42,135 nucleotides of DNA from Planctomycetota bacterium. GTDB taxonomy: Bacteria > Planctomycetota > Phycisphaerae > Sedimentisphaerales > Anaerohalosphaeraceae. Under the pieces are notes generated by a model. That model worked only from the letters and a program-made list of their open reading frames with translations. It searched no databases and was not told the origin of the DNA. The stretch spans positions 1-42,135 of the forward strand of contig VGXU01000019.1 in NCBI GenBank assembly GCA_016873215.1. Reading direction: 5' to 3'. Below are positions 1-42,135 of this stretch, in pieces (position 1 is the stretch's first letter; every line of letters begins with the position of its first letter). Position numbers and translations under genes: made by a program.

Positions 1-334
1 CACGTTCGTACAGGCCCGCAGCGATAAACGCCCAGAACTGGTAAAACAGCCATGGACAGGAAATCAGTGCCGCCAGGACTATAACCGCCTTTATATAGAC
101 CATAAATGGCTCGGCAACGGTAATCGCTTGGATATGAGCAGTAAAGCCTGTTTTTTGAACCGCCGATTCATATGGCACAAGCAAGAGTTTCACAAAATAA
201 TGTCCAAAGAAGAACGAAATAATCACCGCCACGGCCATGCCCGCCAGCGCTAAAATTAGCCGGGATCGTAATTCTTCCAGATGATCGCCCAGACTCATCG
301 ATGGCAGTCTGTCATGCTGCGGCTGGTCGGTCAT
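1..334 (-). CDS. tatC: Twin-arginine translocase subunit TatC (5' part, runs off left edge)
   Basis: This is the N-terminal 111 residues of TatC, the multi-spanning inner-membrane receptor of the Tat pathway, which exports folded proteins bearing an RR signal. After a short hydrophilic N-terminus comes the family signature SLGDHLEELRSRL, then a first membrane helix around residues 27-45, a periplasmic stretch, and the conserved AEPFMVYIKA segment followed by a second helix with CPWLFYQFWAFIAAGLY. All are hallmark TatC motifs. The ATG at 332-334 is preceded by a GAGGA ribosome site. The rest of the gene is outside the window. A strong Tat substrate is encoded at 25884-27443, so the system is likely in use. 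Identification is very secure; only the 3' end is unseen. Confidence 0.95.
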   Translation of the reverse strand, partial: MTDQPQHDRLPSMSLGDHLEELRSRLILALAGMAVAVIISFFFGHYFVKLLLVPYESAVQKTGFTAHIQAITVAEPFMVYIKAVIVLAALISCPWLFYQFWAFIAAGLYER

Positions 335-511
335 TGTTTATCCTCATATACGCTATTTATCGGACGCAAGTTGCTTTCTGATTGAAAAAAAAGATTTTCA
401 ATCGGGAGCAATATACCGTCGCTGGCGTTTGTGGGGCAAAGACAAAATCATACCCATTGCGTATATTTTTCAATTTTCAATAAGGGGATAACCGACAAAA
501 GAAGTTAACCT

Positions 512-1462
512 ATGATGTTATATCCCTTTAAATTTAAACCGCTATTCAAGCAGCGTATTTGGGGCGGGACAGCGCTGTACAGTTTTTTCAATAAGCCCAT
601 CCCCGCTGGCCGGAAGATTGGTGAAAGCTGGGAACTGACCGATTTGCCCGACAACCATTCAGAAATCGCCAACGGTGACCTGGCTGGCCAGACCCTTAAT
701 AAAGTCATCGAGCGGTATCGAACCGATGTCACAGGCCGGATAGACTGGCAGCAGCCTTTCCCTCTGCTGATAAAGATTCTCGACGCCGACGATATTCTCA
801 GCGTTCAGGTGCATCCTGACTATGCCGCATGTAAGAAAATGGGCGAGGGATCCCCCAAGACGGAATGCTGGTATATCATTGACGCTCGCCCCGGCGCATT
901 CATCTATAAGGGGTTAAAGCCCGGCACAACCGCCGACGTGTTTAAGGCATCGATTCAAAACGGCAATTGTGTCGATTTTCTGGTTAAAGTCCCCGTTAAG
1001 CCCGGCGAATGTCATTTTCTCCCTCCCGGCACATGCCATGCGATCGGAAGCGGGTTATTAATCGCAGAGATTCAACAGCCATCCGATACAACCTATCGCG
1101 TATTTGACTGGAACCGCCTCGATCCGGACACCGGCAAACCCCGCCCGCTTCACATTGAACAGGCGATGGAAAGTATCCGTTTTAATCAACCCAACGATAT
1201 TCTGCCGGTTCGTACCGAAGGCCGACTTGTCGATGCCGTTGAATTTAAGGTGGATAAGCTGCAATACAATCCCGGAGACGAGGTCTGTTTCAATCCGGGC
1301 ATTATGCGGGCTGTGATAGTCATTTCCGGCTCTGGCCAGTTGATCGATTCTAATAACAGCCGGACGCCTTTCGTCATGGGCGACACACTGCTCATCCCCG
1401 CCGCTTGTCAATCCAAAGCCGTCTTGACTCGAAAAACAGAAATGCTTATCGTTACGATTTAA
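512..1462 (+). CDS. manA: Mannose-6-phosphate isomerase, class I (short type)
   Basis: This cytoplasmic zinc enzyme interconverts mannose 6-phosphate and fructose 6-phosphate and feeds GDP-mannose and glycan synthesis. The 316-residue length fits the short Bacillus-like type I family rather than the longer enterobacterial one. The zinc ligands are visible: Q99 and H101 in VQVHPD, E118 in KTECW, and H176 in GTCHAIG. The N-terminal KPLFKQRIWGG motif and the YRVFDWNR segment are also conserved. Two ATG codons sit at 512 and 515 with only a weak ribosome site upstream, so the start is uncertain by one codon. It is divergent from tatC and stands alone. No sign of damage is seen. Confidence 0.93.
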   Translation: MMLYPFKFKPLFKQRIWGGTALYSFFNKPIPAGRKIGESWELTDLPDNHSEIANGDLAGQTLNKVIERYRTDVTGRIDWQQPFPLLIKILDADDILSVQVHPDYAACKKMGEGSPKTECWYIIDARPGAFIYKGLKPGTTADVFKASIQNGNCVDFLVKVPVKPGECHFLPPGTCHAIGSGLLIAEIQQPSDTTYRVFDWNRLDPDTGKPRPLHIEQAMESIRFNQPNDILPVRTEGRLVDAVEFKVDKLQYNPGDEVCFNPGIMRAVIVISGSGQLIDSNNSRTPFVMGDTLLIPAACQSKAVLTRKTEMLIVTI

Positions 1463-1485
1463 TGCTTCTTTTTTTATTTGGAAAG

Positions 1486-1730
1486 TCATTTCTGTTGTCC
1501 CGGCATGGCCTTTTTCTTTTCCGGACAGTAATAACATGCCGCGACAACCATTGCCGGCCACCAGCAATAAGCGACATCGCCCCCACAAACAGCAGTTGTA
1601 GCGATACCCACGGAATAATCCGCACATACTTCTGCGGGCTAACTGCAATCATCAAAAACAGAACTCCTGACCGTGGTTCCGCAGTACCCTCATCCGCAGT
1701 ACTGATAGGGGCAATTGCAGTGAAGACCAA
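1486..1730 (-). pseudogene. Frameshifted small membrane-protein remnant
   Basis: One frame reads a membrane segment (VSPQKYVRIIPWVSLQLLF then VGAMSLIAG) and then becomes charged and unlikely. Shifting frame just after MSLIAG continues plausibly as WWPAMVVAACYYCPEKKKAM and stops at 1486-1488. The two halves joined look like one small integral membrane protein. In the first frame there is a stop just upstream and only a TTG start near 1730, so the N-terminus may also be lost. No family is recognised with confidence. Alternatives are a sequencing error at about 1540-1560 in an intact gene, or chance. The rest of the 1463-2040 gap holds only a promoter for the next gene. Confidence 0.35.
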
Positions 1731-1956
1731 ATGCCGTTTTCAACACTGCTAAGAACGATGCTGCGGAACTTGGGCTAATAAATGAAGCGGGAGAATGGTC
1801 ATGCTATATTGAGTTGCAGGTACCGTCAGATGCAAGTTGTTTCATCGAAAGTAGTACAATCGTATCCGTAAAGCAGCCTCGTAGACGTTAAAACAGGCTA
1901 AAATAATCGCCGACGACGACGCAATTTGTGGTCCGATTACTCCGAAATGTTTTTGC

Positions 1957-1984
1957 TTGCAAATCCCTTGGCGATGATTATACT
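1957..1984 (+). promoter_or_regulatory. Candidate sigma-70 promoter for the gene at 2041
   Basis: TTGCAA at 1957-1962 and TATACT at 1979-1984 are separated by 16 bases. Transcription would begin near 1991, giving a leader of about 50 bases before the ATG at 2041. Confidence 0.45.
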
Positions 1985-2040
1985 CCAGTGTTTCGTAAAT
2001 GTACAAAACACAACAGGTTTTGAATTTTCAGGATAACGTT

Positions 2041-4266
2041 ATGAATTGGATTAAATGGATACGAAAAAACCGCCAGACTCTTATGGTAATATTGGTCATC
2101 GGGTGTATGATTACCTTTGTCGGCGGTTATGGGTTCCAGCAGCTTTTGATTTACATGGGGCATGGCGGAAAACAGACTTTTGCCACGTATGACACCGGCA
2201 AAAAAATTACCTCCATTGATATGATGGCTGCTCGCCAGGAGTTGGGAGTTCTCACCGCCATGCGGATGGATATGTTTCTTTTCAATAAACCCACCTCTTA
2301 TGGCGCACCGGACATCAACGCCCATCTTTTAGGGGCCTTGCTGTTTGGTGACGCGCAGACATTGGCTCATCTTCGCAATCAGCTTTGTCAATCCGCTCAG
2401 CAGGGACAAATCCCCGTGACTGTCGCGGATATCGACGCATTTTTTAACCAGGAACAGGAACGCCCGGAAACAATGTGGATTTTGCTTTCTGCCGAGGCTC
2501 GCAGAGCCGGCATCGCGGTTTCTAACGCGCAATCCGCCGGCTTCTTACGGCAGCTTATTCCGCAAATGACAAACAATCAAATCGATGCAGCGACGCAAAT
2601 TCACCGTGTCGCTTCACAACTGAATCTGACCGACGCACAAATCCTCAGCACGTTTGGAAAACTCCTCGGTATCCTCAAATGGGCCGACGAGGTCTGCAAC
2701 AATGAGGATGTAACTTTGGCGCAGCTTCGTGCCGTTGTCGGCCGCAATATGGAACGGATTGATGTCGATTCCGCCAGGTTCTCCGCCGAATGGTTTATCA
2801 ACCAGCAGCCCAAACCGACGGCCCAGCAGATTCAGACTCAGTTTGATACCTATAAGGAATTTCCGCCCGGCCAATTCTCCGAAAAGAACCCCTACGGTTT
2901 CGGATACAAACTGCCGGTGCGCATCCAACTTGAGTATTTTTACGTGAAAAACGACGACGTAAAACAACGTACGGAAAAACCCACTGCCGAGGCGATGGAA
3001 GAATATTACAGCAGCAATATCGACCAATTCCGCTCCTCCAAACCAAAAGACCCCAACAACCCCCAGGGGGAAACCATCACCGAAACACGTTCTTTTGCGG
3101 AGGCATCCGGCCAGATTTACAACGCCCTTGAAAAGCAGCGCAGCGAAAAGCTGACTCAGTTAATTTTCAAGGACGCCAAAGATATGCTGGATACCCAGAT
3201 GATCAGTCTGGATATGGAAAAGGCCTCCAATGAACAAATTCGTCAGGCCGTAGTTGATTTTCAGGCCGTGGCCGCGAAAATGACTGAAAAATATAAAGTT
3301 CCGATTCATGCCGGAAAAACCGGCCTTCTCGGCCCCGTGGATTTCGCCGCCGATAACTGCCTGATCAGCCTTCAGATCAGTCATTCCGGCATGCAAACGC
3401 CATTACCAGAGGCGGTTTTCGCCATGGACCCACAGAACACGTTAACACCCAAAAAAATCGGCATGTATCTTCCAAGACTATGGGAAAACATCGGCCCAAT
3501 GTCCGGCGGTTTTTATTCTGAAAAAGATTTTTCCTACACCTCCGTCACCGTCATCTGCAGGGTAATTGACATTCAAAAATCCGATGTTCCGTCCGCGGTT
3601 GACGTCACCTATAGTTCCGCAGGTATGATCGACAGCGGCACCGAAAATGAAAAAAAGGTTTTTAATCTCAAACAACAGGTTAGTGACGACATCCGAAGAG
3701 TCCAGGCGATGGAAACCGCTAAAGCCAAAGCCGAGGAATTCAAGCAACTCGTCGCCAAAACCGACTGGGACAAAGCCGTGGAAAAATATAATTCCACTTA
3801 TGCTCCTAAAGACCCCAACATCGCCCCGACCGGCGCCTTCCGAAAACTGACCGTCGATTCGCTCAAACGGCAGCTTCTTGCCTCTGAAAGCGATATCGGC
3901 CAGATTCGCAGAATGATGCGTGATAACCCCATTTCGGAGGGATTCCTGCAAAGCCGGATTGTCGCCAATATGCTCAACCGCAGGTTTTTTGATTTGCTGG
4001 CGGAAAAAGCACACACCGGGGAGATTTCGGAGATTGTCGAATTTACGCCTGGCGCGGCGTATTATGTCGTCAGGAGCGTCATCCGTCAGCCCGCAACAAT
4101 GGAAGAGTATCAGCAAAGCAAACCTTTCGCGGCAATACGTACTTCGCTGAATAGCGCATCCTCGCTGGGACTGACTCACTTCGACCCTAAACACATTCAA
4201 AAACGAATGAATTATGTCCCCTCGAAAAAGCCGGAATTACTGGCGCCACCCACTCAGGAAGATTGA
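2041..4266 (+). CDS. Membrane-anchored PpiD/SurA-like periplasmic folding factor
   Basis: The 741-residue protein has one N-terminal membrane helix (about residues 12-32, after WIRKNRQTLM) and a long extracytoplasmic part, the topology of PpiD. Segments such as RPETMWILLSAEARRAGIAV and PTAEAMEEYYSSNIDQFR resemble the SurA-type N-terminal domain and the linker that precedes parvulin domains. A clear active parvulin domain is not obvious by eye, so peptidyl-prolyl isomerase activity is uncertain and a pure chaperone role is possible. The region around residues 540-600 is rich in Lys, Glu and Ala and may be helical or coiled. I chose ATG 2041 because AGGA lies 8 bases upstream; an in-frame ATG at 1999 lacks this. 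Two small membrane proteins follow closely, probably in one operon. Confidence 0.6.
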   Translation: MNWIKWIRKNRQTLMVILVIGCMITFVGGYGFQQLLIYMGHGGKQTFATYDTGKKITSIDMMAARQELGVLTAMRMDMFLFNKPTSYGAPDINAHLLGALLFGDAQTLAHLRNQLCQSAQQGQIPVTVADIDAFFNQEQERPETMWILLSAEARRAGIAVSNAQSAGFLRQLIPQMTNNQIDAATQIHRVASQLNLTDAQILSTFGKLLGILKWADEVCNNEDVTLAQLRAVVGRNMERIDVDSARFSAEWFINQQPKPTAQQIQTQFDTYKEFPPGQFSEKNPYGFGYKLPVRIQLEYFYVKNDDVKQRTEKPTAEAMEEYYSSNIDQFRSSKPKDPNNPQGETITETRSFAEASGQIYNALEKQRSEKLTQLIFKDAKDMLDTQMISLDMEKASNEQIRQAVVDFQAVAAKMTEKYKVPIHAGKTGLLGPVDFAADNCLISLQISHSGMQTPLPEAVFAMDPQNTLTPKKIGMYLPRLWENIGPMSGGFYSEKDFSYTSVTVICRVIDIQKSDVPSAVDVTYSSAGMIDSGTENEKKVFNLKQQVSDDIRRVQAMETAKAKAEEFKQLVAKTDWDKAVEKYNSTYAPKDPNIAPTGAFRKLTVDSLKRQLLASESDIGQIRRMMRDNPISEGFLQSRIVANMLNRRFFDLLAEKAHTGEISEIVEFTPGAAYYVVRSVIRQPATMEEYQQSKPFAAIRTSLNSASSLGLTHFDPKHIQKRMNYVPSKKPELLAPPTQED

Positions 4267-4275
4267 GGAAGAAGG

Positions 4276-4683
4276 ATGCGGTTTCAGAACAAAGCTGATT
4301 ATTGGTTATGGCTGGTGGCCGTGGCGCTGGCGGGATGGGTTATTCCCGGCGGCGGACATTTCCTCATCAGGCAGCCCAAACGGGGAATGATAATCTTTAT
4401 CACCATCACCCTGACTTTCGGCTTGGGACTGTATTTGGGTTCCATTGGCATTATTGACTCCGTTGGCGGATGGGCATGGTATATCGCCCAGATGATGGCC
4501 ACACCGGCAGTGTGGATATTAGACCATCTGGCACGCCATGGCGCCTATCAGAGTTATGGACGTCCCTGTGATTTGGGACAAATCTACACCGCGGTGGCGG
4601 GTCTGTTGAATTTACTGGCTGTCTTCAGCGCGGTCTATATGGCTTACGCCGGTCGCGGCGAATTCATCGGGCGGGAGGAATAA
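4276..4683 (+). CDS. Small polytopic membrane protein, DUF6677-like
   Basis: This is a 135-residue membrane protein with three or four hydrophobic helices: about residues 9-22, 33-55 (IIFITITLTFGLGLYLGSIG), 60-80 and 108-125. The WVIPGGGHFLIRQPKRGMII segment, a helix turn with GGGHF followed by basic residues, resembles small planctomycete membrane proteins described as DUF6677; I recall this family by pattern and did not search. It starts 9 bases after the stop of the PpiD-like gene, with GAAGAAGG as ribosome site, and ends 4 bases before the next gene, so the three genes are almost certainly co-transcribed. A role in envelope biogenesis is a guess from this context. Confidence 0.7.
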   Translation: MRFQNKADYWLWLVAVALAGWVIPGGGHFLIRQPKRGMIIFITITLTFGLGLYLGSIGIIDSVGGWAWYIAQMMATPAVWILDHLARHGAYQSYGRPCDLGQIYTAVAGLLNLLAVFSAVYMAYAGRGEFIGREE

Positions 4684-4687
4684 CGAT

Positions 4688-4939
4688 ATGTCGGCGCTCC
4701 TCTACGGAATCATGGCTTCGTTCACGCAGCCTGAAAATATCGCGACCTCGCCGGCATTTATGCTGTGGATGTTCCCCCTCCTGGCCGCAATTGCAGTCAT
4801 TTACAAAACCACCAAACTGCGAGCATTGTTGACAAAGGTTTTTCTACGCGAAACGCTGGTTCTCTTCGGTGTGTTAAGCGGCTTTATGATTCTGGCGATT
4901 GTCGTACTCAACCTGTTGGTTTGGCTCATTACGCGTTAG
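4688..4939 (+). CDS. Small two-helix membrane protein, unknown
   Basis: This 83-residue protein has two hydrophobic helices (about residues 18-38 and 57-80) joined by a basic loop TTKLRALLTKVFLRE. I recognise no family. It begins 4 bases after the preceding membrane protein, with GGAGGAATAACG as a good ribosome site, and is the last gene of the three-gene run starting at 2041. A dyad overlapping its stop codon could end transcription. Size, spacing and hydrophobic pattern make it a convincing real gene, but function is unknown. Confidence 0.65.
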   Translation: MSALLYGIMASFTQPENIATSPAFMLWMFPLLAAIAVIYKTTKLRALLTKVFLRETLVLFGVLSGFMILAIVVLNLLVWLITR

Positions 4940-4958
4940 AGTCTATTGAATAGACTCT
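4938..4958. terminator. Dyad between convergent genes, possible bidirectional terminator
   Basis: AGAGTCTAT at 4938-4946 and ATAGACTCT at 4950-4958 form a perfect 9-bp stem with a 3-base loop, placed exactly between the convergent operon end and rnc. There is no T-tract on either side, so intrinsic termination is uncertain. Confidence 0.45.
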
Positions 4959-4962
4959 CGGA

Positions 4963-5673
4963 TCAAGCCGATTCTTCTTCCGGTTCACTAAGCAGCAATC
5001 CTAATTCCACCAGTGCGTTGCGGGCGGCCCGCTGTTCGGCTTCTTTCTTGGTCACCGACCAGGCGCTCGGATAACGGTGATGTCGAATGACCACCGCCAC
5101 TTCGAAGCATTTGTTGTGATCCGGCCCTTTCTCATCCAGCAGTTCGTAGGCAGGAGTCCCCTCCATGTGCCGCTGACAATACTGCTGCAGCATAGACTTG
5201 AAGTTTTCCTGATGTTCACAGGCGTTCGCCGCAGTGATCGTTTCTTCGAAAGCCGAAAGAATAAACCGTTGAGCCGCTTCCAGTCCCCCGTCCAGATAAA
5301 TCGCCGCAACGACGGCTTCCAGAACCCCTGCCGCGATGGAACCGGTCAGCGCCCGGCCGAGATCCGTTCCTTTGCCAACCCGGATATATTCGATAAGGCC
5401 AAGCCGCGACGTAATTTCCGAACAGCTTTTACGGGATACAATCATGCTTTTCAGTTTGGTCAGGTCGCCCTCCTGATAATCCGGAAATTGGTCAAACAGC
5501 GCCCGACAGATAACAAGCGACAATACCGAATCCCCCAGAAATTCCATCCGTTCATTGCTTGCCAGTCGGTCTTCAGCTTGAGAAGAGTGGGTCAGTGCTT
5601 CTTCCAGAAGTTGGGGAGCTTGGAAATGATACTCCAGCAGCGATTCCACCTGCCGCACGTTTTCGGCCTGCAT
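4963..5673 (-). CDS. rnc: Ribonuclease III
   Basis: RNase III cleaves double-stranded RNA, maturing rRNA precursors and controlling some mRNAs. The 236-residue protein has the usual two parts: the endonuclease domain with the signature NERMEFLGDSVLSLVI at residues 40-55 (catalytic acidic residues E44 and D48 in that box), and a C-terminal double-stranded-RNA-binding domain at about 158-228 ending in the KKEAEQRAARNALVELG helix. Length is normal. The ATG at 5673 starts the expected MQAENVRQVESLLEY helix. A consensus promoter lies at 5777-5805 and the leader carries a long hairpin (5719-5753), suggesting self-control as in the rncO leader of E. coli; that part is inference. Confidence 0.96.
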   Translation of the reverse strand: MQAENVRQVESLLEYHFQAPQLLEEALTHSSQAEDRLASNERMEFLGDSVLSLVICRALFDQFPDYQEGDLTKLKSMIVSRKSCSEITSRLGLIEYIRVGKGTDLGRALTGSIAAGVLEAVVAAIYLDGGLEAAQRFILSAFEETITAANACEHQENFKSMLQQYCQRHMEGTPAYELLDEKGPDHNKCFEVAVVIRHHRYPSAWSVTKKEAEQRAARNALVELGLLLSEPEEESA

Positions 5674-5718
5674 ACAACCCTTTCTGTCGTTGGCGACATT
5701 TTATTTGCGTGCAAGCAG

Positions 5719-5753
5719 ATTACGAAAGCCGTTTTGGTCGCGGCATTCGTAAT
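5719..5753 (-). promoter_or_regulatory. Hairpin in rnc mRNA leader, possible RNase III self-cleavage site
   Basis: In the minus-strand leader, ATTACGAA and GCCG pair with CGGC and TTCGTAAT, broken only by one mismatch, giving 12 base pairs with a 9-base loop. It lies between the predicted transcription start (near 5770) and the rnc start codon, about 45 bases upstream of it. In E. coli RNase III destabilises its own mRNA by cutting a leader stem; the same arrangement is inferred here. Confidence 0.45.
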
Positions 5754-5776
5754 AGGCTTACTTCCCGCATAAACAA

Positions 5777-5805
5777 ATTATACATATCACCTGTGAAGCT
5801 GTCAA
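5777..5805 (-). promoter_or_regulatory. Consensus sigma-70 promoter for rnc
   Basis: On the minus strand TTGACA (5805-5800) and TATAAT (5782-5777) are separated by exactly 17 bases, a perfect consensus. The -35 box overlaps the last codons of the STAS gene, so rnc has its own promoter rather than relying on read-through. The start would be near 5770, leaving a leader of about 97 bases. Confidence 0.75.
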
Positions 5806-6155
5806 TCACCGGAATCCGTCACTGCGGCCATCTGTAAAGTAGCCAGCGCCACGAGTTGATCCTCGGCAAACTTAAATACTATATCCAGACCTGTCAGACG
5901 AAAAATCCCCTTTGTCTGCGGTTTCATCCCGCACAAAATCAGATCCTGCCCGTTTTCCACCAGTGTTTTGCGAAGTTTCAGCAGCTTGGCTAAGCTTGAC
6001 GACGTAATTAGCGACGTCTCCGTGAAATCGACTACTACGCTGTAATTGGATTGACTGCTAACCATCCCTATCACCGTTTGCAGCTCTTCCCCCAGATACG
6101 GCTCTTCGGCAAGATTAACCAAAATTATATTTTCCGACCACTTTTGAATACCCAT
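5802..6155 (-). CDS. STAS-domain protein, anti-sigma-factor-antagonist type
   Basis: This 117-residue protein is one STAS domain. It shows the expected alternation of strands and helices: a first strand IILVNLAEEPYLG, a central strand SVVVDFTETSLITSSSLAKLLKL, then DLILCGMKP and a final helix. In anti-anti-sigma proteins a serine or threonine at the start of the central helix is phosphorylated; here several serines (ITSSS) occupy that site. I start at the ATG at 6155 because GAGGAG lies 8 bases upstream; an in-frame ATG at 6170 has no such site. No partner kinase is adjacent, although a Ser/Thr kinase and phosphatase lie 11 kb away. A role in a phosphorylation-controlled partner switch is inferred from family only. 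Confidence 0.82.
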   Translation of the reverse strand: MGIQKWSENIILVNLAEEPYLGEELQTVIGMVSSQSNYSVVVDFTETSLITSSSLAKLLKLRKTLVENGQDLILCGMKPQTKGIFRLTGLDIVFKFAEDQLVALATLQMAAVTDSGD

Positions 6156-6285
6156 AATTTTACTCCTCATTGTAGATTCCTGACGACTCTATCGGCAGAA
6201 TCACCCCCCCCATTTAACCCCCGAATAACCCCCAAATACGTAAAAAACTGATTTATTATGCTGTGCTTTTAAATTTTAACAAACT

Positions 6286-6323
6286 ACCGTCTGTTTATAG
6301 GACTATAATACAGGGCGGTTTTT
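6286..6323 (+). terminator. Terminator-like hairpin with T-tract, no gene upstream on this strand
   Basis: ACCG, CTGT and TTATAG (6286-6300) pair with CTATAA, ACAG and CGGT (6303-6319) with small bulges, followed by TTTTT. It has the form of an intrinsic terminator on the plus strand, but the upstream gene runs the other way. It sits just before the promoter at 6325. Confidence 0.35.
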
Positions 6324-6324
6324 C

Positions 6325-6353
6325 TTGCTTTATGGAAACGGTTTGTCTATAAT
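6325..6353 (+). promoter_or_regulatory. Sigma-70 promoter for the pepsin-like gene
   Basis: TTGCTT at 6325-6330 and TATAAT at 6348-6353 with a 17-base spacer. Transcription would start near 6360, about 65 bases before the ATG at 6425. Confidence 0.6.
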
Positions 6354-6424
6354 ATTTTTAGCTCTTTATTTTGCGGGGAAAAGAAATTCAATCGGGTTTT
6401 CAGCCGATGTCAGGAGATATGAAT

Positions 6425-7990
6425 ATGAAAAAAAATCATCCAATTAAATTGACTGTCCTGTCTCTGTGCACAATTCTTTTGATGTGCACGGAGTACGTCT
6501 TTGCCGAATCGACATCACAGCAGGTGGATTGGCGCCTTCCCGGCGGCGGAAAAATAAAGCGGATACGATATCTCCAGGAACAACCCAAGCCCGCCGAGAC
6601 GACGTTCTTTGCCGCCGCTGCACCGACGTCGGTGAATGCGAATGTAATTGATTCTCCGCCGGTTGACGGCTTTGTTCCCTGGATCGTCGTCATCACAACT
6701 AATAAAAGGCTGGATGAAATGGAACTGGAAGCCGTCGTCGAACCCGCCCTGGCCGGCACTCTGACTGCCTCGAATATCCAGGACAATTACGCCATCGGGA
6801 TATTTGATACCGGAGCCAGTTCGCATGTCTTCGGTTATGAAAACGCGGTAATGGCCAGGCTGTTCAATTCCACTTATAAAACCAATAACACCACGACCAT
6901 CAGCGGTGTCACCGGTTCTGTCGATGCATGGGTCAGTCAACCTCTCGGCCTGTTTATCAAGGGGTTTGCAGCTCTGGAACCCAACTCGCCGACAAGTCCT
7001 GAAGCCAAACTTCGCAGTACCGCCGGTTTCGCAGGAGAAAGCAATGTTTCCATCCTCCTTGGCGACAATCCCGGTTCATTGCCGGATTTAGCCACAGCCA
7101 TCGGATCGCCATTCAGCGTCTATTTTAACACATGGATTCGCAATGATAATCCGATTACCATTACGCGAAAAAATCGGCAAATTACAGCTCCGGACATTCA
7201 GATTTATTCACAGGATGACCCCGCCACTCCGAGTTATCCCTATAAACTCCCGCTGGAACTGCGACCGTTAGGCGGCATTTCCGTCCAATATATTGCCGGC
7301 ATAGATTTCGACCTGAATTTCGACCCCACAAGCCCATCGATTATTATCGGCAATTTGTCACAGAGCCTGTTTTTTGTTCACCGCGTAATCATATCTGAAG
7401 GCTCGAACACCTTCACAGATTATCATCGGTTTATGCTTGATACCGGCGCTCAAATCACGGTTGTCGGCTCGCGCGTCGCGGCGGATATGGAACTCAATCC
7501 GGACGATCCCGATTTTGAGGTCGAAATCGAAGGCGTCACCGGCCAGACCATTATGGCGCCGGGATTTTATGTCGATTCGCTGAAGATGCCCGCCCTCGGT
7601 CAGCGGCTCGAATACACCAATGTCCCCGTCGTGATGCTCGATATCGCAAGCCCTGAAGGTGGCACGCTCGACGGTATCATTGGAATGAACCTCTTCACCG
7701 AATATAACCTGATTCTTCGCGGCGGCGGATTGTTCCTGCAGGACGACCCTGTGCTGGAATTTCAGCGGGTTGTCCCTCCCATCGCCGGGGACATCGCGCC
7801 TCCACCTTCCGGCGACAAAAAGGTGGATATGCTGGATTTGAACGCCTACAGCCTATTATGGATGACTACAACAATGTCGGCAAACTGGAATCCAAAGGCC
7901 GACATCGCCCCGCCAGGCTCTCCGGACGGCATAATCAACATTCAGGACTTGCTGCAACTGGCCCAAAACTGGCTGGCCGGAACAGGATAA
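6425..7990 (+). CDS. Secreted pepsin-like aspartic protease homologue with C-terminal dockerin
   Basis: The 521-residue protein starts with a signal peptide (residues 1-23, hydrophobic core TVLSLCTILLMCTEY, likely cut after VFA). It has two aspartic-protease motifs, GIFDTGASSHVFG with D128 and FMLDTGAQITVVG with D339, about 211 residues apart, as in two-lobed single-chain pepsins rather than one-motif retropepsins. Each is followed by the expected hydrophobic strand, and LDGIIGMNLF near residue 420 resembles the second-lobe GILG region. Residues 454-521 are a planctomycete dockerin pair, GDKKVDMLDLNAYSLLW and PDGIINIQDLLQLAQNWL. The start at 6425 is set by GGAG 8 bases upstream; ATG 6419 is too close. 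It has its own promoter. Activity is likely but substrate is unknown. Confidence 0.8.
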   Translation: MKKNHPIKLTVLSLCTILLMCTEYVFAESTSQQVDWRLPGGGKIKRIRYLQEQPKPAETTFFAAAAPTSVNANVIDSPPVDGFVPWIVVITTNKRLDEMELEAVVEPALAGTLTASNIQDNYAIGIFDTGASSHVFGYENAVMARLFNSTYKTNNTTTISGVTGSVDAWVSQPLGLFIKGFAALEPNSPTSPEAKLRSTAGFAGESNVSILLGDNPGSLPDLATAIGSPFSVYFNTWIRNDNPITITRKNRQITAPDIQIYSQDDPATPSYPYKLPLELRPLGGISVQYIAGIDFDLNFDPTSPSIIIGNLSQSLFFVHRVIISEGSNTFTDYHRFMLDTGAQITVVGSRVAADMELNPDDPDFEVEIEGVTGQTIMAPGFYVDSLKMPALGQRLEYTNVPVVMLDIASPEGGTLDGIIGMNLFTEYNLILRGGGLFLQDDPVLEFQRVVPPIAGDIAPPPSGDKKVDMLDLNAYSLLWMTTTMSANWNPKADIAPPGSPDGIINIQDLLQLAQNWLAGTG

Positions 7991-7993
7991 TCA

Positions 7994-9523
7994 TCACAAT
8001 TTCCTGTCTAATCGCCGATAGCCAATCGCCTCGGAAATATGCTCGGGATGAATCGTCTCCTTTTGCTCCAAGTCCGCAATTGTCCGAGCCACCTTGCATA
8101 TTTTATCGTGGGCACGGGCCGACAACCCGAATTCCACCATCGCATGCTTCAAAAGCTGCTGACAACTTTCGTCCATCTTGCAAAACTTCTGCACTTCTTT
8201 ATGCGTCATCACGGCGTTGGTCGTCAGGCTGTTTTCGCCGAAACGATGGGCCTGAATCCGCCGGGCCGAAACAATATGCCTGCGAATCTCTTCCGAAGAC
8301 ATCCCGTCCGGCCCGCCCCGCAATTGCTGAAAGGGCACCGGCGCCACGTCGCAATGAATATCAATCCGGTCCACCAGCGGCCCGGAAATTTTTGAAACAT
8401 ATCGCTCGATTTGGCCCGGCGTACATCGGCAGCGCTTGCTGTCCGAACCCGAATACCCGCACGGACACGGATTCATCGCCGCAACCAGAATAAATCGTGC
8501 CGGGAACCGCAGCGTCCCTTTGGCCCGGCTTACCAGCGCAGACCCTTCCTCCAGCGGCTGACGAACCATCTCCAGCACATGACGCGGAAACTCCGCGAAT
8601 TCGTCCAGAAACAAAATCCCATGATGGGCCAGACTTAATTCCCCAGGCCTTGGATGCGTTCCGCCACCCACCAGTGACGGCCCGGACGCCGTATGATGCG
8701 GCGTCCGCACAGGACGCGTCGCAACCAGCGCCTTGCCCTTTTCCAGCAACCCAACCGCCGAATAAACCCGCGTCGTTTCCAGCGACTCGGCCAGCGTCAA
8801 ATCAGGCATAATCGTCGCCATCCGATGCGCCAGCATCGTCTTGCCCGCCCCCGGCGGACCAATCATCATCACGTTATGCCCACCCGCCGCCGCAATCGTC
8901 AGCGCACGCTTGACAGACTCCTGTCCCTTCACGTCGGAAAAATCCACATCATAAGCCGCCGACCGACGGAAAAGAGCGTCTATATCCACCACTGTCGGCT
9001 CAATCGGAAGCCGGCCCATTAAAAACGCCGCCGCCTGCGACAGCGTCCCAACCGCAAAAACCTCGATATTCTCTACCACAGCCGCCTCGCACGCGTTCTC
9101 AAGCGGGACGATGATGCCCGCGAATTTCTTTTCCGCCGCGACCATCGCCATACTCAGCACACCGTTGACGGGCCGAACACGCCCATCCAGAGCCAGTTCG
9201 CCCGCCACAATGTATTTTCCGGGATTATCCAGCGACAGACTGCCGCTGCACGCCAGCATCCCCAGCGCAATCGGCAGGTCAAATGCAGGCCCAACCTTCT
9301 TCACATCGGCAGGCGCAAGATTGACCACCGCCTGCGTCTCCGGATAATGAAATCCCGAATTGACAATCGCGCTGCGAACACGCTCGATGCTTTCCTTGAC
9401 CGCCGCGTCAGGCAAACCTACAATCATCGGCTTGTCCCACCCGCTGCGAGAAACATCCACCTCCACTTCGCAGACAATGCCTTCAATGCCTTCCAGTGTC
9501 ACCGAATAGAGCCTCGACAACAT
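7994..9523 (-). CDS. YifB/ComM-family magnesium-chelatase-like AAA+ ATPase
   Basis: The 509-residue length and domain order match YifB/ComM: an N-terminal Lon-protease-like substrate domain beginning MLSRLYSVTLEGIEG (about 1-170), a linker, an AAA+ core with Walker A GPPGAGKTMLAHR and Walker B ILFLDEFAEF, the cysteine cluster NPCPCGYSGSDSKRCRC, and a C-terminal helical domain ending IGYRRLD. ComM is a hexameric helicase that widens heteroduplex during natural transformation; in other lineages the role of YifB is less clear. AAGGAAA precedes the ATG. The gene is convergent with the pepsin-like gene, with only 3 bases between the stops and no terminator visible. Very secure family call; the function in this organism is inferred. 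Confidence 0.94.
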   Translation of the reverse strand: MLSRLYSVTLEGIEGIVCEVEVDVSRSGWDKPMIVGLPDAAVKESIERVRSAIVNSGFHYPETQAVVNLAPADVKKVGPAFDLPIALGMLACSGSLSLDNPGKYIVAGELALDGRVRPVNGVLSMAMVAAEKKFAGIIVPLENACEAAVVENIEVFAVGTLSQAAAFLMGRLPIEPTVVDIDALFRRSAAYDVDFSDVKGQESVKRALTIAAAGGHNVMMIGPPGAGKTMLAHRMATIMPDLTLAESLETTRVYSAVGLLEKGKALVATRPVRTPHHTASGPSLVGGGTHPRPGELSLAHHGILFLDEFAEFPRHVLEMVRQPLEEGSALVSRAKGTLRFPARFILVAAMNPCPCGYSGSDSKRCRCTPGQIERYVSKISGPLVDRIDIHCDVAPVPFQQLRGGPDGMSSEEIRRHIVSARRIQAHRFGENSLTTNAVMTHKEVQKFCKMDESCQQLLKHAMVEFGLSARAHDKICKVARTIADLEQKETIHPEHISEAIGYRRLDRKL

Positions 9524-9732
9524 AACGGTTTCCTTTTTCTTTTCTGATGGTTTGCTGTAGCCGTCTGAGACGCAGGTATTGTAGAGGTTTCTTATCCGAA
9601 CAACAAGAACTTTTCGAGAACTGCTGCATAAAAAAATATCAACAAAACACTCAAAAAAAACGGCATATATATAGATTAAATACAGAACATTTAAACATTA
9701 CAGGACATGCCACATCCGGATATATTTGAAAT

Positions 9733-9761
9733 TTGATTTTATCGAATAAAGTTATTATGAT
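9733..9761 (+). promoter_or_regulatory. Candidate promoter for the ECF sigma operon
   Basis: TTGATT at 9733-9738 and TATGAT at 9756-9761 with a 17-base spacer, in a very AT-rich stretch. The leader would be about 30 bases. Confidence 0.4.
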
Positions 9762-9796
9762 AATAGAAAGAATTAAATTATGGATAGATACAATAC

Positions 9797-10360
9797 GTGC
9801 TTTCAAAAGAAACAGACCAGCTACAGGACGTACAACATCGAGTTGAGCTCGCCAGGCGGTTGTTTGTAGCGCATGGTGAATTCATATATTCTGTTATCAG
9901 ACACATCGCCTCCAATAATGAATCTATCGAAGACCTGTTTCATGATGTGTTTCTTTTTTTTGTGGCCAAGCCGGTCCCGGACGATGTGCTCAATATGCAA
10001 GGTTATTTATACAAAGTCGTGCTCGATAAAGTCAGGGATTGGCAGCGATCGCATATAAGATACGAAACTAAAATTCGGCATTATACTGAAATAAAATCAA
10101 AACAATTAGATACGTCGAATAAAGAAGCTGACTTCTCTGAAGATGTGCAGAAAATATTCAGCTTGATTGAAAACCATCTTTCTAAGACAGAAGGCAGAGC
10201 TATCGCCCTGCGATATAAAAAACAATATGCTATCGAGGATGTGGCTAAGGAAATGAATATAAAACCAAGAAGTGCAAGTCGGTATATTTCGGTGGGCTTA
10301 AAAAAAATACGCAGTTTACTGAACATACAGGAAAGGGCTGACAATGAAGAAGACAAATGA
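9797..10360 (+). CDS. ECF-type RNA polymerase sigma factor
   Basis: This 187-residue sigma factor has region 2 at about residues 20-85 (FIYSVIRHIASNNESIEDL is the core-binding and -10 recognition helix area) and region 4 at about 128-178, with the helix-turn-helix AIEDVAKEMNIKPRSASRYI and the end LKKIRSLL. The absence of regions 1 and 3 and the length mark the extracytoplasmic-function group. The start is a GTG with no strong ribosome site; no in-frame ATG precedes it. Its last 17 bases overlap the start of the next gene, a zinc-motif membrane anti-sigma factor, the classic arrangement. Its lysine-rich, AT-rich coding differs from the housekeeping genes nearby. The target promoters are unknown. 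Confidence 0.88.
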   Translation: MLSKETDQLQDVQHRVELARRLFVAHGEFIYSVIRHIASNNESIEDLFHDVFLFFVAKPVPDDVLNMQGYLYKVVLDKVRDWQRSHIRYETKIRHYTEIKSKQLDTSNKEADFSEDVQKIFSLIENHLSKTEGRAIALRYKKQYAIEDVAKEMNIKPRSASRYISVGLKKIRSLLNIQERADNEEDK

Positions 10361-11603
10361 TTCCTATTGCCGACAGGCGCAATCTTTTTATTTCGACTAT
10401 TTAACCGGACAAACTTCACCTGCATCGGCGGTATGCTTTGAACACATCAAAAAGTGTCAGCAGTGTCAGAACGAAATCAAACGCCTGGAAAATGAACTCT
10501 GTAAAAAAACAAAAGGTTGCGATAAACAGTCCCACATTCTTGCCTTGCATCACCAATACCTGTCCCAATGGATAGATTGTGATGCGGTTAAACCTTTTCT
10601 GGCGTCTCTCGTACACCCTGAATTATCCCTCCGGACGGAAACTCCCGTCACGGTACACATTGCCAAATGTCCTCTTTGTCAGAAAGATTTGCGGACAATT
10701 GCCTCGCTGTGTCTTTCCGACAGCCAGCTTGTGGAAGCAACCCGGATACTTTCCGATGAACCTTGCAGCACGGAAAATTTGAATGAACAGACCGCCGCAA
10801 CAATTCAGACTGTTCGGAATAGAAAATCCTCCGGAATTCTGACGCAACTGGAGGTCGATAAGGAAGGCAACCCCTGTGTTCAGGTGGATACCCGGCTTCA
10901 AGCCGGATTGAAAAACAGGTTCTCCGGAACCTCTCCTCTTACACGGATTGCGGCTGCGGCCGCAATCCTGCTCGTTGTGTCTCTGGTCCTTTTCAGAACG
11001 ACAACCGCCAGAGGGGTATCTCTTCAGGATGTTTATCACGCAGTAAATGCGATAGTGAATTGCCAAATCCGGATTAATGTCCCGGAACGGAATAATCCTA
11101 TCCAGACAATTTTGATTGCAAAAAAAATGGGGCTGGTAACCTGCCGGCAGGATGACAGCGAGGTCCTGTTGGATATTCAGAACCATAAAGCTTTTCATCT
11201 GGAACAAAAAAATAACGCCGTTTCAAAACAATTTGAACAGGATCTCTGGTCCAAACTCAACTGTGCCGGTTTTGGACTGCTGCCGTTTGAAACCATCCGT
11301 CAGATTCCCGCCGGCCATACATGGAAACGACGGCCGGATTTATCCCCGGATAAGGCCTTCCAAATATATGATCTGACATGGAAAGACTCCACGGAAACAG
11401 GAATGGTTGTCGAAAAAACGTGGAGAGTTTATCTGAACGGGTCTCACCTCCCCGTGCGAATACAGTGGCTCGAAAAACAGCCGGGACAAGCGGAAAAGTC
11501 TGTTATGGAAATGACCATTCAATATCCGGATGCCGCCCAGGTCGAAAAAGAATTGAAGCAAAATCCACTTTACCGCTTGTTCAAAGGAGACCAGGTTGAG
11601 TAA
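10344..11603 (+). CDS. Membrane anti-sigma factor with two ZAS-like zinc motifs
   Basis: This 419-residue protein overlaps the sigma gene by 17 bases, so translation is probably coupled. The cytoplasmic N-terminus has two H-x3-C-x2-C motifs, H34/C38/C41 and H105/C109/C112, each matching the zinc-binding anti-sigma signature; two copies are unusual. A single membrane helix lies at about residues 199-220 (IAAAAAILLVVSLVLF). The outer domain (about 225-419) has a lipoprotein-carrier-like feel, with repeated strands such as EKTWRVYLNGSHLPVRIQWL, but I cannot assign it firmly. It would hold the ECF factor at the membrane until an envelope signal arrives. Its 3' end overlaps the convergent pseudopilin gene by 34 bases. 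Confidence 0.78.
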   Translation: MKKTNDSYCRQAQSFYFDYLTGQTSPASAVCFEHIKKCQQCQNEIKRLENELCKKTKGCDKQSHILALHHQYLSQWIDCDAVKPFLASLVHPELSLRTETPVTVHIAKCPLCQKDLRTIASLCLSDSQLVEATRILSDEPCSTENLNEQTAATIQTVRNRKSSGILTQLEVDKEGNPCVQVDTRLQAGLKNRFSGTSPLTRIAAAAAILLVVSLVLFRTTTARGVSLQDVYHAVNAIVNCQIRINVPERNNPIQTILIAKKMGLVTCRQDDSEVLLDIQNHKAFHLEQKNNAVSKQFEQDLWSKLNCAGFGLLPFETIRQIPAGHTWKRRPDLSPDKAFQIYDLTWKDSTETGMVVEKTWRVYLNGSHLPVRIQWLEKQPGQAEKSVMEMTIQYPDAAQVEKELKQNPLYRLFKGDQVE

Positions 11604-12373
11604 GCCGGACAATCCGACGGGATATCGGTCGCAATCAACAATGTTTCCGCTTTGACCTTTTTCACGCCGCCGTCGGCAAAACCAATGTTGATGGTTAAAT
11701 TCGGATGTCGCCCCTTTGTCGCATCCATTACCATCTCAGGATTAATCGTTTTCTGAGAATTAATGGAAAGGCCCGGAACATAAAATGCCCCGCTTCTTGA
11801 ACTGTATTCAAAAGTAACCGCCGGATCGAGTGTAGCAGCTTTCCAACTGAGCAAACTGTATCCGGAATCCGCAAGCAAAAGAACGTTGGACGGATGTCTT
11901 ATCCGCCCGGGTTTAAGAGAACTGCCGACAAATTCCTCATCGGTATTCGATCTGGCAATTTTACAGATCGAATAATTGACGCCGTAATTGCCGCAAAGAA
12001 TATTCCGTCCAAACTGATTCTCCGCTGCAGATGAAGGACAAAACGCCATCTTGTTCAGCACGTTCTTTCCGTCCTGCTCGTCAATCAGAAAATGGAACCA
12101 CCACCAGCCTAACCGATCATAGACAATATTGCCCACATAGCCGCCCGGCGGCAGATAATGGCCGGGCGGACTGTAAAAACCCGGAGGATAAAACATCTGG
12201 AATTGGGCGTAGTTGTCCATCAGGAGAGTCATCTGCCGAAGATTGGCCGCGCAGACAACCGATTGCGCCTGATATTTGCTGAAGCGAAGAGACGGCAGAA
12301 CAACAGCCAGCAGACATCCAAAAACTGCGATGACCACCAATAATTCAAGAAGCGTAAAAGCCCTCCGCATCAT
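11570..12373 (-). CDS. Type II secretion/type IV pilin-like pseudopilin (DUF1559-like)
   Basis: The N-terminus MMRRAFTLLELLVVIAVFGC is a textbook class III prepilin signal, cut between A and F, with E5 of the mature chain and a helix to about residue 30. The body continues AQSVVCAANLRQMTLLMDNYA, typical of planctomycete pseudopilins, and the C-terminus carries NIGFADGGVKKVK, the H-x9-DG-like end of the DUF1559 group. Length is 267 residues. Planctomycetes hold many such paralogues, whose roles are mostly unknown. It is the third gene of a minus-strand run after the dockerin and C39-like genes (gaps of 42 and 50 bases). A hairpin directly upstream of its ATG contains the ribosome site. The true start may be the second Met. 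Confidence 0.9.
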   Translation of the reverse strand: MMRRAFTLLELLVVIAVFGCLLAVVLPSLRFSKYQAQSVVCAANLRQMTLLMDNYAQFQMFYPPGFYSPPGHYLPPGGYVGNIVYDRLGWWWFHFLIDEQDGKNVLNKMAFCPSSAAENQFGRNILCGNYGVNYSICKIARSNTDEEFVGSSLKPGRIRHPSNVLLLADSGYSLLSWKAATLDPAVTFEYSSRSGAFYVPGLSINSQKTINPEMVMDATKGRHPNLTINIGFADGGVKKVKAETLLIATDIPSDCPAYSTWSPLNKR

Positions 12374-12392
12374 ATCCTGATAATATCAGGAT
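12374..12392 (-). promoter_or_regulatory. Hairpin covering the ribosome site of the pseudopilin gene
   Basis: ATCCTGAT and ATCAGGAT form a perfect 8-bp stem with a 3-base loop and abut the first ATG at 12373. The only purine-rich ribosome site (AGGA) lies in the arm next to the start codon, so the folded mRNA would hide it. It may control translation of this third operon gene; it could also be a processing or weak termination site. Confidence 0.4.
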
Positions 12393-12423
12393 GGCATGAA
12401 AAAATCAAGCGTCGGAAATTTCT

Positions 12424-14112
12424 CTACCGGCAGGCTCGGATATACCGGGGGTACCACGTGCCGGACGAAACGCACCAGCCGCTTGGGAAATCAGTCAGGC
12501 AATGCGTATAATCATGTCCGAGCATCTCCCGGCCTACACACGTGTCGATATAGAGGTCGTCACGTTTGCGGCATCCATACCGCTCCGCATATCGGTAGTA
12601 TCTGCCCCCGCACATCCAGCCTACTTTGGAACAGAGAATATGATATTCCTCTTGAATCCGCTCGGTACACGAATAGCCCTCGACCGGGGGGCTGCCGCCC
12701 AAAATCTGCTGCTGGGTCAACGGCGGTAGCAGTGTCTCCTCATTATTACTCAGATTTGAGGGACTATCCGAAACAATCAGAGCGGTTCCCTGTTTCCATT
12801 CCTGAAGAAATTGCTGAATAGGAGTTTTCCAGTAGATTTTGCGACTTGTCAGGTCGATAGTCCAGACGTCTTTATTATCAACATGATCCAGAATTACGTA
12901 ATGGTTGGAAGCTGAGAGATGCAAAATTATCGTAGAATTTTTTATCCCGCGCAACGACTCCAGCGTGGTTTCCACTGCGGCACAATACAATCCCGCTTCC
13001 TCCAGTTTTTCCTTCAGCAGATAAAGACTCGTCATCTTATTATTTTGTTGTGTGACTAAAGTTTCCATCTGTTCGGCCGAAAACGAGCGGGAAAATTGCC
13101 GGGCGGCCAGTTGTGCGGCCGCCGCCGCACAACTTTCTTGAACAGACGCCGAATAACTCGAAAACGCGGTTTTCTCGTCCAAAAGCAACTTTATGTCTTT
13201 TTGGTCACTCATATAGTACATCAGAGATTTCCTGCCCGGCGCATAAAATTCCACAAACGTGCCGTCGTTCAGCTTCACCGAAAACTCCGAAGCCGCAGGA
13301 ACCTCCGCCTTCACACTTTCAAACCGCCAGTCTTCATAAGACAAAATCCCACTCCCCTGCGGCGTCGTGACAAACCGCTCAACGGTGACAAGTGTGGGAA
13401 TCCATCGGCCGTCCACTTGAATATACTGGTCGTATTTCTGTTCAATCCCGGTAAACTGCGGATCCTGTATCAGAAAGTTAAGCACCGCATAATTCCTGGC
13501 CGGGTCCAGCACAAAATTCATTTTCAGAACTGGATCGAACTTATCATTCGTAGCCTGAAGATGGATTTGCTTTTGTCCCTCAACCCAGACCTCGCTGCCG
13601 GTACAGGCGTATTGGGACAAATTCTGAAATGTATAAAACCCGTACCCCCAAGGAACGACCCCGGCGCCGAAAGGACCGTAAGTACCAAGTGGAGCCTGTG
13701 TGCCCTGAGATTCTATCACTGCGGAATTAGAGGATTTATAATAACGCGTATAAGTGTCACCGTTCCAGCAGAACACCTTCTCTCTGTTAATATCCAGTGT
13801 ATTGGCGTCAACTGCATTTCTCTTGCCCGGCGTCTCCTTGTCCTCATTGCCCATCGACACCAGAGTAACCTCCCAGCGGAACAATGCCCCGTTCAGACGC
13901 ATCGTTTCACTGGATTCATAAACGGTTTTTTCCTCCCCATAATACGCCAGATGCCGGGCCTGAATCGTTCCCGCCGGCAGCCATGTCTGAACAGGATTCT
14001 GAGTCAGAATACTTAAAATCGTATTAATCTCGTCAGATGAAAGAGTTCTATCCGCAGCAACCGCATTGCAGATAAAAAGCATACTCATTACAGATAGTGT
14101 TAATCTTTTCAT
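12424..14112 (-). CDS. Secreted protein with LolA-like N-terminus, C39-like protease module and Cys-rich tail
   Basis: This 562-residue protein has a signal peptide (residues 1-19, ending AVA). Residues about 25-310 hold many beta strands resembling lipoprotein-carrier-like domains; this is tentative. Residues about 320-440 look like a papain-fold C39 peptidase: C328 in ESCAAAAAQ, then LREKL-type helices, H404 in SNHYVILDHV and D420 in TIDLTSRKIYW. The spacings of 76 and 16 fit C39 enzymes such as ComA, whose His and Asp are also 16 apart; the oxyanion Gln expected six before Cys is not there, though Q325 is nearby. The last 80 residues hold eight cysteines and would be disulfide-linked outside the cell. 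It lies between the dockerin gene and the pseudopilin gene. Substrate unknown. Confidence 0.65.
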   Translation of the reverse strand: MKRLTLSVMSMLFICNAVAADRTLSSDEINTILSILTQNPVQTWLPAGTIQARHLAYYGEEKTVYESSETMRLNGALFRWEVTLVSMGNEDKETPGKRNAVDANTLDINREKVFCWNGDTYTRYYKSSNSAVIESQGTQAPLGTYGPFGAGVVPWGYGFYTFQNLSQYACTGSEVWVEGQKQIHLQATNDKFDPVLKMNFVLDPARNYAVLNFLIQDPQFTGIEQKYDQYIQVDGRWIPTLVTVERFVTTPQGSGILSYEDWRFESVKAEVPAASEFSVKLNDGTFVEFYAPGRKSLMYYMSDQKDIKLLLDEKTAFSSYSASVQESCAAAAAQLAARQFSRSFSAEQMETLVTQQNNKMTSLYLLKEKLEEAGLYCAAVETTLESLRGIKNSTIILHLSASNHYVILDHVDNKDVWTIDLTSRKIYWKTPIQQFLQEWKQGTALIVSDSPSNLSNNEETLLPPLTQQQILGGSPPVEGYSCTERIQEEYHILCSKVGWMCGGRYYRYAERYGCRKRDDLYIDTCVGREMLGHDYTHCLTDFPSGWCVSSGTWYPRYIRACR

Positions 14113-14154
14113 AAATACCTCTGTCTTATATATTCCACAGCAATAGTTTCTTTC

Positions 14155-15504
14155 TCATTCACCGGAACTTTTCACGTCTTCAACAAAAGCATTCCATTCC
14201 GCCTCCGTGGTTGTACTCTGGAGTTCTCTGCTGGTATCCCAGGCATTCTCCAGAAATTCCGCCAGAGTGTTAGGGTCTATTTGTGTCTGCGAAGAAGACT
14301 CCGCGTTTATTTGATGGATAACAATCTGTTCTAATTGGACCGGCGACATATAATTAACAAGCGATAACACAACATCTCCCGGCCCAGTCGCGGTATAAAC
14401 AAAACTGGAAATAGGACCATCCGATATTGCTTGTCCTATGTTGACCATGGCAAATTGGATCCCATCGAATTGGGTGTATCCAGGACCGTAGTAATCAAAG
14501 AAAGACATCCGTGGAGATGCTAAAATCTGAGCCGTTCCCGGATTATTCGGGTCTGTGGGGTTGTATTCGGTATTGTCTATCCAGCCAAGATTCGGGTCGG
14601 AGATATTAACCTCCAGAGAAATTACAAAAACATCTTTCTCAAAAGTCTGTTTTGCAAGATACAAACAAATACTGTCGCCCGTATTGAGCGTGATTTCCTG
14701 TAATCCAGTCTCATCCTGAATTCTGAAAATCACATTGGGGTCAACTGGCAGTTCCACATTATTGGGCTCCACAGGCGATTCTACGCTATTAGGTTCTACA
14801 GTGTTTGGTTCGGACGGTGTGACATATCCGGGCGTTCCCCACAGCCAGTACTGCGTAAACAAAGTCAGGTCCGTCAGGCCAACCTCCCCGTCTTTGTCAA
14901 CATCAGTTCGCTGACACCACTCAGGATCAGAACATCCTTCTTCAAGCCAATGGGAAGCAAATATCATAAAATCCTTCAAATCCACTACGCCATCGTCATT
15001 GAAATCAACATTGGGAATATTCTCTATCGAAATCGGAATATTCGGGTCCGGCTGCGTCCACGAAAAGCTGTGGTCATAATAACCAACGGGGCAATCTCCC
15101 TCTTGCAGGGCCAGATAATCAACCAGAAACCACATCCCTGCCTGACAGGAGTATTCGCTCGTATAAATATCAAAACCGCCGATCTCCGAGTCGTTCCACG
15201 CATAGACTTTAGCCATCGGACCTGCCGCTTCCAGATGACTCCCCTTCCAGTCTCGTGAATTCGGATCTTTGCCCCTGCCCTGCAGAACACCCATTTCCCG
15301 GTCTTCTCCCGATAAAAACAACCCCCCGCTCCACAAATCGTTGGCGTCGGAATAAATTTGCAGGGAACATTTTTTCCCAACCATAACTTGATTGGTTAAA
15401 ATGGGGGTCAAATCACATGGGTCACACAATTGAACAAAAACCTGGGCATATACAACACCACTCAGCATTATTATTATGGTAATTAAAATTTTATGGCAAA
15501 TCAT
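14155..15504 (-). CDS. Secreted protein with central dockerin and cohesin-like flanking domains
   Basis: This 449-residue protein has a signal peptide (residues 1-20, cut after VVYA). Residues 21-150 form a beta-rich domain. Residues 166-221 are two dockerin calcium loops, DFNDDGVVDLKDFMIFASHW and DVDKDGEVGLTDLTLFTQYW, with aspartates at the calcium positions. Residues 226-257 are a Pro/Glu/Asn linker of repeating EPN and VE units. Residues 258-410 form a second beta domain with GDSICLYLA near its start and ISSFVYTATGPGDVVLSLVN near its end, which is like the end of cohesin modules; the call is tentative. A dockerin in the middle of a protein is unusual. It is the first gene of a run of three ending with the pseudopilin. 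Binding partner unknown. Confidence 0.72.
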   Translation of the reverse strand: MICHKILITIIIMLSGVVYAQVFVQLCDPCDLTPILTNQVMVGKKCSLQIYSDANDLWSGGLFLSGEDREMGVLQGRGKDPNSRDWKGSHLEAAGPMAKVYAWNDSEIGGFDIYTSEYSCQAGMWFLVDYLALQEGDCPVGYYDHSFSWTQPDPNIPISIENIPNVDFNDDGVVDLKDFMIFASHWLEEGCSDPEWCQRTDVDKDGEVGLTDLTLFTQYWLWGTPGYVTPSEPNTVEPNSVESPVEPNNVELPVDPNVIFRIQDETGLQEITLNTGDSICLYLAKQTFEKDVFVISLEVNISDPNLGWIDNTEYNPTDPNNPGTAQILASPRMSFFDYYGPGYTQFDGIQFAMVNIGQAISDGPISSFVYTATGPGDVVLSLVNYMSPVQLEQIVIHQINAESSSQTQIDPNTLAEFLENAWDTSRELQSTTTEAEWNAFVEDVKSSGE

Positions 15505-15676
15505 CGACTCTTCCCATCATTATAGAACTTTTACTGCTCTCACTCTCACTATGAATTAAAGTCGGTTGGGAAAAATGCAATGTTGACAAAAAAATGAAAT
15601 ATACCCAACGCAACAAAAAACAATGAAGCAAAGAAGTGATATTGAGAGAGAGAATATTATCGGAAATACTCCTATT

Positions 15677-16129
15677 TTATAGATTTTTTTCAAAATGCGT
15701 CGTAATGCCCTTTTCGGCCAATAACTTTAGGACTACCCCCGGGATTTCAGAAGGATATTCTTTGCCGCTGATATAGTCCGCGGTATATTCACCCGTTAAG
15801 GCCTCACGAACCGCCAGCGGACGGGGAGCACAGCTTAAACAGCTGCTTTCAATATCTACTTCAAATACCTCTATGCCTGCCTCTGTTAAGACCTGCGCCA
15901 CACGAATAATATTAAACGGCCGGGCCTCCAGATCCGTCCGTCGCCACAGATGACAAGCATATTGAAACCCTAAAACAAATTCTCTTTTCATGACATTCAA
16001 CAGAGCCTTTTTTTCTCTTAAAACATCCCTCATCCAGTTTTTTTGTTGCTTATCTTTCTTCAAAGCAACAACAGGGGATCGACCCCGTATCCCCTGAAAT
16101 GGTTTCCCTTCTGCCGACCGACATTCCAC
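15677..16129 (-). CDS. Hypothetical protein, unknown function
   Basis: The open frame codes for up to 150 residues. The last 104, from MKREFVLGFQYACHLWRR (Met at 15991) to the end, look most like a folded soluble protein, with helix and strand alternation, a SCLSCAPRP cysteine pair and a closing LAEKGITTHFEKNL. The first 45 residues are basic and less convincing, so the real start may be the Met at 16033 or 15991; none has a strong ribosome site. I recognise no family. It lies upstream of the dockerin gene on the same strand, with a 172-base gap that is AT-rich and contains no clear terminator. Confidence 0.45.
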   Translation of the reverse strand: MECRSAEGKPFQGIRGRSPVVALKKDKQQKNWMRDVLREKKALLNVMKREFVLGFQYACHLWRRTDLEARPFNIIRVAQVLTEAGIEVFEVDIESSCLSCAPRPLAVREALTGEYTADYISGKEYPSEIPGVVLKLLAEKGITTHFEKNL

Positions 16130-16432
16130 TAATACGCCGACACAAATACATAAAATGTTGATAAAAAATCTTAAAGTAATCTCTAAAAATTATCAAACTG
16201 CAAGCCCGGAGCGTCAGTGACGAAATAGAAAACATAAGTAGCTGAGTGTTAAAATCTGGCTTTTCAACGTCCCCCGGCATAAACCATTCCGGCCTCAATG
16301 CAGCAAAACTCGATATTGACAGCTACACCTCAAAATAATGGCAATTTTCAGGAAATCCTCAATTTTATCTGGACATAATATGTCCTTTAGGTCCAAGATG
16401 GGTGGAAAATAAAAATTTTTATAAAAATTTCT
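16130..16432. other. Intergenic stretch with no feature recognised
   Basis: This AT-rich stretch holds no convincing gene on either strand. Short open frames lack ribosome sites and protein-like composition. It ends at the promoter for the candidate small RNA. Confidence 0.5.
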
Positions 16433-16461
16433 TTGCTCAGGGGATGTCAACTGGATATAAT
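16433..16461 (+). promoter_or_regulatory. Sigma-70 promoter for candidate small RNA
   Basis: TTGCTC at 16433-16438 and a perfect TATAAT at 16456-16461 are 17 bases apart. The start would be near 16468. There is no open frame between it and the terminator at 16563. Confidence 0.65.
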
Positions 16462-16467
16462 ACTAAA

Positions 16468-16593
16468 TGGATTGATTGCTCTTTTTCTTCTTTTACTCTC
16501 GCTGAGACGCGACAAGATTATAGTAGGTAATTAATACGATTTCTCTCAGGAACGTCTCAGCAGGCCGGTACCTAAAAGTACCGGCCTTTTTTT
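16468..16593 (+). ncRNA. Candidate structured small RNA with own promoter and terminator
   Basis: The predicted transcript is about 126 bases. The first 30 bases are unpaired and pyrimidine-rich (CTCTTTTTCTTCTTTTACTC), complementary in character to purine-rich ribosome sites. Then GCTGAGACG (16501-16509) pairs perfectly with CGTCTCAGC (16553-16561), closing a 43-base internal domain, immediately followed by a strong terminator. The left arm could instead pair with TCTCAG at 16544-16549 or with TCTC at 16497-16500, so alternative folds exist. It does not look like 4.5S, 6S, tmRNA, RNase P or a riboswitch class that I know. No open frame follows that it could control in cis, so a trans-acting role is the simplest guess. 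Confidence 0.55.
16563..16593 (+). terminator. Strong intrinsic terminator of the candidate small RNA
   Basis: GGCCGGTAC and GTACCGGCC form a perfect 9-bp stem with loop CTAAAA, followed by seven T residues. Confidence 0.9.
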
Positions 16594-16738
16594 ATTGCCT
16601 TGACATCCCCCCGCCATTTTTCTTAATTCTTGAATACTCTCAGTTTTGACTATTTCGCCGGATTGACGCCCTCCGACGTCTTAACAATCCCTTTAATCGT
16701 CCCATCTGAATTTAGGCGGAAATTTGTCGCTAAAATTC

Positions 16739-16767
16739 TTGACAAACCGTCGATTTTCAGGGAAAAT
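16739..16767 (+). promoter_or_regulatory. Candidate promoter for tRNA-Asn
   Basis: TTGACA at 16739-16744 and GAAAAT at 16762-16767 with a 17-base spacer, giving a start about 60 bases upstream of the tRNA. A TATAAT at 16829-16834 overlaps the tRNA 5' end and would start inside it, so it was not chosen. Confidence 0.4.
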
Positions 16768-16833
16768 AGTGGTTTGGATGTCTTGCGGACACCGGCCTGT
16801 AATACCCCGGACAAGGCAGGACATTGGGTATAA

Positions 16834-16906
16834 TCCCCGATAGCTCAATTGGTAGAGCGGGCGGCTGTTAACCGCCAGGTCGTAGGTTCGAGCCCTACTC
16901 GGGGAG
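16834..16906 (+). tRNA. tRNA-Asn (anticodon GTT)
   Basis: A complete 73-base cloverleaf. The acceptor stem is TCCCCGA with TCGGGGA plus discriminator G; the D arm is GCTC-AATTGGTA-GAGC; the anticodon arm has loop CTGTTAA with anticodon GTT at 16867-16869; the T arm is GTAGG-TTCGAGC-CCTAC. The CCA end is not encoded. A strong terminator follows, so it is a single-tRNA unit. It lies between the candidate small RNA and the kinase gene. Confidence 0.97.
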
Positions 16907-16922
16907 TTGAAATCTAAAATCG

Positions 16923-16951
16923 AAAAACCGCTCTGGGCAGCGGTTTTTTTT
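16923..16951 (+). terminator. Intrinsic terminator after tRNA-Asn
   Basis: AAAAACCGCT and AGCGGTTTTT form a 10-bp stem with a 6-base loop and run into a T-tract. Confidence 0.9.
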
Positions 16952-17166
16952 GTTTAAGTAAATTTCCGCTATTCTGGGGTACGGTTATTTCAATCCCGCA
17001 TAAGGGGAAAGCAGTAATATTAAAACCCAATAATTAAAACAATTATCAATGCTGGACAATAAGAGCAAAAGCAAGTACATTATATTAAATTAAGAGTAGG
17101 AATGGGCATGCCCGAAGACAGGTTATCAGGGCGCAGAAATGTCAGAAAAAACAGGGTATAGGGAAC

Positions 17167-18048
17167 ATGGCTCAATCATCAATTGACATAGATGGTTTTA
17201 CGATTATCCGGCGTATCGGTACCGGAGCACGCAGCGTGATTTATATGGCTGTGGACGAGAGTACCAAAGAGACCGTTGCGCTTAAACGCGCCGTTTTTGA
17301 AAGTCCGGAAGACCTGCGGATTTTCGAGCAGATGCAAACGGAATATCACGTGGCAAAACAGTTGGAACACCCCTACCTGCGCCGCTGCTACAAGCTGATT
17401 AGAAAACGCAGCTTTTTACGCACCCAGGAGCTGCTGCTGACAATGGAACTGTTCGACGGACAATCCCTCGAAGAACAGGCAAGACTCAGCCTCGGCGACG
17501 TGCTTCTGGTGTTCCGAATGGTCGCCACGGCACTGAACGCATTACACCAAAAGGGCTTCGTCCACTGTGACATCAAGCCTAATAACATCCTGTTCAACAA
17601 AGCGGGAACCATTAAAATTATCGACTTCGGCCAAAGCTGCAAAATCGGCCATATCAAGAAACGCATCCAGGGCACGCCGGAATATATCGCTCCCGAACAG
17701 GTTCGCAGGGAACATCTGAGTCATCGGACGGATGTTTTCAATCTTGGCGCAACCATGTATTGGGCTTTGACCGGCCGGCATATACCCACGCTGATTCAGC
17801 GAACCAACGAATTCGGCCTCAGTGTGGCCGAACCGCCCGAATTTAAGGCGCCACGCGAAATTTATAAAAAAATTCCCGCCGAACTTTCGGAAATGATTGT
17901 ACAGTGTGTCAAGGACAAACCCGCCGACAGACCTTCCAATATGGCGGAGATCATCGCTCATCTGGATATAATGATTCGCAATATCTTTCAATCAAGGCTG
18001 ACCGCAAATGCCCCAGCAGGCAATCCAACTGTTCCGCAAAGCGGCTGA
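17167..18048 (+). CDS. Soluble Hanks-type Ser/Thr protein kinase
   Basis: The 293-residue protein is almost entirely kinase domain. The glycine loop is RIGTGARSVIYMAVD near residue 17, the ATP lysine is K40 in VALKRAV, the catalytic loop is HCDIKPNNILFN with D135, and the metal motif is DFGQS with D153. The activation segment ends GTPEYIAPEQV. HCD instead of HRD makes it a non-RD kinase, which often does not need activation-loop phosphorylation. There is no membrane helix or sensor domain, unlike PknB types. GGG lies just before the ATG. The 3' end overlaps the phosphatase gene by 41 bases in another frame, strongly suggesting a coupled pair. The substrate is unknown. Confidence 0.93.
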   Translation: MAQSSIDIDGFTIIRRIGTGARSVIYMAVDESTKETVALKRAVFESPEDLRIFEQMQTEYHVAKQLEHPYLRRCYKLIRKRSFLRTQELLLTMELFDGQSLEEQARLSLGDVLLVFRMVATALNALHQKGFVHCDIKPNNILFNKAGTIKIIDFGQSCKIGHIKKRIQGTPEYIAPEQVRREHLSHRTDVFNLGATMYWALTGRHIPTLIQRTNEFGLSVAEPPEFKAPREIYKKIPAELSEMIVQCVKDKPADRPSNMAEIIAHLDIMIRNIFQSRLTANAPAGNPTVPQSG

Positions 18049-18856
18049 GTTAAACAAGGCCTGCCCGCTTCGCAAAGGCAATGTGGTCCATTTGCCGGAT
18101 CGCGGAAAGGTGATTGTCACCGGCGACCTGCACGGCCATCGCAGAAATTTCGAGCGAATTGTTCAATACGCAAATCTGGAAAATCACCCGGATACCCATG
18201 TCATCCTGCAGGAAATTATTCACGGCGGGCCGGAAGACGATTACGGCGGATGCCTCTCTTATCAGTTATTATTCGGCGCACTGGAATATAAGCTGCGTTT
18301 TCCCTCTCAGGTCCATTTTATTCTCGGCAACCACGACACCGCGGCTATCTGCAACTCCAGCGTAGTCAAAGCCGGCAAAGAAATGAACCTCGCGATGAAG
18401 ACGGCCATGCGCCGCCAGTACAAGGCCAAGTTTCATGACGTGGAAACCGCGATGATGGACTATATGATGAGCCAATCGCTGGCGGTTCGATGCGCCAATC
18501 GTATCTGGATTTCCCATTCTCTGCCCACCGACAACTTTGCCGAGAATTTCGACCTGGCCATTTTTGACCGGCCATATACGCTGGAGGATATTCAGCGGCC
18601 TAATCCGGTGTATCAGTTGACCTGGGGACGGAGACATTCGGCACAGATACTCGAACTTATGGCGAAGCGATTAGACGTGGATATCTTTGTGCTCGGCCAT
18701 CAGCCGCAGGAAATTGGCTGGATCCCGGTCGGTGATAATACGCTAATTCTGGCCTCCGAACATAACCACGGCTGCCTCCTGACCTTTGATCTCACCCGCT
18801 CCTACACCCTCGTGGAATTAATCGAAAACATCATCGCCATCGCCTCCGTCGGGTAA
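18008..18856 (+). CDS. PPP-like metallophosphoesterase (protein phosphatase)
   Basis: This 282-residue protein shows the metallophosphoesterase metal motifs GDLHGH (D40, H42) and GNHD (N108, H109, D110), then ISHSLP and LGHQPQEIGWIP for the later histidines. The middle motif, GDYVDRG in classic PPP enzymes, is replaced by EIIHGGPEDDYGG, so the metal set differs from the textbook form and the second aspartate may be supplied by the EDD run. It starts inside the kinase gene, with 41 bases shared, and probably removes phosphate from the same targets. A coding-like stretch follows the stop in another frame (18852-18956). Family assignment is good; protein versus small-molecule substrate is inferred from the neighbour. 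Confidence 0.88.
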   Translation: MPQQAIQLFRKAAELNKACPLRKGNVVHLPDRGKVIVTGDLHGHRRNFERIVQYANLENHPDTHVILQEIIHGGPEDDYGGCLSYQLLFGALEYKLRFPSQVHFILGNHDTAAICNSSVVKAGKEMNLAMKTAMRRQYKAKFHDVETAMMDYMMSQSLAVRCANRIWISHSLPTDNFAENFDLAIFDRPYTLEDIQRPNPVYQLTWGRRHSAQILELMAKRLDVDIFVLGHQPQEIGWIPVGDNTLILASEHNHGCLLTFDLTRSYTLVELIENIIAIASVG

Positions 18857-18956
18857 TATTCATCAATCCAAAATCAGCAGCCTCAGCCGGGCGGAAAAGA
18901 AAACCATCCAGGAAGCCGCCCGCCGGGAACAGCAGCAAACGGCCCAGCCCCGCTAA
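18852..18956 (+). other. Coding-like tail in another frame after the phosphatase
   Basis: Reading one base out of phase from the phosphatase end gives 34 codons that include SLSRAEKKTIQEAARREQQQ and stop at 18954-18956. It has the helical, charged look of a protein tail and no start codon of its own. It could be a lost C-terminal extension after a frameshift. Confidence 0.3.
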
Positions 18957-18979
18957 GTGGCGGGCATTGGCCGCGAGAA

Positions 18980-19010
18980 TTGACAATTATCGTATTGACA
19001 GACGATTAAT
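18980..19010 (+). promoter_or_regulatory. Possible promoter region of the FAD oxidoreductase gene
   Basis: Two TTGACA hexamers, at 18980-18985 and 18995-19000, lie in tandem 15 bases apart; ATTAAT at 19005-19010 is the best -10 for the first (19-base spacer). The two copies could also be an operator half-site pair. Confidence 0.3.
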
Positions 19011-19051
19011 GAATAGGAAAATGTCAGTTTAAGCAATATGGAGGTTACAAC

Positions 19052-20707
19052 GTGAAGTCAGTCTTATTTTTGATGCTTATGATGATTGTCCTGTTGAGCG
19101 GCTGTCAGAATAATTCTATGACCATCGACACTGATGCAGACTATGACATTGTTGTTTACGGCGGCACATCAGCCGGCGTTATCGCCGCGGCGCAGGCTGC
19201 GCGTATGGGCAAAACCGTAGTTCTGGTCTGCCCGGAAAAACATTTAGGCGGCATGAGCAGCGGCGGGCTTGGATTTTCGGATACCGGAAAAACGGCCTCC
19301 ATTGGCGGGCTCTCAAGGGAATTTTACCACCGCATTTACCAGTTCTATCAGAACGATCAGGCATGGCGATGGCAGAAACGCGACCAATTCGGTAATCGGG
19401 GTCAGGGCACAGCGGCTATCGATGTGGATAATCGAACGATGTGGGCATTTGAGCCGCACGCCGCCGAAGCGGTCTTTGAGTCGCTGGTGAATGAATATCA
19501 GATTCCGGTCTTTCGTGATCAATGGCTGGACCGCGACCACGGGGTCAAAAAGAACCGTGGAAGAATCGTCTCAATTCGTATGCTTTCGGGCCAAACCTTT
19601 ACCGGAATGATGTTTATTGACGCGACCTATGAAGGCGACCTGATGGCATCTGCGGGTGTGGACTATCATGTCGGCCGGGAGGCAAACAGTGTCTATGGTG
19701 AGACATGGAACGGTGTACAGACCGGCGTTCTGCATCACGCACATTATTTCAAAAAAAATGTCGATCCATACATCATACCGGGCGAATCTGCCAGCGGGTT
19801 GCTGCCCCGCATCAGCAAGGAACCGCCGGGTGTAAAGGGACAGGGTGATAACCGCATTCAGGCGTACTGTTTCCGGATGTGCCTGACGGACCATCGCGAA
19901 AACAGGATTCCGTTTCCCAAACCGACCGGCTATGATCCCAGCCAATATGAACTGCTTGTGCGTCTGTTTGACACCGGCTGGAACGAGGTATTTGCTAAAT
20001 TTGATCAGATACCGAACTGTAAAACAGATACCAATAACCACGGTCCGTTCAGCACGGACAATATCGGCATGAATTACGATTATCCGGAAGCGTCTTATGA
20101 ACGCCGCCGTGAGATAATTGCCGAACATGAGGCCTACCAAAAGGGATTGATGTATTTTATAGCCAATGATCCGCGCGTTCCGGATCCGATTCGCAGCAAG
20201 ATGAGTCAATGGGGTCTGGCCGGGGATGAGTTTATGGATAACGGCAACTGGCCGTATCAGCTTTATATTCGCGAGGCCCGGCGGATGGTCGGTGAGTATA
20301 TGATGACCGAGCGAGACTGCCTGGGCAAAAAACAAACTCCGAATCCTGTAGGGATGGGATCGTACACGATGGACTCTCATCATGTTCAGCGATATGTCAA
20401 AGAAGACGGTTACGTTCAGAACGAAGGGGATATCGGGATCAATCCCTCAAGGCCATATCATATTGCGTACGGGGCGCTGACACCAAAGAAAGGCCAGGCC
20501 GACAACCTGCTGGTGCCGGTATGCATCTCGTCGTCACATATCGCATACGGATCGATCCGAATGGAACCTGTATTTATGATACTTGGTCAAAGCGCCGCTG
20601 CCGCGGCATGCCTTGCAATAGAGGATGAAGTTCCGGTTCAGAACGTTGACTACAGCAAACTAAAAAAACAGCTCACCCATGACGGACAGATCCTGACTAT
20701 AAATTAA
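19052..20707 (+). CDS. FAD-dependent oxidoreductase lipoprotein (FAD_oxidored family)
   Basis: The 551-residue protein begins with a lipoprotein signal whose lipobox LLSGC places the lipid cysteine at C18, so it is anchored in the envelope. A Rossmann FAD site follows: YDIVVYGGTSAGVIAAAQAA with VVLVCPEKHLGGMSSGGLG, typical of the FAD_oxidored (PF12831) group. Later conserved pieces are FIDATYEGDLMASAGVDYHVG and the C-terminal AYGSIRMEPVFMILGQSAA AAA stretch that closes the FAD site. Planctomycetes encode many of these, often near polysaccharide or glycoside genes, but the substrate is unknown. The start is GTG at 19052, preceded by GGAGG. It stands alone after the phosphatase; its 3' end meets recA's side convergently. 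Confidence 0.88.
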   Translation: MKSVLFLMLMMIVLLSGCQNNSMTIDTDADYDIVVYGGTSAGVIAAAQAARMGKTVVLVCPEKHLGGMSSGGLGFSDTGKTASIGGLSREFYHRIYQFYQNDQAWRWQKRDQFGNRGQGTAAIDVDNRTMWAFEPHAAEAVFESLVNEYQIPVFRDQWLDRDHGVKKNRGRIVSIRMLSGQTFTGMMFIDATYEGDLMASAGVDYHVGREANSVYGETWNGVQTGVLHHAHYFKKNVDPYIIPGESASGLLPRISKEPPGVKGQGDNRIQAYCFRMCLTDHRENRIPFPKPTGYDPSQYELLVRLFDTGWNEVFAKFDQIPNCKTDTNNHGPFSTDNIGMNYDYPEASYERRREIIAEHEAYQKGLMYFIANDPRVPDPIRSKMSQWGLAGDEFMDNGNWPYQLYIREARRMVGEYMMTERDCLGKKQTPNPVGMGSYTMDSHHVQRYVKEDGYVQNEGDIGINPSRPYHIAYGALTPKKGQADNLLVPVCISSSHIAYGSIRMEPVFMILGQSAAAAACLAIEDEVPVQNVDYSKLKKQLTHDGQILTIN

Positions 20708-20768
20708 GCGTAGAGGTCGCCGGATAACTCGCTTCCTCAGATACAACAACAGGACTTTCTTCCTGCAT
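20697..20768 (-). CDS. Candidate 23-residue small ORF downstream of recA
   Basis: An ATG at 20768 with AGGA 9 bases upstream opens 23 codons, MQEESPVVVSEEASYPATST and then LNL, ending at 20697. It starts 17 bases after the recA stop and overlaps the end of the FAD gene on the other strand by 11 bases. It may be a true small protein, a remnant of a longer gene, or chance. Confidence 0.25.
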   Translation of the reverse strand: MQEESPVVVSEEASYPATSTLNL

Positions 20769-20785
20769 AGAGACATCCTTTCTCT

Positions 20786-21877
20786 TTAACTAAGCCCTTT
20801 AGCTGCCAATATTTTGGTTTTGATTTCGTCAATCAGTTCTTTATGCTCAATCAGATATTGTCTGGCGTTGTCGCGACCCTGGCCCAGTTTCATTTCGCCG
20901 TAGGTGAACCACGCACCGCTTTTATTGATCACATTCAATTCCGCCGCCAAATCAACCAGGTCGCCTTCCATACTGATGCCGCTGTTAAACAAAATATCGA
21001 ACTCGGCTGTCTTAAACGGTGCGGCCACCTTGTTTTTCACCACCCGTGCCCGCACGCGGTTGCCGATGGCTTCGCCCTTGGAATCCTGAATGGTCGAAAC
21101 ACGGCGTACATCAACACGCACTGAACAATAAAACTTCAAAGCATTGCCGCCGGTTGTTGTTTCAGGATTGCCGAACATCACGCCGATTTTCATTCGAATC
21201 TGATTAATGAAAATAACGCAGGTTTTGCTCTTGCTGATAACGCCGGTGAGTTTCCGCAGCGCCTGGCTCATCAGGCGGGCCTGGAGTCCCACGTGGCTCT
21301 GCCCCATTTCACCCTGCAATTCCGCCGCAGGGACCAGTGCTGCCACGGAGTCGATAACGATAATATCCACCGCATTGGACTTCACCAGCATCTCCGTGAT
21401 ATCGAGCGCCTGTTCGCCTGTATCCGGCTGACTGATGAGCATATCATTAATGTTGACACCCAGCCGCCGTGCCCACGTTGTATCAAGAGCGTGCTCAGCG
21501 TCTATGAACGCGGCAACGCCTCCGGCCTTTTGCACATTGGCGATAACATGCAGAGCCAGCGTGGTTTTACCCGATGATTCCGGCCCGTAAAATTCGATGA
21601 CTCTGCCTCGCGGAATTCCCGCCCCGCCCAGCGCAATATCCAGAGACAAGGCTCCCGTACTGATGCCGTTAATTTTCCGAATCGTGGATTCGTCCATTTT
21701 CATAATGGAACCGACACCATATTGTTTTTCGATTTGCGCAATCGCCCGCTCCAGCGCCTCACCCTTGGCCCCCGGCCGCTCTAACTTCGATTTGTCCGTT
21801 TCAGCCCTGACAGCTTCTTTGACCCTGGGTTGCTCTTTGACTGCCGCCGTGATTTGCTTCTTCACAAATTTTGCCAT
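20786..21877 (-). CDS. recA: RecA recombinase
   Basis: RecA forms ATP-dependent filaments on single-stranded DNA and drives strand exchange and repair. The 363-residue protein has Walker [10 protein letters not shown], the MAW-region sequence DAEHALD, Walker [11 protein letters not shown], loop L1 around [17 protein letters not shown], loop L2 around [16 protein letters not shown], and a C-terminal domain. The N-terminus carries about 30 extra basic residues before [18 protein letters not shown] use the ATG at 21877 with GGGAG upstream; an in-frame GTG at 21886 is too close to that site. It is the last gene of the run gltX-pfkB-thpR-recA, and I see no LexA-type operator in the 40 bases before it, so it may be expressed mainly from upstream. 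Confidence 0.98.
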
Positions 21878-21917
21878 AATGTTCACTCCCTTATTTTTAC
21901 GACTATTTTCAATTCCA

Positions 21918-22478
21918 TCATTTCAATTTCACCCGCCGGACAACGGCATATTTCGGACCGCCTCCGGACAATTGACTTTCAAACACACAGACTGAATCGG
22001 CAAAACTGACGCCGAATAGCTCATCCCGCAAGGGTTCAATTTTTCGTTTCAGGACATCCCCCGCCGAAGGCGCCTTTATCCGGCATAATGTGAGGTGCCC
22101 CGAAAATTCACGGTTTTCCACAGGAAAACCGGCCTCCTCAAAAGTCCTCCGCAAATTCGTCTGCAGAACTTTCAACGCCGGATTTCCTGTGATGCCGGCC
22201 CAGACAACACGAGCAGGATTCCCAAATGTTCCAAGCCCTTTGACTTCCATGTCGAAAGCCGAATGCGCCGCCGCCGTATCCTCCACAATTCGGCACACCT
22301 CCATAACATGGTCGTCCGTCGTCTCCCCCAGAAAAATCAGCGTCAGGTGGGTATTCTCCGGCTCAACCCACTTCACCGCACCTTTGGGCAAGGATGATTC
22401 TTTTCGCAGCCGCTGTCGTATCCTTTCAATCTGTTCCCTGACCGCGGCATCAATCTCAACAGCAATAAACAACCGCAT
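21918..22478 (-). CDS. thpR: RNA 2',3'-cyclic phosphodiesterase (2H family)
   Basis: This 186-residue member of the 2H phosphoesterase family (formerly LigT) has both catalytic His-x-Thr motifs: HLTLIFLG near residue 45 and GHLTLCRI near residue 130. The N-terminus MRLFIAVEI is typical. The enzyme opens 2',3'-cyclic phosphates on RNA ends in vitro; its natural job in bacteria is unclear. I start at the ATG at 22478, since MRLF is the conserved beginning; an in-frame ATG lies 4 codons earlier. It follows pfkB by 32 bases and precedes recA by 40, and its odd company with recA is a known tendency in several bacterial groups. Confidence 0.92.
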
Positions 22479-22510
22479 CGCATTCACCATTCAAAACTGT
22501 TTATACAGCA

Positions 22511-23416
22511 TCAGAATTGCGTCACTTTTCGTAATTGGTCAAACCGTTCGTCAATCGCCTGGCGTGTGGCATTTTTGATTCCATAAATGGAAAAATCGCC
22601 GATGGTGAACGACGCCACGACAGTGCCGTAAACCATCGCGTTTCGCAGACTGACCACATCAACCCGCCCCGCCGAAGCCAGGTATCCCATCACCCCGCCG
22701 GCAAACGAATCCCCCGCTCCCGTCGGGTCAATCACGATCGCCGTCGGATACGCCGGCAGCAGAAAACTATCGCCGTTGGCGTTGTACATTATCGAACCGT
22801 GTTCGCCCTTTTTGACAATGACCACCTGCGGCCCCATATCGAGAATGTTTTTGGCCGCGGTTACCAGATTACACTGCCCGGTCAGCAGCTTGGCCTCGCC
22901 TTCGTTAATAACCAGCATGTCGATCCGCCGAAGCAGTTCCCGCAGGTCATCGTTGGCCGCAATAATCCAGTGATTCATCGTATCGGCAGCCACAAACGAT
23001 GGATTATTGAGTTGATCCAGCAATTGTATCTGCAGCGACGGCGCCGTATTGGCCAAAAAGACATATCCGCAATCACGATAACCAGCCGGCATCTGCGGCG
23101 GATTTTCCGTCAGGACATTTAATTCCACCGCATCGGTATGCGCGGAATTCATATCGCCCTCATACGACCCGCTCCAGCGAAAGGTCTTGCTGCCTTTGCG
23201 GATTTCCAAACCCTCCAAGTCCACCTTGCGGTCGCCGAATAGTTCTTTCAGGTTAAAATTGAAATCTTCGCCCGCGACGCCGAGAAATTTGACTTCCGTG
23301 AACAGTCCCGCCCCCATCGTAAAATGCACCGCCGAACCGCCGACACAATCCTTGTTATAGCCGAATGGCGTCCGCACCGTATCAATCCCTATCGAACCTG
23401 TGACCAAAAGCGACAT
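22511..23416 (-). CDS. PfkB-family carbohydrate/nucleoside kinase
   Basis: The 301-residue protein is a ribokinase-fold kinase with the C-terminal signature DPTGAGDSFAGGV, whose Asp is the catalytic base, and the N-terminal GSIGIDTVRTPFG followed by the GG motif CVGGSAVHFTMGAG. The middle INEGEAKLLTG stretch fits the second PfkB signature region. The overall shape resembles adenosine-kinase and sugar-kinase relatives, but the substrate cannot be read from sequence alone. It starts 13 bases after the gltX stop and continues to thpR, so it belongs to the gltX-pfkB-thpR-recA unit. There is no sign of damage. Confidence 0.88.
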   Translation of the reverse strand: MSLLVTGSIGIDTVRTPFGYNKDCVGGSAVHFTMGAGLFTEVKFLGVAGEDFNFNLKELFGDRKVDLEGLEIRKGSKTFRWSGSYEGDMNSAHTDAVELNVLTENPPQMPAGYRDCGYVFLANTAPSLQIQLLDQLNNPSFVAADTMNHWIIAANDDLRELLRRIDMLVINEGEAKLLTGQCNLVTAAKNILDMGPQVVIVKKGEHGSIMYNANGDSFLLPAYPTAIVIDPTGAGDSFAGGVMGYLASAGRVDVVSLRNAMVYGTVVASFTIGDFSIYGIKNATRQAIDERFDQLRKVTQF

Positions 23417-23429
23417 GTCTTAAATCTCC

Positions 23430-25055
23430 TTATTTAATGCTGAATTTTTGAATGGTTTGCGCAATCCGTTTTAATGCTCTGTCTAATCCCAGCATATCCA
23501 CGGTGTCAAAAATCGGCGGACTGACGGTCGTCCCCGTCAATGCCACACGCAGCGGCTGGGCGATTTTACCCAGACCGAGTTGCTTTTGTTCCGCAAGAGT
23601 ACGAAGAAACTCCTCAATCGACTCCGGCGTCAGCGGCGAAAGAGTCTTCAAGCCCTGTGAAACGACGGCCAGCATCGCCAGCCCGTCGTTTTTGAGCAAG
23701 ACCTTTTTAACCGCCTCGTCGTCATACACAATCGCATCGTCGGCGACAAACGCAAAACGCGATTTCTGTTCGATCTGCTCCAGCGACCGGGCGCCGGCGT
23801 TGATATGCAGCAACCGCGACAGCGTTGCGTCATCCGTCGTCGCCACCGGCGAATGAACTTCCCGCAGGTACGCCTTAAAATGCTCCAGTAATCGCTGCGG
23901 CTTGCACAATTTTAAATGCTCCATATTAAATGCCAGCAGCTTCCTGCGGTCAAACAGACTGTTGCTCTTGTTGACCCGCGACAAATCAAACGACTGAATT
24001 AATTCTTCGGTCGTCATAATTTCTCTGCTGTCGCCGGGGTTCCACCCCAGCAAAGCAAGGAAATTGACCAGCGTTTCGGGCAGATACCCGCTCCTGAGAA
24101 AATCCACAATGTTGATTTCGGGCAGATGCACGCCCAGAAATCCGGCCATCGCGTCAAGAATCGGCACATCCGGCACTGTGTCGCCGGCAAGAAAACTGTT
24201 GACTTCATCCAGAAGAATACCGCCGGATTTTGCTATCGCCGACAAATCCGCATCGGCTTTGGCTTTAATCGCAGCCTTCAGAACCTTGGCTTGTTCGCGT
24301 TTGCTGAGTTTGCCGCCGCCTTCGCTGACAATCACCGGCAGATGCGCATACACCGGCGTGCGAAAACCCAGCGCCTGCTGCAAAAGCTGGTGATTGGGCG
24401 TATTCATCAGGTGTTCCTGGCCGCGAATGACATGGGTAACGCCCATCAACTCATCGTCCACCACGACCGCGAAATGATACGTCGGAAAGCCGTCGCTTTT
24501 GATAATGATAAAATCGCCCAGTTCCGTCGGCTCAAACTGCACCTGCCCACGAATCTCATCATTGACTACGACAGGCTTGCTCTGGTCAACCGCAAAACGA
24601 ACCGTCACAGGCCTGCCTTCATCACGGGCCTTCTGAACCTCTGCTTTGTCCGGAAACTTTGTCGGGCGGGGATAGATATTTTTACTTTTTGCAGCCTCAG
24701 CCTCTTTGCGTATCCGCTCCAATTCTTCGGAGGTATCGAAACAATAATATGCCTTGCCCTCAGCGAGCAGCTTTTCAGCGTATTTTGTATAGAGGTCTAA
24801 TCGTTCCGATTGCAGATAAGGTCCATTCGGCCCGCCCTTGTCCGGCCCTTCGTCCCAGTCGATGCCCAGCCATCGGAGGTCTTCCAGCACCTGCTGTGTA
24901 GCGGTCGGCGTGTTGCGCTTGATGTCCGTATCCTCGATGCGCAGCAGGAATTTGCCGCCCATTCGCCGGGCCAGAAGCCAGTTAAACAATGCTGTCCTCG
25001 CTCCGCCGACATGAAGATAGCCTGTCGGCGATGGTGCAAATCGTGTTACAATCAT
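23430..25055 (-). CDS. gltX: Glutamyl-tRNA synthetase
   Basis: GltX charges tRNA-Glu. The 541-residue protein has the class I signature RFAPSPTGYLHVGGARTALFNW (HVGG as the HIGH motif) and KLSKR as the KMSKS motif. After KLSKR, where most bacterial enzymes have HGA and a loop of about nine residues, this protein has about 64 residues (EQAKVLKAAIKAKADADL onward) before the usual GYLPETLVNFLALLGW helix. That insertion of roughly 55 residues is probably a lineage trait. A glutaminyl-tRNA synthetase is encoded at 28624, so direct glutamine charging exists and GltX is probably discriminating. It is first in an operon with pfkB, thpR and recA; a candidate promoter lies at 25317-25344. Confidence 0.96.
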   Translation of the reverse strand: MIVTRFAPSPTGYLHVGGARTALFNWLLARRMGGKFLLRIEDTDIKRNTPTATQQVLEDLRWLGIDWDEGPDKGGPNGPYLQSERLDLYTKYAEKLLAEGKAYYCFDTSEELERIRKEAEAAKSKNIYPRPTKFPDKAEVQKARDEGRPVTVRFAVDQSKPVVVNDEIRGQVQFEPTELGDFIIIKSDGFPTYHFAVVVDDELMGVTHVIRGQEHLMNTPNHQLLQQALGFRTPVYAHLPVIVSEGGGKLSKREQAKVLKAAIKAKADADLSAIAKSGGILLDEVNSFLAGDTVPDVPILDAMAGFLGVHLPEINIVDFLRSGYLPETLVNFLALLGWNPGDSREIMTTEELIQSFDLSRVNKSNSLFDRRKLLAFNMEHLKLCKPQRLLEHFKAYLREVHSPVATTDDATLSRLLHINAGARSLEQIEQKSRFAFVADDAIVYDDEAVKKVLLKNDGLAMLAVVSQGLKTLSPLTPESIEEFLRTLAEQKQLGLGKIAQPLRVALTGTTVSPPIFDTVDMLGLDRALKRIAQTIQKFSIK

Positions 25056-25160
25056 TTACCTTCTTCCTTAAAAGACAGGGAAGTCTAAGCGGGCCTGTCC
25101 CGAAAGTCAAGGACGAGCCAAGGCCGTCTCATAACCGCAAATTTCCCTATCCGACCCGTC

Positions 25161-25217
25161 ATTTCCTGTCCACATCAATCTCACATAAATATAAAATGAA
25201 ACTTGGAAACAGGAAAT
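25161..25217. repeat. Inverted repeat in the gltX leader
   Basis: ATTTCCTGT at 25161-25169 and ACAGGAAAT at 25209-25217 are perfect 9-base arms separated by 39 bases. It lies between the candidate gltX promoter and the start codon, so it could fold in the mRNA leader. It does not match a T-box. Confidence 0.35.
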
Positions 25218-25316
25218 TGATGATACGCACTGCTATTGCCGTGGTTTCCAGCCGGCCCGACTAAAATGACAGACCTGACGCGCTTTCGTTTGTATCACGG
25301 CTTGCAACCGGGCCGT

Positions 25317-25344
25317 ATTATACACCCTAACAAATGCCGAACAA
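25317..25344 (-). promoter_or_regulatory. Candidate promoter for the gltX operon
   Basis: On the minus strand a perfect TATAAT (25322-25317) lies 16 bases after TTGTTC (25344-25339). The leader would be about 255 bases. Confidence 0.4.
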
Positions 25345-25375
25345 GTGAAAAATCAAAAAATTTTAAAAAATTTTT

Positions 25376-25513
25376 ATGCCGGGTATCTTCAGTAATTTCT
25401 TTAATTCTGTCCAGTATAATGGCGGTACTGCCCAAACGATTCTATACGATGCCAACGGCAATATGACCCAACTGGGCAATAAAGTCTTTACGTATGACGG
25501 CCGGGGCCTATGA
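25376..25513 (+). pseudogene. RHS/YD-repeat protein fragment
   Basis: A 45-codon frame contains TILYDANGNMTQLGNKVFTY followed by DGRG and a stop. YDANGN and the FTYDGRG that follows are hallmark YD-repeat residues of RHS-type surface or toxin proteins, normally hundreds to thousands of residues long. No continuation is seen on either side, so this is a remnant. It lies in a gene-poor stretch (25056-25883) that probably records a deletion or recombination event. Confidence 0.7.
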
Positions 25514-25630
25514 TAACGGCGGTGGATTCTTCGGTGAGTCCGGAGATTTTGTCGGTGAGTTTCGCCGCTTGTTCAGCAAGGTCGGCAATTTGATGCTTAT
25601 AGAATGGCTCTTTTGGGGAAGTCAATTTTC
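25488..25630 (-). pseudogene. Coding-like fragment opposite and beside the RHS remnant
   Basis: The minus strand reads FPKEPFYKHQIADLAEQAAK and then LTDKISGLTEESTAV before stopping at 25488. This amphipathic, heptad-like pattern looks like a helix of a real protein and does not resemble noise, but has no start codon or ribosome site. It may be the tail of a gene lost to rearrangement. Confidence 0.35.
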
Positions 25631-25883
25631 GTTCTCAAGCGATTTAACCTGATTATTATCCGGCGGTCGCGGCCCCCAGATCGAGAGAAATCGGGAATTT
25701 TTCTTGCCTCCACACCGAGCACGCAATAATGTTAAAAATAGTGAAAAAAGTGGGTATTGAAAATTGGGTGCGTTACCCAACCCCGACATGTCGGAACTAA
25801 AATACCCATGAACGATTGCCATTTTTTTAACCGTATGAATAGAAAGTGTCAGATCACACTCAACACGATTGCGAGGGAAACGT

Positions 25884-27443
25884 ATGGCATACCACCACTC
25901 ACACTGTGCGAAGAAAACCTGCTCCTGCTGCACATCAAAAAGCTGTCATCAATTGAGTCGAAGAGATTTTATGGCCGCTGCAGGGATGGGTCTGGCGGCC
26001 GCGGCCATCGGCGGTTCTGCTCTGAGTTCCATCGCAGGGGCCATGGGCAAGGAAGACTATCTTCCCCTGGCCGGGCGAAAATTGATTGTCCAGCCTGTCC
26101 TGGCAGTTGGCCTCTCTGAGCGGAGGGAAAAAACATCGTGGCGTCCCTGGGGCGGTTTTCACACCCAGCAGGATATTACCGATGAACAGCAGCGCATTGG
26201 AAAAGAATTAGATGGACTTGCCGGCAAGGCGGAATTCGGGCTGGAGATTCGTCCTCTGATTACCCTGAACGATAAAAACAAGGCCGTCGAGGTCGCAAAA
26301 CAGGATCATGACCTGCTTGTGATTTATGCGGCCACATCCTGGGTAGATGTCCTCGAAGCTCTGACCAATCCGGCCAAGTGGACGATGTTGTTTGTCCGGC
26401 ATAATTCCGGGCCGGTCTATCTGTGGTACGAAATCGCACATAACCGCTACCTGCGCAAAACCGTGGACCCATTCGGCCAGCCGGGGGTGAGCTCTCAGGA
26501 TGTGGTGGTCGATAGTACCGATGAAATGCTCTGGCGGATGCGGGCACTGTACGGGCTGAAAAATACCCTCGGCAAAAAAATGGTCTGTATCGGCGGAGCG
26601 TCAGGCTGGGGTGTTGGTGGACAAAAAGCGCCGGATATCGCAAAAAATCTATGGAAAATGGATTTACAGTCCGTCGATTACCCCGCCCTTCAAACTCTGA
26701 TCAACAAAGCCCGCCAGGATACTGAATTAGTCAAGCGGTGCAATGACGAGGCAGCAAAACTCCTGAAACAAAACGGCGTTTCCATCGACACCAATCCGGA
26801 ATTTCTGGGCAAGTCCTTTTTGCTGACCCAGGTATTTAAGGAATTGATGCAGCAGTCCGGGACTGATGCCATTACCGTCAATAACTGCATGGGGACCATT
26901 ATGGGGGCTTCGGAAACCACGGCATGTATGCCGCTGAGTCTGCTCAATGACACGGGTTTTTCGGCGTACTGCGAATCGGACTTTGTGGCCATCCCGTCAG
27001 GGCTGCTTCTCCATTATATCTCGTCTAAGCCGATATTCTTCAATGATCCGACCTATCCGCATGACAGTATGGTTACGCTGGCTCATTGCACCGGCCCGCG
27101 GAAAATGGATGGGCAGAACCTCGAACCCGTGAAAATCCTGACCCATTTCGAGTCAGACTATGGTGCGGCTCCCAAAGTGGAAATGAAACTGGGACAGAAA
27201 ATCACCGTCATTGACCCCGATTTCGACAGCAAACAGCACCTTGGTTTTGAAGGGGAGATTATTGACAATCCGTTCCTCGATATCTGCCGGACACAAATAG
27301 ACGTTCGGATCAAGGGCAGTGTCGATACGCTTAATGAACAAACGCGGGGATTCCACTGGAACGTATGTTATGGCAATTATCTGAAAGAGTATGGCTATGC
27401 TTTGCGCAAGGTCGGGATGAACTGGCTGAACCTGAGTGTGTAG
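25884..27443 (+). CDS. Tat-exported protein with fucose/arabinose-isomerase-like fold
   Basis: The 519-residue protein has a Tat signal: SRRDFMAAAGMGLAAAAIGG at residues 25-44, cut near residue 55. The segment before it is odd, with five cysteines (C8, C13, C15, C16, C21) and histidines H4, H5, H7, H22. The mature part resembles the sugar-isomerase-like fold: a first half with repeated alpha/beta units, then DAITVNCMG-like NNCMGTIMG, LLNDTGFSAYCESD, FFNDPTYPHD and LAHCTGPRKMDG, all close to the active-site region of L-fucose and L-arabinose isomerase relatives. Real substrate unknown. The ATG at 25884 has GAGGGA upstream. Export by Tat suggests a folded or metal-containing enzyme. tatC lies at the window start. 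Confidence 0.8.
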   Translation: MAYHHSHCAKKTCSCCTSKSCHQLSRRDFMAAAGMGLAAAAIGGSALSSIAGAMGKEDYLPLAGRKLIVQPVLAVGLSERREKTSWRPWGGFHTQQDITDEQQRIGKELDGLAGKAEFGLEIRPLITLNDKNKAVEVAKQDHDLLVIYAATSWVDVLEALTNPAKWTMLFVRHNSGPVYLWYEIAHNRYLRKTVDPFGQPGVSSQDVVVDSTDEMLWRMRALYGLKNTLGKKMVCIGGASGWGVGGQKAPDIAKNLWKMDLQSVDYPALQTLINKARQDTELVKRCNDEAAKLLKQNGVSIDTNPEFLGKSFLLTQVFKELMQQSGTDAITVNNCMGTIMGASETTACMPLSLLNDTGFSAYCESDFVAIPSGLLLHYISSKPIFFNDPTYPHDSMVTLAHCTGPRKMDGQNLEPVKILTHFESDYGAAPKVEMKLGQKITVIDPDFDSKQHLGFEGEIIDNPFLDICRTQIDVRIKGSVDTLNEQTRGFHWNVCYGNYLKEYGYALRKVGMNWLNLSV

Positions 27444-27478
27444 TACTGCAACGCTATTTGGCATCGGATTTCTTTTAA

Positions 27479-27508
27479 GAATCCGAAGCAAATCAAAAAT
27501 TCGGATTC
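27479..27508. terminator. Hairpin between convergent genes
   Basis: GAATCCGAA at 27479-27487 and TTCGGATTC at 27500-27508 form a 9-bp stem with a 12-base loop in the gap before the convergent cysK gene. There is no clear T-tract. Confidence 0.5.
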
Positions 27509-27584
27509 CACAACGGGTTTTGTCATTCTATATTATACTATGTATCGCAGCAGTACTATTCTTAATCCAGAAGAACCGAATTTT

Positions 27585-28523
27585 TTACGGTGGACACTGG
27601 GCACAAACGGAGCGGAACAGTGCCGTACTCAGATACCGGTCTCCCCGGTCGGTGATAAGAGTGACTACAGTGCCGCTTGTCATCTGTGCCGCCAGCCTTG
27701 CCGCCCCAGCCACCGCCGCCCCGCTGGACATCCCCGCGAAAATCCCCTCCTCAGTCGCCAGCCGGCGCGTCATCTCGAAGGCATCGGCGTCATTCATCGC
27801 CATCACGTCATCCAGCCGGCCGCGTTCATACACATCCGGTTTGATTGACTCAGACATATTCTTAAGCCCCTGAATCGAATGGCCCACCACAGGCTCCACG
27901 CCGACAATACGCACCGAAGGCTTTTTCTCCTTGAGATAGTGCGAAATCCCCATCAGCGTCCCCGTCGTTCCCATTCCCGTGGTAAAAACATCAATATCGC
28001 CGCCGGTCTGCTCCCATATTTCCGGGCCGGTGGTTTCGTAATGCGAACGCGGATTATCCGGATTGACAAACTGATTGGGCATAAAATATGTTTCAGGTTC
28101 CTGTTCCAGCAATTCGTGAGCCTTGCGAATAGCCCCATCCGTCCCCTGCTTGGGACACGTCACGACCACTTCGGCCCCCATCGCCTCCAGAATCATCTTG
28201 CGTTCCGAGCTGACGCATCCCGGCAGCGCCAGTTTGATTTTGTATCCCTTGGCTGCGGCAATCATCGCAAGTGCAATGCCTGTGTTGCCGCTGGTCGGCT
28301 CCAGAATCGTCATCCCCCGATGCAGTTTCCCGGCCTTCTCGGCGCCATTGATCATATACAGCGCCGGCCGGTCCTTCACCGACCCGCCCGGATTGCAGCA
28401 TTCTAATTTTACCAGCAGCCGGACTCGCGGATTGGGATTGACCCGCTTGAGTTCCACAATCGGCGTATTGCCAATGACTGAAAGTATCAAAGCCTGCTCC
28501 TTATTCTTATATCGCGTCGCCAT
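27585..28523 (-). CDS. cysK: Cysteine synthase (O-acetylserine/O-phosphoserine sulfhydrylase family)
   Basis: This 312-residue PLP enzyme makes cysteine from an activated serine and sulfide. The PLP lysine is in GGSVKDRPA, the substrate loop is [12 protein letters not shown], the phosphate cup is [12 protein letters not shown], and the C-terminal [15 protein letters not shown] and [14 protein letters not shown] are conserved. The RYLSTALF ending and [13 protein letters not shown] loop are shared with CysM-like O-phosphoserine enzymes, so the exact substrate is open. The ATG at 28523 has only a weak ribosome site. It is divergent from glnS with 100 bases between. Confidence 0.93.
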
Positions 28524-28545
28524 CCGACAAAAAACAACGAATCTC

Positions 28546-28574
28546 TGTACAATAAGTGCCGCTTATGGTAAAAT
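28546..28574 (+). promoter_or_regulatory. Candidate promoter for glnS
   Basis: TGTACA at 28546-28551 and TAAAAT at 28569-28574 with a 17-base spacer, giving a leader of about 43 bases. Confidence 0.4.
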
Positions 28575-28623
28575 ACGCCGCCGTGGTTGTCGAGAAGAAT
28601 TTATTTTTCGAAAGTGCGAGAAA

Positions 28624-30330
28624 ATGATGGCAGAACAGGAAAATTCCGCCGCGGACAATACGCCCGAACGGCTGGACTTCATCCGGCAAATCGTCACAGA
28701 CGACAATAAATCCGGAAAATGGAAGAATCGCGTACATACCCGCTTTCCCCCGGAACCCAACGGCTACCTGCACATCGGTCACGCCAAAAGCATCTGCCTG
28801 AATTTCGGCATCGCCGCCGAATTCGGCGGTAAATGCAACCTGCGATTTGACGACACCAACCCCAGCAAGGAAGAACAGGAATACGTCGATTCCATCATTA
28901 ATGACGTTCACTGGATCGGCTGGGATTGGGAAAATCGCCTGTTTTTTGCGTCGGATTATTTCGAGCAAATGTATCAGTGGGCCGTGGAACTGGTCAAAAA
29001 AGGCGCCGCGTACGTCTGCGACCTTAATGGCGACCAGGTCCGTGAACACCGCGGCACACTGACCCAGCCGGGCAAAGAAAGCCCCTACCGCGGCCGCAGC
29101 ATCGCGGAAAATCTCGACCTGCTGGCCCGGATGCGCAAAGGCGAATTCCCGGACGGCTCCAAGACCCTGCGTGCCAAGGCCGACATGGCCTCTCCCAATG
29201 TCAATATGCGCGACCCCATCATGTACCGCATTATGCGCGCCACCCACCACCGCACCGGCGACGACTGGTGTATCTACCCGACTTACGACTGGTCCCACGG
29301 CCTGGAAGACTCCATCGAAGGCATTACCCATTCGATTTGCACACTCGAATTTGAAAATCATCGGCCGCTGTATGACTGGTTCCTCGATCAACTTGGTATT
29401 TACCACCCGCAGCAAATCGAATTTGCCCGCCTGAACCTGACCTATACCGTCATGAGCAAACGCAAACTCCTGCAATTGGTCAAAGACAATTACGTTAACG
29501 GCTGGGATGATCCGCGAATGCCAACCATTTCCGGCATGCGCCGCCGCGGTTTCAGCCCCGCCGGCATCCGCAATTTCTGCAAGGTCATCGGCATCAACAA
29601 ATTCAATAGCACGGTCGATTTCGCCCTGCTGGAACATTGTATCCGCGAAGACTTGAACAAAACCGCGCCGCGGGTAATGGCCGTGCTTAATCCGCTCAAA
29701 ATCGTCATCACCAACTACCCTGACGGCCAGGTGGAGTGGCTGGACGCGGTCAATAATCCCGAAGACGCCGCCGCCGGGACACGCAAAGTCCCCTTCTCGA
29801 AGGTGTTGTATATCGAGCAGGAAGATTTTATGGAAACCCCGCCGAGCAAATTTTTCCGGCTGGCTCCCGGCCGTGAAGTCCGTCTGCGCTACGCCTATTT
29901 CATCAAGTGTGAAAAGGCAATCAAAGACGCCGCCGGCAATATCGCGGAATTGCATTGTACGTATGACCCCGCGACGCGCGGCGGCGATGCCCCCGACGGC
30001 CGCAAGGTCAAGGCGACGCTGCATTGGGTCGCCGATTCCAACGCCCTCGATGCGGAAGTCCGCCTGTACGACCATTTATTTACAAAAGAAAACCCGGAAG
30101 ACACCGCCGAAGATGAACATTTCACCGCCAATCTGAACCCCGGCTCATTACGGGTTTTGACCGGCTGCAAGGTGGAACCACATGTGAAGGATACGAAGGT
30201 TTTTGATCGCTGGCAGTTCGAGCGGATGGGTTATTTCTGCACCGACGCGGACAGCAAGCCTGGCAAGCTGGTTTTCAACCGCACCCTGACCCTCAAAGAC
30301 ACCTGGGCCAAAATCCAAAAGAAAGTATAA
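28624..30330 (+). CDS. glnS: Glutaminyl-tRNA synthetase
   Basis: GlnRS charges tRNA-Gln directly, instead of the GatCAB route. The 568-residue protein shows the class I motif [20 protein letters not shown], the FDDTNP motif, [11 protein letters not shown] as [15 protein letters not shown] and the two-part beta-barrel anticodon domain at about 350-560 with [19 protein letters not shown]. Length matches bacterial GlnRS. Bacterial glnS is patchy and thought to have come from eukaryotes, but is common in this lineage. Two ATG codons lie in tandem at 28624 and 28627; GCGAG is a weak ribosome site. The upstream frame is open but contains antisense cysK sequence and is not part of the gene. It is convergent with the TauE-like gene. 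Confidence 0.96.
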
Positions 30331-30362
30331 GCAATTTCGCCGGCGGCAAAGCGACCGGGTTG

Positions 30363-30728
30363 TCATTTGGTGAAAATCATTTTCAGTGCGACCAGCAGCA
30401 ATATGCCGCCGAAAATTTTCCGAAGCATCGCTTCGGGAATCGCCGTGGCAAAATTGGCGCCGAGTACACTGCCCGCCACAAACCCGATGCAGATAATCGT
30501 TGCTGCTTTTAAATCGACAAAACCTGCCTTGTAATATGCCCATGCTGCCAGCAGGCCGATGGGCGGCACCATCAATGCCAGCGTCGTACCCTGAGCCGTG
30601 TGCTGTGAGAATCCAAACAAAATCACCAGCGCCGGAACAATAATAATTCCGCCGCCGATACCGATAAGGCCGCTTAGCATCCCCGCCATGACGCCAACCA
30701 CCAGAAACAGAAACACCTGCATAGACAT
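30363..30728 (-). CDS. TauE/SafE-family membrane permease, half-size
   Basis: This 121-residue membrane protein has four hydrophobic helices and the family signature GMLSGLIGIGGGIIIVPALV near residue 15, with the second half QGTTLALMVPPIGLLAAWAYYK and the ending FGGILLLVALKMIF. Many TauE/SafE proteins are about 250 residues with two copies of this unit; half-size members like this one are known and probably pair up. The family moves sulfite, sulfonates or similar organic anions. I start at the ATG at 30728 because GGAAGGG lies 7-13 bases upstream. It follows trpC by 51 bases and may share its transcript; substrate unknown. Confidence 0.88.
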   Translation of the reverse strand: MSMQVFLFLVVGVMAGMLSGLIGIGGGIIIVPALVILFGFSQHTAQGTTLALMVPPIGLLAAWAYYKAGFVDLKAATIICIGFVAGSVLGANFATAIPEAMLRKIFGGILLLVALKMIFTK

Positions 30729-30779
30729 CCGATTCATCCCTTCCGAATTAATTTAAGAGCCTCTAAGTATTGCGGCATT

Positions 30780-31583
30780 TCAGCCAAACAATTCGATAAA
30801 CTTCTCCTCGATATCGGGACTTTCGCAAAGCGTCTGGCCGATAAGCACGGCGCCAACGCCGATGCGAATAAATTTTTCCACGTCCTGCCGGGTCTTAATA
30901 CCGCTCTCGGCCACAAGCTGTCTCTTGTCATCCACAAATTCCGCCAGACGGGACGTGGTATTGATATCGACTTTCATCGTACTCAAATTGCGATTGTTGA
31001 TGCCCAGAATGACATAATGTTTTTGCGGAAAATCCAGCAGACTGCGTACCTTCAGCAGTGTATCGGCGTCGTGCGATTCCAGCAAAACCGTCAGCGTCAG
31101 TTCGTTGGCCAGAATCAGCAAATCCATCAGCAGGCCCGTCGGCATCGCCTCGGTTATCAGCAAAATCGCGTCCGCCCCTGCCGCACGCGCCTCATAGACC
31201 TGGTAAGGATTGATAATAAAATCCTTGCGCAGCACCGGAACGGACACCGCCTCCTTGACCGCCGTCAGGTACTCCAATTTACCCTGAAAATATTTCTCAT
31301 CCGTCAAAACGCTGATGGCGTCGGCGCCGCACCGTTCATAAATCTGCGAGATAGCCGCCGCGTCAAAATCCTCGCGAATCACCCCCGCCGAAGGCGACGC
31401 CTTTTTGACCTCCGCGATGACATTCAGCCCGCGAGGGTTGATTTTTGTCACGGCCTTATAAAAATTCCGGCACTTCGGCATTGCCGCCGCCTTATCCTGC
31501 AGCGACTCGATGGATATTTCTTTTTTGCGTGCCTGTACTTCCTGTACCTTGTCGCGGATAATCTGAACGAGGATATTATTCAC
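30780..31583 (-). CDS. trpC: Indole-3-glycerol-phosphate synthase
   Basis: TrpC closes the indole ring in tryptophan synthesis, converting CdRP to indole-3-glycerol phosphate in the cytoplasm. The 267-residue protein is a TIM barrel with KVQEVQARKK at the start, the phosphate- and substrate-contact AEVKKASPSAGVIREDF, VLRKDFIINPYQVYEARAAGADA, LGINNRNLSTMKVD, LVAESGI and GVGAVLIGQTL. The start is a GTG at 31583, preceded by GAGGAG; the open frame further upstream is not protein-like. No other trp genes are nearby, so the pathway genes are scattered here. It is preceded by the DUF1844 gene (148-base gap). Confidence 0.95.
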   Translation of the reverse strand: MNNILVQIIRDKVQEVQARKKEISIESLQDKAAAMPKCRNFYKAVTKINPRGLNVIAEVKKASPSAGVIREDFDAAAISQIYERCGADAISVLTDEKYFQGKLEYLTAVKEAVSVPVLRKDFIINPYQVYEARAAGADAILLITEAMPTGLLMDLLILANELTLTVLLESHDADTLLKVRSLLDFPQKHYVILGINNRNLSTMKVDINTTSRLAEFVDDKRQLVAESGIKTRQDVEKFIRIGVGAVLIGQTLCESPDIEEKFIELFG

Positions 31584-31731
31584 GTGACTTGACTCCTCTG
31601 GCTTTGAAAAAAGTATAGTTAAATACCCCATCCGCCTCGGCGGTGCGATATAAATCTGCAATCACCTGCCGTCCATCTGCATATACCTCGCGAGGCGAAT
31701 AACCATGAACACAATTTCCCGTCGACAACAT

Positions 31732-32115
31732 TTATTTGGGTTTCGACAAATTCACAAACAATATCCGCAATTGTCCCAGCGTTCCCTGCAAAAGTTGCTG
31801 TTCCTCGGCAGCCAGATTGCCCTTGCATTTTTGCTCCAGCAGGCTCAGCATATCAATGTGATACCGCGCCGCATCGAGGTCCGGCGCAATTTTCTTGTCC
31901 TTGTCCTCTTTACTCCGAATCAATCCCAGCGCAAAATACGCCTGCGTGGCGAAAAAGGACACCAGTCCCTCAAAATCCGCCGGGGGAAGTTGGGCCTGCT
32001 CTTTGGTTTTCGCCTCCTCTTCGACCTTTTTCTCAAGCACTTCTTTTTCCTTCTGCGCCTGATTTTTCCAGTCTTCGTCGATAATCACTTTCTTGGGTTC
32101 GTTTTGTTCCGCCAT
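31732..32115 (-). CDS. DUF1844 domain protein
   Basis: This 127-residue protein has a charged, coiled first part (KNQAQKEKEVLEKKVEEEAK, about 17-45) and a DUF1844 domain at about 45-120: LPPADFEGLVSFFATQAYFALG, then DLDAARYHIDMLSLLEQKCK and LAAEEQQLLQGTLGQLRILF. The LxxL pattern and size fit the family found in planctomycetes and related groups, whose function is not known. It lies 87 bases after smpB on the same strand. Confidence 0.9.
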   Translation of the reverse strand: MAEQNEPKKVIIDEDWKNQAQKEKEVLEKKVEEEAKTKEQAQLPPADFEGLVSFFATQAYFALGLIRSKEDKDKKIAPDLDAARYHIDMLSLLEQKCKGNLAAEEQQLLQGTLGQLRILFVNLSKPK

Positions 32116-32202
32116 TTTAACCTCGCTGGTTAATGTCTATTATTTTTCCTATCCCGTCGCTGACGCTCCAGGCTTTCTTCTGACTTCTGCATCCTGACTC
32201 CT

Positions 32203-32679
32203 TTATCTAAATTTTTTCATCCGCCTTAAATCCCGCTTCTGGTCTTTGTCCTGGATTTTCTGGCGTTTGTCATATTGCCGTTTACCGCGGGCCAGCGCCA
32301 GTTCACACTTGGCCAGCCCCCGGCTGTTAAAATAAATCCGCAGCGGCACCAGCGTAAATCCCCGCTGGTCGAGTTTTGTGCGGATTTTCTTCAACTGGGC
32401 CTTGTGCAGCAGGAGTTTTCGTTTCCGCATCGGGTCGTGATTGGCGAAATCCGCCGCCTGTTCATACTGAGCGATTTTGCATCCAACCAGCCAGCACTCC
32501 TTGTCGGTCATACGGGCGTAAGCCCCGTCCAGTTCGCACTGTTTATTGCGCAGACTTTTGACCTCTGTCCCGACCAGCAGCATCCCGGCCTCGACCTTCT
32601 CCACCAGCTCAAAATTGAAATAGGCCTTCTTGTTCTGAATCACCGGCCCACCCAGATTTTTTTCCTGCTTTTGTGCCAT
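32203..32679 (-). CDS. smpB: SsrA-binding protein SmpB
   Basis: SmpB binds tmRNA and, with it, rescues ribosomes stalled on broken mRNAs. The 158-residue length, the N-terminal QNKKAYFNFELVEKVEAGM, the RNA-binding VGTEVKSLRNKQCELDGAYAR loop, and the basic tail after ARGKRQYDKRQKIQDKDQKR are all standard. The gene is followed by the DUF1844 gene on the same strand. No tmRNA gene is visible in the window. Nothing is unusual. Confidence 0.97.
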   Translation of the reverse strand: MAQKQEKNLGGPVIQNKKAYFNFELVEKVEAGMLLVGTEVKSLRNKQCELDGAYARMTDKECWLVGCKIAQYEQAADFANHDPMRKRKLLLHKAQLKKIRTKLDQRGFTLVPLRIYFNSRGLAKCELALARGKRQYDKRQKIQDKDQKRDLRRMKKFR

Positions 32680-32764
32680 AAGTAGTTATCATACCGAAAT
32701 TAGCAAAACTTGCAAGGCCGGTTTTGGCTGCCTTGGCGGTGGACGAAGTACACAAAAAAGTGTG

Positions 32765-32770
32765 TATAAT
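32765..32770 (+). promoter_or_regulatory. Perfect -10 box abutting a start codon
   Basis: TATAAT at 32765-32770 ends 7 bases before the ATG at 32778, so the transcript would start at or next to the start codon. No good -35 is seen. Confidence 0.45.
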
Positions 32771-32777
32771 AGAGCGT

Positions 32778-33002
32778 ATGATACAAAAAGTCGTTCACAA
32801 AACCAATCTGCACGATCACAACGAAATTCGGCAGAACCTCGAATACTGGCTGAGCCGGCCCGCCGAAGAACGGGTCGCGGCCGTGGAATTTTATAGAAGG
32901 CAGGTCTATAGAGATATCCCCCGACTTCAAAGAGTGGCTCGAGTTATTAAACGCCAAGAGAGTGGGAAAGAAAACCCGCCCGATATCGAGGCCCTCGAAT
33001 AA
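32778..33002 (+). CDS. Small soluble protein of a nucleotidyltransferase-associated type, orphan
   Basis: The 74-residue protein contains DLEYWLSRP-like NLEYWLSRPAEERVAAVEFY and RDIPRLQRVARVIKR, which I recognise from short bacterial proteins usually encoded directly before a nucleotidyltransferase-like gene in two-gene toxin-antitoxin-type pairs. Here nothing resembling that partner follows; the next 90 bases have no gene, and the downstream gene is on the other strand. There is no ribosome site before the ATG, and a -10 box lies 7 bases upstream, suggesting a leaderless message. Function is unknown and the pair hypothesis is from memory. Confidence 0.65.
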   Translation: MIQKVVHKTNLHDHNEIRQNLEYWLSRPAEERVAAVEFYRRQVYRDIPRLQRVARVIKRQESGKENPPDIEALE

Positions 33003-33095
33003 AAAATCGGACGGCCGGTGGACGGTCAAAACAAAAGGCGAACCCGGCCTTGACCGCCAAGCACGCCTTGATACGCAATACTTGAAAAACCAAAA

Positions 33096-33506
33096 CTACT
33101 TCAAAAGCCGGATTGTCAGCGGGTACTTGTAATCTTTGCCGTCTGCGGCGGCAATCGCCGCAATGATTATGAACACCAGGTCCACAAGCCCAAGCCCAAT
33201 CAGAACAAAAACGCCTATCCCGATGCAAATCAGAAGCGCCGCCACGAGACAGTAAATTGTCATCGAAATCTGAAAATTCAGCGCCTCCCGCCCCTGCGAA
33301 CGGACATATTCATAATCGTCTTTCTTAATCAGCCAGATGACCAGCGGCCCCAGCACATGACCAAATGGAATCCCTATATAAGCCACTAATGCCGCCAGAT
33401 GGCAAAACATCGCCCATTGCTTGGCTTCTTTGGAAAGTGCTGTGACTGGCTGCGCCTCAACAGGCTGCCCCTGTCCCGGCTGATTGGTTTGATTCTGCTC
33501 GTCCAT
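33096..33506 (-). CDS. DUF4870 (Tic20-like) small membrane protein
   Basis: This 136-residue protein has a Gln/Pro-rich N-terminus (about 1-22) and three or four membrane helices: MFCHLAALVAYIG, HVLGPLVIWLIKK, then LNFQISMTIYCLVAALLICIG and LIGLGLVDLVFIIIAAIAAA. The pattern WAMFCHLAAL with GREALNFQIS is characteristic of DUF4870, a family related in fold to Tic20, of unknown function. The ATG at 33506 has GGAGGTAAAAAC upstream. A terminator-like hairpin and a dispersed repeat separate it from the folate gene upstream on the same strand. Confidence 0.9.
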   Translation of the reverse strand: MDEQNQTNQPGQGQPVEAQPVTALSKEAKQWAMFCHLAALVAYIGIPFGHVLGPLVIWLIKKDDYEYVRSQGREALNFQISMTIYCLVAALLICIGIGVFVLIGLGLVDLVFIIIAAIAAADGKDYKYPLTIRLLK

Positions 33507-33583
33507 TGTTTTTACCTCCCTGAAATAAAGGACTCATTTTCCATCAACAAAAACAGTGTAAAAAGTACCCAACCTAAATGCAA

Positions 33584-33610
33584 CAAAAAAATCGGCACCC
33601 ATCGAGTGCC
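33584..33610 (-). terminator. Intrinsic terminator downstream of the folate fusion gene
   Basis: On the minus strand GGCAC and GTGCC form a 5-bp stem with a 7-base loop, followed by GAT and seven T residues. It ends transcripts from the gene at 33692-36148. Confidence 0.6.
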
Positions 33611-33646
33611 CTGATTGTCTCCGACAAGCAGGCTTGATTTCTTTTT

Positions 33647-33676
33647 ATATCTGTGTTATCTGCGGAATCTGTGGTT
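33647..33676. repeat. Dispersed intergenic repeat, ATCTGTG units
   Basis: ATCTGTGTT, ATCTGCGGA and ATCTGTGGT follow each other with a 9-base period. I know near-identical strings (in the reverse sense, ACCACAGATTACGCAGAT) as scattered non-coding repeats in planctomycetes and other phyla. Function unknown. Identification is from memory. Confidence 0.5.
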
Positions 33677-33691
33677 CCGTTTTTTACAACT

Positions 33692-36148
33692 TCATTCCGG
33701 CTTCCTCACCGACGCGCAGAACTGCCCCATCTTCATCATCGCATCATTGAGCCTGTCCATCGAGCCGTCAAGTTTGACGAACGCATCGACCAAATCCAGC
33801 AGTTCCGCGTCCGCCGGCTTCTCGCCGTAATGATGCTCCACATTGACGATCCCGGCGTCCAGCCCATGCTCCATCGCCTTGGCCACGTATGCCCGGCAGA
33901 TGCCGATTTTGCGCCCCGGCAGATCACGACAGCAATTGCTGACGCCCAGCGAGAAATGACAATCTTTCATCTGCGGATCGGTTTTAATTTTCTTAATCGT
34001 GTTAAATGCCCTGTAGGTATATCCCGGCACGCCCGGCTCCATCGGCATATCTATCGCCAGCGGAAACACCGTCGAATCAAAGAAAATCTCCGCCGGCTTA
34101 AACCCGAACTTCATCGCCTTGTCATAAAGCTGCTTCGCCAGGCTAAACAGTTCATCCACCGAATGTGAACCGCCCGGACCGGTCGATTTCTCCTCGCTCA
34201 CCAGCAAACCAATGAACGAAAAATCATACTCTTTTTTCAGCGGCATCATCTTGTCGGCCGTATAGACCTTAATCGAATTCATCAGCGGCGTCTTGACCGG
34301 CTCATCGGTATTATACCACTCCTTCAGCCCGGCCTTGAGAACCTCGTCGTTGCTGCTGTCAAAGCAAATCGGCACCCCCTTTCCCCACTTGCGAACCAGC
34401 CGAGTATAGTGTTTCATCATCTCTACGGAAACCTGAGAATCCAGCTCGCCGAAGGCGTCCAGATTGACAGCCATATAACTTGCCCCATCCTCGGCCTGCG
34501 ATTCTATCAGCGCGCGGATATATTTCAGCGGCCCGCTCGGTTTATTGTAAGCATCCGCCCCAAGAGCCTGCAATTCTCTCATTATCGCTCCGGTCTTCGG
34601 AATGGAAGCATGAATCGCCTCACCGATTTCAATCAGTGGCCGCTTCATCGTATGGTCCCTTCCAAACAGATAATTGACAATCGAACTCGTATGCTCCAGC
34701 GCCGGGATGCGGGGCTTGTTTAGCGTTCGCCGCAGTAATTCTCGCCCGCCCGCCTGCGTTGAGGCGGAATGATAAGTCTTTTCACCCACGCACAGTCGGT
34801 CGAGATTATTGCCGCAATACCCTGTCACCGTCGCGTCGCCGCAAGGGACATTATCCAGCCCTTTTTCACAGCCGCCGATGGTGCAGTAGCCGAAATTTTC
34901 CGGCAGATAACAGTCGCCGCACTCCTGACACTCAAACGCCAGATACTTGAACCCTTTTTCGATGGCATTAAACGTTTTATATGTCCAACACCTCGGCCGG
35001 TCGGCTCGAACCCACTGCAGACACTTGCGAAACGCCCAAAAGCCAGGGTATTTCGGGTCGAGAATCGCCCGATGAGCAAAATCAAAAAACCGCTCATTAA
35101 ACCACTTTTTCGGCCTGGACAATTCCGCCCGTTTGCCGCTGTCGCCATAGAGATAGAATGTCTTTTCCGCTGGCCAGCAGAGATTGTCCTTGTATCGCTC
35201 CCAGCCGTCGCCGATTTCAGCGGCTCGCTGCAGAATCTTGACAAACACGTCAAATTGATGGACTCCGCCGAGATCTATGCCCGCCGCCCCGATGGATTTA
35301 TACATCGCTACCTGCTGCGCCGCCCGTTCGATATGATCAGCCGTCGTTTCAGACTTGAGTTTGGCCAGCAGCGCGTCGCTCACAAAACAGCCCGGCAGCT
35401 TGATATCGTGCATCAGCCGCGGCGCAGGCGTCAGCGTCGTCAGCCAATAAACATTGCCTATAACCGGAATATCAATCCGATTATCTTTCAAATACTGCAT
35501 CAATTCCACCGATTTTTTCCAGTCCCAGCCGACCTGCGTAATCAGAAATTCCGCTCCGGCGGCGATCTTCTTCTCCATTTTATAATACTGCTGCATCAGT
35601 GATGGTTCGGTATACTTAAACGGAGACACCGCTGTACCGGCAAAAAAAACTTTGACCTTATCCAATTGTCCCGGCTTGGCCTTAATTAAAGCATCGTTAT
35701 TCAATTTTTGAATTTTACTCAGCAATCCTACGGATTCGACTTCGAAGACACCCTGAGCTGTTATCGGTTTATCACCTGTCAGTGCTAATACCGACTCGAC
35801 GCCCCGCTGTCGATAGCCGACCAGCGTGCTCGTCAGACTGTCGGAGTTATTGTCTTTGCAGCTGATATGAGGGATTACATCTAAATCGCCAAGAAGGTCT
35901 TTTTGATGAACAACTGCCAGAACATCCGAAGGGTCGATGTTGGCCACCCCGCCGGGATTTTGCGGCAGCGTAATGCCCACAAAATCAAACCCTGCCGGAA
36001 TCGAAGAAGGCCCGGCCTTTTTATAAGCCGACAAAAATTTCTCAATCGGCCCAAAATCATAACCGGGGCCACCGGTGAGTTCCGCGATGATAATAAATTC
36101 CTTGCTCGTCTGCAGTTTTTGTCTCAGTCTTTTTTGTTCCACAACCAT
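33692..36148 (-). CDS. Three-part folate enzyme: MetF, MTHFR_C zinc module and methyl-THF methyltransferase
   Basis: This 818-residue chain joins three functions. Residues about 1-300 are a MetF barrel: FIIIAELTGGPGYDFGPIEK, VLALTGDKPIT, FLITQVGWDW and LPGCFVSDALL. Residues about 310-470 hold the MTHFR_C (MetV-like) segment with eight cysteines from C407: FECQECGDC, YCTIGGCEKG, VPCGDATVTGYCG, likely binding zinc or an iron-sulfur cluster. Residues about 480-818 are a pterin-binding barrel like AcsE or the MetH folate domain: YMAVNLDAFGE, FFDSTVFPLAIDMP, GVSNCCRDLPGRKIGICRA, HGLDAGIVNVEH. It could reduce methylene-THF and pass the methyl to a corrinoid or cobalamin. GTG at 36142 is a possible start, better spaced from GGAG than the ATG. 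Confidence 0.9.
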   Translation of the reverse strand: MVVEQKRLRQKLQTSKEFIIIAELTGGPGYDFGPIEKFLSAYKKAGPSSIPAGFDFVGITLPQNPGGVANIDPSDVLAVVHQKDLLGDLDVIPHISCKDNNSDSLTSTLVGYRQRGVESVLALTGDKPITAQGVFEVESVGLLSKIQKLNNDALIKAKPGQLDKVKVFFAGTAVSPFKYTEPSLMQQYYKMEKKIAAGAEFLITQVGWDWKKSVELMQYLKDNRIDIPVIGNVYWLTTLTPAPRLMHDIKLPGCFVSDALLAKLKSETTADHIERAAQQVAMYKSIGAAGIDLGGVHQFDVFVKILQRAAEIGDGWERYKDNLCWPAEKTFYLYGDSGKRAELSRPKKWFNERFFDFAHRAILDPKYPGFWAFRKCLQWVRADRPRCWTYKTFNAIEKGFKYLAFECQECGDCYLPENFGYCTIGGCEKGLDNVPCGDATVTGYCGNNLDRLCVGEKTYHSASTQAGGRELLRRTLNKPRIPALEHTSSIVNYLFGRDHTMKRPLIEIGEAIHASIPKTGAIMRELQALGADAYNKPSGPLKYIRALIESQAEDGASYMAVNLDAFGELDSQVSVEMMKHYTRLVRKWGKGVPICFDSSNDEVLKAGLKEWYNTDEPVKTPLMNSIKVYTADKMMPLKKEYDFSFIGLLVSEEKSTGPGGSHSVDELFSLAKQLYDKAMKFGFKPAEIFFDSTVFPLAIDMPMEPGVPGYTYRAFNTIKKIKTDPQMKDCHFSLGVSNCCRDLPGRKIGICRAYVAKAMEHGLDAGIVNVEHHYGEKPADAELLDLVDAFVKLDGSMDRLNDAMMKMGQFCASVRKPE

Positions 36149-36645
36149 ATCTCCATATATTAGTTTATATTAAAATGCTTTTCTGATTCGAAGCGGTATT
36201 ATATGCAAATTAGACGCAGGAAACACTGAAAAGATGAATTTTTTGCTTTTTTCAGTCCTTAAAACCGCGCCATTGACGGGAACTAAATGGACAAAGTCGC
36301 CTTTTTGTGGAAAACTTGTAAAATAGCATATCTGCTTGACCAATTTGACGATGTTTTATGCCCTGTAAATATAGATACCATACCCACCTTAAGAATCTTG
36401 GTATAACAAATTTCATACCAAAAAATAAACTTCAATTCCTAACTACATAAAAAATAGTAACTTATAATTATTCCAAAAAAATTCAAAAACAATATATCCA
36501 TACCGGTTCGTATATATTTCTAATTTTTACAAAAATTCCAGGTTGAGATTATTCAGAAAAGACAAGTTGTTAATTTCCGGTGGATAACATGTTCTCAAGG
36601 CATGATTTTACGGCCTATAATGATATCTTTAAGTCTTTTGATTTC
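36149..36645. other. AT-rich gap with a dyad and a possible promoter
   Basis: No convincing gene is seen. A TATAAT on the minus strand at 36203-36198 could be the -10 of the folate gene, without a good -35. A 7-base dyad, TTGGTAT (36398-36404) and ATACCAA (36415-36421), looks operator-like, and a TTTTTCAGT/ACTGAAAA pair near 36226-36260 forms a weak hairpin. Confidence 0.4.
36398..36421. repeat. Operator-like dyad
   Basis: TTGGTAT and ATACCAA are perfect inverted arms with a 10-base centre. They could bind a dimeric regulator, but no nearby start fits clearly. Confidence 0.3.
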
Positions 36646-37710
36646 CTATTGTTCCATTCTATAAGACTGGATTAGTTGTTTCAGGTCGATGCACACCTTG
36701 GCTGGATTTGAAGATTCACAAACTGCTGAGCAAACTGCCGCAGCCTTGACTCCAAGAGCAAGAACCTGTTCGATATTATCTAAACCAATTCCTCCAATAG
36801 CAACATGCCCCACTCTGTTGTCCTTCAAAACACCTATCGCCTGCCGGACATAATCCAAGCCCGCGATGGATTCGTGTGGTTTTGTTGCGGTGGCAAAGAC
36901 AGGCCCTAACGCGATATAATCACAAGTTTCGTTCATTGCTTCGGTCAACTGCCGGAAATTATGCGTACTGCGCCCGACAATTAAGGGTCTTGGCTGTAAT
37001 CGACGAACGCTTTCCACCGAAAGGTCATCCTGCCCGAGGTGAACACCGTCAGCCCCACTGAGAATCGCGATATCCGGACGGTCATTAATGATACTAATGA
37101 TGGAACTACGCCTGCATATCTCCACGAACGGCCCGGCAAGATTCAAAACATCCTTATCCGTCATTCCTTTGCAGCGAAGCTGCAGGCAATCCGCCCCGCC
37201 GTCAATACATGCGCTGGCCAGATCGTAAATCTTTGCCTTGTCGGATTCGGGCTGTACGGTAATCAGGACATACAGCCGGACATTTCGAAAACGCAAGACG
37301 CCATACATCGCCAGAGAAATATCTTTTTCAAGTGAATACGTCTCGAATCGAAGTCTTTCAAAGCGATCATACAGAGCCGGGTTAATGGCCTGGCCAGCTT
37401 CAGCCAGCATACGCAGTGCTTCGCTGCTCCGTTTGGCGGCGGCGGTAAAACAATCCTCCAGCGTCGCACGTTTCATTTGTCCCTCCACGCGCAATTCTCT
37501 GCCGACATCCTGATGGGAATCTCTGCAGCAGAGCAATTGATTCGCGTCCAGTTCCGCAATAATGAAGGATAATTCGTGTCGAAGCTGCTTGGCCCTGCCG
37601 CTAAGAACAGGGTCATTCAATACAAATCGGCAGTATTCTTCCATCACGCGAAGGGCTTCACGCGTACGGTTGAAGTTGGCATCCAGAATGCGGTAAACAG
37701 GTTTTTCCAT
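36646..37710 (-). CDS. thiE: Thiamine-phosphate synthase with N-terminal ThiD2 domain
   Basis: ThiE joins the pyrimidine and thiazole halves of thiamine. The 354-residue protein has about 140 N-terminal residues (YRILDANFNRTREALRVMEE, RHELSFIIAELDANQLL, RATLEDCFTAAAKRSSEALR) that match the ThiD2 domain known from cyanobacterial ThiE; its exact job is not settled. Residues about 150-350 are the barrel: YVLITVQPES, CLQLRCKGMTDKDVL, SIINDRPDIAILSGADGVHLGQDDL, SVESVRRL, ALGPVFATATKP and GVKAAAVCSAVCE. No TPP riboswitch is seen upstream. A perfect TATAAT ends 9 bases before the ATG and there is no ribosome site, so the message may be leaderless. A terminator faces it from 50 bases upstream. Confidence 0.92.
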   Translation of the reverse strand: MEKPVYRILDANFNRTREALRVMEEYCRFVLNDPVLSGRAKQLRHELSFIIAELDANQLLCCRDSHQDVGRELRVEGQMKRATLEDCFTAAAKRSSEALRMLAEAGQAINPALYDRFERLRFETYSLEKDISLAMYGVLRFRNVRLYVLITVQPESDKAKIYDLASACIDGGADCLQLRCKGMTDKDVLNLAGPFVEICRRSSIISIINDRPDIAILSGADGVHLGQDDLSVESVRRLQPRPLIVGRSTHNFRQLTEAMNETCDYIALGPVFATATKPHESIAGLDYVRQAIGVLKDNRVGHVAIGGIGLDNIEQVLALGVKAAAVCSAVCESSNPAKVCIDLKQLIQSYRMEQ

Positions 37711-37719
37711 TAAAGGGGA

Positions 37720-37725
37720 TTATAG
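37720..37725 (-). promoter_or_regulatory. -10 box directly upstream of thiE
   Basis: On the minus strand TATAAT (37725-37720) is followed by CCCCTTTA and then the ATG at 37710. The predicted start leaves a leader of about 0-3 bases. No clear -35 is seen. Confidence 0.45.
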
Positions 37726-37759
37726 TGGACAGGTTTGAAAAAAACAGTCTTTTCGGCGC

Positions 37760-37794
37760 AAAAAAAAAGAAGCCGACCTCTCCAAACCGGCTCC
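37760..37794 (-). terminator. Intrinsic terminator with no known gene upstream
   Basis: On the minus strand GGAGCCG and CGGCTTC pair over 7 bases (one G-U), with a 12-base loop, followed by nine T residues. The preceding coiled-coil gene already has its own terminator at 38406-38435, so a transcript of unknown content, somewhere in 37800-38400, should end here. Confidence 0.7.
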
Positions 37795-38128
37795 CTTTCA
37801 CCCTCTTCCGAAGCTACTCGGAATATATTCCTCTATACCGCTGATAAAAGCCAAGTTTATAGTAAAACCTTTGAGGAATACTAATAGGTACATAAAATAG
37901 CAATGTTTATGCCAACTGTCTTAAACTCCGCCAGAGACTCCCCGCAGAAAAAACGTAATTCCATTCGAAACAATGTTTTATAAATACAAACAAAAGAATT
38001 GTGAGTATTTTTGATAAATGAAGGTGTACCGAGTTGTCGTAAAATATCAACACGAATATCTCGCCATGTCAGAATATGGCGTTTTTTACAGGGCTTTAAA
38101 CGTGAAATTTTGCAGAAAATGACATGCG

Positions 38129-38254
38129 TTGACAAAAAACAACACAAAGACGGCACTTTTTACATTCAGCAACATCAAAACCCGGCAGGAAGCAAAGGTG
38201 ATCCGGGCCGATGATGGGCGCATCGACCCGGACCTGACCAAACGAGGTATGTAA
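38129..38254 (+). CDS. Candidate 41-residue small protein
   Basis: A TTG start at 38129 opens MTKNNTKTALFTFSNIKTRQ and then EAKVIRADDGRIDPDLTKRG, ending with M and TAA at 38252-38254. The second half is strongly protein-like, with codon use unlike the AT-rich surroundings, and no better frame covers it. There is no clear ribosome site and no ATG. It could be a real small protein, the tail of a lost gene, or a fragment. No family recognised. The rest of the 37800-38400 gap is AT-rich and holds no other gene that I can support. Confidence 0.4.
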   Translation: MTKNNTKTALFTFSNIKTRQEAKVIRADDGRIDPDLTKRGM

Positions 38255-38405
38255 CGAAGGCATAGAACACAATATAAATAAAGACTTTATAACGATATAA
38301 AAAAAGGCGGCACAGTAAAACTCCACGGTGTCACTGCAAAATAACCCCCAAAGCCTGTAAAACATACAAATATAAGCGGCCTGAGTCAAATTATTAACTA
38401 AAGGC

Positions 38406-38435
38406 AAAAAAAGACGGCCCGATTTACCGGCCGTC
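38406..38435 (-). terminator. Intrinsic terminator of the coiled-coil membrane protein gene
   Basis: On the minus strand GACGGCC and GGCCGTC form a 7-bp stem with a 9-base loop, followed by seven T residues. Confidence 0.85.
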
Positions 38436-38464
38436 CTTTGTGTGTATTGCGATAATACCTATTC

Positions 38465-39904
38465 TTATTTTGCCGAGGCGGTCTCCAACAGGGCATCATA
38501 GCCAATCAAATACAGGAATCGTTTTAGATTGAATATCGGCACGGACAATTCCTCGGCTCTGGCCATTGCGGCATTATAGTCCTCTACGGCCTTGAGAGAA
38601 GCCGCATATTTTTGCTGTAATGTCGGATCGATATCCAATTGGGCCTGTTCCGGCCTGGACAACGGGTGCGGAGGCTGGCCGACAACCACAAAATCCGTAT
38701 TGATATTCACATTCTTCTCTATGATTCCGCCCCATCGCTCAACCATTTCCTGGATTCGTCTGGTCCCGTCCGAATCTATTCGTCCATCGTTATCGAAGTC
38801 AAAATCGCCAACGACTACAAACCGGTTGCTGGCTTTACTGTCCCAGATCAGATTAATCACAAGGTCTTCCTTGACGATGGGGTTTTTAATATCAGGATTA
38901 ACAATCCGTGCCACAGAAACTTTGGGCTCCACCTGGAAAACCTCGATTTCCGCTTTGCCTTTATCGTCTTCGAGAATCTTTTTATTGCGGTCATAGATGG
39001 CAAATGTCAGGCCGCGATAGACGTGATTTTCGGAACCTATGTCCAGAAAAACCAGGCTGTTCTTCAAATCCACCTGCAGAATTCCTGCATCCCGCTGGTA
39101 AGCCGCCACGTCTTTATCCGGGCGGGGACGAATCGCATCCCGCTGCGCTATCGCATCCTTGAGAAATTGACGGGTCTGCGATAGATCCTCCTTCGCAGTT
39201 GTCAATTGCATTTCTTTGCTTTTGAGATCATCTTGTTTCTGTTCCAATTGCTTTTTAACCACCCCAACCTGTTCTTCACAAGATGCAGTCATTTGATTTT
39301 TCAGTTCATCATACCGGGTCTGAACCTGATTGGCATTATCCTGATACTGTTTAGCCTGTGCGATAAGCTCCTGTTCTTTGCGGCCGCCTTCTTCTTTGAC
39401 CGTCTTGAGTTCTCCCTGCAATTGCTGCTGCTGAGTCGAAAGTGTATTTACCTGTGCGCGGGTCTCGTCCAGTTTGGCTTTCAGGTCGGCGATTTGTTTG
39501 AGCAGGGAAATGCCGTCCGGCCCCACGGAGGCACTGACGTCTTGTCCCAGAGACTCATTAAGTTTGTTAATCTGGGTTTTAATATCATTGAATTTCACTT
39601 CCGCCGAGAGGTCATCGGCAGACACCGTGCCGGTGACAGTTGATACGAGTTTATTAAAATATCCGTTGAGGGTTCCGAGATAGCTTTTGGAGCCTTCCGT
39701 TTTGCCGATAATTTTGCCCAGCGCTTTTTGTTCTTCCGGAGTGGCGATTTTTTCGGTTTCGGTTTTGTTATTGTTCAACTGCGTGCGGTATTCTTCGCTT
39801 TTGACGTAGAAAATCACCGCAAGGACAATCCCCACCACGAACAGGGCGACAAAGGTGACGAGTGCATAGAGCATCGCGTTGCTCTGTGTTCTGGCCTGGG
39901 CCAT
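38465..39904 (-). CDS. Membrane-anchored coiled-coil protein, unknown
   Basis: This 479-residue protein has an N-terminal membrane helix at about residues 10-32 (MLYALVTFVALFVVGIVLAV), a long helical part from about 110 to 270 with many Gln, Lys and Glu heptads, and a C-terminal domain from about 280. That domain includes FLDIGSENHVYRGLTFAIYD, FVVVGDFDFDNDGRIDSDGT and a final hydrophobic segment. The N-terminus MAQARTQSNAMLYALV resembles proteins seen in other Phycisphaerae, with no known role. I start at the ATG at 39904, where AAGGAG lies 8 bases upstream; a longer open frame to 40078 is not needed. A promoter lies at 39965-39993 and a strong terminator after it, so it is a single-gene unit. 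An envelope scaffold role is a guess. Confidence 0.75.
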   Translation of the reverse strand: MAQARTQSNAMLYALVTFVALFVVGIVLAVIFYVKSEEYRTQLNNNKTETEKIATPEEQKALGKIIGKTEGSKSYLGTLNGYFNKLVSTVTGTVSADDLSAEVKFNDIKTQINKLNESLGQDVSASVGPDGISLLKQIADLKAKLDETRAQVNTLSTQQQQLQGELKTVKEEGGRKEQELIAQAKQYQDNANQVQTRYDELKNQMTASCEEQVGVVKKQLEQKQDDLKSKEMQLTTAKEDLSQTRQFLKDAIAQRDAIRPRPDKDVAAYQRDAGILQVDLKNSLVFLDIGSENHVYRGLTFAIYDRNKKILEDDKGKAEIEVFQVEPKVSVARIVNPDIKNPIVKEDLVINLIWDSKASNRFVVVGDFDFDNDGRIDSDGTRRIQEMVERWGGIIEKNVNINTDFVVVGQPPHPLSRPEQAQLDIDPTLQQKYAASLKAVEDYNAAMARAEELSVPIFNLKRFLYLIGYDALLETASAK

Positions 39905-39964
39905 AATATAACTCCTTGAATCATCGATAATTCCGTGTTTATTCAACGCCTCTACAAGAATCAT

Positions 39965-39993
39965 AGTATCGCGATAACCGCCTGTTTCGTCAA
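39965..39993 (-). promoter_or_regulatory. Promoter of the coiled-coil gene
   Basis: On the minus strand TTGACG (39993-39988) and GATACT (39970-39965) are 17 bases apart. The leader would be about 54 bases. Confidence 0.5.
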
Positions 39994-40195
39994 GAAAAAA
40001 CCCCTTTTTTATGTCGGTTTTGTGCGACTCCATGAACCGAAGCTGGAAGTTTCGGCCACGCTGAAAAGTTGTCCACAAATGGGTTAAATGGGTTTGTTTG
40101 GGTTTGCTTTGATTTTGCGTTTTTGAGATTAGTCCTTTCTGTGTAATAAGTTATCGATTTTTGAAATGGGTTTGTTTTTCCAAAAAATGATGGTG

Positions 40196-40320
40196 AACCA
40201 TTTTTTGGATATCAAAAATCAAAGTGCAAAAATCAAAATTAAGGAGTCGGCAGGGCCGACGGCTGAAATAAGCGGATTCCTCACCCGCAAGGGGTTCGGA
40301 ATGACGAACAAGATGCGTTG
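40196..40320. repeat. Dispersed non-coding repeat debris
   Basis: Two strings known to me from scattered non-coding repeats of planctomycete-like genomes follow one another: ATCAAAAATCAAAGTGCAAA with its extension (about 40208-40243) and GGATTCCTCACCCGC...GGAATGACGA (about 40273-40306). The second has the form of a short imperfect hairpin. Between them is a GGCAGGGCCGACGG segment. No gene is present. Identification is from memory. Confidence 0.45.
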
Positions 40321-41125
40321 TTTTGCTGCGCGAGTTCGCGGGTTGCAAGTGATTTGCGATGATGAGTTTAACGGATTTTGCTGTAATTGGTTTTTTCATA
40401 TTTGGCTTTAAATTGGGTTTTTAGGAGCAGTTTTTTGACCCCTGCTTGCAGTCGATGCGCGCGGCATCCGCGAGATGCCATGCAAAGGTAAAAGTAAAAA
40501 GGCAAAAATATTGACGGCCTGCGGCCAGTCAGAATTATGAAATTACTGTGACACGTTATACTCCTTTCTGGGGCTCAAAATAAGCGTCTCCTATGTGGGT
40601 TGGACTTGCACATCTGTGTCGAAAAATCGTGATTTTTGGAGGGCGGGAAAGCTGTAAGTCTTTACGGAAAAAAGAGTTAAAAAATTTATGGAATTTTGTA
40701 ATACAGCAGGATAGTACAATCGTAATTGTGAATAAGTATGCAGGGATGAGGAGGTGCAACAACTTAACTCAAGAGGATAAAACGTATTGCGAATTGAGAA
40801 TGCAGAATTTAGAATTGGGAAATTGTGGATTGCAAATGGTATGGAAGGAAAATTCAAAATGTGAAATTGGGCGAAAATGTACTTGACTCCTTTATTTCCC
40901 GCAGAGCATGTCTGACCCGCTTTGGTTCACTATGCATTTACGAAGAATGCGTTCCAGAATCGCCAGAGTGCCGTTGGATATAAAAAATATATAAGAACCG
41001 GCAAAATATCGGTGCGACAGGCGGCTTGAGAAGAATTGATCAATTAGTCAACTTTTTCAACAGCCCCACTGTCCATAGTTACCACGGGGGATTTTGTTAA
41101 AAACCGGGAATGGAATGGAAATTTC
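40320..41125. other. Gene-free stretch with repeat-like sequence
   Basis: No convincing gene. It includes small dyads GGCATC/GATGCC (about 40470) and TGACGGCC/GGCCAGTCA (40512-40531), a GTGGGTTGGACTTGCACATC string (about 40594-40613) of the VGxAHP repeat type, and a run of GAATT-rich units near 40790-40870. All look like decayed intergenic repeats. Confidence 0.4.
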
Positions 41126-41155
41126 TTGACGTTGCCGGAGTAAATTTTGTAAAAT
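41126..41155 (+). promoter_or_regulatory. Promoter for the truncated membrane protein gene
   Basis: TTGACG at 41126-41131 and TAAAAT at 41150-41155 are 18 bases apart. The leader would be about 90 bases. Confidence 0.5.
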
Positions 41156-41251
41156 TATCGAGATCGTTAGTTGAAAAAAAGTCTTTTGCCGTTTAAATGA
41201 GAAATGTCAGGTTTGTATAGATAAAACATGGTTCAAACCGGTGGACTTATT

Positions 41252-42058
41252 GTGACGATCAAAAGAAAAAAATTGGTTTTTGTGCTTCTTGCGGCTTTTC
41301 TCATAGTGCTAATTATGCATAAAGCGTTACCGTTTATTCTTCTTTTCAATTCTATACCAGGTCAGAGACATTTAGATGATGTGGAGCAATTGCAAACCTC
41401 AGTGGATGCCAAAAGAGTTCGTGCGATTTCCGAGATGCATCGTCAGCAAGTTCTTTTCGATTTTGCTTCAAGCAATTTTTCTGAACTTGGAAGTACGAAT
41501 CGAAACCAATCGATGAAAACACTTCGGACAGTGCTGGCTTGCTTTGCAAGAGGAGAAAAAATCGAAGCCTGCAATGATCTGGTCAGAAGTATGTATGTCT
41601 GGGGGCGTTCCGGTTCGGACTGGAAACTGAATCCGGAAGGTGATTACGACTTTACCGCGACATGGATGATTCGTCTGTTGTATGAATTTGGCCATAAAAA
41701 TAAGATTTTTTTCCCCGAAACTCGTGATTATCTTGTTGACACTTTACTGAATCTGGAAGGCAAACCAGTCCTGACGGTTCCTTTAAGTATAGGGACGGTT
41801 TTTGACACCGAAAACCACATCCTTATGCGAGAAAGCTCACGTTATCTGAAAAATCAGTGGATGGCTGCGCATGGTAATGAATCAAATCGATATAACAATA
41901 AAAAAAACGGCATGGAAACCTGGATAGAACGATACTTGAATTCCATCCGGATTGATGGAGTATATGAATATAATTCCATGCCATATGTTACATATGCTAT
42001 TTTACCTTTGACCTTCCCCCCAAAAACAGTACCAATTGCAATTGGAGTACCGGCATGA
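41252..42058 (+). CDS. Membrane-anchored protein of unknown function, 3' end cut by an IS element
   Basis: The open frame codes for 268 residues. After a basic start comes one membrane helix (VFVLLAAFLIVLIMH). The body includes YDFTATWMIRLLYEFG, FDTENHILMRESSRYLKNQW and YEYNSMPYVTYAI, a pattern from longer planctomycete proteins with a helical-toroid look, which I cannot name. At about 42008 the protein stops making sense and reads LPLTFPPKTVPIAIG, which is IS DNA, then stops. So at least the C-terminal half is lost. The start GTG at 41252 has GGTGGA 7 bases upstream; the ATG at 41228 is an alternative. It has its own promoter. Probably inactive. Confidence 0.7.
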   Translation: MTIKRKKLVFVLLAAFLIVLIMHKALPFILLFNSIPGQRHLDDVEQLQTSVDAKRVRAISEMHRQQVLFDFASSNFSELGSTNRNQSMKTLRTVLACFARGEKIEACNDLVRSMYVWGRSGSDWKLNPEGDYDFTATWMIRLLYEFGHKNKIFFPETRDYLVDTLLNLEGKPVLTVPLSIGTVFDTENHILMRESSRYLKNQWMAAHGNESNRYNNKKNGMETWIERYLNSIRIDGVYEYNSMPYVTYAILPLTFPPKTVPIAIGVPA

Positions 42059-42135
42059 TAGAACTCTATGAAACAGGAGATTTATTATGCGAGGTAAGCG
42101 GGTCAAAGAAGATCGGATTATTGCGATACTGAAAG
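42009..42135 (+). mobile_element. IS3-like insertion sequence, left end
   Basis: TGACCTTCCCCCCAAAAAC at 42009-42027 matches the TGA-CCCCC-AAAA type left inverted repeat of IS3-family elements. An orf with a transposase-like start follows 78 bases later, with a perfect 14-base palindrome CCAATTGCAATTGG at 42032-42045 between. The element continues past the window, so the right end and target duplication cannot be seen. Confidence 0.7.
42087..42135 (+). CDS. Transposase OrfA-like protein (5' fragment, runs off right edge)
   Basis: ATG at 42087 with AGGAG 7 bases upstream begins MRGKRVKEDRIIAILK, which resembles the N-terminus of IS3 OrfA (helix-turn-helix DNA-binding part, usually about 100 residues, where a basic stretch is followed by EEQIIxxLKE). 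Only 16 codons are visible, so the call rests mainly on the terminal repeat just upstream. Confidence 0.6.
   Translation, partial: MRGKRVKEDRIIAILK

Follow-up and report, generated by a model that had tools for sequence, protein, structure and literature searches.

The window, by which we mean the whole stretch of 42,135 nucleotides that was analyzed, carries the gene of a predicted small RNA with its own promoter and intrinsic terminator. Its neighbors in the window are a 150-aa frame on the opposite strand with no Pfam match, a tRNA-Asn gene, and a protein kinase gene. The parts of the gene are given below, along with the tRNA-Asn unit and a pair of adjoining protein genes that were also observed in the window.

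Positions of the small RNA gene, its parts, and other features observed in the window
Feature	Position	Strand	Basis or remark
Sigma-70-type promoter, TTGCTC-17 nt-TATAAT	16433..16461	+	sequence; homologues have a -10 and a -35 at the same place
-35 element, TTGCTC	16433..16438	+	
-10 element, TATAAT	16456..16461	+	
Predicted small RNA, about 126 nt	16468..16593	+	probable start 7 nt past the -10; end is the T run
5′ single-stranded pyrimidine tract, GCTCTTTTTCTTCT	16478..16491	+	unpaired element with the highest conservation
P1 left arm, GCTGAGACG	16501..16509	+	pairs perfectly with CGTCTCAGC, 16553-16561
AU-rich loop closed by P1	16510..16552	+	contains an extra TCTCAG, 16544-16549, in this genome only
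P1 right arm, CGTCTCAGC	16553..16561	+	covariation with the left arm
Intrinsic terminator hairpin and T run	16562..16593	+	terminator scan (hairpin 16562-16587, 10 pairs counting the outer A-U, then T run); covariation
tRNA-Asn(gtt), near-consensus promoter TTGACA-17-GAAAAT, own intrinsic terminator	16739..16767 and 16834..16949		3′ of the RNA
C39-peptidase-domain protein	12424..14112	-	adjoins the dockerin-domain protein
Dockerin-domain protein	14155..15504	-	

An earlier note on this DNA had described the promoter, a perfect 9-bp long-range stem (P1), a terminator, and two copies of TCTCAG (at 16544 and 16555), and all of them are present in the window. The promoter is missed by a promoter scan of the window because its -35 is weak (3 of 6 positions). 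Among the homologues described below, the -10 is TATAAT in 56 of 71 and the commonest -35, in the same place, is TTGCAA; this conserved promoter follows A/T tracts. The predicted fold of the RNA has an energy of -36.1 kcal/mol, compared with -24.8 ± 3.4 kcal/mol for shuffled sequences (z = -3.3), and the P1 stem pattern occurs once in the window where 0 occurrences are expected (100 shuffles). A covariance model built on 16 sequences (R1) matches the window at 16466-16593 with 81.7 bits (E = 8e-15).

When 59 related genomes were searched at the DNA level, eight partial matches came up, over either the promoter and 5′ tract or the terminator, and on inspection these led to complete homologues in which promoter, tract, stem, and terminator are all present. 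We also scanned 84,980 species genomes with a pattern that required the 14-nt tract. The true matches were all in Planctomycetota MAGs, mostly labeled Phycisphaerae or Sedimentisphaerales; five others (L013, L015, L019, L023, and L027) lacked promoter and stem and were excluded as chance. Contig JAFGQP010000285.1 (Sedimentisphaerales) carries the same RNA sequence as a genome of the same genus (G002). Because the pattern scan demanded the tract, we then used covariance models without that requirement, R1 and a second model, R2, built on 76 aligned matches. R1 matched 32 of 39 genomes of the source family and 104 of 161 genomes of the order. R2 gave full-length matches for 107 of the order's 161 genomes, including 52 of the 66 that are of good quality, and for 61 of 84 genera, in the families that we label f1, f2, f3, f4, f6, and f7. 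No copy was found in six genomes of family f5 (G038, G043, G047, G051, G055, and G058), though surrounding relatives have the RNA, which may reflect loss or divergence past the model's reach. Outside the order there were no matches in 397 genomes of the class (R1) or 392 of the phylum (R2), under stricter filters that may lose weak matches. As far as sampled, the RNA family is apparently confined to the order Sedimentisphaerales. Genomes that carry the gene almost always have a single copy. Genome G040 has two (L098 and L099), which are 96% identical with unlike flanks and are, to judge from this, a recent duplication.

The two helices are strongly supported by covariation. In an unguided MAFFT alignment of the first 16 sequences, 96% of pair cells were standard and 11 of 19 pairs had changed on both sides, matched by 0 of 500 shuffles. 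The order-wide alignment (72 distinct rows), which was fitted to the model and is biased towards it, gave 95.2% paired cells and both-side changes in 18 of 19 pairs (0 of 500 shuffles). Cells changed on both sides numbered 278 against 70 expected, the covariation score was 0.600 compared with 0.264 when shuffled, and pairing dropped to 36-48% in slid controls. P1 had changed on both sides at 8 of 9 pairs, with 93.4% of cells paired, and the terminator at 10 of 10 pairs, with 96.8% paired. The same two helices, and no others, came out of RNAalifold when it was given 25 f7 sequences that had been aligned independently with MAFFT. The earlier note had staked its proposal on conservation of the stem in relatives; the stem is conserved and covaries strongly, and homologues with the covarying stem are found in more than 100 genomes.

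Two additional pairings were considered and rejected. A hairpin showing the tract in its loop is persuasive in individual sequences but is a product of composition only, because swapping the flanks among 69 sequences leaves the energy unchanged (-3.22 as observed and -3.26 ± 0.20 when permuted, at a mean rank of 0.49). By eye, a pseudoknot joining CUUAUA to UAUAAG in the P1 loop is compatible with several f1 members; it fails in f7.

In 10 of 11 near-relative genome pairs, conservation of the RNA exceeded that of either outer flank (for example, 0.85 vs. 0.33 and 0.41). In the exceptional pair, L069/L073, the RNA stood at 0.59, under the promoter and slightly under the downstream flank. The tract is nearly invariant within the source family, where it is GCUCUUUUUCUUCU. 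Most f1 members have this sequence; f2 members have GCUCUUUUUUUUCUU or a close variant of it, and those of f7 have G(U/G/C)UCUUUUCUUCU. About 98% of its letters are pyrimidines across the order; its length and letters differ between families (GCUCUUUUUCUUCU vs. GUUCUUUUCUUCU vs. UUCUUUUUUCC). A second motif, UUGGU or UUGGC, directly precedes P1 in 25 of 26 f7 and 9 of 9 f2 members and is absent from f1.

At the gathering score, Rfam 15 found only the downstream tRNA-Asn in the window and only one tRNA at the loci of 15 relatives. A lax search at the RNA gave sub-threshold matches only. The best in the window, the L20 leader (RF00558), is likewise a stem plus terminator, but it scored 21.5 bits against a gathering score of 58.7 and matched mainly in the terminator region. 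The Rfam search that the earlier note had proposed thus found no family that matches the RNA, in support of its being new, and in the literature on planctomycete or Sedimentisphaera small RNAs we found nothing on it. 6S RNA (RF00013) resembles it in being an independent, single-copy gene with a housekeeping-like distribution. We rejected this identity since RF00013 has no match at the locus and true 6S RNA lies elsewhere in 38 of 40 relatives, as it does in the source genome (C56:13232-13413). We conclude that this is almost certainly a real, new, structured RNA family.

The RNA is also expected to be non-coding, as the earlier note had it. In 45 of 71 homologues, starts upstream of the tract give no frame that runs for 13 codons without a stop, and neither start codons and frames nor the tract length is common to the homologues, which argues against a coding function. 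The conservation in relatives of a promoter and intrinsic terminator belonging to the RNA itself marks an independent small RNA gene. Its surroundings vary. Among 56 loci, the genes most often nearby are the Mg-chelatase family gene yifB/comM (18 loci, mostly divergent and upstream) and queA (24 loci, further downstream). In f7 a cupin-like gene (labeled by eye) is often upstream and prepilin-like genes are often downstream. At five f7 loci (L071, L073, L082, L084, and L085), tandem prepilin-like genes with the N-methylation motif, for proteins of ~270-300 aa, stand 3′ of the RNA. Cluster c4, a small conserved protein (about 70-98 aa) with no Pfam match, is encoded on the opposite strand directly downstream of the RNA and often before queA, for instance at L075 (80 aa), L077, L080, L095, and L104. 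Because the neighbors change between loci, we take the RNA to be an independent gene and not a leader: by comparison with its relatives, it is a free-standing non-coding RNA gene kept in one copy.

How might such an RNA work? We think it probable that it is made constitutively and acts in trans independently of Hfq, its 5′ pyrimidine tract contacting an RNA or protein partner. A strong promoter would drive constitutive synthesis, and P1 and the terminator would shield the RNA while keeping the 5′ tract free. The tract would then act in trans by docking onto its partner without Hfq. That partner could be purine-rich mRNA segments, few and specific rather than ribosome sites generally, or a single-strand pyrimidine-binding protein. 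We infer transcription, the action in trans, and the use of the tract as the contact site. A search for Hfq (PF17209) was negative in 40 of 40 relatives, with the control positive in 5 of 14.

A different arrangement would make the RNA a riboswitch-like leader or attenuator that acts in cis and has the terminator for its output. This would explain why the terminator directly follows a long-range stem, and in 24 of 56 loci queA does lie further downstream, on the strand of the RNA. However, no same-strand gene is constantly downstream, the place being taken by queA, prepilin genes, or opposite-strand genes, and by tRNA-Asn in the window. In several loci the RNA is separated from queA by the opposite-strand c4 gene, and there is no conserved alternative pairing, all of which makes a leader very improbable. 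The earlier note had proposed one such pairing, a switch in which the left arm of P1 chooses between the two TCTCAG copies. Both copies are there in the window, but of 71 distinct homologues only the one in this genome offers the left arm a second 6-nt partner, and the forced alternative fold (-29.2 vs. -36.1 kcal/mol) is 6.9 kcal/mol worse. We give a two-fold switch next to no credence. The same note had suggested that the tract pairs with ribosome sites, which would make the RNA an antisense-type regulator of many mRNAs, like the C/U-rich anti-Shine-Dalgarno small RNAs. The tract is suitably exposed near the 5′ end, and an SD-like purine run is found in 34% of start regions of the source genome. 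However, at 308 of its start regions (defined by a simple ORF rule in about 0.4 Mb of the genome), the tract paired no better than shuffled tracts (mean energy -7.99 vs. -8.45 ± 0.48), and its preference for start regions was equaled or exceeded by 53 of 100 shuffles. Such a regulator is therefore improbable. The proposal of a new structured small RNA with alternative folds is thus upheld as to a new structured small RNA, with no Rfam match, order-wide occurrence, and covariation, and is not supported as to the alternative folds or, past what base composition gives, ribosome-site pairing.

A single perfect-match mRNA target was rejected as well, there being no conserved perfect complement of the tract in 38 family genomes; in these, the exact tract 14-mer or its complement occurs almost exclusively at the RNA gene. 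A fixed mRNA seed is not readily compatible with a tract whose length and letters change between families. The protein branch of our preferred reading can be made specific: the RNA would be a decoy or carrier, and the tract a candidate landing site for cold-shock protein, S1, Rho, or NusB-S10. We regard this as possible but tentative. It is consistent with a tract that keeps its pyrimidine character while order and length drift. In addition, many tracts start with GCUCUUU, which is also the core of the NusB-S10 site of rRNA leaders, boxA (30 of 31 in f1, 9 of 9 in f2, 1 of 1 in f3), and the genome's own rRNA leader reads GCUCUUUGAAAA. That leader (L010, about 1278-1300) has a clear boxA, AAGCTCTTTGAAAAGTGAACAG. 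What its boxA region, GCTCTTTGAAAA, has in common with the RNA is the 7-nt core only; the letters 3′ of the core differ, and the core itself is kept in just 4 of 26 f7 RNAs. A boxA or Nus-factor RNA was rejected on these grounds, and the idea would revive if the rRNA-leader boxA of f7 also reads GUUCUUUU or GGUCUUUU.

Trans-acting bacterial small RNAs with a 5′ single-stranded seed and a 3′ intrinsic terminator include OmrA/B and RsaE. The Sedimentisphaerales RNA resembles them in being short, with its own promoter, a conserved unpaired 5′ region, an intrinsic terminator, and a single-copy intergenic gene. It differs in its long-range P1 around a ~40-nt loop, in its order-wide conservation, and in that a search of 40 genomes of the order detected no Hfq and no target was found. 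By analogy with the protein-controlling RNAs CsrB and 6S, it might be an order-wide housekeeping-type RNA whose role is to sequester, or to load, a pyrimidine-binding protein that acts globally. The candidate partner would differ from theirs and be new, in a background where Hfq was not detected; we consider this rather unlikely.

For the specialist, this RNA, which forms a new family within the known class of bacterial small RNAs, is solid and useful rather than startling. The PVC group, to which Planctomycetes belong, accounts for 8 of roughly 550 catalogued small RNA families (review PMC9029176). With so few catalogued RNA families in the PVC group and no Hfq detected in the order, the RNA offers a concrete handle on RNA-based control. 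It is a near-universal, single-copy RNA with a pyrimidine tract kept order-wide, and cultured members would permit direct tests.
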